Below the pieces are notes generated by a model. That model worked only from the letters and a program-made list of their open reading frames with translations, did not search any database and was not told the origin of the DNA. Below, piece after piece: positions 1 through 64,000 of a stretch of DNA of 64,000 bases (the first letter of the stretch is position 1; each line of letters opens with the position of its first letter). Position numbers and translations under genes: made by a program. The stretch lies in assembly GCA_020055645.1 (NCBI GenBank), contig CM034546.1:42408001-42472000 (forward strand). Direction: 5' to 3'. This stretch comes from Tomocerus qinae (Eukaryota; Arthropoda; Collembola; Entomobryomorpha; Tomoceridae).

Positions 1-465
1 GTTGTTATGGACACAAGCATTGAACTGATCCCAAAATGGTGTCCAATCTTGATATTCTCCAGAAAATGTGGGTAAATCAATCCTAGGAAGTTTGACTTCC
101 GCTGCATATTCCTGCTGGAAAATGATAGGTTGAGATCCCGATGAATGACTGCTACTGCACTGCTGCGGCTGCTGAATGACTTGTTTTTTCTTGATCAATT
201 GCATTAGCTTGATCTTCATAGCATCATAATTTTCTCCGAACTGATCGCTTTCAGCTTCGTGTAGATCCTGTTCTTCCTGATTTGCGCATGATAGAATGAT
301 TTCCACATGAATGTCTTCATATGTTGAACAAGCCTTTTCTAACCGTTGTAGTCTTATTTCGGCTGCTTCAATATCATACTGATTTTCGTCCAAATTGTCC
401 AAAAATGCTCTTATCCTTGTCAGAGTTCCTTTCAGTATTCCACGTTTTCTGATTAATGCTTCCAT
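1..465 (-). CDS. BEL/Pao retrotransposon Gag-Pol, N-terminal part (runs off window)
   Basis: An open minus-strand frame starts at an ATG at 465 and runs 155 codons off the left edge without a stop. Its first ~70 residues are a charged helical stretch. Next comes a glutamine/serine-rich linker, and then a segment reading LPRIDLPTFSGEY followed by WTPFWDQF. That pattern is the hallmark of the DUF1759 Gag region of BEL/Pao LTR retrotransposons. Protease, RT and integrase would lie outside the window. An LTR and primer-site region lie just upstream (to the right). The visible frame is intact, so this could be a young copy. Family assignment is from recognised motif order; activity cannot be judged from this fragment. 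Confidence 0.85.
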   Translation of the reverse strand, partial: MEALIRKRGILKGTLTRIRAFLDNLDENQYDIEAAEIRLQRLEKACSTYEDIHVEIILSCANQEEQDLHEAESDQFGENYDAMKIKLMQLIKKKQVIQQPQQCSSSHSSGSQPIIFQQEYAAEVKLPRIDLPTFSGEYQDWTPFWDQFNACVHNN

Positions 466-573
466 CTTTGAGGGAGTTACTGCTGTACTCGCTGTCACAG
501 AGATGGGTCCGAGAAAAAACTGCTGTTTTTCCTATAGGGTTGGTACCAGAATATCCGCAGAGAAGGACCAAAA

Positions 574-813
574 TGTTTGCTGCTGATGCAGAGGAAAAAG
601 GACTGTAGTTTTAACACAACAATAGTTTATTAGAACTCTTAAACTTGACAAATCATGGACAATTGACGAGAGGACGAATTTGACGTGTGACTCTTGGACT
701 GATTGTGACAAGAATGACTTCTATTTCTACTATTTATGAAAACTAACATCTAATCAAATAACAACGTTTGTTTGTACCTTATACTATTTTCATGTTACTT
801 AGCTACTAATACA
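574..813 (-). mobile_element. 5' LTR of the BEL/Pao element (right edge approximate)
   Basis: On the minus strand the LTR appears to end in ...CA at 575-574. It is followed at about 573-555 by TTTTGGTCCTTCTCTGCGG, the position and look of a BEL-type primer-binding region, and the Gag start lies about 90 bp further on. Inside are an AATAAA polyadenylation signal (complement of 626-634) and a TATA-like CATAAATAG (complement near 730-740). The outer edge is a guess based on a TGTA start near 813, where the LINE frame begins. The partner LTR is outside the window. Confidence 0.55.
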
Positions 814-817
814 TATA

Positions 818-2911
818 GCCCCAAACACTGTAGAAAAGCTTTTTGTAAAAGGTAGAGGTAGGGGGGGTCTGGCTTTGCTACTCAACAAGCAGAAAATTAA
901 TTTAATCAAAATATTTAGTAAATGTAACAACTGGATAATATGCGAAGTTAAATGTCTAGTTAGTAATTTAAAATTTATTCTTGGTACTGTATACATCCAA
1001 AATAATGAATATCATAATATAAGAATGAATGAACTCCAAAATTTACTAGAATCAATGAACTTAATGCATGGATATCCACTCTTTTTGGGAGGGGATTTTA
1101 ACGCTAGAATTGGTGACAATAATAATTTTAATCAATTCTTTTGTACTAAAATAGATTTCTCTAAAAGGAACTCACGTGACTTGGTAGTCAATAAATGTGG
1201 ACATAACTTACTTAAGATGCTCGAACAACAAAACCTAACTGTGATTAATGGCAGAACCGTAAGTGATAGGGAAGGTAACTTTAGCTTTGTTAATCACAAC
1301 GGGAAAAGTGTTATTGATCTCTTTATCACCAATGAAGCAGGATTATTGAACCTAATTGATTTTCAAGTGCTAAATGTTAATTATTCTTGTCATTTCCCGA
1401 TAGTTGCATACTTGGGCACCTCTACTGACAAACATATTACTCACAAAGGAGGAGAGAGCAAAATGCGCTGGAAACCGCAATTTAAGGAATCTTTCCAAAA
1501 TGAAATTAGTTTACTCGCTGAAGACTGCAAGGATTACAATTCACTGGCAAACTCCATTTCCAAAGCAGCTAGAAACTCAAAAATGATTGTCAGACAAAAA
1601 CCGTACCCTGATGCCCCTTGGTTCGATTCCGAATGTCGAAGGAAGCTGTGGAAATGCAGGAAATTGAACACAAAAGCGAAGAGATGTAATTGGACAGACG
1701 AAGCAAGGGACATCTATCTACAGGCCAAGCGAGAATATGTAAACCTTCGTAAGAAAAAAGCAAAGGATTTTTGGGACAAGATGTGTACCGACATTAATTC
1801 AATTCAAAATAGGCAAGATTTCTGGAGTGCCGCCAAGCGCTTACGTAGAAAACCGATCCACCCCAACCCTATCCAAAACGACGAATGGGTGCATTACTAC
1901 AAAAAGTTCAATCAAGAAGAGAAAGTTGATGAAACATTTTACGACTGTGGAAATCATATTCTCACGGGCCCACTTACTGTGAATGAAGTTATCAAATCTA
2001 TAAAAAAGATTAGAAATAAGAAGGCCCCAGGTCCGGACGAAATTCCCAACGAATTCCTCAAAAACCTACCAGCAATTATGATTGAGGCTATAACAGAAAT
2101 CTTCAATGAAATTATGGACAAAGAGCTGCCCCCGGCAGAATGGTCGAAGTCAATCACCGTAATGATCCATAAGAAAGGCCCATCTGATGACCCAGACAAC
2201 TACCGTCCAAATGCACTTTTGAACTCAATTCTGAAGCTTTTTACCCACATAATCAATTTCCGCCTAACAGAGTGGGCTGATGCATCGAATATCCTCCCTG
2301 AAGCACAAGGTGGCTTTAGGAAGGGAAGAGGATGTGAAGAACAAGTTTTTACTCTCTCAAGTGTTATTCAAATTGGCACGAGGAATTCAAAGAAAGTTTA
2401 CGGGTGCTTTATTGATTTCGCCCGCGCATTCCCTAGTATTTCACACACATTACTTTGGAAGAGATTATACGAAATCGGAGTTTCTGGAAAAATCATTCGG
2501 ATCCTAATGAAGCTGTACGGTAGTGCTGAAACAAAAATCAAACTGTCAGGAACTAAAGCCCTCTCCGATAGTATCCCTATTAATACAGGATTAATGCAAG
2601 GCGAGGTACTCTCGCCCTTGTTATTTAGCCTATATATTCACGACATCGAAAAAGTCCTAAAGGACAAACAGTGGAAAGGAATTGAAGTAAGTCCGGGCTT
2701 GCAACTTCACATTTTGCTCTTTGCCGATGACACCGTCACATTTTCAGATAATAAGGCGAGCCTACAGCGAAAGATAAGAACATTGGAGGCATACTTCAAA
2801 AACCTAAAATTGGAAGTAAATATTAAAAAAACAAAAGTAGTGATCTTCAGAAGAGGGGGACCACTAGAGAGAGAACTAAAATTCAGATACGAAGACAAGA
2901 CCATAGTTTGA
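818..2911 (+). mobile_element. LINE (non-LTR retrotransposon) ORF2 fragment: endonuclease + reverse transcriptase
   Basis: One uninterrupted frame runs from just after a stop at 815 to 2911, about 698 codons, with no convincing ATG start; the window track begins it at TTG 875. The N-terminal part is the end of an apurinic-type endonuclease (GDFNARIG, ~residue 73 counted from 875). The reverse transcriptase follows: KKAPGPDEIP (~381), the catalytic Asp block CFIDFARAF (~511), GLMQGEVLSPLLF, and the catalytic FADD (~615). RT motifs are intact. The start of the endonuclease is missing. The frame stops soon after the RT thumb region, so the usual C-terminal ~200-300 residues are gone. It is therefore truncated at both ends despite an intact core. 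Clade (jockey/I/CR1-like) not resolved. Confidence 0.9.
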
Positions 2912-3922
2912 ATTGTGATAGTAACCACTTTAGTTATTAATAGGGTTGTATATTGTCCGGACGAAATGAAAATTGTCCTGGATGAAATCAGTTTTGTCCA
3001 TGGATGAAATTAATTTCGTCCACTCTTATACTGAAAGAAATTAATTTTATCCAGGAAAAAATTCATTTTGTCCAGTTTTAACTCTCCATCCTATTTCATC
3101 CACCGCAACCAGTAGAAAGTGTCTAGGCTATGGAGATAGGCTATTTCGTACACAAAACGAAAAGTGGAGATAGGCTATTTAGTTCCTTAAGGGACGATAT
3201 GCAAACCGACTATTTCCCTGTCAATTTGTACTTGCCCATATTTCCTGAAACAAAATATTTGTATGCATGTTATTGGAATTTGTAATCGCCAGGTTGAAAG
3301 GTAACAAATAGCCAAGGCCATACCTATCGGACCAGCGAATAAAACTAGGTCGTCCAAAGAAACTGACACAAGCTCTAAAACGACAATAACTTTTTAGTTG
3401 CGGTCACGACATATAACAAATCGTCAAAAAAGTCTCTTCTCATTGGTGGATGGATTTACTTTCAGCCAATAGGATTACATATTTCTGTGATAAAAATTTT
3501 ATATCATTTCTATGAAGCACCCCAAGGGGGTATATTTATTTATTCATTGGTACCATGCTGCTCATTATACTCCGAATAGCTAAATACTCAATACATGCCA
3601 TTTTAATAGATGCACTTTATCCCTTTTATTTAAGACTAGTTTAAGACCATAACATACAAATAGTTCACACCTTAAAAGAATTTAAAATGACGAAATATTG
3701 CAAGTAATTTGTTCCTGTTAATTTCTAAATCACACAAATAAAAATGATGTACTTGCAAGGACTAAATATTTACATCATCAAAGCCACAATTTTGGGATGA
3801 TGGGTGGGCATCTAGACGCAGCAGAGGAACATGTTTGAAGGGACAATTTTGTCTTTGTACCATACATAGGTCCTTTACTTTCCATACTCTACCCCTCAGT
3901 TTTATATTACGTACCATACAAA
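2912..3922. other. Gene-free interval with degenerate short repeats
   Basis: No supportable gene. At 2950-3110 there are several imperfect copies of a ~20-25 bp unit built on (A)TTTTGTCCA / GGATGAAAT in both orientations. At 3130-3185 the phrase GGAGATAGGCTATTT occurs twice. The rest is AT-rich with only short chance frames. Confidence 0.5.
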
Positions 3923-3930
3923 TGTACGAC

Positions 3931-4753
3931 CAGGGTTGTGGGTCGGGTTTTTAATGGGTTGGGGTTTTTTGGGTTTTTTGGCAAAAAGCCCACCTCGCTT
4001 CACTTAAAAAACCCGGGGTTTTTTGGGTTTTTTACAAAACATGCTATAATGTACACTAAAGCTCTATCTATATAAGCAAAACATACTAACTTTGTCATAT
4101 TTCTATTTCAAAATAATGTAAACAAATGCATAATCAGGTGGAAACAAAATATTTAGCTTTTATACTTTATAAAATATACTTGCAATAATTCGTGTGAATA
4201 TATATAAACATCACGATCGTGATGTGATTATTTGTTTTATGTATATATTTTAATCGCCGTGAAGATATTGGTTTAATTACATAATTAACTTCTACTTACG
4301 AATTGCCAATGAATGCATGAGTGGTAACATTAATTATACTGAATTTTAATTAATCACTTACATATTTATTACTGTACTGCTTTAAGCTCCATATTAATGA
4401 AGGGATTTCTTAAAGTCATTTTAATCAGTAATATATAATAATACATAGTTTTTCACTAGTTATCAAATATATAGGTGCTCACGAAAAATACTTCGTGTTA
4501 ACTGTGCTAAAACATGTTAAAAATTAAATTTTATGCCTTAATTTTTGATTTTATAGACGTAAATACTGGTAGTTTTAGGATTTCATGGTTGTTGTTATTG
4601 TCAGCTGTAGTTTTCCTATATATACTATAGTATAGGCTTGTATTTATGCCTATAATTATATAAAAAACCCTTAAACCCAAAAAACCCTAAAAAACCCAAA
4701 AAACCCAGGGTCGAGGGTTTTTTCCTAAAAAACCCGGGTTTTTCGATACCTTG
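3931..4753. mobile_element. hAT-type MITE with G/T-rich ends (8-bp TSD TGTACGAC)
   Basis: The 823-bp element is bounded by perfect 8-bp direct repeats TGTACGAC at 3923-3930 and 4754-4761. It begins CAGGGTTG and ends ...ATACCTTG; the reverse complement starts CAAGGTAT, so the outermost bases form a short imperfect hAT-like terminal inverted repeat. Inside each end are opposite-strand runs of (GGG)TTTTTT units, so the ends can fold on each other. The core is very AT-rich and non-coding. A related left end sits at about 15760-15810. Length and TSD size fit a non-autonomous hAT element. Confidence 0.8.
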
Positions 4754-4818
4754 TGTACGACTGTTCGATGAAATTTCTTGCCATACAAAAATTCGCAGCT
4801 CTTATAAAATATGTAAAA

Positions 4819-5030
4819 TCAGCTTTTGTCTCCTCGAGTATTTTCTTTCTTCTTTTGAGTAGCTTTAAGATTTTCTATAAGCCAAACAAAATATTTTATG
4901 ACAATTTGCATTTAATAACCATGGAAATTATAAATTGTCAGATTACCATGTTACCAAAAATAATGGATTATTAATTTAATTACACAATTGCAAAAGGTAA
5001 CTTACCAAATATTATCTTCTCGATAATAAT
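4819..5030 (-). pseudogene. Duplicated 3' end of an nrf-6-like acyltransferase gene
   Basis: This segment matches the last two exons of the complete gene at 6895-10257. The final exon (4874-4819) ends in the same GGAGAYAAAAGCTGA as the intact gene. It carries one 3-bp insertion, so the reading frame is kept and the peptide ends in KS-stop in both. The intron in between is recognisable. The penultimate exon ends with EKIIFG before a GTAAGT donor at 5005-5000, exactly as in the intact gene. Homology is lost upstream of about 5030, where a short GTTCCCC-palindrome repeat begins. I read it as the surviving tail of a broken paralogue. Confidence 0.75.
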
Positions 5031-5036
5031 CGATTT

Positions 5037-5121
5037 AGTTCCCCAGGGGAACTCCCATTTGGAGACCATTTTTTGGTAAAAAATATTCTTATAGTTCCCC
5101 ACATGGGGAATTATTATGATA
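5037..5121. repeat. Short inverted-repeat element, AGTTCCCCA ends
   Basis: An ~85-bp stretch has AGTTCCCCA at its left end and TGGGGAACT at its right end, plus internal TTCCCCAGGGGAA and TTCCCCACATGGGGAA palindromes. It abuts the point where the nrf-6-like pseudogene homology stops. Probably a tiny MITE remnant; no target duplication confirmed. Confidence 0.4.
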
Positions 5122-5229
5122 TGGGGAACTGTATTTCGAATGGCAAATTAAAAAACTTCAATGTCAAAGTTTTATATTATTTCAAAACAAAATTAAATTT
5201 TAAATATAGTGAATGAGCATATTAGTAGG

Positions 5230-5331
5230 AATTTATTTAGATTTCAACGTCGTCGTCAGAGGATAGGGATACGTCCATAGGTTCGGTTAAATCAACGTCC
5301 ATTTCTTCGTCATCATCGTCATTCTACTTTA
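5230..5331 (-). pseudogene. Possible relic: acidic C-terminal tail of an unidentified protein
   Basis: The minus strand reads a short strongly acidic tail (NDDDDEEMDVDLTEPMDVSL, then SSDDDVEI and a stop at about 5231-5233). The stop is followed at once by AATAAA. Composition and the adjacent polyadenylation signal suggest the last exon of some gene or transposon protein. No upstream coding sequence could be linked, so this is weak. Confidence 0.25.
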
Positions 5332-5718
5332 CAAACTTTACCAATTTTTAGCCTTTTTTATCATCACAGTGGTAAAAATGCATTTAATGGTAAAAATGGT
5401 AAATTATAGTGAATACTTCAGCAGAGATTCACAAACGACACATTAAAATAAGTTTTCATGCTCTATTTTCTCTAAAATAATTCTAATTAAGATTTATATT
5501 TGAATGTTCACTGAAGTAGTGAAACAGTCGTTTAAACGACATTATTCGCTTGGTATACAAACAACTTTCATTTAATTAGAAAAAGTACTCCTTTAATTAA
5601 AATTAATTATTTAATAAGTTAGTAAGGATGTCTTTGTCCCAATTAGTTGAACCTTTCTTGGATTAATTCATAGATTAAACTTTCGCAAGTAAGAAAAAAC
5701 ATTATTCTTTCTTACTTA

Positions 5719-5894
5719 AGATGTACAGAATTAATATACTGCAAGGGGTGGGTTGTGGTTTCGTAAACATGCGGCGAAGCCCTAAGCTCCTCTTTTCATC
5801 CAATGACATGTGATACGGGGCACTGCGGAAGCCAATCAAAACAGATACGGACCAAAAAATTGATTACCTTGTTATAACATTGTTCTGTACATCT
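5719..5894. mobile_element. TA-flanked MITE (AGATGTACAG ends), copy 1
   Basis: The 176-bp unit starts AGATGTACAGAA and ends TTCTGTACATCT, with TA on both sides. A second copy in opposite orientation lies at 41493-41660, and a fragment at about 42127-42240. All three also share the flanking ATGGATA..TTTTCCATACGTTTAGTCTATGG segment, so the MITE may sit inside a larger repeat. The TA target and short inverted ends fit a Tc1/mariner-type non-autonomous element. No coding content. Confidence 0.6.
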
Positions 5895-6439
5895 TATAAT
5901 ATGGATATTTTTCCATACGTTTAGTCTATGGGATTAATTAACACACAATAAGTTGAGCAGTCAATTTAAAACAACAATCGTCAGTGCAACGGTATTTTAT
6001 TCAAAACTCTGTACGTAATTTAAATAAAAATATTTTTAACCATTTCTTACCATTTATATCATTTACCACTAATGTTTAATGTGGTGGTAATAACTTTAAA
6101 TACCATTAAAAACCACTTACCAATCATAGAGGGGTGTGAGGTCAGACTTCCAAGAATCGGAAGATCCGAGGCAAGTAGACCCGACCTGGTTCACTCTACT
6201 GTCTCATGTGTATTCTATTAGCTCGTTTGTGGGAGAGATGTGAAGGTAAATGCTAAATGACTGAAGATAACTCTGGGATACGAGTGGTTTGTTAGCGAGG
6301 ATAGATATTTATTGTATTCGTATCGTAGTTGGGAGAGATCGAATGGTGAGAGGAAATAATAGAAGAGGATTAGTAGTTGACTCGGAGGTAGAACAGAGAC
6401 TGGTTGTCCGAGGAGGATGTGTGGAATAATATGGAATGT

Positions 6440-6612
6440 CAAGCACGTATTTAGTAGGGGGGAGCAGCGCCTCCCCTAAATCTGAGAAAAAAAAATTTTT
6501 TTCTCAAAAATGGCCAAACATTACAAAATTTTTTCGCGCTTCGCGCGAATATGTCTTATTTTTGATATAATTTTTGTTTCCACCCCCCTTGAACAAATTT
6601 CTAGCTACGTGC
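6440..6612. repeat. Short dispersed repeat with ACGTA ends and a CGCG hairpin
   Basis: Left end CAAGCACGTATTTAGTAGGGG and right end ...CTAGCTACGTGCCTG form imperfect inverted termini. The interior holds a long A/T tract pair and the palindromic CGCGCTTCGCGCG at 6535-6547. A diverged relative lies near 58745-58900. No matching 8-bp target duplication was found, so the class is uncertain (hAT-like by its ends). Confidence 0.45.
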
Positions 6613-6894
6613 CTGGTCGTGGTCATTGGACCGGATTATGATAACTGTGCCATCTCAAGGATTTATGGAGGAATCATTTTAATGGTGAAATGTAACTGAA
6701 ATATACTTAAAATTATGCGTTTAAGGTACTAGACTATCAGGTCATAATTACCATATACATAATATTATCTCTATATGTATCATCGTTAGTTCTAGTGAAA
6801 GTTTGGAACTTATAAAATGTATTATGCAACCGAATCACGTAATATATAGTTGTACAATACTGAATTTTTTGGACTTATGTTTGGTTATGGAAAA

Positions 6895-9800
6895 TCAGCT
6901 TTTATCTCCTAGAGTTTCTTTCCCCATTTGAGCAGCCTTAAGGCTTCCTATAAATTAAATAAAATATTTTATGACAACTTGCATCCATAGATAATAATAA
7001 TTGAAACTATGCAGTTTCAGGTTACCAAAAATAATGGATTATTATGTCAACATTGCAATTGCAACAACTTACCAAAGATTATCTTTTCCAGTTGCATGAA
7101 CGGAGCTTCCATTGTCATTGAGCAAATAAATCCAACAAAGTAAGAAGTAACCATATGGGCAAAGAATATATTCATCTATAAAAATATAGGATATTGTTAA
7201 ACAAAATACAATATTATGATATAAATTATTACATATATTACAATATTTTACAATTTTCAAAGTTAATATCGAAACTAGAATATAAAAATACTTACGGCTG
7301 AATAAAAGTCATAATTTATGCTTTGACGATATCTCAAATGAAAGAGGAATTGTAACTGCAGGGAAACTAGAAAGACACAATAACCCAATCGGGATAATGG
7401 AACGAATCCTTTCCAACTAAGGAATTTATTGACATATCCTCCATAGCCCCGAGAACAGGCAAAGATCAACCAAGAAATGCACAGCCCCCACACAAGTCGA
7501 TGAAATCCAGAGAAAAAAGCTCCTTCGACTTTAGGAATCTCGTAGTTTGGGTCAAAATAATGGTAGGTACCGAAAACAATTGCAAGGGCCGATCCAGTAG
7601 CAGTAAGCCAACCAATAATTAAAAATGGCCGTGAAAGTTTTGAAAAGCTTGGCTTTTTGTACAGTATGAATCCTAACCAGATTCCTACAACATAAGGTGT
7701 TCCTCTCATCCAAGGAGCCATGTACGCATCACGAGCAAATGTACCTCCTCTAGTACTGTGGAAAATATAAAATTAAATAATATTGAATGAGGAGACCTTT
7801 CAGCTTGCTTGTTGTAATATATCGTTTGTATTTTCTTACTCAGTAAATGGGATAGGAATCGGCTTAAAATCTTCCACGTAAGTAATGACACAAGGAATAA
7901 TGACTGACACGAGGGTGACGAAAACCATGAGTGGAATTCCAAACTTTTTCTTTCTCCACAAAGGGTAAATGAGAAAGGGAGAAACGAGGAAGAACATCAT
8001 GTCCGTTGATAAGTACCAAGATTGTCCATGGCACTAAATTATTTATTATTCCATTATTTAACTAAATTATTTATTCACTTGAAAAATTCTTATCTTTTGT
8101 AATATTGACGTACTTTAAATGCAAATTAGAAAATCTTACTGGTAAATCCATAGGATCTTCTTCTGGGTAGTACCTGGCCACTGAGTTAATATACAGCAGG
8201 TTTTTCCACCAGTTCTTTCTACAAATGCCGGCCAGAATATCCATAACATACCAAGAAGGCCCAGAAGAAAGATGAGTAATTAATGTCGTACAAAATCCCA
8301 AAATGAGAGCATAAGATGGAGTTAATCTATTCAAAATTAGAAAATTATGTTATTTGTTACGAAGAATGTTATTCATGTAATTTAGTATTCCCATTTTTAT
8401 TACCTAATATACCGACTAAGGTACATTAAAGGAATGTCCAGTTTTCCTTTAGTTTTGTCTAAGGTTTTCAAAACAGTGTAAGATACTAGGAATCCCCCAA
8501 CCGTGAAGAATGTATCAACAACAATGTTAGCATTGAGAATCATCATGATCAAGGCACTTTTCTCGTGTATCTAAAATATATGTTATTCATTTGTTAAACC
8601 ACAGCAATTAAATATGTAAATAATAAACTCATAGAATTTGTCATTTTTTACCTTATACATTTCTAGATTGTTCCACAAAGGTTGATTTGCATACATGAAG
8701 AATGTGTGGCCCATGATAACCCAAGAAGTGCTGAAAAATTTGATTCCATGAAGACACCCAAGACCATCGGAAGATTTCTGGTCTGTATTCCACCATTTTT
8801 TTGTATTCGTGTACAGGGAGAACGACATTAAGATTCTTAACAAAATTCCTACGGAACAAATCACAAAAAACGTTTAATTAATTTCCTAGTTTCATTTTTT
8901 TATTATTAAGAAATACATAGATGTGGTTTTACTCGGATTCGAAATGGAAGTTCCTTCTTTACTTCCTAAGCGAATGTCCACGGCTGTTCCCATTAAAACC
9001 AGTATGCCAAGAAAGGACAAAACCGATCTACAATTACGATAATAAAATCAAAAAGATTGGATTATTTTTAAAAATTGTTTATTACATACGATTTTTCCTT
9101 AATTTCATTCAAAGTTACCAAATTCTACTTACATCATTGCATAATCTCCAGCAGTGAAATGTCTTTCTCCAGTGTCACAATTTACTGTCAAAGGAACGAA
9201 TGTATCATTTAAATCACTCAGTTGGAAAGCATTTGTAAGGAGCTGTTTGATATCTGTATCTGTACATGATGACGGCAAGCAAGATCCAAATGCAGGGAAC
9301 AATGGATAGTCGGTAACCAACGACTGTTGTATTATTGCCTTAGTTTACAAATAAATATTACTTAAAATTGTGCATGAATTTTAAGTAATAAACATTTTTA
9401 GTAAGCATGAGTTCGTGTACGAATGAAATCTAAATCCTAAAATATGCATAATGTGGTGTAGCACTAAATTACTATATCGTATGAATAAAAGTTAATCGTA
9501 TGGCTTTTATCTTTTAACCAGTTAAATTCTTTGAATATAAAATTGACTTACAATTATATCTTCTATTGACCCTGCTTTTCGAGAATTGCCTGAAATAATA
9601 TACGCTTTAGACGATGGATATGCTGAATTTGAAGTAGTATCTTTAGTGTTGAAATTAGGAATGATATAATTGTAGCAATATTTCCCATGAATAGACTGCT
9701 CATTAATATCTTTCCAACGAATACCTAGACACTCATCATAATCTCCCAAGGCTTGTATGTGGCCACTCAAAATTCCCTCAGGAATTTTCCCCCAAGCGTC

Positions 9801-10257
9801 TACCACTGCAAGTACAAAATAATTAATCAGTAAATTATTTTACATTTTCAATCTTCTAATACCTTACAATTATAAGTAATGCTAATAAAAATAGTAAATA
9901 GACTTTTAGTAGTATAAGTAGTAATTTCTCACTCTGTAAAGCCCAAGTTTCTGCATTGAGAATATTATTAAAATTGGGACCAATCTGTTTCAGGACTGCT
10001 TTAGTGTGTCTCGAGCAGGATATGCTCACAGATTCGAACAATTCACTTTCGATATCAAAATCTGGTTCAAATAAATACATTGAAGATACTTGCTCCTGTA
10101 GTAGCTTAACATAGGACGGATTAAATTTGTGTGTCAATTCGATTTTTGTTTCTGAAATAATTTCCTGCCTATTTACATTACTCTCGATATTCAGTCTGTA
10201 ACTAAATGTTAACCTCAACAATGATACAAAAACCATTAAAGTTAAGTGCAAAAGCAT
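6895..10257 (-). CDS. nrf-6-like: NRF-6-like (nose resistant to fluoxetine) integral-membrane acyltransferase
   Basis: Eleven exons on the minus strand join in phase: 10257-9933, 9805-9552, 9323-9133, 9027-8933, 8848-8652, 8570-8404, 8326-8140, 8033-7840, 7755-7296, 7175-7073 and 6947-6895. All use GT-AG introns and give 741 residues plus TGA. A signal peptide comes first, then the extracellular NRF domain (SISCSRHTKAVLKQIGPNF, ALQ-M-VDAWGKIPEGIL, YCYNYIIP, GSCLPSSC). The acyltransferase-3 region follows, with about ten membrane segments: DGLGCLHGIKFFSTSWVIMG with the conserved His in GHTFF, NANIVVDTFFTVGGFLVSY, WWKNLLYIN, CHGQSWYLSTDMMFF, and EAPFMQLEKIIFG near the end. The family (nematode NRF-6, insect Drop-dead-type proteins) is linked to lipid transport or acylation across epithelia. 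Substrate unknown. No breaks seen. Confidence 0.93.
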
Positions 10258-10344
10258 TCTGGCTTAAAATGTTTATAATACAATAATAAATGGTTTAAAA
10301 ATTATCAATGTTTTTAATATAAAATAAATGGAATTTTTACTTTG

Positions 10345-12050
10345 CCTAGAAATTCTTTAAAATTATTAATTAAACGCTCTTTTCACTTGAGTCTCGTAAT
10401 TGGGATTGAGTCAGAATTAACAGTCCTTTTATAGGTGAAGATCGAAATTGGCAGCCTTCAACCCAATAACCGACAAAGTAAAGGCCGATTTAAAAACAAT
10501 GTGGAACGGATTGAAAATGAAAGCACGTGCTAAAGAGCGTTGTACTTTGCAAATAACATTATTACCTACATGTTTATGCATTCTGAATATTTGGCGTTGT
10601 TTTTAATTACGATCTGCTTTGTAGCAAATATATGGAGTAAAGTCATCATTAATGCTTAATCAACCTTATCAGTCAAACATACGAATTATAACCATGATAT
10701 GGCACAATGACTTATTAAAACGCATTTTAATTTTATTATTTCACACTTTCATGCAAGTAGGCCATTGAGCGATAAAGTTACATGTATTATTTTGTAATTA
10801 TCGTATCTGTCGGTTGAAGTTGCCGAGCTGTTATAAAGATAGTGCGATTCGGAGTCCAGAATGGATTGTACTTTGAATTGTGGTGACAAATAATGATAAA
10901 TGATTAATGGGTTGATGAATCCAACTTTAACTTGAAATTCCTTTATACTGTGTCCAGATTCTTGTTTGCTTCTGAATGACAAACAGTATATATACAAAAT
11001 AGACCACTTTTTACAACATTCTACCATCACAGTGGTAAAAATTTACTTATTGGCAAACTATGCATTCATTTAATGGTAATAATGGCAAATTATTACAATT
11101 TATCGTTACAAGTACACACAAAGCATATTTAAATAAGTAATTTAAATATTTAGGAAAAGTTCTATGCAAAATTAGTATTGAAATCTGTTGTTACCGAACG
11201 TTAACATTAATTTTATATTAAACGACATTTCGGTATCATTTGTGACAATATGATGTTGTCATTAATGAACTTTAATAATGTAACACTCATGTAGTCAATA
11301 TTTATGATCAAAAACTCCGAATTCTAAAATCCAGCAAGTAAAACTACCATTTCGAATTAATTTTTTTTGTCATTACTACTTTTAGGTTACTTCAGAAACC
11401 TTTAATCGCGTATCGCTGCATGGGAGACTATCATTTCCGTTGATTTTTTACTGGTCCCGAAATCTTAGTTTACACAAACACCTAGCCACGTCATTTTTAG
11501 ATCTAGTTTTGGACACAATTCCGCTGATAAACAGAATGGCATGAAAACTAATCGCTTGTTACAACCAGTTACACTTTTGGCAATGTAATAAACATAATGT
11601 TAAGTAATGTATGTTAACTGTTAACCTTTAAATACCCACATGCATTGGCCGGAGTGCATTACATCACGCGTGACATGGATTTGTGGAATCATTTTAACAA
11701 GGTAAAAGCTAACGTATAATCAATATACGTAATAAAATCATGCTTTGAAAGTACTAGACCACCTAGTCATTATTACAATAACCATATTATCATTCATTAT
11801 CTACATTAAGGTTTTTATGTATTATCGTTGGTATCAATGACCGATTGGATCATTGACTGACTGTGTATCCTTTAGTCTAACCATAATCACGTAATATATT
11901 TAAACCCATATTGAAATTATGCGTCCACTTTATTTAAGTACTCATGTTTACGGAAACATTTTGAAGTTGAATTACATATTACTACTTTGGGGAAAATAAA
12001 CGTAGCAATGAATTTCATTTCAAGGCCATGTAAGTAAGTAGAAATTAATA
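10345..12050. repeat. Long duplicated block, copy 1 (paired with 13800-15340)
   Basis: Ordered stretches of clear similarity to 13800-15340 run through this block: the promoter end, CATGTTTATGCATTCTGAATA, ACGATCTGCTTTGTAGCAAA, and TTACGGAAACATTTT near 11950. A repeat (11026-~11300, starting ATCACAGTGGTAAAAAT, also seen near 5363) is present in this copy only. A minus-strand frame at 11030-10749 and its counterpart at 14403-14221 keep partly similar peptides (SIKEFQV.. versus KVKEIQV..), so a decayed exon is possible but unproven. Confidence 0.6.
10425..10433 (-). promoter_or_regulatory. TATA box of the nrf-6-like gene
   Basis: The minus strand reads CCTATAAAAGGACTG here, a consensus TATA box about 170 bp upstream of the ATG at 10257. 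This promoter neighbourhood was copied to about 13800-13930, where a TATATATATAGG-like stretch survives but no acyltransferase exon follows. Confidence 0.6.
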
Positions 12051-12492
12051 TTAATTATATCATAATAGGCTAAATGTACTTAATTAGCAAATCTAGGTGT
12101 TAAAGTTAAATAATGTGATAGTATTGGGTGGATATAGCAAGCTACATTACATACATGCCCTCTGCCAATCTTCCTTAACACTGGCATTATCGTTAATTAA
12201 AATAATTAATGCTTAAGTCAATTAAAATGATTGTCAAACAAAATCAAAATATAGTCAAACCAATGAAATTTATTTTTCTTGACCAATTTTACTCACAAAA
12301 TGAAGATAAAAATTCAAAATTAGTACATAATTTACTATTTAATTTTGTCATAATTAAACAATACGAAATGAATTAATTGTCAGAATTTCAGAAACAAAAT
12401 TTAGCCACTTTTTGTTCTTAATTAGGATTAGTAAACAAACATAATAGTAAATATTTAGTTAGTGAATACTGGCTGGCTGGGGAAGCTTATTA

Positions 12493-12768
12493 CTACATTT
12501 CCATGTAAGAACAATAACCCGTATTGCCCCTCCTTTGACAACAGGCATCGAAGCTTATAGAATCACTGGTTTCGACAAGCCATTGAGGACCACTTTCGAA
12601 AGGGTGCAAATGCAACTCATCGCCACAATCTTTAGTAGCTCCATTGTTAAAATTGTTATCATCATCCAAACATTTACAGGCTGGTGTTAGGGGAACATTC
12701 GTTTTAGCACTACTGATCAATGCCAGAAATCCGATTGTAAGGATAAGAAAAGTGTTCTTGGAAACCAT
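12493..12768 (-). CDS. Small secreted six-cysteine protein (CRP1)
   Basis: A 91-residue protein begins at ATG 12768. It has a strong signal peptide (MVSKNTFLILTIGFLALISS) and then a short mature domain with cysteines in the order CxC, C, CC, C. The stop is at 12493-12495. A minus-strand TATA stretch (TTTATATAT, 12877-12869) lies about 100 bp upstream. A TTTCCACAG acceptor at 12791 suggests a 5'UTR intron. A frame-shifted paralogue with the same signal peptide and cysteine order lies at 17058-17341. I do not recognise the family; the signal and disulphide-type pattern suggest an extracellular peptide. Function unknown. Confidence 0.72.
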   Translation of the reverse strand: MVSKNTFLILTIGFLALISSAKTNVPLTPACKCLDDDNNFNNGATKDCGDELHLHPFESGPQWLVETSDSISFDACCQRRGNTGYCSYMEM

Positions 12769-12867
12769 TTTTACTCTTCCTGATATGTTCCTGTGGAAAT
12801 ATTGAAAAACAGATTATTACATTAGAAAGCACTAACAGCCTAATAACATTAGAGGCTATGATGTAGA

Positions 12868-12878
12868 AATATATAAAC
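12868..12878 (-). promoter_or_regulatory. TATA box of CRP1
   Basis: The minus strand reads GGTTTATATATTTC. Its spacing to the ATG (about 100 nt) allows a short leader interrupted by the putative UTR intron ending at 12791. Confidence 0.45.
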
Positions 12879-13054
12879 CGGGGCTACGAAAATGTCCAGT
12901 AAGCGGATAATTTGCATAATGTGGTACGGGTAAACGTTAAAAGTTAAATGTTACATAATAATACAGTTTCATAAAAAAGAAACTAAAAATTAATTCGAAT
13001 TTTTTGAGAAAATGGATTATGACAAAATAAAATGAAAATTATTTCCTAAAGTAT

Positions 13055-13230
13055 TTTAAGAGAACAAGGTATGGTAACAGGTCTCGCATTGGACCCACTA
13101 GTTTGGATCTGAAAACTAGCAACATGGGTTCGATTCCCGGTAACTGCTACGGCTTTTTGTCTGCTAAAGTCTAATAGGGAGTATTCTTGGCTGGGAGCAT
13201 ACTACGAGAAATACTCCATGAGGTAAAAAT
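13055..13230 (+). repeat. tRNA-derived SINE-like sequence
   Basis: A perfect Pol III B-box (GGTTCGATTCC) lies at 13127-13137. Upstream is a D-arm-like GGTC..GACC helix, then an anticodon-arm-like ACTAGTTT/AAAACTAG helix. The acceptor stem pairs poorly and the anticodon loop is too large, so it is not a working tRNA. An A-rich repeated TTAAAATTAAAATT tail near 13229 fits a SINE. Confidence 0.4.
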
Positions 13231-13799
13231 TAAAATTAAAATTCTTTCGTAAAAAAGTATTTCAAGAAATAGACCTTTTACTAGTAGAAGTGCGAGCTTT
13301 AGGTAGTGTGATTTGGGTTACAAATTGTGTCCTATTTTATACTTGATGCAAAACATAAACTCTATTTGTCAAGCAAGATGTTTTAAAATCGTTAATTGCT
13401 AGTTTATTTTAATCAGATAATTTATGGTAATAGTGTTGATTTTTGTTGGGGAAATCCATGCTTTGATAGTTTTGTATTTGTCATTGTATTGGTAAAATGA
13501 TACATATTATTATGTATTCTAAACATTATGTTATCTAAAATCGTAGTATTTTCCAACTTTGATGGCCTAAAAACCTGTTTAGTGAAATGAAATTCACCTT
13601 TAGACGACTGTGTTAAGCGCTTATTGGAGAAACCCCATTAACAGTAATCTCATTCCTTCTCGTTTGAGGTTGACTCGCTATTGATTTCAAAGTTAGTAAA
13701 CTATTTTGAACACAATGGTTTACAGACAGTAATTTAATTCAGTTTTATGCAACAGAATAATAATTATTGTAATTAAACAATTGCAATTTCTACGTTGGC

Positions 13800-15340
13800 A
13801 AAATATTCTTTAAAATCGCTAATTAAAGTCCTTTTTGCTTCGATTTTTGTATCGTTAAGGCGATCGAGACGGACCTAGCTGTCCTTATATATATAGGTGA
13901 ATATATAAATTGACAATCTTCAACACAATAACCGACATAGGAAGCACGTGCATAAAAGAGTGTTGCACTTTACAAATAACATCGTTATCTACATGTTTAT
14001 GCATTCTGAATATTTGACTTTGTTTTTAATTACGATCTGCTTTGTAGCAAATATATATGGAGTAATTTAGTCATCATTAATGCTTAATCAATCTTATCAG
14101 GTATTATAACCATGATAATTTGGCACAATGACTTACTGAAACGCATTTTAATTTATTACTTAGTATTATTACGTAATTAGGCCATTGAGTGATAAGCTTG
14201 CATGTAATAATTTGTAATTATTATATCTGTCGGCTGGAGTTACCGATACTATAAAATTCTGTAATACCAATGATTAAAGTGTTGACAAACTCAGCATTAA
14301 CTTGGATTTCCTTTACCTTGTACAGATTCTTGTTTGCTTCATAGTAACACATTGTATACAGAACGGCATTTGGGCAGCTTTTAAAATAAGATTTTCTCAC
14401 CATTATTATAAGCTATGATAATAAAACCGATAATCAATTAACGTTACAAAAATTCCAAATTCTAAAATCCAACAAAACCATTTCGACTTAAATTATTTTT
14501 TGTTTAATGTTGTTAAAATTAACCTTAAGTCAAGTCGCTGCAAGGGATTGGATATTTTGATTCTATTATTGACTGTCATTTCCGTTTGCTTGTTACTAGG
14601 CATTTACTATTTGCATTGCTCAAATGCTCAGATAGACTGCTCTTTTAACAGTAGCAAGTCCCCAAAAATGACATTTTTAAACCTAGTTTTTCATGCAATC
14701 TTATTGATAAAAAGAATGCCTCGGAAACAAACTGCTTGTTACAACCAGCTATACTTTTGATAATGTTAAATGTAATAAATGTTAAGTAATAAAACATATT
14801 TTATAAAAACAACCTTTAGGGCAGATATGCATAATGACTTAATGACAGGCTAGAGTAACGTAAAAGGTAACCCTAGGTTGTACTAAGGTCAACTCTTAGA
14901 CTATTTTCTGACTCCGGGTTAGGAGTAATATCATAGCTATTCTGCATAAAGCACAAAAAGCGTCGAGTTGAGTGGCCTACTAAATATATTAAATGACATA
15001 TATATATTAAATATATCTCAAGAGAATTTGGAATCATTTTCACAAGGTAAATGGTAACGTAATCGATATACGTAATAAAATCATGGTTTCAAGCTAACAG
15101 ACTACATGATCATATAGATAAGATAAGCATGTCTGCATTATCGTATTTATTTACGCATCATAGTTGGATTTACTCACCGATTGGATCATTGAAAATGTAT
15201 TCCGTAGCCTATTTACGTATTATAGTTATAATTTTATGTTGAATGTCCACTTCATTCAAGTACTGATGTTTACGGAAACATTTTAAAGTTGAATAACCAT
15301 TTACTAACTTCAGCGAAAGTAAATGAAGCAATGAATACGA
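13800..15340. repeat. Long duplicated block, copy 2
   Basis: Counterpart of 10345-12050. It keeps the same order of shared segments over ~1.5 kb but is diverged and punctuated by indels. Fragments of the same family also occur at about 6640-6850 and 20940-22330 (shared GGAATCATTTT.AACAAG and TACTAGAC..CCTGGTCAT phrases). No intact gene is visible inside this block. Confidence 0.6.
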
Positions 15341-15343
15341 AAC

Positions 15344-15626
15344 ATATCGTCTGCCTAATATTACAACGTAACAAGCCATTTCATCATGACTCATGACTGC
15401 TACAAAGTAACAAACCATTTTATCATGGCTGAGACAAAGTAACAAACCATTTTATCATGGCTGCGACAATGTAACAAACCTAACTCCTGATACATTGGTT
15501 TGTTACATTGTCGCGGTCATGATAAAATGGTTTGTTACTTTGTCTCAGCCATGATAAAATGGTTTGTTACTTTGTAGCAGTCATGATGAAATGGCTTGTT
15601 ACGTTGTAATATTAGGCAGACGATAT
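15344..15626. repeat. Near-perfect hairpin: 130-bp arms, 16-bp loop
   Basis: Left arm 15344-15480 and right arm 15497-15626 are reverse complements apart from a 7-bp CATGACT duplication in the left arm and about one mismatch. The arms contain a ~28-bp tandem unit (AAAGTAACAAACCATTTTATCATGGCTG) in two to three copies. The transcript would fold into a long duplex. No protein coding. Confidence 0.85.
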
Positions 15627-15759
15627 TATTGTCGGTATGTAAAAATAATTTTTACAATTGAATAGCGTTAGTCTCGAGTTCTAATAGCTATCAGTGGTAT
15701 CAGTATATATTTTCCCATTCCCTCCAATCTACGTTGCCATTGCTCCTTTGTCCAGTCCA

Positions 15760-15810
15760 GGGTTGGGTTTTTATGGGTTGGGGTTTTTTGGCAAAAAATC
15801 CTTGTTACGA
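15760..15810 (+). repeat. Truncated left end of the 3931-type hAT MITE
   Basis: CAGGGTTGGGTTTTTATGGG followed by TTGGGGTTTTTTGGCAAAAA matches the left terminus of the element at 3931. Similarity stops after about 50 bp and no matching right end was found. Confidence 0.5.
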
Positions 15811-15937
15811 AATAAAGCAAACAAATGCAGTGAAGAGGAAATACAGAGGAAATAGACAGATAACATGCTATTAAGACATAACGTCAGAGTGTCAGAGCTC
15901 AGAACATTGAGTTACCTTAAATTTACTCACATACATA

Positions 15938-16639
15938 CAGGGTTACCAGATATACTTAAATGGAAAGTATTATACTTAAATTGGGCCCTATACTTAAAAT
16001 ACTTGCAAGTATTTTAAAATACTTAAATTATACTTAAATATACTTAAATCAGCTAAAATCTGGGACAGTGAAATAACTTGAAGTCCTATAATATTAGAAC
16101 ACACTTTGTTATCTTTCAGATACGTTTACTAATTGAAATTTTCTCGCGCTTCGCGCGAATTTAAGTATTTTTGTCTTTAAATCCTTTTTAATAGTCAAAA
16201 TTGTCTTCCGATTTCAAAGGAAATTTATTAATAACTTATCAGTAGGGTATAAATAACAAACCTCTCTTCCTCAACTATGTCACTAAACCATTAAAGCTAA
16301 ATTACTCAAAATTCTTTAAGTCTTTATTGATCAGTTTTGAAGTTGATTTTCAAAAATTTCTCGCGCTTCGCGCGGATTGGTATTTTCTCTTGATTTCCTC
16401 CTTCATATATTATGAAGTAAAATGCAAGGATATCTATTCCAAGATACGTAATTTACTTATTTTTGCTTCTTTTTCAATAAAAAACCGTAAATTTGTTAGC
16501 TGCACTCATATGATTGCGCCAAATACGGCTGTATGACATTTATGAGCATTTAACAAGACGCGCCCGAAGGGCGCGGGTTGGTAAATAGCTTTTGTTGGCC
16601 AGGATACTTAAATTCGTTGAAGAAAATCTGGTAACCCTG
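15938..16639. mobile_element. hAT MITE, CAGGGTTACCAGA ends (TSD CATACATA)
   Basis: The 702-bp element has terminal repeats CAGGGTTACCAGA and TCTGGTAACCCTG and perfect 8-bp duplications CATACATA at 15930-15937 and 16640-16647. The termini are rich in TACTTAAAT. The interior holds two CGCGCTTCGCGCG palindromes (16145-16157, 16362-16374) and CGCGCCCGAAGGGCGCG near 16559. A relative lies at 22527-23198. A short frame (16327-16536) has a similar counterpart in that relative, but it looks like repeat homology and not a gene. Confidence 0.9.
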
Positions 16640-17057
16640 CATACATAAATATAATCATGCATTCTGAATGGCTATGTCAGTTGCAACCTATCAAACTTAT
16701 CACCATTTACGAGCCTACCTAATGCATGGTAGTAATTATTTTCTACCATCTAGAAATATCAACAATATCCAATACACAGTCATGTTACAACTTACAACAC
16801 ACTACATAAAGTCAAACTATTTGTTAAAAATGTACCATACAAAAGTTATATTATATGTACTAGGTATACTAGTTAATTGGCAGCCTTATTTAAATAGTGA
16901 TCAAAATGTAGTTACATTAATGAAAGTTGTATTACCTAGAGTTGTGTGAAAGTTGTATTACAAATTTTATCCTCCTTTGGCGACAGAATTTTTTTAATTA
17001 GTACATAATTAAAATTTAATTATCAAATAATCAATTAATAATACTAACTAGAAGACA

Positions 17058-17341
17058 TTACTCCAGCCGATTCTGGTAGTAGCAATCTCCCTGCTTGCTA
17101 CTCTTTTTGCAACAGGAATTAAAGCCTTCAGGATCGTTTGTTTTAGCAACTATTATATACCAGAATACCAGTCTTCGTCTTCTTCAGTTTGTAAGCCCAA
17201 ACTTGACGCACAAGCTTCAGTGACTTTATCTTCCATCCCTTCTTGACATCTACAGACATGTCGAAAACCGGCTTGAGTGGTAGCACTAAGTAATGCCAGA
17301 AGTCCGATTGTGAGGACGAGATAAGTGCTTTTGGAAACCAT
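17058..17341 (-). pseudogene. Frame-shifted paralogue of CRP1 (CRP2)
   Basis: The ATG at 17341 opens a signal peptide nearly identical to that of CRP1 (MVSKSTYLVLTIGLLALLSA), then CxC and C in the same order. At about 17150-17165 an 8-bp tandem duplication (TGGTATTC on the minus strand) shifts the frame and brings a stop at 17155-17153. In the next frame the CC and final C follow in register with CRP1, ending at a TAA at 17060-17058. So the gene is either dead through this one lesion or now makes a 62-residue peptide lacking the last three cysteines. A sequencing or assembly error is an alternative. Confidence 0.7.
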
Positions 17342-17354
17342 TGTTACTAATCAC

Positions 17355-17802
17355 TCTATAATATAATCTTCTTGTTCGAGTTGCATTTCAAAATTTCCGT
17401 AGGGATGCTTGTTTATATCATGGTGTGTTAATAATATAATCTTCTTGTTCGAGTTGCGTAGTGAAAATTTCCGTAGGGATACTTGTTTATATCATCGTGT
17501 GTTAGTTTGTTGAACTGAGCGCTGTTCTGTGCTGTGAGATATGATAATGAGCACCGTTCAGGGCTGTTAGATGTGATTTCTATAATATAATCTTCTTGTT
17601 CGAGTTGCATTTCAAAATTTCCATAGGGATGCTTGTTTATATCATGGTGTGTTAATAATATAATCTTCTTGTTCGAGTTGGGTAGTGAAAATTTCCGTAG
17701 GGATACTTGTTTATATCATTGTGTGTTAATTTGTTGAACTGAACGCTGTTCTGTGCTGTGAGATATGATGATGAGCACCGTTCAGGGCTGTGAGATGTGA
17801 TT
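17355..17802. repeat. Two tandem 224-bp repeats upstream of CRP2
   Basis: The unit starting TCTATAATATAATCTTCTTG at 17355 repeats at 17579 with only a few differences. Each unit itself holds two copies of TAATATAATCTTCTTGTTCG about 85 bp apart. The array begins 14 bp from the CRP2 start codon, so it covers the promoter position of that locus. Confidence 0.85.
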
Positions 17803-18059
17803 ATGAGATTTCCGTGCTTTTAGATACTTTCACGAATTTATTATTTCCGTATTTTGATTTGCTTTTGTTTCTTGGTGACATTGTAATTGAGAAAACTGAA
17901 ACTGTTGCTAAATTTCGTGTTTTCGTATTTAATGCGTTGGTAATTGCATTCACTTTTCTTTTCAAAAGCTGGAACTTTTTTTGGTTGTACTATGCGTCAC
18001 CTTCAAAGTTCATCAATCACAATTTGCTACAAGCGCTGGTAAGTATGTTTGAAGATTAA
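17790..18059 (+). CDS. Possible orphan exon: hydrophobic, receptor-like (weak)
   Basis: An 89-codon open frame without an ATG is hydrophobic, with two or three membrane-like stretches (LLFPYFDLLLFLGDIVIE; FVFNALVIAFTFLFKSWNFF). A consensus GTAAGT donor lies at about 18041. This would suit an internal exon of a multi-pass protein such as a gustatory-type receptor. I found no partner exons, so a chance AT-rich frame is equally possible. Confidence 0.15.
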   Translation: MRCDYEISVLLDTFTNLLFPYFDLLLFLGDIVIEKTETVAKFRVFVFNALVIAFTFLFKSWNFFWLYYASPSKFINHNLLQALVSMFED

Positions 18060-18784
18060 AATAGTATTCTTTTATTTTATGACTTATTTGAAAGTAAAAC
18101 TTGAATTCAAAATGCGTGAGTAAAAGATTTATTCGACGTGAATCCATTTTAACATTTTACAGTCTAAAAACATATTTCAGTCTAAAATTTTAACGTTGAC
18201 ATCGCATCGTAGATATATTGTACCAGAAACCTAAACCCACTTTATAATACATTTATTTGATTAAAAGTGATTCAATTTATTAATCCTTATAAATAAACCG
18301 CTAAAGTCTAATATCGTAGGTTTGTTTGTACTTCCGTGTGTTGATTTGCCGTAATTCTAAAACGCAGCCAAGCACATAATAACGCACATAATGAGGAAAA
18401 TTCCAACACGTCCAAAGCAGAACAATTGTTGTCAGTACACAATTATGCACTGCTCGGTCTATAGTCTCCTACGACTTACAAGGCACAAAAAAATTCATAA
18501 CAGGAACAATGCATGCATTCTGTATGAAATTTTTCCAGCTTTCAGTGTGCTCAAAGTTTCTATTACATCATGTGCGGGAAAATTAAATTTGGCCATTTAC
18601 ATTGATGTTTTGAATTAGTTTAATAAAGTTAGTTAGAGTCAGTTTTCGATTCTGTGAAGCAAATTTTGCACCGTTTAAGGCAGTGGTGCAGATTTCAAAA
18701 GACTGTTTTTGCCACGAATGGGGACGCTGTTAGGTAATCAGCAAAAATTATCATAGAGGGTAAATGAGAATCTTGAAAATTCGT

Positions 18785-19122
18785 ACTTTTTTGGGGAAAG
18801 TCCTAAAGGATATCAGATTACTGGTCCTACACCCATTTAGTAAATGTAAAAAGATTCTTCAAAACTTATTCTAGAGGATATACTTTGAAAACTTCACATT
18901 TTTGTCTCTGGCTTGGCTTGAAGATATCATCGTTTGAAACTTGAAATTGATACATAATCCTGTATTTGCATTTTGTGATCCATGTATCTTCCAATCAAAG
19001 ACAAAATTGTGAAAATTTCTAAATATAACCTCTAGAATAAGTTCCGATGAATCTTTATTGAATTTACTTTATGGCTGATGGATCAGTAATCTCGGATCCT
19101 TTAGCACTTTCCCAAAAAAAGT
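18785..19122. repeat. Foldback element with ~150-bp imperfect inverted arms
   Basis: Left arm 18785-~18935 (CTTTTTTGGGGAAAGTCCTA, then TTATTCTAGAGGATAT) is the diverged reverse complement of ~18975-19122 (ATAACCTCTAGAATAAG, then GCACTTTCCCAAAAAAAG). Non-coding. Typical of an old MITE with long inverted ends. Confidence 0.65.
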
Positions 19123-19379
19123 TAATGAGGAATATGATAGTTAAGAGATCAATTACGTTTGTATGCACCAGGACTTGAAGCTCCCGGTACCTCAGATTTG
19201 GAAATATCTGATATCACCAAAATACATGTAAAAATTACTATTACATCTAAAGTTCTTACCCGATTTTCTTGTGTGGTACATTTTTGGAACCCTGAATATA
19301 ATGTCGACGATCACAATGGTATAATAGTATGCTCAATGAGTTACTCCAATAGTCAAAAAATATTCTAAAATTTCATCTT

Positions 19380-19940
19380 ACTAGGGTCAATAGGCATCGA
19401 AAAAATTTCCAGTGTAACAGGCCCTGCCCAGTGCCCACTGGCTCCACACTTTAGCTCCACCAATTAGCCACGCCCCCGAATGAAGCGTGACATTCTATTG
19501 GCTGAGAGAGATTAGATGTCTGGCTATTAGATGCTGAGAACACGTAAGCTCCTCCTACTTTTGGGGCGGGGTGAGGGCCGATTTCCACAGCAACCTTGCA
19601 GGTTGCATGAGATTTTCGGTGACTGAGTCAATATGTTTGTATTAAAATAGCATATTGGAGATCGGTAACATACTCTGGCCACCCACTAGGGTCACAAAGG
19701 TAACGTTGCTTTGAAAGGGGCGCTGCACTACCTCCCCCACTGGACACATCCAAGCGCGTAAGTGCTTGGTTGAAAGTTGGAAATGAGATGAGTAAGGACT
19801 GTTGCCAAAAAGGAGTGGACGCTGCTCACTTTCGAATTTTACTCTTTTTCGAGTCAAGAGTAGAGAACAAAACCTACAGCAAGCCGTAACAGAAGCTCGC
19901 CTGAGTAAAGGCTACCATGTGCACATTTTTGGTAGAATGA
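19380..19940. other. Locally GC-richer, gene-free patch
   Basis: GCCCAGTGCCCACTGG, CCACGCCCCCG and GGGGCGGGGTGAGGGCC stand out from the AT-rich surroundings. A 71-codon minus-strand frame (19857-19642) gives no recognisable protein. Possibly an old transposon piece. At 19955-20070 it is followed by a TATTACTTATACTATTACTT-type tandem repeat. Confidence 0.35.
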
Positions 19941-20229
19941 TAGTAGAAATAAATCTATTTTGATTACTTTTTATTATTACTTATACTATTACTTTTTATT
20001 ATTACTTATACTATTACTTTTTATTATTACTTATACTATTACTTATTATTATTATATTTTTATTACTTTTTCTTTTTATTAAATTAGATCAATATTAATC
20101 ATAATTGAAATCAAAAAGTTTTAAGATAAGTTATATTTGACTATCAAAATAAATCTTAAATTTGGCAGGAGCGGAGTGAAATATTTACCGCAATTATAGG
20201 AAACGTAATTGAACTTTTTATTACCGATT

Positions 20230-20470
20230 TTCTACTTTGATTATCAATATGAATCAAGTGAGAGCTCGGTATCTCAGTAACCAATCGACCGATTTGCCCC
20301 TAAATCAAAAGGGATCGTCAGTGGTCTATAGGCATTGTTTTTGCCAAGTTTGGTCAATATCCGTCTTTGGATTCAAAAGTTACCGTGCGGACAGAAGGAC
20401 GGACATACGGACAGACTGTGCGGTACTATAATTTGCCAATAGCCAAATTCTCTTTCTAAACAAAAGGTTG
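20230..20470 (+). repeat. Dispersed repeat with a CGGACAGA tract
   Basis: The phrase ACCGTGCGGACAGAAGGACG followed by GACATACGGACAGAC is a common signature of dispersed short repeats in invertebrate genomes. A similar GACGGACAGACAGAC stretch lies near 33735. No gene. Confidence 0.35.
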
Positions 20471-20672
20471 ACCCTAGGCCGTACTAAAGCGAAGTTTTGG
20501 AATATTTTTTGACTCTATCAATGTAACGTAAAATCTGTACATCTGGCCCTGGCCCACCTAATGAGAAAGCATGAAAAGGTCAATTGGAATTAACATAAAA
20601 ATCTATGTATCTGAAATACATTCTACCCATCGTACAATATTGCCCCGGAATACACGCTAGCTTTATTTATAA

Positions 20673-20822
20673 CAGGACTTAGGTCCTGTGACCGGTACAT
20701 TATATTAGTGATGAACCCAATTGAATGCCGGTGAAATTGGCCTACTAGAAACCATAATTCTTACAAAATTGTTTGTAGATGCACTAGCCCCATGTACTAC
20801 AGGACCTGGGTCCTGTGACCGC
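20673..20822. repeat. Pair of ACAGGACC palindromes ~125 bp apart
   Basis: AACAGGACTTAGGTCCTGTGACCG near 20673 and ACAGGACCTGGGTCCTGTGACCGC near 20799 are near-identical palindromes sharing the GTGACCG extension. The rest of 20470-22520 contains no gene I can support, only fragments of the duplicated block. Confidence 0.5.
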
Positions 20823-22526
20823 CTAGTAATATATAATTACCATAATTACAACCATTCCATAATATTTAAATTAAAACCTTATAAATTTGTTTTGGGAATC
20901 TGGGACAATTCAATAAATCATTGAAAAGTTTTTGAGCACAAAAATATTTCAAGAAATAGAACTTTCAAGAACAAGTCGTCGAAGTAAATGGTTCAATACC
21001 GAGCGGTAGGTACTTAGTATGATGCTGGTTAACCATAATTGTCATATTTTATACTACAAAACCATGAAGTGAACTTTATTATTCACAAGCACGGCGTTAA
21101 ATGATAATTAATTTGTTTTGCTAGTCACTAATTCACTTTTCACGTTCACTAGTTCAAATTTTTTATGGGGAAAGCCATTATTTGGTAGTTAACGATGTAG
21201 TTGTCCTTGTATTAGACAGATGATACCAATTATATATTCAAAATATTATCTTAGTTAATATCGCTATAATTTTTATGATTAGCTGCGAAAAGTTTGTTTC
21301 TCAAATGAAAATGAATTAGATCAGTATATGAAACAGTGCAAAAGACACAATTGACAGTGCCTTGCTCGCCGTTTGGAATTGAATCGAGTCAAGAGTTCCA
21401 AAAAATTAATAAACAATTTTAATTACAATATCTTACTAGTAGTAGTAATTGAATGCACACTTTCCTACAACAGAATTTGACCAAATATAGCAATTTTTAT
21501 TTAGGATTAATTAGACGGTTATAGGGCCTAAATCTTGTAATAAATGGATCTTGTAAGTAAGTTTTACAATATGTATGTAGGTTATGCAACGTATTAAATA
21601 ACTATTGTTTTCAAGCACTGTTCAATTTTACATTAAGTGACACTAATTGCATAACAACCAAGAAAATAATAATTTCTTTGGTTAAAAATGAATTTTGTAG
21701 ACTGTTTGTTTTTAGTAATGTAATAAAGAATTGAGCAATGGTATATTATTTTAAATTTTAATCCAATAATACCTTGAAATTATTGCTAAAAACCGCACCC
21801 GCAGGTGGTCTTACACAGAAACGATGTTGTTATTACTACATTATAATGTTAAACACAATACATACAAGCCCATTTTGCATAAAAATTAATACCCATATAA
21901 AATTTATACAACCTTCTTTGCTTTATCATCTTCTTAACATGAAAACGTGACAATAAACCACATTCTAACAACTGCTTTCCTGAGAAGGTAATTACAATAG
22001 AAAAAAATCACTCACATTTATCAGAACTTATACAATGTGACATTCTATACTATCAGCAGCAAAAGGTGATTATGACAACCAACATACTTAATATATGACT
22101 TGTAGTCAATGTATCATAATAATATTGTGATAATTGTATTTGTACCACCTCAAAGATTTATGGAATCATTTTTAACAAGTCAAAGGTATTACATCTGCTT
22201 CATATGACAATGATTTCAAGATACTAGACAACCTGGTCATAAATAGGATAAACATATTATTTGAATTATGGCATAACTATAACCTAATTCAACATACTAC
22301 TATATGTACTACTACTATCTCATGACTCATAGCCAGTAACTGGAATGGTTATTCCTACATTATAAATTGACATATAAATAAGATGACCTTAGGCCTTAGA
22401 CCACAGAAATCGCCGACTCACTATGAAACGGTTAATAATAAATGACTAGGTCAATATACCTCCTACCGGTTGACTTGAGATAAAGCTGTTTTTGTGGTAA
22501 CTGCCTATATTGTTTCTACATTCTGC

Positions 22527-23198
22527 CAGGGTTACCAGGTATACTTAAATGGCAAGTATAATACTTAAATTAGACCCTATACTTAAAATACTTAAATTAT
22601 ACTTAAATATACTTAAATGAGATAAAATCGGAAAAAATGGTTCATCCTTAAGTATTAGAACACAATTTGTTAGCGTTCAAATATGTTAAAATTTCGAAAT
22701 TTTCTCGCGCTTCGCGCAAATTTCAATATTATATGTGTTGATCGCTCCAGTTTAGGTGTCAAAAATCTCTGTCAATTTCGATGGAAATCCATTAATACTT
22801 AATCAGTGGAGAATAAAAGCAAAAAGTTCTTTTCCTCAACTATTGTACTTAACCGTTATGGTAAATTACACAAAATTCGTCAAATCATTATTGATAAATT
22901 TTGAAGTTGAATTTCAAATTTTTCTCGCGTTCGCGCGAATTTGTACCTTTTTATGATAACCTCACTTATCTCTGTATTAATATGCGCGAATATTACTTTC
23001 AAAATACATTGTTTAAGCTATTTTTGTTTCATTTTTTCCAAAACTGTAAATTTGTTAGCTGCGCACTTATGATAGCGCCAAATGCGGTTGTATGACATAT
23101 AAAAAGATTTAATAAGACACGCCCGAAGGGCGCGGGTTGGTAAATGGCTTTTGTTGGTCAGGATACTTAAATTGGCTGAAGAAAATCTTGTAACACTG
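22527..23198. mobile_element. Second, older CAGGGTTACCAG hAT MITE
   Basis: The 672-bp relative of 15938-16639 starts CAGGGTTACCAGGTATACTT and ends TCTTGTAACACTG. It has the same TACTTAAAT-rich ends, decayed CGCG hairpins (22706, 22925) and the CGCCCGAAGGGCGCGG segment. No clean 8-bp duplication is left (CATTCTGC versus ATGTCTGA), which fits its greater age. Confidence 0.75.
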
Positions 23199-23759
23199 AT
23201 GTCTGAAGTCGTAGCCATAGTCGTCGACATGCAATTCGCACTAACTTTTTCATTAGTATCACCCTAAAGGTGACGTTGTTTCGCTCTCTGTGAAGAAGAC
23301 TTATACCTACGTAGTCTAACTAACTCTTGGTATTCTCCACCATTAGTTTTCACAGAATCCCTATATTGGTGGATATTATCAAGGAGTAGAGTTCATATTA
23401 TAGTCCTCCACATTTATTTCGACCCCATTGTAGTGTATGTTGCGGTAGTTTTTAACAATCACAACTAGTTTATTATAAAACATAATTTTCTTTCGTACAA
23501 TCCAGCGACTTTTTACAACGTTCGAGGCAGAGGAGTTTATTTTATTAATGTTTTGCGTTCCAGGATGAAGATGATTATTTAATTAATGCATACTTCAAAT
23601 GTTTTAGATCGACCTTACCATTAGATAACTTTTAACACATATAATTTCTTTCTTATGGAGCTCAACTTTATACAATTCCCAAAATCTCCATATTTAATTA
23701 CATTGAATGTTTGACGGACAGGAGATATAGTTGAGATAGGTAGAGTTATGTTTATGCAT

Positions 23760-26700
23760 AGGTGTACAGGGGACGCATAGTAAACGGTAATGGAACTGAG
23801 TTCAATATTACCACCGGCTAGTGACTAAAATGGTAGTGGCCAAAATGGTCTAGTGGCTGGCTAAAACGTTTGCTGGCCGGTTGACGAATTGACATTTCAT
23901 TGTTATGGATGTGGTAAGATCTGCCCGTAAGTCTTTCCTTAAAATCCTTCTCGGAATTGGTAATCCGGAAAAAGGTGAGGGAAGGGACGGCGAAGGTTCA
24001 GGTAGCGGTTCAGGTAACAAACGAAAGGCCCAGGGTAGTGAAACTTTTCCAGCACACCCAAAAATTGTAAGCACAGGTAAAGGACTGGGAGTACTTATAA
24101 TTAAGTGTTCACGTTTACCTAATGCTATACTGTTGCTAGCCGATGCTGCACGCTGGCTGGCTTGATTCATGGTTCTACTCTACAGTACATCTTCTGTGCA
24201 TTGCTTGCTTTACATTACTGCCTTTACATTTACACTATTACACTAGTAACTATAATAAACTTCTACCATTGCCCCATAATCACTGATATCCATAAATATT
24301 GTCATGTCTAGGTTTCAAACCCCGATTTAAGGCCCTTATGGCATTGAACATGACATAATATTTACATATTCGGAATCTACGTTATTCCGAGATTCAGAAT
24401 CTATATTTAGTTAACATTCGAGTTTTTAACTCGGAATGTCAAGATTCTGCACTACAATGAAAATGTAGATTAATTATTATTATCGCTCTCCGTCTCTTTT
24501 GTATGTTACGGACACCTTCGTAAATACCTATATAACTTCTATAGTAAAGTAATGTGTAACTGCTCACACAACCGTGAATAAACTGGTTTGTGAAGTTACA
24601 GACATTTATCAATATTTCCCTGCACATATAAAGCAAGCAGTATTTGCTTTATAAGGTACATACTTTCAAGTCAGGCTAAGTACGTGTGCTTTGATGCATG
24701 CCATCAAGGACAACTACTTTTATTCCATTAGTAGACCACTGTGTCTTTAATTCCAACGGTACCTTACCGCTTCCTTCCTCTTAGTTAAATGGTATCTCCG
24801 AATAGTTAAATCTTAAGTATGACACGACGTTCTGTGAACGTATATTTAGGCGTGTCACTTTAGGACACAACGTTTTAGAAACGTATAGTTAGGCGTGTCC
24901 CTATTCTAGAACAATCTCAATGTAAAAGAAGTGTTCTCAATTAGCCGTAATATTCTAGATGTAATAGAATATTCTAGAATAATCCGAAATGCAATATCCA
25001 CCGGATATTGCATCAGCCACTTAGAATGATGAAAATCCCACAGGATATTGCATCATCGTAATTCTAAAAATAGACATTTAATGACACTTTTTATGATCTT
25101 AAAATTAGTATAAAAGGCGAGACAATTCGCCAGGTAAAACAAGAGAGACAGACAGACAGTCTTAACTATTAGACTTCCCTGGTCTTCTGCCAATGGATAG
25201 TAGCCAATAGAGAAAGCGGAACGATATTCGGACCGTGAGTACAGGTGGCGAATGCACCATCTACAGAAGCCAGGGAAGGCCAGTCTACCACGATATTATT
25301 ATGACTGGTTTAGACAGAGAACTATTTACATAGTACTCCCGCCAGCCATTGTTTATAAAGCTGAGTGGTTGAGTTATAAGTACCCTTAAGTTCCTATCAC
25401 CCGGGATGACTAGTGATTGTAAAGTCAGTCCGGTTTAGTATAAGTACATAGCCGCCAGTCAAGTATTGTAAGGCTGCGCGGCCCCCTCAAGATAACACAA
25501 ACAAAGTACAAATAAAGAAGACTGATTTCTAAAAGACCTTAGAGTGCGTGGCCCTTTTATTCAAGACGTTACCCGTTGTTGCTGTGTTTGTTATCACCCG
25601 TTTATCATAACATCATGGAAAAGATAGCAAACGCTGCAATATGTATTATATGTAAATCTAAAACTAAACTTGCACAAAAACAATGCTGTTTTGTTTTTTA
25701 ATTATGGCTTATTTCTGATTGCCATTAATATTGCTTGAATTTTTACTCATTATATTTATGAAAGACAATAATATACTCTAATAAGGTCCATGTCATTTTA
25801 GGCAGTATACAAAAAAATTTCGATGCTGGAAGTAAACTTATGTTTGCAACTTCTAACAACGCTGAACTACAATAAGTTTTTTCTACTTTATCTTAAGTAG
25901 TATAATAAAATAATAAAATATACAATACTTGTTAATTTTCAATGTAACTAAATATAATAATACCCAAACTATCAAATACTGGAATTGACAAGCTGGTGAT
26001 ATATTCGTCCAAATGATACTACAATTTAAGCTATAAGTACTTACCATCATTCTTGGTTGTCATTAGACTAACCATTTTTAATTATTTAAATTTTTTCATG
26101 TTTACAACATTATGCATTAGTTAAACCGTGTAATTGTATTGTAGTATTCGTTGGGCGTTGCTACAAGTTGCAACCAGTAAGCTTATCACTTCCCGTATCA
26201 AAAAAGCTTTCACATTACTAAATTACTATATTATTGTCTTTCATAAATATAATAAGTAAAAATTTAAGCAATATTAATGGCAATCACAAATAAGTCATAA
26301 TTAAAAAACTAAACAGCATTGCTTTGTGCGAGTTTAGTTTCAGATTTACATATAATACATATTTATGGATATCATTGACTATGGGGCAATGGTAGAAATT
26401 TATTATTACTAGTAGTGTAATAGTGCAAATACAAAGCAAACAATGCACAGAAGATATACTGTAGAATAGAACCATGAATCAAGCCAGCGTGCAGCATCGG
26501 CTAGCAACAGTAGCATTAGGTAAACCTGAACACTTAATTGTAAGTACTCCAATGCTTACAATTTTTGGGTATGCTGGAAAAGTCTTACTACCCTGGAACT
26601 TTCGTTTGCTACGAACCTTCGCCGTCCCTACCCTCACCTTTTTCCGGATTACCAATCTCGAGTAAGAGATTAAGAAAAGATTAGGCGGCAGTAGAGCCCA

Positions 26701-27200
26701 AACCCCATTGTTATATGGGTTGATACGATCTAGAAATGAGTACTCTAGATGTGCTGTAGTTATACCTAAAGCTTGTTGAAATCTTGTTTGCTCAGCTTTG
26801 ACAAAATGATTTATTACAAACATCCAATTAGAAGTACATCTAAACAAACACCTCTGGTAAAACCTCAAACTGTACACAATCTAATTCCATATTGGGGGTC
26901 TAGATAAATATAAAATTAAAAATTGAATCAAGTCTTATTATTTCTGTATTTAACAGATCAATAAATTCATAAAAAGTTACTTGTCCGCGATAACATATTT
27001 CATGGTGCACACAGAATCACATGAAAGGAATGATGCATTATGCAATCTTTATTTTAAGGCAAAATAGCCATTTTTGTCCATTATGGCCATTTTATCCAGG
27101 TAGCTGGCTAGAATGTAAAAAACCGGCTAAAATAAAACACTGTATATTACCCTTCATGCACAAAGGTCCATTACCGTTTCATCTGCGCCACAATGTACAA
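23760..27200. repeat. Large decayed inverted repeat, split by a solo LTR
   Basis: Outer ends share AAACGGTAATGG (23772-) and CCATTACCGTTT (near 27170). Inner arms match in opposite orientation: 23940-24299 with 26380-26680, and 25639-~25790 with ~26215-26375. Both arms carry remnants of one frame (KRKAQGSETFP.HPKIVS on +; KRKFQGSKTFP.YPKIVS on the minus strand, 26877-26479). That frame looks like a transposon protein but I cannot name it. Either two copies inserted head to head or a long-armed element decayed. Confidence 0.6.
24300..25638 (+). mobile_element. Solo LTR, 1,339 bp (TSD ATAT)
   Basis: It starts TGTCATG and ends GCTGCA, flanked by ATAT at 24296-24299 and 25639-25642. The opposite arm of the surrounding inverted repeat shows the uninterrupted sequence (ATAAATATGTATTATATG), which fixes the boundaries independently. 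Inside are a TATA box (GTATAAAAGG, ~25111), an AATAAA signal (~25519) and two ~40-bp copies of GACAC.ACGTT..AACGTATA.TTAGGCGTGTC near 24820-24900. No coding region or primer site, as expected of a recombined solo LTR. Orientation follows the TATA and polyadenylation signals. Confidence 0.75.
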
Positions 27201-27248
27201 ACCTTCCTGGGACACAAAACTGTTTAATTTACTCAAATTTAACTATTT

Positions 27249-27608
27249 TTGTTCACCTCGAATGTTTTAGTTCACAGCTGTGGACATCGTGTCACCAACG
27301 TTCTCAATATATCCTATAGCTGTACTTGTACTCATTTAGTTGTCATTGGCCATTGGCACATAAGTAGAGCAGTAAATGACACATATGTAGCTAATTTTAA
27401 TTATTTAAGAATGCAAAGCTACAATTCCAAGTACCCTGAAATAGTAATACTTATATTCACCAACACCGCTCATAACCTAACTGACATGACTATCTCTATG
27501 AAAAAGGCAACCTCACACCTGTTAAAAGTTAAAACTGGTTTCAAATTATCTTTGAAACGAATGGGAAATGATAGTAATTGTTGCCGGCCCTATTATTTTG
27601 GTGATTAG
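27249..27608 (+). other. 119-codon open frame, unrecognised
   Basis: The frame has no domain, signal peptide or splice context that I recognise, and its AT-rich composition matches its surroundings. I consider it most likely a chance frame. No other gene is visible between 27200 and 28172. Confidence 0.12.
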
Positions 27609-28180
27609 TGGTCGGGCGTCTTCAGGTCACCAACCAATTAGTGAACGGTAACATCCAAAACTTATATGTATAGTTGAAACTATAAAACTCAAAACCATAC
27701 TCTACCCTAATGCCAATGCTACTCATATTTGTTCTTATGGTGTACAGTAAATAAAACTGGCGTTGACAAAAAAGGAAATATAATGTTGTCAAAAAATTAA
27801 ATGTAGTTGACTAAATACGTTTTTGTTGTATTGACAGTTTAAGTTTGACAAAAATGGGAGATTTCTTTTTCTTTGAGTTGGAAATAAATTTACTTCTTTT
27901 ACGGACTAGTTAGAGTCAGTCATTGCTCCACTTATGTTTAATCGCCAAAGAAAAAACTGAGTAATAGTATAATACATTAAAAGAGTTGGTGCCACGACGG
28001 CCACGACCAGCTAATACATTCGCAACTATTCGTTTCCCCATCAAGTTAAACATTTGGTGTAAGTAAATACATATCAAACTTACAGTATAAGTCGTGCTTC
28101 CCAGAAAAGAAATTGTATAAATAAACTAGAAGGTAATATCTAAGTATAAGATATGTCTAAGACATTTGAAGTATTAATAA

Positions 28181-30812
28181 TAGGGCATCCAGTCTCGATA
28201 GCTTTCCGCCAGTCCCGGGAAATGAGACTTCCCGGGAAATTCCCGGGAATTTCCCGAGACTGGAATAATGTAAAATAATAGTAAAAACGACCCGAATTTT
28301 TTTTAAAAAACCGCGTTTATTTAATTACTTGTAAGATGTGCATTACATTTAGTGGTAATTTTATTATATATTCCTAAATGTAAAATAAATAAAGCATTAA
28401 TCCTGTTGGAGTTTTCATACCCACATTAGAAGTTATTCATTCTGAAAATAAAATCGTAAATAGCAGAGATGGTCGAGTGTTTCATCTTTATAACTGGATC
28501 TTATCTTGTTGCATAAGTAACCACTTGAAGAAAATGCCCGTTCCGACTCCACACTGGTTGGAACAATTCCCATCAATAAATCATATGCGACGGACAAATG
28601 AATACCCCGTTTTCCACCGGCTTCAAAAAGCTTCATCTCTTGTTTGATAGTTGACAAAAAAGATTTTGTTGGTTGAGTTTTTTCAATGTGATTCGACGAT
28701 AATGCTTTTGTTAATGCTAAATCTAATTCTTTGTGCGATTCTGTCTTGCTACTTTGCAATTTGCTCACCTCCGTCAATTCAGTAGATGCCAAATTTTGAA
28801 TAGATTTTGAAGGTTCATTTGAGGTTTCCAAACGAATAATTAGGTCTTTTAAACTAGTGGCAATTTTAGTGAATGTTACCGGGTTAGAAACCTCATCTTC
28901 TTCATCATTGTCGGACAAATACTCTCCCTTGTGAAGATATTGCAAAATATCGGATAAAATGGTTCTCCTCTGACCAATCCGAATTTTTAGCGCTTCATGT
29001 AATTCCAGTGACAGTGCAGAGTTTTGCTCTTTCAATTTCCGCAAAGTAAAATTAAATGCAGCATCCGCTGTTATCAAATTGCCATCACGCTTGCAAAGCG
29101 CCTCAACGATAGCTTGTATTGGTTTAAGAGCTTCAACAATGTCAGAAATTCTTTCAATTTCCCATTCCTCAAGAGTAATAGCAGGAAAGACATCCACCAA
29201 AGCCTTCTTGATACAATTTCTCAATTTGTAAAATCTTTCCATCATGATAGCTAGACTACTCCATCTAGTTTTAGAATCAAGCAGCAAACATAATTCGCTT
29301 CCAAAATCCGTTTTAACGAATTTTTGTAATGTTTCATTTTTTAAAGGGGATTTCTTAAACTTTTTGACAATGCTTCTCACTTTATCAATGATGGGATTGA
29401 GCTTTTCGGAATTGCAGATTTGAGAATTTTCTTCGTCGGTATCGCTATCGTAACTATCAGATTGTATAATTGTATATCTGAGCAGCCGTCTGAATCAGAT
29501 TCATCTTCATTTTCGTCCTCTTCGCGGTCACTAATCTCACCCTGAATTTGAACAGTTTCTGATTTTTTCTTATAAAGAACATCCAACACTGCTAATTGTA
29601 TCCCATGTGCAAAACATAATTGTTGACTGCATGGAGCAAGTTTCCCGATTTTAGTCATTACAGATGTCCCATCCGTTATGACGCTGACAATATCGCTTTC
29701 CAAAGACAAGTCGTACTCATCTAGTTTCTTTTGGACCAATTGAAGACATTTTTCCGCGGTCATGGAGCCGACTATCCGAACTAGACCCAAATTCCATATT
29801 TTTGTAGGTTTTCCATGGAGAATAAGGTTCATAAATCGTCTATTCCTTGTAGAAGTCCATTCGTCGAACGTAACACTAAATTTTTGACCGTTTAATTTCA
29901 ACAGAGTTATCGTAGTTTTCTCTCTCTCTCGAATTTTCTTAGAGAAATCGACCACTAATTTCTGTATGGTGGTCGCCGATTTTGGGAGTTCTGAAAATCC
30001 ATTTGCTTTTAAGGCATCCCTTAAATCACTTGATGTCACAAATACTCTAAAAGGCAAACCGTCTTTTGCTGTCATTCGAGCTAAGGTCTGGGCCATGTCT
30101 TTTTCCTTTTTGACGAAAAATCTTGAAATGTCACCCCTGTCACATTTTTTCGGCAAAGAGCGGCAATCGGCATCTGCATTTAAATTTTTTTCTTAATTGT
30201 CATTTATAAATTTGGTCACAAAATGTGTACTGTTTGCTTTGTGAAATTCGTATAAAATAATTTCATTCTTAGGTAAGAAACGTTTATATTACCCGACATT
30301 TCTTCATTTTCTGTTGCTTTCCTTTTTATCAATTCGATAAAATGGATGGCTTTCAGATGCTTGTGGAGTCCTGATGTATTTCCTCCAGTACATTTTATTG
30401 ACTTTAGACACGTTTTAATTTTGCATTTGGCCGAATCTCCTTCTTTCTCAAAATAATGCCAAACAGATTTATTAGTGTCCGATTTACTAGTTGACGACTT
30501 AGCCTTTTCACCTTTACTTGACCAATCTTCACCTGTTTGGTTGGCCATTTCTTTGTCCCTTGGCGAAAATTATTGTAAAATGAAATTTGAAGTTACACAA
30601 TATAGCTCAACTCATTCCACAGTCAAATCAAAGCATTGGTATTTAAATTTAAAAATTTTAAATTTCGCGTTAATTGACCAAGGCAAACAGACCTGATCAG
30701 ATAATGCTTAGATTTTCCAGAATTTCCCGAGACTGAGGCAGCCAGTCTCGAGAAATAGGTCTCGAGACTCCCGGGAATTCCCGGGACTGATTTCTCGAGA
30801 CTGGATGCCCTA
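28181..30812 (-). mobile_element. Near-autonomous hAT transposon (TSD ATTAATAA)
   Basis: The 2,632-bp element has termini TAGGGCATCCAGTCTCGA / TCGAGACTGGATGCCCTA and perfect 8-bp duplications ATTAATAA at 28173-28180 and 30813-30820. Subterminal zones are packed with CCCGGGAATTCCCGGG and GTCTCGAGAC palindromes, typical transposase-binding regions. It encodes a BED-finger hAT transposase on the minus strand that is broken by one frameshift. Confidence 0.95.
28433..30548 (-). pseudogene. hAT transposase with BED finger and hATC domain (one frameshift)
   Basis: Exon 1 (30548-30293) carries a BED zinc finger (SVWHYFEKEGD..., C..C...H..H ending LHKHLKAIH). A GTAATA donor and a TTTAAATGCAG acceptor join it in phase to exon 2 from 30173. 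The RNase H-like core shows the first Asp in FSVTFDEWTS and the second in VITDGTSVM. An acidic insert lies near 29470-29560. Around 29440-29480 the frame shifts, and the rest continues in another frame to 28433 (KLNPIIDKVRSIV, EEWEIERISDIVEALKPI). It ends in the hAT C-terminal dimerisation domain (PTSVESERAFSSSG, LDHLCYLRFYF). Apart from the shift no stops interrupt it, so inactivation is recent or the shift is an assembly error. Confidence 0.9.
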
Positions 30813-31013
30813 ATTAATAAGATAGGAAACTTTAGACAAAGTAAACAGTCGCTCTCTGGCTAGAACGTATTTTAAGAACATGACCATGAACACTGCAGTG
30901 TTTAGTACGTCGTAGTTGTATAGATTTCAAACTGACACTGAACTGTACATAGATTATAAAACTGTGCCAAGTAAAAATCAACTTGAATCGAATTATTAAA
31001 ATACATTTTCAAA

Positions 31014-34000
31014 ATGATTATTTATAAACGACTGTTTATTGGAATTATTGTGTGGGCCCATTTTTACACACCAAGAATTATTTCTGCTGGAAAATTAGAA
31101 CGATTGATGTCAATAGAGAAGGATTGTCACATTAACATAATTATTTACGAGCCTCACTCCACTGAAACTTCAGCTAAATTGGAGGAGTTAAGGCAAACAA
31201 AAATTCCGTTTTCCCTTACAAATGTTGATACATTGAAAGGATTTCCAGACAGAAGTTATGAAAATACGACACAATGGGAAACGGAATTAAATGAATATTA
31301 TTGGGTGCCATCGTGTCCTTCGAGAGAAAATGTTAATAAGTACATTTCTCATCGGGTAACTTGCATCGTGTATTTTTCTGTCAACGTGAATTCCAGCCAC
31401 TTCATTGATTTGATATTCACGAAATATATTACAAAGTTCGTGGGAGGTTATTTCTGGTTCAATCCATATCATAATATCAGAAGATTTTTGTCGTCAATTT
31501 GTATTGAATCACAAAAAAAATTCGAGGAATATAAGAGCACTTATTTTCTGGTCCAAAAAACAGATCTGGGTTCCATGGAAAACAAAACCAAGTTATTAAT
31601 TAATATGAGAACACAATTTTCTGGATTAGAAGGGCATTATTTTGTGCACTCAATAGACGAAGACGACGGCAGGGAGTTTATTATTTGTGGGGAACTTCAA
31701 CATACAGTAATATGGAGCAATGGTTTAATTACTTCTAGGGACAGTTTAGTGTTTTCACACAATACTAACACTGAAGAAAATAATTTTGATCGGACATACT
31801 TAAAGAAAATCCGTACAGAAGCGGAGTTGCAAAGCAACGACAAAAAGTGTATATCCGTTGGTCGTGACGGAGATGTCCGAAAATTTAATAGGCCAGGATT
31901 AAATAGCGAAAGGTTTTCATCAGCTTTCAAAGGAGGATTGGTCGATGTATCAGACATATTATCTTTGATTGCTGTAGAGAGTTCTCCTAATACTACAATC
32001 AATTCATTTGAATGTTTTTATCTAACGTATCTTAAATATGGTGTTTCAATAGAGAATAAGAAATATATTGATGTGAAGGAGATTATCATAACAGGGACCG
32101 ACAGTTACAATTATATATCTTGTGTGGTTCTGGAGGACGCGAGTCTGTCGTTCTACGGCTACATCCGTCCATTTGATCTCTCTTCTTGGATTGGGATTCT
32201 GTCAACAATATTGCTTGTCACATTATTTTTCCAATTGACTTTATATTTGAAGCATAACCAAATCTACCAGCAGGGCCGGTGAGGTTTTTATGATGCCCGG
32301 GCAAAAGCTATTTTGATGCCCCCTTTTACTAACTTTAATGTGACTTCAGATTTTATTAAGAACAGAAATTATTTGTCGCACAAACTTAGGTTAAAATAGG
32401 GTAGAAATAGAAAACCAAATTTAAAGCTGACACCAAACGTTAAGACGCTTATGTTGAGACTGTTTGGGTTGAGATTGTTTGGGTTGAGAGAGACGGTTTG
32501 GGTTGAAACGGTTTGGGTTGAGAGAGACGGTTTGGGGTGAAACGGTTTGGGTTAAAAGAGACGGTTTGCGGTGAAACGGTTTGGGTTGAGACGATTTGGG
32601 TTGAAACGGTTTGTTTGAGACGGTTTGGGGTGATACAGTTTGGGTTGAGACGGTTTGGGTTGAGACTGTTTGGGTTGAGACGGTTTAGGTTGAAACGGTT
32701 TGAGTTGAGAGAGTTTGGGACTTGGGTTGACGCCGTTTAGGCTGAAACTGTTTGGGTTGAGACTGTTTTGATTGATACTTCTAGGGTTGAGACTGTTTTG
32801 ATTGATACTTCTAGGGTTGAGACTGTTTTGATTGATACTTCTAGGGTTGTTACTGTTTGGGTTGAGACTGTTTGGGTTGATACTTTTTGGGCTGATACTG
32901 TTTGGGTTGATACTTTTTGGGTTGTTACTGTTTGGGTTGAGACTGTTTGGGTTGATACTGTTTGGGTTGAGACCAGTTTTATTTGACATGGTATGGGTTG
33001 ACACGGTTTGGAAGGAAAAAGTTTGATGGCGGAGGAGTATGAAATAAATTTTGTTATTAATTAAATCATACCTTAAAGAAACCCACAAATATATTGTACT
33101 ATATTTCGGTTCCAATTGTAATAAGTTATCTAACAAGCTACTGTACGACTTTGTACGATGAATAGAACGAAATTTACATCAAGTTTTAATTACTTTTAAG
33201 TTTTTCTCCCACTTTCTTTGTCAATGGAAGGCTGTAACCTATTTGGTAGTGCCAGCAAACCTGAAGGGTTTCCATCAAGCTATTGCACGACTTGTTATAT
33301 GAATCGTTACATCAATTTTCAATTATTTTAAGTTTTTAAATCATATTACTTATCACAGAAAGGTTACAACCTATTTAGTAGTGTTTGTGGACTTGTCAGA
33401 TTTTAATCGAGCTATTGCACTACTTTATACAATGAAAAGATCTGACGTTACGTCGATTTTTGGTTATGTTAACCTGTTCAGCAATGTGGCAAATCATGTT
33501 AGCTGTCGAACATGCTTTTACACGACGTGGTTATGGTACCCAGAACCAAAGTTACGTCGATTTTTAGTAAAATTTGATCTTTAAACCCCACCCCTGGTCA
33601 GGGGGTGTGACCGATCTTGCTCATTTACAAACTCTGTTTCATGTTTTACTTTTTACTTCAAAAAGCTACCTTGTAAATTTGAAGTGACTAGTTTAAACCG
33701 TTCGAAGGCTAGCGTGAACAGGGATTAACGGACGGACAGACAGACAACAGAAATAGTATTCGCATAAAGAGAAAAAAAACCTTTTCTGAATAATGATCAT
33801 TGTTAGAAACAAGTTAAAATCGGATTGCGTGAATGATAGTAAAAGGGAAACAAACTAATTAGTGGTGTTTGTTCCCGAGAAAGGCTTTGTTATTATAGCT
33901 TCTTTAAAATACTAATGTATATTTCAAATGGGTGGAAAAAAAATAATTTTTTTCGTGCATTTTGCTGCCCCCTTGAGCTTGATGCCCGGTGCCATCGCCC

Positions 34001-35164
34001 CGCTCGCCCCCCCAATTCCCCGGCCCTGTCTACCAGTTCATCTTCACTTGCTGGGCTTATGTCGTCTGCAACAATTGCGGATTACCCAGAAAAATAGAGA
34101 AATATTTCTGGATTAAAATAGTACTGGGTCCATACCTATTGATGTTCATCGTTCTTACTTACGGCTATGCAGGCATTGTCATCACCGATTTGGTTGAACC
34201 CAGGGCTACAAGACAAATCGAGTCTTTTCAGGAAATTGCAACTTTGGACGATATTTCAGTTGTCAGTCCACTTCAGCATGTAATTTACGAACCATGGTTA
34301 ATGGATAGAATTTTCCAGGTTGGAATATTATATAATTACAATTGTTACGTATATTTAAACGAAACACTAAATGAAAATAAAACGCCCTTATCGGAATATT
34401 TTGAAAAATGTGATTCTCTTTCGGGAGTCCTCACATTTGAAAATGTGTCAATCAAAGTTGTGGAGTCAGCTTTGGAGTTAAATAACCGAATTGGTGGTAA
34501 ACATATGTTTTCGCTTGTTTGGGAGTTATATTTTTACCCTACATGTCTTAAAAAATTTGAAGCTATTATCAATAAACTTGGTTTTCCACCGATTTCCCCA
34601 CAGCGATCTTTTCAGCAATGGATTTCTCAATGTAACAGATCAGTTTTTGTAGACAAACAAAGCAGAATTCATCGATTTTTAAACGATTCTTACTGGGATA
34701 TTAAAAAGGAGATCAAACCCAAACGAAAATTATACTTTGGAAATCCCGATAACAATACTTTTACTTTTGGCACGACAGTAAGAAGCGGATCAGTCTTCTA
34801 TCAAGAATACATGAAGGGAAAACTTTTTTATTTGTTACAATCAGGAATCCACGACAAATGGATAGATGTCTTCAATCATTTTAATTTCACCCTCTGTCAA
34901 CATTGTTTCGATAGAGACCAACCACGTCCTTTGACTTTTTATAATTCCAACATTTTCACCATTTTTGCTATTTATTTTGGTTGTGTCATTTTGTCTTTTT
35001 TGGAATTCTTATGGGAAGTTAAATGTGCCTTGTTTCAGTTTCACATATTTACTGACCTGATCTCGAAACTTAAAACATTATTTTTACATGAGAACCGAAA
35101 ACACACAGCAGCAGGTATTTTAGTAAATAGTCGACAGATTTCAGTAGAGTCACAGAACAATTAG
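31014..35164 (+). pseudogene. Ionotropic receptor-like gene split by a hAT insertion
   Basis: Two open halves, 31014-32270 and 34037-35164, join in phase (419 + 376 codons including stop, about 794 residues) when one TSD copy is counted. The first half has a signal peptide, a long extracellular/ligand-binding part, and TM1 after the conserved PFD..W (IRPFDLSSWIGILS). The second half has the membrane segment before YGYAGIVITDLVEP (the position of the IR Y.T.....L..P motif), the second ligand-binding lobe and a last membrane helix (IFTIFAIYFGCVILSF). IRs are cation channels of the glutamate-receptor superfamily used in chemo-, thermo- and hygrosensation. This one is divergent with no orthologue I can name. 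With the insertion present, translation would stop 12 bp inside it at TGA 32280-32282. Confidence 0.85.
32271..34028. mobile_element. hAT element inside the IR gene, with minisatellite (TSD TCTACCAG)
   Basis: The 1,758-bp element has ends CAGGGCCGG / CCGGCCCTG and perfect 8-bp duplications TCTACCAG at 32263-32270 and 34029-34036. Near both ends are GATGCCCGGGC and GATGCCCGG phrases. At 32440-33010 lies an array of ~15-bp units (GTTTGGGTTGAGACG and variants). At 33120-33440 are about three diverged ~155-bp repeats (CAAGCTATTGCACGACTT...). Long frames in the array (NPNSNNPKSI-type or VWVETVWVDT-type) are by-products of the repeat. No transposase. Confidence 0.93.
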
Positions 35165-35229
35165 GCATGTATCATGACTGTAGTATAAGAATAAACTATT
35201 GAATATTTAATGTTTTTAATATAATATAA

Positions 35230-35360
35230 TGTACCCCGAAGCAGTTTACCCGAAGTCCAGTATTAGCAATGTGTCTTTGTCGGGTAACTTCCGAAGGCAC
35301 CCGACGAAAGCATTTTACGTATGGCAGACGTCGGGTAAACTGCTTTGGGGTACATTATTA
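35230..35360. mobile_element. Short MITE, AATGTACCCC ends
   Basis: AATGTACCCCGAAGCAGTTT at the left pairs with AAACTGCTTTGGGGTACATT at the right, ~27 bp with one mismatch, around a ~70-bp core. AT-rich TATAATA flanks blur the target duplication. It lies just 3' of the IR stop codon. Confidence 0.7.
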
Positions 35361-35468
35361 TAAACATCAATTCGGTATGTTTGTCTCTACGTACGTATGT
35401 TTGTATGTACGTATGAAAATATCTTAATAGGGCAAGCCACTACGTTTCAAAACAAAGCTAGCTAAACA

Positions 35469-35495
35469 GTCTAGCTCAAATTGAGCTAGACTGTT
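35469..35495. repeat. 13-bp perfect inverted repeat CAGTCTAGCTCAA
   Basis: CAGTCTAGCTCAA-A-TTGAGCTAGACTG is nearly unspaced. It follows a TACGTACGTATG microsatellite (~35390). Could be a stem-loop or a transposon end; nothing else supports a role. Confidence 0.5.
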
Positions 35496-35577
35496 CAAAT
35501 TTTCAGGGTTCAATCTACAGGTAAATATGCAGGCCAAGTTCGTGAGTGGGCCCAATCAGTGACACTCGTGGTGGAAT

Positions 35578-37179
35578 AATTGAGTTCCCATCTAAGAGAC
35601 CTTCTGGCCTGGGAAGGTGTTCTCACGTTGAAATATGAAACTTTAGGAAGTCAATCAACTCCCTAATAGATGATTTTAAAAAATAATATTTTTAAAATAT
35701 AACCCGCCGTTCGGGTTTTCTGCCGAGGGGGGTTTGCAAAAGTTATCCCCGATTTTCTCGAAAAGTATTCATCCGATTTCAATGGGATTTTTTTTGTTGT
35801 GTTCCCAAACACATTCCTGAGAAGGGGTAAAAATCAATTTTTGGTCAATGTTTCAAAATTTTGAAAAAAAATTAATCGAAATTTCGAAAATCACAATTTT
35901 TTGAAATTTGGCATAATCTTGCTTTTGGTATGGTTGTTATGTTATCTATAATGCATATCAGCAAAGCAAATATCCATATCACTATATTTCTTATACTTAT
36001 ACTGCCTATTCCATGACCTTTTGCCAGAATTTGCTGTTTTTTCTAAGTCTTCTTATCTTCTCTTATGTTAACGAATGCAGTCATTCAACATTCACAGAAA
36101 AGAGCGACAAAGTCACTCTTGGAAATATTGTGCTATTATACTATGTACAGCAGATGCATGAGTCATATATGTAGTCATCATCGGTTCATGACTAATGTCA
36201 TAATCGTCACTGCCCCTTCTTCTCAGCTCCTGATAATGCTGTACACTTAAATAGAACTTCGCCCATGTTTGTGAGAGGGACAAAAGTCATAATTCAAAAG
36301 AAAAGGGACTCAAAGAAACCTAAAGCGTGAATAATAATTTTCTTGGAACCTGCTACTTAGATGGTTTAGTGCCTTAGTATATTGATGTAGAACTTTGCAC
36401 TTTAGGTAACTAAAACTAACCTGATTATATATTTCCATGAAAAGGGACACATTGTTATAGGTTGTACCTCTCACAAACATGGGCGAAGTTCTATTTAAGT
36501 GTACAGCATTATCAGGAGCTGAGAAGAAGGGGCAGTGACGATTATGACATTAGTCATGAACCGATGATGACTACATATATGACTCATGCATCTGCTGTAC
36601 ATAGTATAATAGCACAATATTTCCAAGAGTGACTTTGTCGCTCTTTTCTGTGAATGTTGAATGACTGCATTCGTTAACATAAGAGAAGATAAGAAGACTT
36701 AGAAAAAACAGCAAATTCTGGCAAAAGGTCATGGAATAGGCAGTATAAGTATAAGAAATATAGTGATATGGATATTTGCTTTGCTGATATGCATTATAGA
36801 TAACATAACAACCATACCAAAAGCAAGATTATGCCAAATTTCAAAAAATTGTGATTTTCGAAATTTCGATTAATTTTTTTTCAAAATTTTGAAACATTGA
36901 CCAAAAATTGATTTTTACCCCTTCTCAGGAATGTGTTTGGGAACACAACAAAAAAAATCCCATTGAAATCGGATGAATACTTTTCGAGAAAATCGGGGAT
37001 AACTTTTGCAAACCCCCCTCGGCAGAAAACCCGCCATAACTTCCGAACGGCGGGTTATATTTTAAAAATATTATTTTTTAAAATCATCTATTAGGGAGTT
37101 GATTGACTTCCTAAAGTTTCATATTTCAACGTGAGAACACCTTCCCAGGCCAGAAGGTCTCTTAGATGGGAACTCAATT
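35578..37179. repeat. Giant palindrome: ~700-bp arms, 188-bp spacer
   Basis: Left arm 35578-36278 (701 bp) and right arm 36467-37179 (713 bp) read as near-identical reverse complements. They differ mainly by a 12-bp segment (AAGTTATGGCGG) absent from the left arm. The identical 61-codon frames at 36065-36250 (+) and 36495-36680 (-) follow from the symmetry and are not evidence of a gene. The arms include an A/T-rich tract and an AACCCGCCGTTCGG site. The spacer 36279-36466 is unique. High arm identity means either a recent event or continuing gene conversion. Confidence 0.9.
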
Positions 37180-38192
37180 TAAAAATTTAAAATAACTATC
37201 GACGCAACTATTCGTTTTTATTCATCCTACAGCATCGTGTAAAAGGTTGTTTTCAATATAAAAGCCGTTATTGAAATTCCAGATCACACTAATAAATGTA
37301 TTATACGCCTTGTTTCAAAACAGCTATAATATTGTCATCGTGTTAGTACACAGGTGCAGCAGGTAATATATGTATAGTAACTTTTATGCTGTTGATAATC
37401 TTCGGTGTGTCGAGGAATTTCGGGACAATGTGCAATCGCTAGAAATTTATATTTCAACGTTATTCTAGAACCTAGTGCTAGGTTTTCAGCAAGTATCTAA
37501 TACTACTACTATATTCAATATTCAATTAGAATTAGGGAATTAAATATTCAATCGATTTTACGTATTTATTGTTGAGATGATATTAAATTGGCAATTATAA
37601 TTAAAATACGGTTTCCTTTGGATTTAATATTAAGAATCCTGCAATTAGCAATAAAAACTAATGTCAATTTAAAATTTTTATAACAACTAGACTTTATGTA
37701 TATAAAATATAATATCGCAATTCATCGACATTTTCGATCAGTGATTTCTTTAAAATAAATGGTTTTTTTGAAATTAAAGATATTGAAATCAAGTTTTGTA
37801 AATTGATGAAATGGTGCCTTTAGGGGTACAATGTAATCAGTGAACATTTAAAGGGTGCATGAAAACAGTACAACTTCTTTTAAAAAGGTTTTATTTACTG
37901 ATTTTATCTTTATTTTGAAGCCGGATGACATAAATTAGATATAGAAATATCACAAAGTCGTAAATTTATAATCTAATCTAATGTGATGTCAATCATTTAA
38001 AAACTAGGATAACAGTTAATATGCATAGTAGTACGAAATATATTTTTCATGGCTTGTAAGACAAAATAATATTAATAACTTAAAAACACAATACAAAGCT
38101 TGCTTATCACTTACCAAATTAATTTATTCGTAGAAACTGCTTAATCTACAAAAAAAAATAAATACAGCATTTTCGTTATATATTGTAAAAAA
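37180..38192. other. Gene-free interval before the second IR
   Basis: AT-rich sequence with no supportable frame. A segment near 37250-37500 (AATATAAAAGCCGTTAT, TCGTGTTAGTAC, GTGCTAGGTTT) recurs at about 42275-42410, a diverged dispersed repeat. Confidence 0.4.
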
Positions 38193-40169
38193 TCAACTGC
38201 TGTACATAAAATTAACCGGAAGATGTTTTAACGGGACACTCGACACCATGATTACGTCTACGTCATTCACCGGAGACACACGATTTCCTCTTCGAACATC
38301 TTTCGCGACGGTTTTCAGTTTGCTTAGCAGATTAGCAACAAGTATTTTCAGCATCAATCTAGAGTGCCACGACCATTCCAGAAGAAGAGCGATGAATGAT
38401 CCAAGTAGCAAGTATCCACAAACGAAGAAAATTGTATGAATCTTCATGGACAGACTAATAGGCAATGTCTGAGATTTTTTATGCTTCAGTTTTGAATGGG
38501 ATATTATATCTTCCAAACCAAGAATGAAATCGTATTGTTCATTGAAATATTTTAGAAAACCTCTCTCTTGCATGACTTGGAAATATGATTGGAATTTATG
38601 ACGGTAGCAATTGTCGAATTTATAAGCCCATGGTATAGCGAGATCTGTTTCCTTTACAATCAGGCAAATTCCGTCTGAAGATACTTTATATGGTATTAAG
38701 GGCACAGTGTGGTGACTTTTCTCTCTGTAATATATATGGAAAAGTTTCATTGAGAAGTTAGTCAACATTTTCCAAGAGAAGGTCCAGTAGCTCATGTTAT
38801 TATGTTCAGATGTTGCATCGTACTGCCAATCAAATCTGAAGACACTTGAATTCTTTTTGTCCACAATTTTATATTTTTCAAACAATTCGATGTTATCTTC
38901 GTCAAAATTCCGCAGTCTGTCTTTCTGCAACAACATCTTATATCCATTTTCCACGAGATCTTTTAAGTCCGCAAATTGTTTTCTGTCTGGAGGAGCAATA
39001 ATCTCGCTTGTTATCCACGTTTCATATTGAGTAGCAATTACAAATCCCATGGACACAATTACCAAATACAAAACGTTTCTCCTTTTATTGGAAACATTCT
39101 GATTTAAAAGGACGGCTATTGTGGATACAAAAATAAACTTTAATTTCTTGTAGAAAGTAGAAATTCTAAAGCCTAAAGCATAAAATGAAATCGGGAATAG
39201 CGAAAATATCAGCCACCAGCAATAATCATCAAATGTATTTTGAATCAGAACTGTCAAAGGGATGTCCACCAATCGAGGGCTGGCTTCGCAGTAGTATGGA
39301 ATGTAATCTTCAAAGTACTCAATGAAAAGAGTTTCATACCATTGTACAATATAGATGTTGTATTCTATCAACGAAATGACTCCACATTGACGATGTTCGT
39401 TTTTTAGGCTTTCATATCGCCTTGCATATAAGGCTGTGAAGTTGAATCTATCAGCCATCAATTCAACAGCTCTCACTAAACTTGTACAGTTTAATAGATA
39501 AGTTTTTGCCATTGAATGGATTTTACACTCTGGCATTTCTTTAGAATTGTCGAACTGAAAATAGCTAAAAAATTCACCAATTTGAATGCCATGAAGATTC
39601 CCGTTGAAAGTGCTCCAAACTCTTTCCCATTCCTCTTCGGAGTCTTGTGTTTCAATTGAATGCAGAGTTAAGGATTCGCCCTTCGGATTGTAGAGAATTG
39701 TCGTGTAAATCGAATATTCGTTTTCAGCTTTCATTGCCAATATAAAGAGAGGAGCCATTAAATGTTGAATGAGGTTTGATCGCCACTCTGGATTCATCCA
39801 TTTCAATTCATCTTTGATGACGATTATAAATCTCGAACCGCGACGGTTTATTTCTTTTCCAAAAACCGTTTTAAGATATTTCAAAGCAGGGTCTGGCTCC
39901 ATTAGAATATTGACAGTGCAGAAACTGCTAGAGAGATCGCGTGGGCTATCTTCATGACGACCGAAGAGAGTTTTATTATATTTGAATGTTGCCAAGGTCC
40001 ATGGTTGGCCATTGTGGTTAGACAGGATAAAATCTGTCTGCCATTCGGATTGATGGAAAGTAATCATGTTAAAATCACAATTACTATAGAACGACAAATT
40101 TCGAAAGCAGCTGATGTTATTTATAATTATGGAAATTAAAAATGGCACAATTGGATACATGAAATACAT
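38193..40169 (-). CDS. Divergent ionotropic receptor-like protein (IR), single exon
   Basis: A 658-codon intronless frame begins at ATG 40169. It has an N-terminal hydrophobic signal (IVPFLISIIINNISC), then an extracellular region of ~300 residues. A membrane segment follows (WWLIFSLFPISFYALGF), then the helix ending in ATQYETWITSEIIAPPDRK, which fits the IR Y.T..IT..I..P motif before the second ligand-binding lobe. The last helix (IFFVCGYLLLGSFIALLLEW) precedes a basic cytoplasmic tail. The pore loop is poorly conserved, common in divergent IRs. Expected role: a cation-channel subunit in sensory neurons; ligand unknown. It faces the split IR at 31-35 kb across the palindrome. Confidence 0.85.
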   Translation of the reverse strand: MYFMYPIVPFLISIIINNISCFRNLSFYSNCDFNMITFHQSEWQTDFILSNHNGQPWTLATFKYNKTLFGRHEDSPRDLSSSFCTVNILMEPDPALKYLKTVFGKEINRRGSRFIIVIKDELKWMNPEWRSNLIQHLMAPLFILAMKAENEYSIYTTILYNPKGESLTLHSIETQDSEEEWERVWSTFNGNLHGIQIGEFFSYFQFDNSKEMPECKIHSMAKTYLLNCTSLVRAVELMADRFNFTALYARRYESLKNEHRQCGVISLIEYNIYIVQWYETLFIEYFEDYIPYYCEASPRLVDIPLTVLIQNTFDDYCWWLIFSLFPISFYALGFRISTFYKKLKFIFVSTIAVLLNQNVSNKRRNVLYLVIVSMGFVIATQYETWITSEIIAPPDRKQFADLKDLVENGYKMLLQKDRLRNFDEDNIELFEKYKIVDKKNSSVFRFDWQYDATSEHNNMSYWTFSWKMLTNFSMKLFHIYYREKSHHTVPLIPYKVSSDGICLIVKETDLAIPWAYKFDNCYRHKFQSYFQVMQERGFLKYFNEQYDFILGLEDIISHSKLKHKKSQTLPISLSMKIHTIFFVCGYLLLGSFIALLLEWSWHSRLMLKILVANLLSKLKTVAKDVRRGNRVSPVNDVDVIMVSSVPLKHLPVNFMYSS

Positions 40170-41492
40170 CTTAAGACGATATTTGCTCCGCTATTTCTTT
40201 TCTAGTGAACTAATCGAAGTAAGAGAAAAAGTGTTCAGTTTTAAATAACGTCGCACTAAATGTTATATACCAAGCCAGTGAGGCACGACCGAGGTAGTGA
40301 AGGCTGGTATTTAATAGCAAAATAGCAACCAGAGACAAACAACTGTCAACTACAACTTTAAATCATATATACTATTACCTCCATACTAGAGGACCCAGCA
40401 AAGGGGTCTACCTAGCACCAAACGACAAGCTGATATCTGTGAGAAAATAATAAATGCCTTTTTGATGGAACTCAATGATGTCTTTCAGCCATAATATGTC
40501 ATATCATATCTTACTCATACTCATTACTACTCCCGTTTCATTATTGAACTACAAATGGAAAACGGCTTTGTTATGTTATTAGCCAAAAGTGGTCATCCAA
40601 ATCAAAAACGTTCAAAATGATAGCCCCAAAAAGCATGGGATATCATTTATGAAAGATTATTCTCTGAATCAAAAGATTCTTACCCCATAACTGTTTTGAA
40701 ACGTGTGTCAGCAAATTTTGGTAAAGCGATGGAACTTTACTTTTGGGTATTTTTGAAGTCAGGAAAGTTAATTTCATTTTTAGAAAACGTAGTATGAGCC
40801 CGAAATTAACAATTTTCCGTTAACATCAAATAACTTCAAATTTAGAAAATTTTGGCCATAAAAAGCCAAGGATTCAATGAAAATTCTTAAAATCGTACAC
40901 TATCCCCAGTCTCCTCTTATCTGAATGGTAATCTACGCACAGAGTATGACTACAGGCAGGCAGTTTACTCAGATATGTATGAATGTATACAACGATTCCT
41001 AAATGCTCCTATAAAACATACATTATAAGGACCTAATATATCCTGTAACGTGTTGACAAAAAGGTATTGAAAAAAAAACTTATAATAATTTTGTTGACCA
41101 AAAGGGGTTGACAAATAAGTGTTGACAATTTGGGGTTCTTCCACATGTAACTATGTGTCGCGGTGAGTGCTAAGGTAAGTCCAAAGACATAGATCTAATA
41201 ACAACAAGACTAAATTAGGATGAGCCTAATTACAAAATGCGCAAGGAATTATACGATGCATACTGCATAAATCATAGGGTAATATTATAAAATTTCGAAA
41301 TTAAACTAAATGTTGACGTGCATGTTGACGTTCCCCCAAGTACTCTTTGAAATTCAATTGCAAGGATTACTTAGGGGTTTGCCATAGTTACATGGAAATC
41401 TGTCGGTATTCTTGTATAACTGAACGCTGTATGTATGTCCGTATCGTTTTGTAATGACTCATAGACAAAACGTATGGAAAAATATCCATATA
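40170..41492. other. Gene-free interval
   Basis: No supportable gene. At 40270-40310 there is a short imperfect palindrome (ATACCAAGCCAGTGAGG...GAAGGCTGGTAT). At 41040-41130 TTGACAAAAAGG-type phrases repeat several times, resembling 27760-27860. Confidence 0.4.
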
Positions 41493-41660
41493 AGATGTAC
41501 AGAACAATGTAATAAATTTTAGCCCCGTATCTGTTTTGATTAGCTTCCGCGGTGCCCCGTATCACATGTCATTGGACGAAGGGGGTAGCTAGGCCTTCAC
41601 CGCATGTTTACGAAACCACAACCCACTGGACCCCTGTTAGTATATGCTTTCTGTACATCT
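41493..41660. mobile_element. TA-flanked MITE (AGATGTACAG ends), copy 2
   Basis: AGATGTACAGAACAATG... to ...TTTCTGTACATCT, 168 bp, with TA on both sides. It is the inverted relative of 5719-5894, sharing GTTTCGTAAACATGCGG and CCAATGACATGTGATACGGG when read on the same strand. Confidence 0.65.
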
Positions 41661-41677
41661 TAAGTGAGAAAATATTA

Positions 41678-42047
41678 AGGGGTTTCAAAGCACGGAAAAT
41701 AAGTACTTCTTCTACTCAAACCAATTAAGTAAAAAGTCAATTTTATTGCTCGCTGGTTGAATGTACCACTTATTTTTTAATTTTTTGTCAAAAGTCTCAC
41801 TAAATCTTGATAATCAGTCGCGCGCAAATTTTCAAATAATGGAAATTACATGGGGAAAAGGGGCGGAATGAGAATGAGTACAAATAGTGAGTGAAATAAG
41901 GATGATTTTTGTTCCTTTTTTATAAGTAATAAGTAAGCCCGCAATTGAGTATTTGCGCATGCGCAATGCAAATGTTTTGTGAGTGAATTGAGCAAAAGAG
42001 AAACTTGAGCGGAAAAAGTAACTTATTTTTCGTGCTTTGAAACCCCT
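41678..42047. mobile_element. TA-flanked MITE with ~45-bp terminal inverted repeats
   Basis: The 370-bp unit AGGGGTTTCAAAGCACGGAA... to ...TTCGTGCTTTGAAACCCCT has 27 of the first 28 bp matching and weaker pairing for another ~17 bp. TA flanks it at 41676-41677 and 42048-42049. Tc1/mariner-type non-autonomous element by its target; no coding content. A fragment of the AGATGTACAG repeat follows at 42127-42240. Confidence 0.8.
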
Positions 42048-42249
42048 TATTGTTTTTCTTGCTTGTGATAGTTAATCTATGGTAATGACTAGACTAAGTT
42101 CTGATTTGGCTTTACATCATAGATTAAAGCGGAAGCCAATCAAAACAGATACGGGGCAAAAATTTGGCTACCTTCTTGTTATTGCATTGTTCTGTACAAC
42201 TTATATGGATACTTTTCCATACGTTTAGTCTATGGCTTACGGCTTTACA

Positions 42250-44380
42250 TTTCAACACGCTTTATAGACATCATGCATGTATATAAAAGCCGTTATAAAA
42301 TAGCGGACGAGTGTTAGTACGCAGGCGTATGGAATATTTCAATATTTTTCTAGCGCCCTGTACGTGCTAGGTTTCAGCTGTCTCTATGTTTATTCGTATA
42401 CTAACTGAATCCTAGCACACAAAGTGTGCTAGAAAATGTTGAAATCAGTAAATTTTCTAGCTCGAGCAAAGTCGTGTTTAACCTTCAAGTAATGTAGATG
42501 GGATATGTTTACTTTACAAGGCTTTAAATTTCATTATTTAGTCCCTAAATATTTTATCAGTATCGAATCGATAAAATAGATTTGCTAGGATTTGATGAGA
42601 CTATATTGACATGATTTATATGGCATTTCTTATAGGGTTATTAATAGTCTATACACTTCATACACTGCTATTAAAACAAAACATTGAAAGTATATTGGGT
42701 GTATGATAAATCACATGTCTCGACGGTCAACATATTTTTAATGTATTATAACGTCGATATTTAATACTTCCACTCCTCAAGTAGCTTAGTATTTTGCTAC
42801 AACTTTACCAGACTAGCCTTTTTGGCTACCAAGCCTTTATTTGCATTGTCTACGTCTCCGTCGGTTATGTGGTATTAAAAAGCAAACATAGGATTCTTAT
42901 TTATAGTCGTGGTTTGTTCGGGCTACACTGGACCAACTTAACATTCAGGAAAAGTGTAAAAATTTGCACCCTGCTAGTAAAAGCAAGAAATGACATCTAA
43001 CTAATATATTACATGCTAGCACGCTTTTTATAAATGTTGTAATTGAGGAATATCATATTAGTTCAATATTATATTAAACTATACCTACCAATTTATCTGA
43101 TGTTATTATAAACTATGATCTCATATATAATCTATACTATTATTTTAGTGAGTAATGGAATAATTTAAAATATTTTATAGTGGGTAAAAGAAAAATACCA
43201 AGGAAGTGAAGACTAGAAAATTCGAGTGAGAAATAGATCTAGGTAGGTATATAATTACAGATAGTAACACCCTGTCCCTACAATTTTTTTAAATTCCGTA
43301 TGAGATGTAGATTTACGATACAGTTGATTCATGCTTCATTTTTTATACATATAACCAAAAAAACGTTTTTATAATTCATTTTGGGTGTAAATCAAATTTC
43401 AAATAGGGTATAGAAATTTTGATACCAAATGTTTGAATTGATCAGCAAAATGCATATTTATTTACATAAATAATGTAATGAGTTGTTGGCTTCCATTAAA
43501 CTTTTTAAACATAGTCGTTTGATTTATTTTATTTTTTGTATATGCAAGCGCAACAAAGTACACAGTAATCAGACGATAATTTGTGAGTGTACGATGTGTA
43601 ATACATAGTATAAAAGCAAATTTAAAAATGTTAAATACATGATTCTGTGATATATAGTTGTTTCTATGTGATATACACAGGTACGTGATAATTATACATT
43701 TAAACAAATAGGAGTATAGTAATCTCATATTGATTGTGCTTTGCAACAGAAAACAGACTACTGCATGTAATGTAACAATAAAGCAAACATCATAATAATT
43801 TATTTGTTGCGGAGTAGTTTGATTGGAAAGGGAGATAAGTAAGTTAATGCATAGTTACAGAAATACTTAATAGCTAATTTAGCGATTAAGTTCGTCACGC
43901 CTTGTGGCTTATCTGATAGATGAAACAACGTATAGGATGTGACGGACTTGTAGTAGTTTACCTTGGAATCATTCGTTACTAAATCTATATATTTAGTCTA
44001 AAGATGCTGCACAGAATGAAAAAATCCATCAAAGTTTGACTAATTAAATACATATTATCAATTTCCTTATTGTAGTTATATGTTTGGATGACATCTACTA
44101 GGCAGAAAACCAAGTTAGACTATACCTCAATGTTGAGAAACATTGAAACTTATAGGTACCTAAATAGTACAAGATTTTAAGCTTGAGTGAATTCTATCTG
44201 ATTAATTTGTACTTTGTACCAACAAACTTTTTTGACAGCAAGTATTTTAATCTATACGAGATGTGCGTTCTGTATCTTATTATATAGCAGGTTATCCATT
44301 ATGCAGAAAAATGTAGGCTTGTAAGTATAAAGTTTTTCAAAAGTTGAACGCAGGAGGATGCAACCAAATTTTTCCGTTCT
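42250..44380. other. Gene-free interval upstream of the lipocalin-like gene
   Basis: AT-rich DNA with only short frames (for example 42794-43000 and 43746-43462) that show no domain, signal or conservation cue. Nothing else seen. Confidence 0.4.
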
Positions 44381-44381
44381 C

Positions 44382-44390
44382 TATATAAGG
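44382..44390 (+). promoter_or_regulatory. TATA box of the lipocalin-like gene
   Basis: TCTATATAAGG is a consensus TATA box. Transcription would be expected to start near 44405-44412, at or past the first in-frame ATG (44408), which favours the second ATG at 44426. Confidence 0.6.
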
Positions 44391-44425
44391 AATGCAATCA
44401 TCTCAGAATGGAAACAGTTTACAAA

Positions 44426-45322
44426 ATGGTTGGAGGTTTAAAAGTAAGCGTATGTATTTTTCTAGTTTTAACACTCGCGAATTTTGGACACAGCAATACA
44501 ACATGTGAGGAATCTCAGAAACATTTTGCCAACCTCTGCTTCTCCCCGGCGCCTTCCATGAACATCGACATCGAATGGGTAAATACATTTTAAATAGTTT
44601 AAATATTTTGTAAAACAAAGTTATTACTCCCCATTTTGATCAACAGTCGCAAAAGAGTCAGCCCGAAGACGGATGGCATTTAGAAATTGGAAATGACGTG
44701 GCACGACTTCATTTTGCAGAAGCTTTAAAAGGTGACCTGCTGGCAGAAGATGACAAAAGTCTTGAAAACACTTGTATGAGAGCCAAAGTAGATCATGGAA
44801 CATCAAACGACCAATATGTCGCCGATGGCACATTATTTGGATATGGCAATCTCACTTCCAAATGGATCTGCAATGCATCAATGGATTTTCCTGGTGTTTT
44901 GAATTGTGACGTTTTAAGTACTGGAGTCAGCAAATATCGTAAGTTGTATTTAACTTTGATTTTTATGATTTTAAACCTTAAGTGTTCATCTTGTTCAGAA
45001 ATTCTCATTTTATCTAAAATCATGTCTACTTATGAAGAGCTATTGATTTACTTCAAACATAAAACTTAAAAACAAATCTTAAATTTGACTGACAGATGAG
45101 TATCTCCACATATATGTGACTTACTCCGACAACAAAAATTTGCAAATTGCAATCACCTGTTTCCCGAATGGCCAAGCTGGGTGGATGGCAATGAGTATTT
45201 CTAAAAGTCTCTCAGCAGAAGAAAAGAAGATTGTAACAGATCATGTCACTAAACTCGGATTTGCCAATGATGACACCGTTGTCTTTTATGACGAATCAAA
45301 TTGCTCAAATGAAACGAAATAA
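44426..45322 (+). CDS. Secreted lipocalin-like protein, three exons
   Basis: Exons 44426(or 44408)-44578, 44647-44938 and 45096-45322 join in phase over GT-AG introns. The product is 223 residues (229 from the first ATG). MVGGLKVSVCIFLVLTLANF is a clean signal peptide. The mature protein has paired cysteines (CEESQ..., NLCF, NTCM, WICN, LNCD, ITCF, SNC). The C-terminal exon reads like the end of an apolipoprotein-D-type lipocalin: TYSDNKNLQIAITCF, a W a few residues on, a helix (SLSAEEKKIVTDHVTKLGF), and a final cysteine in YDESNC. Lipocalins carry small hydrophobic ligands outside the cell. Assignment rests on pattern, not alignment. Confidence 0.65.
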
Positions 45323-45572
45323 CAGTCGTATTTAGTATTTTCCTAAGAATAAGACAAATTATAAAAATGTAAATTATTATATTTTAAATAGTACCATTAA
45401 AATTGAAATTTTTTATATTAATTATTAGTTGCATGTTGATCCTCAAAATGCATCAAATAAATTATAACTATTTTAAGTGCTGCTACAAATAAATTCGCAA
45501 ATTATTGTTAAAGTAGTAGAAGTATGATATTAACCTTCACAGCAAGTAAAATTGTATATAGTAAATAGTTAA

Positions 45573-45740
45573 TCAAAATCCAGCATTCTTGCCCTTTTCA
45601 GTGTGAAATTTCATGTGATTATTAAAATTCTTCTGACAGAAGGTCTTCTCACACTCAGAGCATATAAAATGCCTTTCCCATGTGTGAATTCTCGAATCCC
45701 TCTTCTTTTCTATGAATGCCTTCCTAAACTCGAAAAAAGG
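45573..45740 (-). pseudogene. C2H2 zinc-finger relic
   Basis: The minus strand keeps one intact finger (FICSECEKTFC...NNHMKFH) preceded by a decayed one ending RIHTWER whose cysteines are lost. It stops at TGA 45575-45573. Further upstream the frame is broken. It looks like the debris of a gene related to the zinc-finger family downstream, on the opposite strand. Confidence 0.6.
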
Positions 45741-46641
45741 AAATGTTTCTAACAGTGTGAATTCTAATGTATTAATTTCTTGCCCTTTTTATCAGCAAAA
45801 CCATACCTCAGTATTCCGTTGTAAAACTTCACTACCCATAGATGTAAATCTTTAGTTGTGAACACTCTCAATACCAGTCCTAAAATATAAAGTTAGTTAT
45901 GTTGTGTGTGTTTAAAAACATTTGACTTTTATTAAATCTCATTATTTTCGATTGCAAACCAAATTGAGAAAATTAGTAGCTAAAATTTGTGGTTCAGTGA
46001 CAATAAATCAGCTTCCGATAAAATACAACGTGTTAAGTGGTTTCAAAATATTTATAAAATTATATTAGCAAATTGTAATTGTTGTGTGACAAAGAATAAA
46101 TATTCATGGACAGGACAGCCGACGACGCTCGCGTTCGCGATCCAACGTTTATTCTTGAACATTTAATTGGATTTCATTAGGGGCACTGTAAAACCACGTG
46201 GTTATTATGTGCTCCAGAACCCCACGTATTTTAAATCTGAACCTACTCCATCACAGCTGGGCATTGTAAACAGACTTGGTTGTTTTTCAAAATTAGGAAT
46301 TTCGGAAGATGGAAAAACAATTCAAACAAACTAAATCCAAATTTGATATTTTGCATTTTCTTCCTAATTATTCCGAATCGGAATGAAGAACAAAATTTTA
46401 AATCTACTTCTGATCATGGTTGGCTTTTATTTTTGAATTTTTTATTATCACTGATGACAAATATTACTTAGCAAAAATGTCTATGTGAAATTTTTATTTA
46501 TTTATATTTTTTAATAAAATACTAAATACAAACTTAACTAATTTATCTAGATATAAACTGGATAGCAAAGTAACTCTCACAACAAACGGACAACGAGGCT
46601 TAAAATAGTTCAGCAAGTACAAAATATTTCAAATTTCAAAA

Positions 46642-48460
46642 ATGTCTACAATGAAAAACTGTTACCTTTGTTTGAATGAATATGAAGAAAGCGGATTCTG
46701 TTCTCCAAAGTTACTTGAACTCTGTTGCAAATATTTGCATTCGTCATTAACACAAGAATTATTATCAAGCCATTCCATTGAAAATAATGTGCTACTCTGT
46801 CGAAAATGTTTGGAATTTGTGGGGGAACTGAAAGGTCTTAATGACCAGTTGGAATATTTTCAAAATAGAATATCAGAATCCATTTTTATCCGATCTCTTG
46901 AAATTCTTCATCGTCGTGGAAACGTTTTGCCCAATGACCAGAGAAGACCAAATTACATCAAGTCGGAAAGGCAACTAATCGAGCTAGATGTTACTGATTT
47001 ACCAAATTGTGATTTTAGAATTATTTATTCTAATGTCTCTGATACAGTTGTAAAGTCAGAAGAAGTCCACCATAATTTTGACAACTCTGAAGATATTTGC
47101 GACGATGAATTTCAAGATCCATTGGCCTTTCATCCTTCCGATATCAATAATACTGTGGATGTGACATTTGAGAGAATAAAAGTAGAGAACAACGAACTTA
47201 GTATGATTGATAAAAGTCAGGAAACCAAGACAATCGAAGATATTGACGCCAACTTGTTTATTGAAAGCACAAAACATGATTCAGATGATTCTACTGACCA
47301 TAATGGTAAGGAAAAAACGGAATACTATACTTACAACTTCAAAAAGTTTGTTTATTTAAGCAATAGACGTTTCCCACAATTGGTGACCGGTCACTAAATT
47401 AACATGAATAGGTATTGAAATGACTACAGTACATGCCTGTGTTATCCTGGAATTGTGGGAAACGTCTATTAAAAACATTTTTTGGATGTATTTCATAATT
47501 ATTGTGAATCTAAACACTAACATTATTTTTATTCCATTTGTACAGATGTTTGCGAAATTGTTAATGAAGTCATTTTAACAAGGAATAAAAAAGATAATCT
47601 AAGGAAATTGAAAGCCGTGCCGACTAAACGTCGTCGTACTGGTAGCTGCAAAAGCACTACAGATAACAAAATACGTCCTTCGAATAGTTGGTAGTGATTT
47701 ATTTTTCCACGTACTGCTTTATACTACTTGCTTGATACTACTAGTATAGTCATATTCATATTTATGTAATAGGTATCCATAATTTTTAAGCTTTGAATAA
47801 TCTAATCGAAATTTATCTAGTTCTACTTCAACCGTTATCTCGGTTTCTTCTATGGACGAACAGCAATCATCGGTGGAGACATCTGAAAGCAATTCAGCAA
47901 ATACGTTTGGAGATTTAGTCAAATGTCAATTAAATCAAGTCGGATACAAATCGTTCCAGGGTCTCTTGTGTGATGAAAGATTTCAGACGGAAGAAGAATT
48001 AGATGTCCGCGCAGTAGTTAAAACAGAGGAACCAATAAATATTTGTGACGGCGGCGAAGAAAACTTAAATGAAGATTTGATAGACAATGATACTCCTCAG
48101 ACAAGTGAAGGTCCTTATGAATGTGTCATTTGCAAAAAAAGATTTCCAATGGAGCGTCAATTATGGACGCATACAGCCAATGATAAGGGAAATAAGTTAC
48201 CTTTAAAATGTTGCATTTGCGGGGTGGGATATATTAATCACGCTGCTCTCAACCTACACAAAAGAATTCATAGTCGAGAAGGACCTTATAAGTGTAAAGT
48301 TTGTGGAATGGGATTTATGAAGAAATATGATTTGAAACGGCATAAATCCACCCATAATGTAGGTCCACCTCGCCCCTTCAAGTGTCAAGTTTGTGGAAAG
48401 GCATTTGTGCGGAAAATTGCTCTGGACTGTCATACTAAACTCCATAATGATTACTACTAA
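46642..48460 (+). CDS. ZAD-like C2H2 zinc-finger protein, three exons
   Basis: Exons 46642-47305, 47546-47690 and 47821-48460 join in phase (GT-AG) to give 482 residues. The N-terminus has a CYLC cluster and, ~50 residues later, LLCRKCLEF, the C2...C2 arrangement of the zinc-finger-associated dimerisation domain (ZAD) common in arthropod transcription factors. A long acidic linker follows, then a basic patch (KAVPTKRRRTG). Four fingers lie near the C-terminus: YECVICKKRF (its His pair is unusual, THTANDKGN), CCICGVGY..HKRIH, CKVCGMGF..HKSTH and CQVCGKAF..HTKLH. Likely a nuclear DNA-binding regulator. It is a shorter cousin of the tandem pair downstream. Confidence 0.85.
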
Positions 48461-50370
48461 TATTAATGTCAAACTAGGTTTGATTAAGTCACACTGATTA
48501 TATAGATCATAATATGTTTTCCTATTTTTGACTTTTTATACTCTGTAGTCAGTGAATGTTGAAAGTCGTGTTTCAGAATGTCTTTTTCATTTATGTGTCA
48601 TATTAGTATAAGGATAACTTTGTTTTAAAAATTTATTGACTTGTTTTTAACCCTAATCGCTGTAACTAGAAAATTAATATAGTCAACTTGTTTAATATTC
48701 TCGAATAATTGAGTTTTTATACTTATTCGATCTCGTCATTTAATTTATATAATTTATATTTAATCAATGTTTAATTTTTGATTACAATCAAACACATTAT
48801 GTAATGTCACAGTGTGTTAATTAAATGTGGTATTCAGTATTTAACTAAATTATATCTATTATTATTACTTTAAGCATGCCTGTACGTGTACGCTAAAATT
48901 AATTAACCTACAAATCCCATGTTGAATTAATTTGACAAGAAATTGCTAACTGAATTCAGGTTCTATTTTTAATTAAATGGTAGTAATTTACGTAAAACAA
49001 AATATAAAGTACAAGGTTGAGTGCCATTAAATCGGTTGTCATTCAATGATTATTTTTTGGTCTTTTAGTGACTGAGAGTAATATACTACATTTTTATTCT
49101 ACAGTAGAGCAAATTAACTTTACTATTAATTCATATTTTCACGTTAAAACTATTTTTCAAAATTATAGCAGGCTAAATATCTTTGAAACTATAATTTTCA
49201 TTATGCCTGAGGTTTCAATTGTGCAACATGCATGTGTGTGAAATGTGATTGTGTCTTGTCTATGTGGTGTTCGTGAGTTATAGATAGATAGAGTGTGTGT
49301 GAGTGTGAGTGAGGAGTGCCTACACAATTCTGATTGAACTATGCTTGTGACTTTCGTCCGTATCTTCTGAGCAGTGTACCTGGATATTGTACCTTGCTCC
49401 AAGCTTCCTTCTCTAATGCTGGCAGGCGGGCTTGGTCCCAGCAAGCAACAGTTGACTGGCCTTGGAATGTAGAATGAAGCTTTTACTTTAGTACAAAATC
49501 CAAGCATGCATTCCAACCAAAACGTCTGTAAGTTTGTAAAACCATTTGTTACGGATACAATCTGCATCCACCATTTACTTATGCAAGGGAAAAGCCTGCA
49601 TTCGGAGGAAAATCATGCGACCGATCCGAATGCTCCGCAACAAAACGTTTTCTGGGATGGGTCGGCAATTCTGCATTGCAGACTCTTCAACACTACATGC
49701 ATCGTACTTCACCACTTCACAGAAATATGTGTAGTAAAGCAACTCTCAATACATTCGGAGTTATTTTGCATTGTCAAGTTTTTCCATTACATCGCCCAAA
49801 CCTATACTTATGAAGCTGTAAGCTAAACGATAAATGTTATTTTATGCTTTGGGCTTAGACATTTTAAGCAGGATTCATATATATTAGTATTTGCAATTCG
49901 CAAAGTTTTATTATACACATGTTTATGATTTTTTTGCTGCACTGTATCTATGCGAATTACATTGGGCGCAAGTACGTAACCATGAATTGTTCAACAACTA
50001 CAAATTTTTTATAAAAACATGACATAATCGAAAAATCTTCGCGATTCTTTAAAAGTATCATATTCTGAGACTTATATAGCACGTAGCTCATCCGCCGTGA
50101 TCCGCCTGCTTCTATAAATGCTTAAGCCTGATTAGGGGATATGTTCATAATGTTCAAGAATGGACTTACCAATAGAACAACCGATGATTATGAATATGGA
50201 ATCGCTTTTAATCATTGTCCGTACTTTTGCGGAGATACTGACCATATTTCACAACTAAGGCCCCTTGACTTTAATTTTATGCATTTTATGTAATCAAGCG
50301 TAAGTCAATATGTTAATATCAGAATCAAAATATTACAACAACTAATTATCAATTACGTTTGGACATACTA
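48461..50370. other. Gene-free interval
   Basis: AT-rich with a GATAGATAGAGTGTGTGTGA microsatellite near 49277. Overlapping frames on both strands at 49163-49826 lack any recognisable feature and probably exclude each other; I do not call them genes. Confidence 0.35.
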
Positions 50371-50648
50371 ATCATTGATCATAATTATCAAAAAGGTTAC
50401 ATTTTCGATCCAAAAATTCGTTTTGAAGCTGTTGCAGATCAGGCTATGTTGGTGGATACTGAGAAGAAAAATATATACAATAGTTGTATACCAGATTTGC
50501 AAAACAAATACTCTATATACGTTACGAGTTTGAAGTAATTGGATTATACATTGGAGCTCGTGGTACTATATCGTCTTACTTTGAGAATATTCGTAAAAGG
50601 TTTAACTTACCATCTCAATTAAGAGGAAGTGGCAATTGTTGCTGTTAA
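50371..50648 (+). pseudogene. C-terminal relic of a LINE ORF2-type protein
   Basis: The + strand reads KGYIFDPKIRFEAVADQ, then VDTEKKNIY. After a frameshift near 50525 it reads FEVIGLYIGARGTISSYF and ends ...GSGNCCC-stop. The DPxxRFE and GARGTI phrases recur at the end of ORF2 proteins of some arthropod non-LTR retrotransposons, from memory. It is a decayed 3' end; no RT core is present. Confidence 0.55.
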
Positions 50649-51275
50649 AGGGTCAGCATCCATCTTACAACATCATTTATATAATTCTCAATCATGATTT
50701 TTTTTAAAAATTCCATTTGTGTCTTTTTATTGTATTTTTGTTATCATTATCCTTTGAATTATTTTGCTGTGTCCAAAGGCAATCTCGATTTGAGACAGTA
50801 AAGGAAAATTATTATTATTTATTATATGACCTCCATTTCACATTGTATTAGAGACCATTGTAATAAGTAGCATTGATTGTAAGGAAGATTCATTGTTATC
50901 AATTCGATTTCACTGCCAACGGCCAAGTCGAAAATTTTTTACCATTTGTGCTGCCGGAGATTTTTTCCCCTTGCGAATAAGTTGTAATACTTCGTTAAAA
51001 TTAAATAAATACAGTCACCCAAAAGTTGGGCAACATACAATACACAAAAAATGATAATATTATAAATATCTGTCGTTGTTGTCTTATGTAATTTGTAAAC
51101 AACGAACTGGAGAAGTGGACCACATCCGTATGGCAGACAGCTCTAGGGATGTGGTATGTTGACCTATTTCATCTGTTTGCAAAATGAGATATCTGCACAT
51201 GTTTTTGCTTAAACTTACATTTTTTACCACATCCCGTCCAAGGTTGGAAGCAAACAAGGAATTTTGGTCAGTTGC
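50649..51275. other. Gene-free interval upstream of the cystine-knot gene
   Basis: AT-rich; no frame or repeat of note. ACCACATCC-type phrases occur three times at 51120-51240 in both orientations and could be promoter-proximal sites, but nothing proves it. Confidence 0.3.
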
Positions 51276-51285
51276 TATATATAAG
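51276..51285 (+). promoter_or_regulatory. TATA box of the cystine-knot gene
   Basis: TATATATAAG lies about 120 bp upstream of a 5'UTR donor (CAG|GTATTA at 51396). Predicted start of transcription near 51306-51310. UTR intron 51396-51459. Confidence 0.6.
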
Positions 51286-51460
51286 TAAAAGTTAGGTTAC
51301 AATATAAAATAAATGTTTGTGAACTCAAATCAACAGAAAACTGCTACATTCTGCTGACAACAAGGACTAACATCGTCACTAGAAATAACATTCAGGTATT
51401 ACCAGATAAAAAGATAAATAATCGTAAATAATTGTAAATAATTTTTTGTTGTTTTTCAGG

Positions 51461-51748
51461 ATGAATACGATAATGTGCATTTTGCTGATTGTTACCGTTG
51501 CAACGACCTCAGCCTATGTGTACGACCTGAGGGACTATTCTGACTCGTCGAGAGATGTAAGACAGGGATGTCGTGTCACGGGAGAAGGATGCACATCCTG
51601 GACTACTTGTTGTCCCATACCTGGGAAAAGACACGAATGCGTCACTAGAAATGGACACTCTGGTTTCTGCACCCAATTGGACGATCAAACGTATGCCCCA
51701 GTCCCATACGGACAGGGAAGGGGAAGGGTTTCCAAAAGTTATAATTAA
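51461..51748 (+). CDS. Small secreted peptide with inhibitor-cystine-knot spacing
   Basis: A 95-residue product starts at ATG 51461, right after a TTTTTCAG acceptor at 51459. The longer frame from 51446 would begin inside the UTR intron, so I reject that start. A signal peptide (MNTIMCILLIVTVATTSA) precedes an acidic 18-residue stretch. Six mature cysteines follow in the order C-x6-C-x5-CC-x8-C-x9-C (residues 37-70), the knottin spacing. A glycine/arginine-rich tail closes it. AATAAA at about 51821. Knottins serve as antimicrobial, signalling, protease-inhibiting or channel-acting peptides. No function can be assigned here. Confidence 0.8.
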   Translation: MNTIMCILLIVTVATTSAYVYDLRDYSDSSRDVRQGCRVTGEGCTSWTTCCPIPGKRHECVTRNGHSGFCTQLDDQTYAPVPYGQGRGRVSKSYN

Positions 51749-52003
51749 TCTGTATCTGTATATTTCTTGTAATTCATAACTACATACATAAAAATATTCA
51801 ATAATATTGTTTGATAAATAAAGAACAAATTAGAATTTAGATATTTTATGCATCACAAAAAAGTGGTTTATGTTTTGCACTTGTATTTCGATATTTTAAA
51901 TTTTATTTGGCTTAATTATGCATAAAAACACAAATGCTGGTTCTTAATGATGTTGTCAATATACAACTGGGTTGGAGGCAATAAATTAGCAAGTAGTAAA
52001 AGA

Positions 52004-53830
52004 TTATTTAATAATAATGATTATCTTGTCGTCAATAATAATTTGACAACAAACAAGGCGGGGTTTTCTGTTGTTACTAGTCCTTAGTTCAACAAAGAAG
52101 CAGAAGCAGGTGAACATCATGAAAATAGCCCATATGACAAAAATAGAATAGAATTTAAAATTGAGGTTAAGAGGGATCGGCTGTTTCTCTCTCCATTCCA
52201 CCTGCTCTTTATGAACATTCGCCCAGAAATTGTGGCTAAAGTAGCTAATGTCGTACCAAAAGGCCAACAGTCCGGCCTCCAAAAATGTTGACATAATTTG
52301 TTTAACAGTTTCAATTAGTCCGTTTGAGAATTTCCAGCTTTTAGGGGCTGCTACAAAGGGTTTGGTGACATGATGGCACCGGACGGGCACTTCGGCCTTC
52401 ATTTCCGCGACTGCCCAAGCTAGAAAATGGTCTTCGACGGGAAACGCCCCTCTTTTGTGTACTTTTGTGGGGTACAGTACCTTTTCTTCGAAAGGGATAC
52501 CCACGGGATAAGTTTGGACACTCGAGTTGATTTTATCTAGCATTTTGGCGCTGGAGAAACCTTTGTAAAACATTGTGTCCTTGTTGTAGGCCTTCGTACT
52601 GGAATCCACTAAAACCGTGTAGCCACCTTCTAGCAATTCGGATAAATCTGAGAATATTTTTTTGTCTGCAGGCACAATAACATTGCTGGTGATTATTGTC
52701 TCGTACACTGTAGAGATGACAATTGCCATAAAAGCGACAACATTCCAATGGCGATTTCCCCGAATCGGATATTGGCGAAGGAGTTCTGAAAAACTGGCAA
52801 AAATAGAATTGAATAATTTTTCTAGAGTTTTTAAATGTTTCTTATGGTAATGGCGCCCAAACAGAATTCCAAGAGTGCAAAACTCTATAATTATGCAAAT
52901 CCATGTCGGAATGTCAAAAGGACTTAGCCATTCTGTCCATGAAGCGGCAATAAATGTGTATTTACTTTCACAGTAGAGCAATTTGTGAGATTTGTAAACG
53001 TGAACAAAATGTTGATGGGACTGCTCCACTAAATAATGATCTGTTTGAATGTAAATATCTGAAATACAGTCGCAGCACCCTTCGAAATTGTGACCAAAGT
53101 TCACAGTAAAGTTGAAATGTTTTGCCAAGTTGCCTAAAATGCGGTGATTGCCATAACACTCTCTAAAGTAAATGTGCGTGGCTTTCAGACAATTCGAAAG
53201 CTTGTTAGGGATCCAGTCCATGTAACAAACCCGCACTGATCTCCCATACAGATTAGTGTTGTGCTTTCTCCACAAAATTCTTAGATATTCAGAAGAAAAT
53301 GTCTTCTGATGTGTTTCGCTCAAAGAAATCCGACGCCAATTTGCTTTTTGCCAAAAGTATGGCAGCCACAATATTGACGAATTATTTTTTGTTGTCTGTT
53401 CAGCGACAAAAAAATTGAAGAAATAGGAGCGGTTTAAGTCATCGCTGATTTGTGCATCTTTTATATTGTATAAATTGTTCATAATTAATATGACGATGGA
53501 GTATTTTAGAAAAGGATAATTTTGGGTGAGGACGTCATAGGGCTTAGAAGAAGTTGTCCAAACGAAATTTATGATACACTTGTTTGATGCTTGTCTCACT
53601 TCCTTGTTAAATTCGCCCATAAATGTAATTTTCCACGTGCGATAATTATCAATCATGCTCGATTTGACCCAGTTTGTTAAAGTTTCGGAAAAGTTTCCAG
53701 AAAAGTACAAGGAAAATTCACATTCAGGGTCCAATTCACTCAATAAAACTTGTGCATTTAAAGTAAACAAGTGGCACAAAATAATCCAAAAAACAATGTA
53801 AAAGGCCGCGAAGAAAATATCCGATTTCAT
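52004..53830 (-). CDS. Divergent ionotropic receptor-like protein (IR), single exon
   Basis: A 608-codon intronless frame begins at ATG 53830, with a signal peptide (FYIVFWIILCHLFTLNAQ). The extracellular half contains RVCYMDWIPNKLSNC, the place of the first ligand-binding lobe. TM1 follows SPFDIPTWICII. The next helix, FMAIVISTVYETIITSNVIVP, carries the IR-type YxTxIT..I..P signature. A second lobe of ~150 residues and a last helix (SIFVIWAIFMMFTCFCFFVE) end in a short tail. It is the third IR in the window and shares this layout with 38193-40169, not close sequence. Likely a sensory cation-channel subunit, ligand unknown. Downstream lies the cystine-knot gene, convergent. Confidence 0.85.
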   Translation of the reverse strand: MKSDIFFAAFYIVFWIILCHLFTLNAQVLLSELDPECEFSLYFSGNFSETLTNWVKSSMIDNYRTWKITFMGEFNKEVRQASNKCIINFVWTTSSKPYDVLTQNYPFLKYSIVILIMNNLYNIKDAQISDDLNRSYFFNFFVAEQTTKNNSSILWLPYFWQKANWRRISLSETHQKTFSSEYLRILWRKHNTNLYGRSVRVCYMDWIPNKLSNCLKATHIYFRECYGNHRILGNLAKHFNFTVNFGHNFEGCCDCISDIYIQTDHYLVEQSHQHFVHVYKSHKLLYCESKYTFIAASWTEWLSPFDIPTWICIIIEFCTLGILFGRHYHKKHLKTLEKLFNSIFASFSELLRQYPIRGNRHWNVVAFMAIVISTVYETIITSNVIVPADKKIFSDLSELLEGGYTVLVDSSTKAYNKDTMFYKGFSSAKMLDKINSSVQTYPVGIPFEEKVLYPTKVHKRGAFPVEDHFLAWAVAEMKAEVPVRCHHVTKPFVAAPKSWKFSNGLIETVKQIMSTFLEAGLLAFWYDISYFSHNFWANVHKEQVEWREKQPIPLNLNFKFYSIFVIWAIFMMFTCFCFFVELRTSNNRKPRLVCCQIIIDDKIIIIIK

Positions 53831-54563
53831 AGCAAATATTCGAAAATAAATACTAAAATATTCGCAGTATGTTGAAATTCAAATTCTTTATTGCTAAATT
53901 TTATCAAGAAAAATAGGTTGGAACATGTCATTGCTCCTGTAAATCTATTTCAATCGATACCCGTCCACTATCCACTTTAACTCAAAAGTTACTAATGTAA
54001 GATATAATTATAATAAAATAAATTGTCTGTCAAAGACAACACCTGCTGCTGTCCATGTGCCATCCAATTACAGATGAGTGACCATTAGTTTGATTGTTTC
54101 ATATTTCTTTATCCGTTATGAAATTTTTTTATCTATGCTTAGATAAGCATTACTAAATTATTTACATATATATTCCGAAAATTCCGAAATAATCCAAAAT
54201 CCAAACCCTAAAATAGATTCTTATGTTCAGAACATGGAATTGTATTACATAGCTTAGCCCAGTTAGCATTTTGTTATATGCGGGCGGACCAGAAACAGAA
54301 CTAACATCACAAAGCTAAATCATGGTTGTCTTGGGATTTTCCTTTAACCTATGAGGATTTTGCTTTTCTCCCTTGTATCTTAAGGGGAACGCGGTAAATA
54401 CAGTTAGAACAGAAATTTTATCAGAACACTTTTCTCGGTTTTTCGTCTTTAGTGTTGTCTTTCCCTTTCATTTCGGAAATGTCACTTCCGAAAACATTTC
54501 CATGCTTACATATAACAGTTTAATATTATTGATAAAATAAATACACTAAACAATACATAAATA

Positions 54564-57500
54564 ATGGAAGGGAATTCCTGCTTATTGTGTTTTGAAACAA
54601 TCAAAAATGCTCATAAAGACAATGATAATAATTACGACTACATTGATGACATTTTTCAGTGTTGTGACAGATTTTTGTGCGAAGATATTAAAGGTGATTC
54701 ATTTCATTGGAATTGTTCCACTGTCAATAATGTTCCATTTTGTCTACGCTGTTTGAATTCCTCCAAGAAGTTGTGGCTGCTTGAAAAGAAATTAAAAGAA
54801 ATCAGCCAAGAGTTGGAAAATTACATTGTCACTTTCACCGAAGAAATAATAATCTTCCGGACAGAAAGAAAGGGTCGTGGTGACCAAGCAGAAACCGACC
54901 AATGCAATGAAGCCATTCTTGGAATTCCCTTTCATCAGTTAGATCCTAATGAAGTTGAAACTCAAAGCCAAGATTTTCCTATGGAAAATATTTTAGTGTC
55001 ATCAAAGAATAAAAATGTCAATGAATCATCTGTAGTGATAGAAGTCTTTAAACAAGAACCAGATTGTTTTAGTGGCGATGATAATGATAACCATTTCGAT
55101 GATCTTGACGTGTCTTCTCCTGTTGCCAGTCCAGATGCAAATATCGCTGTTGATGAATCGATTTTTGCTACAGAAAATCCTTTGGAACAACTCAAAGAAA
55201 CTCAGATTTTATTACAACGTAAGTACTTATTGTCTCATTACTTAATTCCTTAATTGCCTACAAATATCAATCTAATTTTTAAGCATTTATCTTAGGAATT
55301 GATTCCAATAGTTTGCTGAAGGACTATTGCAAAAATTGGCAAAACGGAAATTATCCGGAATTAAGAGTTTCATTACAGAGTAAGTTTACTATTTTATTTT
55401 TACGTTTATGCTTTCATATTTCGTGTTCATATTTTCATATATTTTTAATAGTGCCTAGACTTTGTGATACAATTTAACAGACATTTTTTACAGGATTGAT
55501 ATTCGATTGCGACGGAAAACCGATTTTAAATTACTATGAACCAATTAAAAGGAAAGCAGCCATCGCTGCCGCTGCTTCTCTGCGTAGCAGATCTGAACAA
55601 CATGATAAAAACAGTTTTGCAGATCACAAAAGGGGACGAAACAGTCAGTAAGTTAAGAAATGTCATAAAAATTGGCGAACGCGCATGACGCATTGTGTAA
55701 AAAAGGCATAATAATTATTTAAATCTTTTGGGTTCAAATAGGAGTGTGATTAAGGGTGATGACCTTTGGAGCGGTTCCGACGAAGAGGTAAATGAAAACT
55801 CTGAAGACGAAATTGAAGAGATGGGACCCAGCCGTAAGAAAAGGAAAAAATGTCAAATCAGAAAATCCGGAAGAAAAGAAATATTTCAATGTACTGTCTG
55901 TTCTGTTCAATTCAATTTAGCAAAAGAACTGGATGGACATTCTCAAGAAACAGGTCATGCCAATGAACGTAAATTCCAGTGTATGTTATGTCCTTATAAG
56001 TACTTTCGAAAATGTGATTTGAAAAGCCATCGAAAGTCACACAATTTCAAAGGTAGAAATTGTACGATTTGTGGCAAGTTTTTAGAGACTCTGTCAATTT
56101 ATACTACACACCGAAGCAGCCATCATCGAAACCGAAAGAAAAGTAGTGGAGATGAGGAAATTAAATCGGACGGAAAATCAAAGAAAGAAAACAGAGAAGA
56201 GAAAATTAAATCGGGCGGAAAATCCGAAAAAAGAAGCAGAAATGAGAAAGTTGAATACTATGGCGGAAACAAAAAGGGACCAAAGTTTCCGTGTGTAGTT
56301 TGTCAAATAAACTTTAGTATTTTAAGTGACTTAATCGCCCATTCGGAGGAGACTGGACATGTGAACGAACCGGAGTTTCAATGTAAAAAGTGTTCCAACA
56401 AATACTATAGGAGAGTAGACTTGAAAACTCACAAAGTGATTCATAAAACACCGAAACCCATTCCAGGCGCTCCGGTGGAAAGAGAAAAGCCGGGAAAAAA
56501 GCCTACCAAGTTGAAAGGAGAGAAATACGAATGTATTGTTTGCTCCGCAAAGTTTCCGAACGCCAGGATATTGACTTTGCATGCGGAGGAAGAGGAACAT
56601 GCGAACGTCCGTACTTTCGAATGTGAACAGTGTCCCAATAGTTTCTATAGACATTGCGACTTGGTGCGCCATCAAAAGTCGCACAAATTCGGAAGTAAAC
56701 CGTGCAGGGTTTGTGGTCATGTTCTCCTTACTTATCGAGCGTATAAGGGACACTTTGAAGAGAAACATAAGGGTCTTGACCTCTCTGCCATTGAAGGCTT
56801 CGAAAATTTTAAATTCAAATGTTCAATATGTGACAAATATTTTGCTTCAGAATGGGACTTCAATACCCACTCTAATTGCCACATCGGAGCGTCGCCGTAC
56901 AAATGCGACAAATGCATCGCCGCCTATGGACAAAAAACGTCGTTAGCTGAACATTTAAAAGCACACCGAATGAATTATGTACAATGTACAATCTGTTGGG
57001 AGTTGTTTAGAAACGAAATGACTCTAAAGTATCACGTAAAAGTTCACGACAATGAAAATAGAACCAAGTGCGACTCTTGTGAGAGAACATTCGCCGAAAA
57101 GAAACATCTGATTGCTCATGGAATTGCTGATCACGGCAAAGAGACACCGTTCAAGTGTAAATCCTGTGATTCGTCCTTCAACTACAGAAAAGACTTTGCT
57201 TTCCATGTCAAGTTTAATCATCCCGCCGAGTACGGCGCTTTTAGCGAAGTAGTCAAAGCCTATGAGTGCAACAAATGCGATAACCTATTTAATACTAGAA
57301 GCCAATTGAAATATCACGTCGCACATGCCCACAAAAATAATAACCTTAGTGCGCGAGAAAAGAAAAGTCCCACAGATAAGAGCGATGATTTTGCATGTGA
57401 ATATTGTGGCAAGATTTGTAAAACGCGAAAATCTATAAATGCACATGTCAAGGTCCAGCACTTGAAAATCTTCCCCTTCGTCTGCCACATTTGCGGCAAG

Positions 57501-57814
57501 CATCTCTCTAATACCTCCGCTTTAACGTAAGTTTTCAAATGATTTTTTCAATATTTCTTAATCTTATTAATACTTTTCTGTTTGATTGCAGGATTCACTT
57601 GAAAATTCACACGAACGAGACTAACGACTGTCAAATTTGTGGCAAAGGATTCTCGGGAATGTGGAATTTGAAGAGACACATGGAGCTCATCCACGAACGA
57701 AATAAAAAGCCGAGAAAATCGTTTCGGAAAACACTGGAGGCTGTACCTAAACAGCCCAATCATTTAGATTTCCCGCCTACTAATGAACAACAACCTGCTT
57801 TCAATAATATTTAG
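54564..57814 (+). CDS. ZAD-like multi-C2H2 zinc-finger protein A, five exons
   Basis: Exons 54564-55218, 55296-55379, 55494-55647, 55742-57526 and 57592-57814 join in phase over GT-AG introns: 966 residues. The N-terminus has CLLCFETIK, a CC pair, then FCLRCL, a ZAD-like cysteine cluster, followed by a helix (LLEKKLKEISQELENYIV) that could dimerise. Exon 4 is the finger block: an acidic start (SDEEVNENSEDEIEEMGPS), a basic patch, then about 14 C2H2 fingers of several spacings, including widely spaced His pairs (HSQETGH, HAEEEEH) in the C-x2-C-x12-H-x6-H style. Exon 5 finishes a finger split by the intron and adds one more. Likely a sequence-specific nuclear regulator. Its tandem copy is at 60229-63534. 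Confidence 0.92.
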
Positions 57815-58178
57815 GGTTTACCAATACTTCTTTCTAAGTGACTTTATCAACCAATAGAACATTTTGTAATGCGAATGGCTTCACACGCTCTATGTATAAC
57901 TAGGTAACCAATAAGCAAGTATTAAGAAAGGGCTTTAAGGACCCGAGCCTCCTTAAAAATAGAAGAAAAAAATTTCTTACGTAACTGTAATAATATTATG
58001 CAATTCTAGGTTTAATTTTTTCAAAAAGGAATAAAAAATTTTTCGTGAAATGTTTTCAACTCTTTCTGAAACTCAGTTCTCTGCAAGTATCAGCTATTAA
58101 TATTAACATCCTTGCGATTTTTGGATGTTATAATTCTAGACCTCTTGTGGGACTAGTGCCGCTAGCCAATCATCCTAG

Positions 58179-59014
58179 CAGTGGCGGCTCTAGGATTTGC
58201 GAGGCCCTGGGCAAAATAGTCGCGCGAGGCCCTATAGTAATACCTCGCAAATACATATGTCATTTTTAAATATGTTCGGAAATCAGAATGCTAACCGTGT
58301 AATGTGTGCTAAAATTACAAACATTTTTTCATTGCCAAAATAAGAAATAAATAGTGTTATGTGTAACTAAGAAAGATTTGGCAGAATTAGTTTGCATTTA
58401 GCAGGATTGGGCAGGCTTTGGCAGAATTGGGAAGAATTTGGTAGGATTTGGCAGAAATGGGAAGGATTTGGGAGATTCTCAGGATTTGGGAGAATATTTG
58501 GCAGAAATTGGCATGATTTGGCATGATTTGGAAGGATGAAGGATTGGGCATGATTGGGAAGGATTTAGCAGAATTGGGCAGGATTTGGCAGAAATGGGTA
58601 CGATTTGGCAAATGTGGGCAGGATTTAGAAGGATTTGGCAGCGTTGGGCAGGATTTGGCAGTATTCGAAATAGAATACTTTACTTCCTTGAATTATTACA
58701 AATTGTACAGTGATAAACCTGTAAATAAATGTATAACTTAAACCAGTACCGTATTTAGAAGTCGATTTCTGAGGGGGCAATGATATCATAGAACAACAAT
58801 CAACATATGTAAGGCATAATCGCGCGAAGCGCGAAAAAATTTGGCTTATTTTGTCTAAAATGAGTCAAAAATAACCTAAAATTCACATCAAATCGCGCAA
58901 AGCGCTCAACAGAAAGAACTTTAAAATTGTTCTTTGTTAAGGCTCTGTGCGAGGCCCTGTTAGCGCGAGGCCCTGGGCAACTGCCCAGTCCGCCCATTGG
59001 GAAAGCCGCCTCTG
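58179..59014. mobile_element. hAT MITE with minisatellite (TSD CATCCTAG)
   Basis: The 836-bp element has ends CAGTGGCGGCTCTAGGATT / AAAGCCGCCTCTG and perfect 8-bp duplications CATCCTAG at 58171-58178 and 59015-59022. Near both ends GCGAGGCCCTGGGCAA recurs in the same orientation. At 58375-58665 an array of ~10/21-bp units (GCAGAATTGGGCAGGATTTG) is found. CGCGCGAAGCGCG lies at 58821-58833. The region 58730-58900 resembles the 6440 repeat, so the element may be nested. It lies between the tandem zinc-finger genes. Confidence 0.9.
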
Positions 59015-59022
59015 CATCCTAG

Positions 59023-60228
59023 CTCCTATTACAAATGCTGAATTGCATGAAATTAAAAAAACGAAAAGTGTGTGTCTCGAGTTTTCAGAGTATAAAGTTC
59101 TTCAAAATATAGACAGTTTTCTCAAGAAATCTTGATTATTCTCCATAGAGTGTATATGTAAGCCAGAAATTACTTGAGAGTTGTTAATGGTATATATAGA
59201 ACAGCTAATATCCAGTTTTAAATATAAATTATTAAACTTCTCGTAGCTATGTGAAAGTTTCATGACTTCATGACATTTTATTCTCCAGCAAAATAAAATC
59301 CTCATTCTTCTCACAACACATAAATGACATACAAGTCAAAAAAGTATTTTGATTTGAAATCTGTAGCACCATGGACATTTAATAGGTAATCTCTTATACA
59401 GGGTTGTTTGAAAACCTAATCTAACCAACCCTTATTTGGAGCATTGATTGAGCATAGAGAGCATAGTATAGCATTGAGCATCTTCTAGAACCTCATACAA
59501 GGAGTGCAGAGAGGTGTCTTTTAGTGTGCATGCCTGCGTGAACCCCAGAACGAAAATTTCAAGTGAGACCCTAAGTCCACAATTTTGCTTTTAACGGGGA
59601 TTTCAAAAACAGTTAACTTTCAATAAACAAGTAGCTAAATGATAAAAGACTTGGTAAATATTTCATTATATTCATCGCAAAAATGACTTGATTTGCATTG
59701 CAAGTAAAAATGTTACCAATAACGTCCTGCCAAATAGTTTATTTTATTTTAATATTACTCGAAGAATGCGCAGTTTTGAGATGTTGACAATTTTGGGATT
59801 ATGTTTCCTACAAATTATTGAAAGGTTTAGCCAAACAAATATTTTGATTAACGATTTGATAAGCATCGCTAAATCATTTAAAGATTTTTTACGCTTTCCG
59901 AAGCTTCAAATTCCGGATTTCAAAACATAATAAAAGATATTCAGAAATCAGACAGCCCAGTCAGCAGTCAGCCCACGGCACATCAAGGTCCATTCTGATA
60001 TGTTGATTAGAATGTGCGATTTTGTTCCGCATATCCTTGCGTTCTGAGGGCGACCGGTAAATACAGAATACAACAAAAACAGAAATTATTTACAACCGAA
60101 GCGAACATTGAACGTTGTTATTAGTCTTTCATTTTTCAAATTATTAGGCAATGACGACTTCAAACTTCAAAAACATTCCTGTTCTTCATAATATTTAAGT
60201 GCTATTGTTAAATTACCTACAAAAAATA
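59023..60228. other. Interval upstream of zinc-finger gene B
   Basis: No gene. From about 59840 to 60228 it resembles 54120-54563 upstream of gene A (GATAAGCAT..CTAAAT.ATTTA, CGGTAAATACAG, ACAGAAATT), so the tandem duplication included several hundred bp of promoter sequence. Confidence 0.5.
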
Positions 60229-63200
60229 ATGGCAGGAAATTCCTGCTTATTGTGTTTTGAGACAATCAAAAATGTTGTTAAAGACAACGACAACATCGCT
60301 GACATTTTTCAATGTTGTGACAGATTTTTGTGCGAAAATATTAAAGGTGACTCATTTCGTTGGAATTTTTCCACTGACAATAATGTTCCATTTTGTCTAC
60401 GCTGTTTGGATTCTTCCAAGAAGATGTGGCTGCTTGAAAAGAAATTAAAAGAAATCAGCCAAGAGTTGGAAAATTACATCGTAACTTTCACCGAAGAAAT
60501 AATAATCTTCCGGACAGAAAGACAGGGTCGTGATGACCAAGCAGCAACCGACCAATGCAATGAAGCCATTCTTGGTATTCCATTTCATCAGGCAGATCCT
60601 GATGATGTTGACTTTGAAACTCAAAGTCAAGATATTCCTATTGACACGATTTTAGTGTCCCCGCAGAAAAAATATACGGATGAATCAGCTGTCGTGATAG
60701 AGGTCTTTAAACAAGAACCAGAACGTGCTTGGGTTGCTGACGTTGATAACCATTTCGATGACCTTGGCTTGTCTTCTCCTATTGCCAGTCCATTGCCAGA
60801 TGCAGATATTGCTGTTGATGAACCGATTTTTGTTCCAGAAATTCCTTCCGAACAAGATGGTGGATTAAAATTCAAAGAAATTCGGGTTTCACTAGAGCGT
60901 AACTAAATAATATTATTGCCTCATTATCATTAAATATTTAAATCGAATGACTATTTAATTGGCTAATATGAATCTAATTCTAAGGCATTTTTTAAGGACT
61001 TGATTCCAATGTTTTACTGAAGGACTATTGCAAAAATTGGCAAAACGGGACCTATCCTGAACTAAGGGTTTCAATACAAAGTAAATATATTATTTTATTC
61101 CGTACTACTTTCACCTTTTTCAATTATGGTTCAAATTTCATGTAAAGTATATTTGTATTAAAACGTCAAAAATATTTTGCCAAAAAAATAAAATAAAAAA
61201 ACGTTTATTAAAAGTTTGTCCTAAAAAATTTTTAATTTAAGGATTGATATTCGATTGTGACGGAAAGCCGATTTTAAACTACTATAAACCAATTAAAAGA
61301 AAGGCAGCCATTGTCGCCGCTGTTACTCTACGTAATAAATCTGAAAAACAAGATGTAAAACGTTTTACAAAGAACAAAAGGGGACGAAACCATCCGTAAG
61401 TTATGAAATTTCATTCAAATTGATAAATCAATGTTTAGAATTGTATAATAAATATTTTGGATTGAAATAGGAGTGTGGCTAAGGATGATGATCTTTGGAA
61501 CTATTCCGACGCAGATGCGAATGACTACTCTGACGAGGAAATTGAAGAAATGGGACCTAGCCGTAGCAAAAAGAGAAAATGTCAAACCAGAAAATCCCGA
61601 AAAAAAGAGCCACTTCAATGTGTTGTCTGCTCCGTTCAATTCAAATTGGCTACAAAACTAGATGAACATTCAGCAGCCACGGGTCACGCCAATGAGCGTA
61701 AATTCCAGTGTAATTCGTGTCCAAACAAGTACTTTCGAAAATGTGACCTAAAATACCATCGAAAGTCACACAATTACAAAGGCAAAAATTGTAGGATTTG
61801 CGGAGAGTTTTTAGAGACTATTTTAATTTATAGATCACATCACAGCAACCACCGAAATTCAGAGAAAAGAAAAAGGGGTGAGAAAATTAAATGGAGTGAA
61901 AAAAAGATACCAAAGTTTTCATGTGTAGTTTGCCAAATGAATTTTCCTTTTTCAAAAGAGTTGGATGCCCATTCGGAAGAGACGGGCCATGTGAACGAAC
62001 GACAGTTTCAATGTAAAATTTGTCCTAACAAATACTATAGGAAAGTAGATTTGAAAAGTCACAATCTGCTTCACAATTACATTCCGAAACCTTGTTCTTT
62101 CTGCGGCAAGGAATGTTTAACTTATACCAGCTTAAAATTTCACGCAAGGATGCACAATAAACAGTCACCCGGATCGGTAAAAAGAGAAAAACCGGGACGA
62201 AAGACTACTAAAATGAGAGCAGAGAAATTCGAGTGCATTGTTTGTTCGGCAGAGTTTCCGTCCGCCAAGGAGCTGACTTCGCATTCGGAGGAATTAGGAC
62301 ATGCCAACGCCAGAACTTTCGAATGCGAGCAATGTCCTAGGAAATACTACAGATATTGTGACTTGCGAGGCCACCGGAAGTCGCACAATGCCACCAGTAA
62401 GACGTGCAGCATTTGTGGCTATGTCCTAGGAACTAGTCAGGCGTATAAACGACATTTTGAAAGGAAACACAAAGGTCATGACCTTTCAGCCAATGAAGGC
62501 TTTGAAAGCCACCAATTTAAATGTTTAATTTGTGAAAAGCATTTTGCAAAAGAGTCAGACTACAACGGCCACTGCAATTTCCACATTGGAGCGACGCCGT
62601 ACAAATGCGACCAATGCCTAGCTGCGTATGGACACAAAACTTCGCTAGCTGAACATTTAAAAGCGCACAAAATGAATTATGTACAGTGCACAATTTGTTG
62701 GGAGTTGTTCAAGAACGAGGTGACTCTAAATTATCACGGAAAAAGTCACGAAAACGAAACGCGGACTAAGTGCGACTCTTGTGAGAGAACATTCACCGAA
62801 AAGAAACATTTAATTGCTCATGGAATTGCTGAGCATGGAAAGGAGACGCCGTTTAAGTGCGAACTTTGTGAAGCATCATTCAACTATAGAAAAGATTTCG
62901 CTTTGCATATGAAATTGAAGCATCCTCGCGAGTTTGAAGCAGAAGGTATCAAAGCCTATGAGTGCGACAGTTGTGAAATGATGTTCAATACTAGATGCAC
63001 TTTGAGATACCACGTGGCAATTGTACACAAAAATGATCTCAGCGTGCGAAAAAAGAAAAATCCCAGAAAGAAAAGCGGAGTTTTTCCTTGTGAACATTGT
63101 GACAATAAGATCTTTTCAACCCGACAAGCCCTAAATGAACATGTTAAAGTCCTGCACTTGAAAATCCTCTCCTTCGTCTGCCACATTTGCGGCAAGAATC

Positions 63201-63534
63201 TCTCTTCTGCCTCCGCTCTGACGTAATTCCTTTTTATATGTTTTTCAATGTTTCCTAATTCTGTTTAATATGATTTTCTATGATTTGCAGTGCTCACTTG
63301 AAAATTCACACCGACGTGACTCTCGACTGTCCAATTTGTGGCAGAGGCTTCTCAGAAAGGTGGAATTTAAAGACACACATAAAGCGCATCCACGAAGAAA
63401 ATAAAAGGCCGAGAAAATCCTATCGGAGAACACCAGCAGCAGTGGCTAAGCAAGCCACCCATATGGAATTCCCACCCAATAATACACAACAACCTGATTA
63501 CAGTAATATAGGATTTAGCAACATATCTTTCTAA
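60229..63534 (+). CDS. ZAD-like multi-C2H2 zinc-finger protein B, five exons
   Basis: Exons 60229-60898, 60997-61080, 61242-61395, 61471-63222 and 63291-63534 join in phase: 967 residues. I chose ATG 60229 over 60199 because the protein then starts MAGNSCLLCFETIK, matching gene A. Exons 2 and 3 have exactly the lengths of gene A (84 and 154 nt), and all intron phases agree. The N-terminal ZAD-like cluster, coiled helix, acidic/basic linker and finger block are conserved. The spacer near 61860-61910 is shorter than in A and the finger order shifts there. The exon 1 donor is GTAACT, weaker than the GTAAGT of A. Likely nuclear DNA-binding protein. Confidence 0.92.
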
Positions 63535-63873
63535 GTAGCTTTATTAATCAATATAATATTTTTAATTACCAAATGACTTTTTGTAATGTATAAACACCCT
63601 GTTTATTGTAAGTTTTAAGTGTATAAGTTTATATCCTCGTATAAAATTTGGAATTTACTCAATTTCGTATATTCCTTAAGGTTTTCCTAATTCTAAAATT
63701 TATTTGATTCGTCATAATGTCTTCAGTAAAGTTTCTAACATTACTATGGTAACTAAAACTTAGAGTAAATACATACGAGACCATGCAGGCTCGGAACAAA
63801 ATGTCACAGCCAAAGTTGTTACTTTCAGATTCTAATCTACTTAGTGAACATTTTTATTAGAACTATTATTAAA

Positions 63874-64000
63874 TGCGATAAAAACGCTAATTCTGACCAA
63901 AACTCAATAATTAGGGTGTATATATCAAAAATAAAACCATTAAAATAAATGTTTGGAAACCACTATTGAGTTTTTGGTCAGAATTAGCGTTTTTATCGCA
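63874..64000. mobile_element. MITE with 36-37-bp terminal inverted repeats at the window edge
   Basis: TGCGATAAAAACGCTAATTC... (63874-63909) is the reverse complement of 63964-64000 apart from one extra A in the right arm, around a 54-bp core. The right end coincides with the window end, so the target duplication cannot be checked and the element may extend further. Confidence 0.75.

Follow-up and report, generated by a model that had tools for sequence, protein, structure and literature searches.

A long receptor-like reading frame of the collembolan Tomocerus qinae is divided by a transposon-like segment, and the locus raises the question of whether this segment is a young insertion that has disabled the gene or one whose effect is avoided by splicing, by excision or by an intact allele. 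We examined the locus within a 64,000-nucleotide stretch of contig CM034546.1 (positions 42,408,001 to 42,472,000 of assembly GCA_020055645.1), referred to here as the window, together with related sequences in the same genome. Our main reading, to which we assign a probability of roughly 0.92, is that a recent insertion of a non-autonomous hAT element disrupted a single-exon gene for a probable ionotropic receptor.

Structure of the split gene and of the inserted element

An initial annotation of this DNA had described a clean insertion at 32263-34036 that splits the gene, and these coordinates, the target-site duplication (TSD) and both open halves are borne out (Table 1). The reading frames 31014-32270 and 34037-35164 join when one copy of TCTACCAG is counted, giving a frame of 794 codons and a terminal stop (795 with the stop) that contains no internal stop and, as had been noted, continues open through 35164. 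A TSD-flanked insertion necessarily returns to frame when a single TSD copy is counted; the clean in-phase interruption is simply how a recent insertion of this kind looks, and does not point to a selected phase. The upstream frame (30987-32282) enters the element, adds three foreign residues (QGR) and ends at TGA; besides the insertion, no other lesion of the frame was seen in the split gene. Paralogs align with the upstream part over its full length, and by eye it ends directly behind a hydrophobic stretch that is taken to be the first membrane segment. The downstream part, likewise read by eye and by analogy with ionotropic receptors, would carry the pore region and the second and last membrane segments.

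Table 1. Features of the split gene, the inserted element and the neighbouring element (positions in the window)
Feature	Position	Strand	Description or basis
Second, unrelated hAT-like element	28181..30812	-	2,632 bp; 18-bp terminal inverted repeat (TIR) TAGGGCATCCAGTCTCGA, TSD ATTAATAA
Upstream part of split receptor-like gene	31014..32270	+	419 codons; open frame, joined frame
TSD, copy 1 (TCTACCAG)	32263..32270	+	perfect match to copy 2
Non-autonomous hAT-like element	32271..34028	+	1,758 bp; ends, TSD, relatives
Left terminal repeat CAGGGCCGG	32271..32279	+	9 bp perfect
Best splice-donor-like site in 31014-35100 (CCG/GTGAGG)	32279..32284	+	simple home-made score
TGA of the element, terminating the upstream reading frame	32280..32282	+	open frame 30987-32282
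15-bp minisatellite in the element	32453..32973	+	~34 units
Right terminal repeat (CCGGCCCTG on + strand)	34020..34028	-	9 bp perfect
TSD, copy 2 (TCTACCAG)	34029..34036	+	perfect match to copy 1
Downstream part of split gene	34037..35164	+	375 codons + stop; open frame

The duplication and the terminal repeats had both been called perfect; this stands for the TSD, but for the repeats it is limited to a nine-base core, with 9 of 9 positions of CAGGGCCGG matching, 11 of 12 over the first 12 and little match beyond. No transposase frame was found in the element, whose sole ATG-initiated frame of at least 60 codons (145 codons, - strand) lies in the minisatellite. Almost one third of the element's length is taken up by this minisatellite. 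By DNA search the family of the element has at least 80 matches in the genome, and the 32-base left end of the element occurs 131 times in the genome with up to three mismatches, against 0 occurrences of a reversed control. Among the 12 other copies from the fetched family loci that had both ends inside the fetched stretch, perfect 8-bp duplications flank six, one further copy has a duplication with a single mismatch and the remaining five have 2 to 7 mismatches.

The family also includes coding members. One relative (L075, at 24.02 Mb on contig C1) matches the first 36 bp of the inserted element at 97% and its last 70 bp at 86%, and contains a frame of 613 residues with DUF4371 (E 4e-20) and Dimer_Tnp_hAT (E 4e-10) domains; further coding copies exist. 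The ends of L075 are in an unusual orientation, within a rearranged tandem array with a unit of ~4.36 kb, and L075 is therefore not a clean autonomous copy. Because it combines matching ends with hAT transposase domains, hAT is the right superfamily, and the original assignment is strengthened both by this relative and by the 8-bp TSDs of other family members. Judging from these sequences, it is plausible that a coding relative supplied transposase in trans to the inserted element.

Other transposons lie in the window and in one of the paralogs. The hAT-like element upstream of the gene (28181-30812) has a perfect 18-bp TIR and a perfect 8-bp TSD, and carries transposase-like frames on the - strand with matches to a BED zinc finger, DUF659 and the hAT dimerisation domain, all below the Pfam cut-offs. 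Other genome matches to this element cover just its ends (DNA search, 40 of 72 candidates scored). It was considered as the source of the inner element and rejected, as the ends of the two differ (TAGGGCATCC versus CAGGGCCGG). A paralog of the split gene, L040 (C1:7898500-7902500), is interrupted at L040:3089-3763 by a different hAT-like element of 675 bp that has 12-bp repeats CAGGGTTACCAG and is flanked by the TSD TTCTCCAG; here, too, once a single duplication is counted, the paralog reads on in frame as far as the fetched stretch extends. Relatives of this 675-bp element occur at 15938-16639 (88%) and 22527-23198 (75%) of the window. Positions 803-2911 are occupied by a frame that resembles a non-LTR retrotransposon and has domains for reverse transcriptase and endonuclease.

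Receptor-like family, empty sites and constraint

The split gene belongs to a large family in which many members are single-exon. A search with the downstream half as protein query, in which 109 of 1113 first candidates were scored, returned 111 rows, a few of them pieces of one gene. Of the 110 rows other than the window itself, 75 have a match that is free of stops and part of a frame of 740 codons or more; the remaining 35 do not. Among the matches listed, contig C1 carries all but three of the 110 rows, and the nearest paralog of the downstream part is 71% identical. The nine intact paralogs used for comparison are single-exon.

The name of ionotropic receptor, given to the gene at the outset, receives partial support. 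Neither half of the split gene has a Pfam match at E 0.1, and a profile search of PDB sequences with the family found nothing at E 1. On the positive side, Lig_chan (PF00060) appears below the cut-off in four of the nine intact paralogs (best E 0.0053, 17.0 versus 30.8 bits), in a search that also brought up two unrelated families at E ~0.07, each in a single member. When the family was compared by hhalign with four single-exon Lig_chan proteins selected from this genome, the region spanning the first and second membrane segments aligned with a probability of 52.6% (E 1.4e-4). These similarities suggest that the split gene and its family are probably ionotropic receptors. A single-sequence structure model of the downstream half (mean pLDDT 40.7) was too poor for a structure search and was not used. 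Two further long single-exon frames on the - strand of the window, at 38193-40190 and 52004-53878, look by eye like additional receptor genes; a Pfam search at E 0.01 did not recover Lig_chan in them.

Paralogs provide a view of the unoccupied site. Nineteen receptor loci with 20 sites, which we selected from genome-search matches, were compared with a query of 150 bases from each flank. At 19 of the 20 sites the sequence is continuous across the insertion point and carries one octamer of the type TCYAYYAN; in two of these 19 the alignment contains two gap letters, placed beyond the 16 bases around the insertion point. At the single exception (L044) the query matched up to base 103 and again from base 248, with no match at the insertion point. 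The insertion region is ~90% identical between paralogs. Gene conversion was considered as the cause of this identity and set aside. Differences at four-fold sites are 0.25 and 0.31 in two windows of alignment there; other full windows give 0.29-0.48, so that those of the insertion region are at or near the low end. Amino-acid constraint accounts for much of the identity in this region.

The two halves of the gene differ in how closely they follow the family. Expressed as means over subsets of eight paralogs, the downstream half departs from 3.0 of 112.9 family-invariant columns, compared with 3-11 of 110-118 in the nine intact paralogs, whereas for the upstream half the figure is 13.8 of 97.0, the highest rate among the ten genes, the paralogs showing 3-13 departures of 94-104. 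Values of dN/dS against the nine paralogs are alike between the halves (0.38-0.50 and 0.29-0.44). The departures of the upstream half make a relaxation of constraint or a change of function before the insertion possible. The initial annotation had seen no lesion other than the insertion, a statement that is accurate for the reading frame but does not extend to the upstream half with its departures or to the second hAT-like element nearby.

Age of the insertion and alternative explanations

A sister copy of the inserted element lies ~89 kb away at C1:42349712-42351469, in opposite orientation, between different flanks and within its own perfect TSD, AAGCTATT. Over 1,757 aligned sites the two copies show no substitution, their only differences being two 1-bp indels. 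The 95% upper bound on their separation is accordingly ~1e5 to 4e5 generations if a mutation rate of 2e-9 to 8e-9 per site per generation is assumed. This lack of divergence limits the age of the later insertion only. The near-identical copy agrees with the earlier description of the insertion as recent. Repeats are prone to misjoining during assembly, yet two near-identical copies with different flanks and with perfect, different TSDs must be separate insertions, and an origin of the interruption as an assembly artefact is therefore extremely improbable.

In the sequence of events that we favor, a short non-autonomous element of the hAT family would have inserted by cut-and-paste into a single-exon gene, probably one for an ionotropic receptor, directly behind its first hydrophobic segment, and would have generated the 8-bp target duplication. 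A coding relative that shares the element's ends may have provided the transposase. Translation would then read three residues into the element and stop, producing at most a truncated protein of ~422 residues that lacks the pore, and the downstream part of the gene would still be open because too little time has elapsed for decay. An alternative order of events is that the upstream element (28181-30812) had already damaged the promoter and that the second insertion struck a dead gene. The perfect TSD of that element, its end 201 bp before the receptor ATG and the concentration of invariant-column departures in the upstream half are compatible with such a history, but a long-dead gene should show an excess of departures downstream as well, where only 3.0 of 112.9 columns are affected, and we regard this order as unlikely.

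A recent insertion may also be polymorphic, with an empty, working allele still segregating. The absence of substitutions relative to the sister copy and the undecayed downstream half both fit a very recent event; against this, genome searches that scored the best candidates found one copy of the locus in the assembly and no empty allele or haplotig, the next long matches being 73 and 79% identical. The ~1e5 to 4e5 generations allowed at the assumed mutation rates would also be enough for fixation. Polymorphism is accordingly a serious possibility, to which we give somewhat less than even odds, and the insertion is a good candidate marker for presence/absence variation. Function could alternatively be restored in some somatic cells by precise or near-precise excision. 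Elements of the hAT superfamily do excise in general, but excision usually leaves footprints that can disturb a reading frame, and we consider a rescue of this kind very unlikely.

The initial annotation had also raised the possibility that the element is removed as an intron, in which case the receptor might still work. Several features are suggestive in this respect. The top donor-like site of the region, as ranked by a simple score, begins at the last base of the left terminal repeat, and an acceptor-like site follows a C/T-rich stretch at the end of the second TSD copy (34036). In addition, six independent intron gains are reported for intronless IR expansions of a dipluran (PMC6938034). 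However, joining the donor at 32279 to the acceptor at 34036 results in 8 surplus bases and a frameshift. A scan of donors in 32200-33900 and acceptors up to 34100 with the same type of score yielded only four pairs that keep the frame open, all of which shorten the protein (by net 15, 18, 39 and 41 codons), and the best of them deletes the conserved stretch directly after the insertion point. The nine intact paralogs and the 75 long frames are moreover single-exon. Removal as an intron thus loses its appeal, since the obvious pair shifts the frame and the open pairs sacrifice coding sequence, and a functional new intron appears most improbable on these sequence grounds. Many copies of the element family have a splice-donor-like GTGAGG or GTAAGG at the end, although the search pattern itself selects for these. 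One may speculate that a hAT family with a donor-like end, a C/T-rich right end and a duplication ending in AG could seed introns in intronless receptor expansions, the copy in the split gene being a newborn intron that is not yet frame-corrected; we hold this idea to be a long shot.

Comparison with known systems

The locus is a fully readable case of a young transposon removing one member of a large receptor-like family. Its paralogs serve as a reference for the empty site, and a sister copy of the element lies not far away. The gene loss that it represents is of an ordinary kind, and knowledge of hAT elements and of receptor turnover is left unchanged.

Non-autonomous hAT transposons, of which Ds of maize is an example, include deletion derivatives and MITEs. 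The inserted element resembles them in its 8-bp TSD, its short TIR beginning with CAG, its lack of a transposase frame and the presence in the genome of a coding relative with matching ends. It differs by its 15-bp minisatellite, and no distinctive mechanism was seen in it. A likeness to introners can also be drawn, as some introner families bear the TSDs and/or TIRs of cut-and-paste DNA transposons (PMC9860276), and the inserted element shares these marks. It appears to differ from introners in that every frame-preserving route in the splice-site scan costs coding sequence.

Large receptor expansions with many pseudogenes offer the closest comparison at the level of the gene family. One report counts 901 of 2,424 intronless IRs as pseudogenized in Campodea augens (PMC6938034), and another counts 393 of 897 IRs in Blattella germanica (PMC6175461). 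The family of the split gene is likewise large and mostly single-exon with many broken members, and against the background of so large a family the split gene therefore looks like a case of ordinary pseudogenization. The split gene has one young lesion, and what sets it apart from those expansions is that this lesion is a transposon with its hallmarks.
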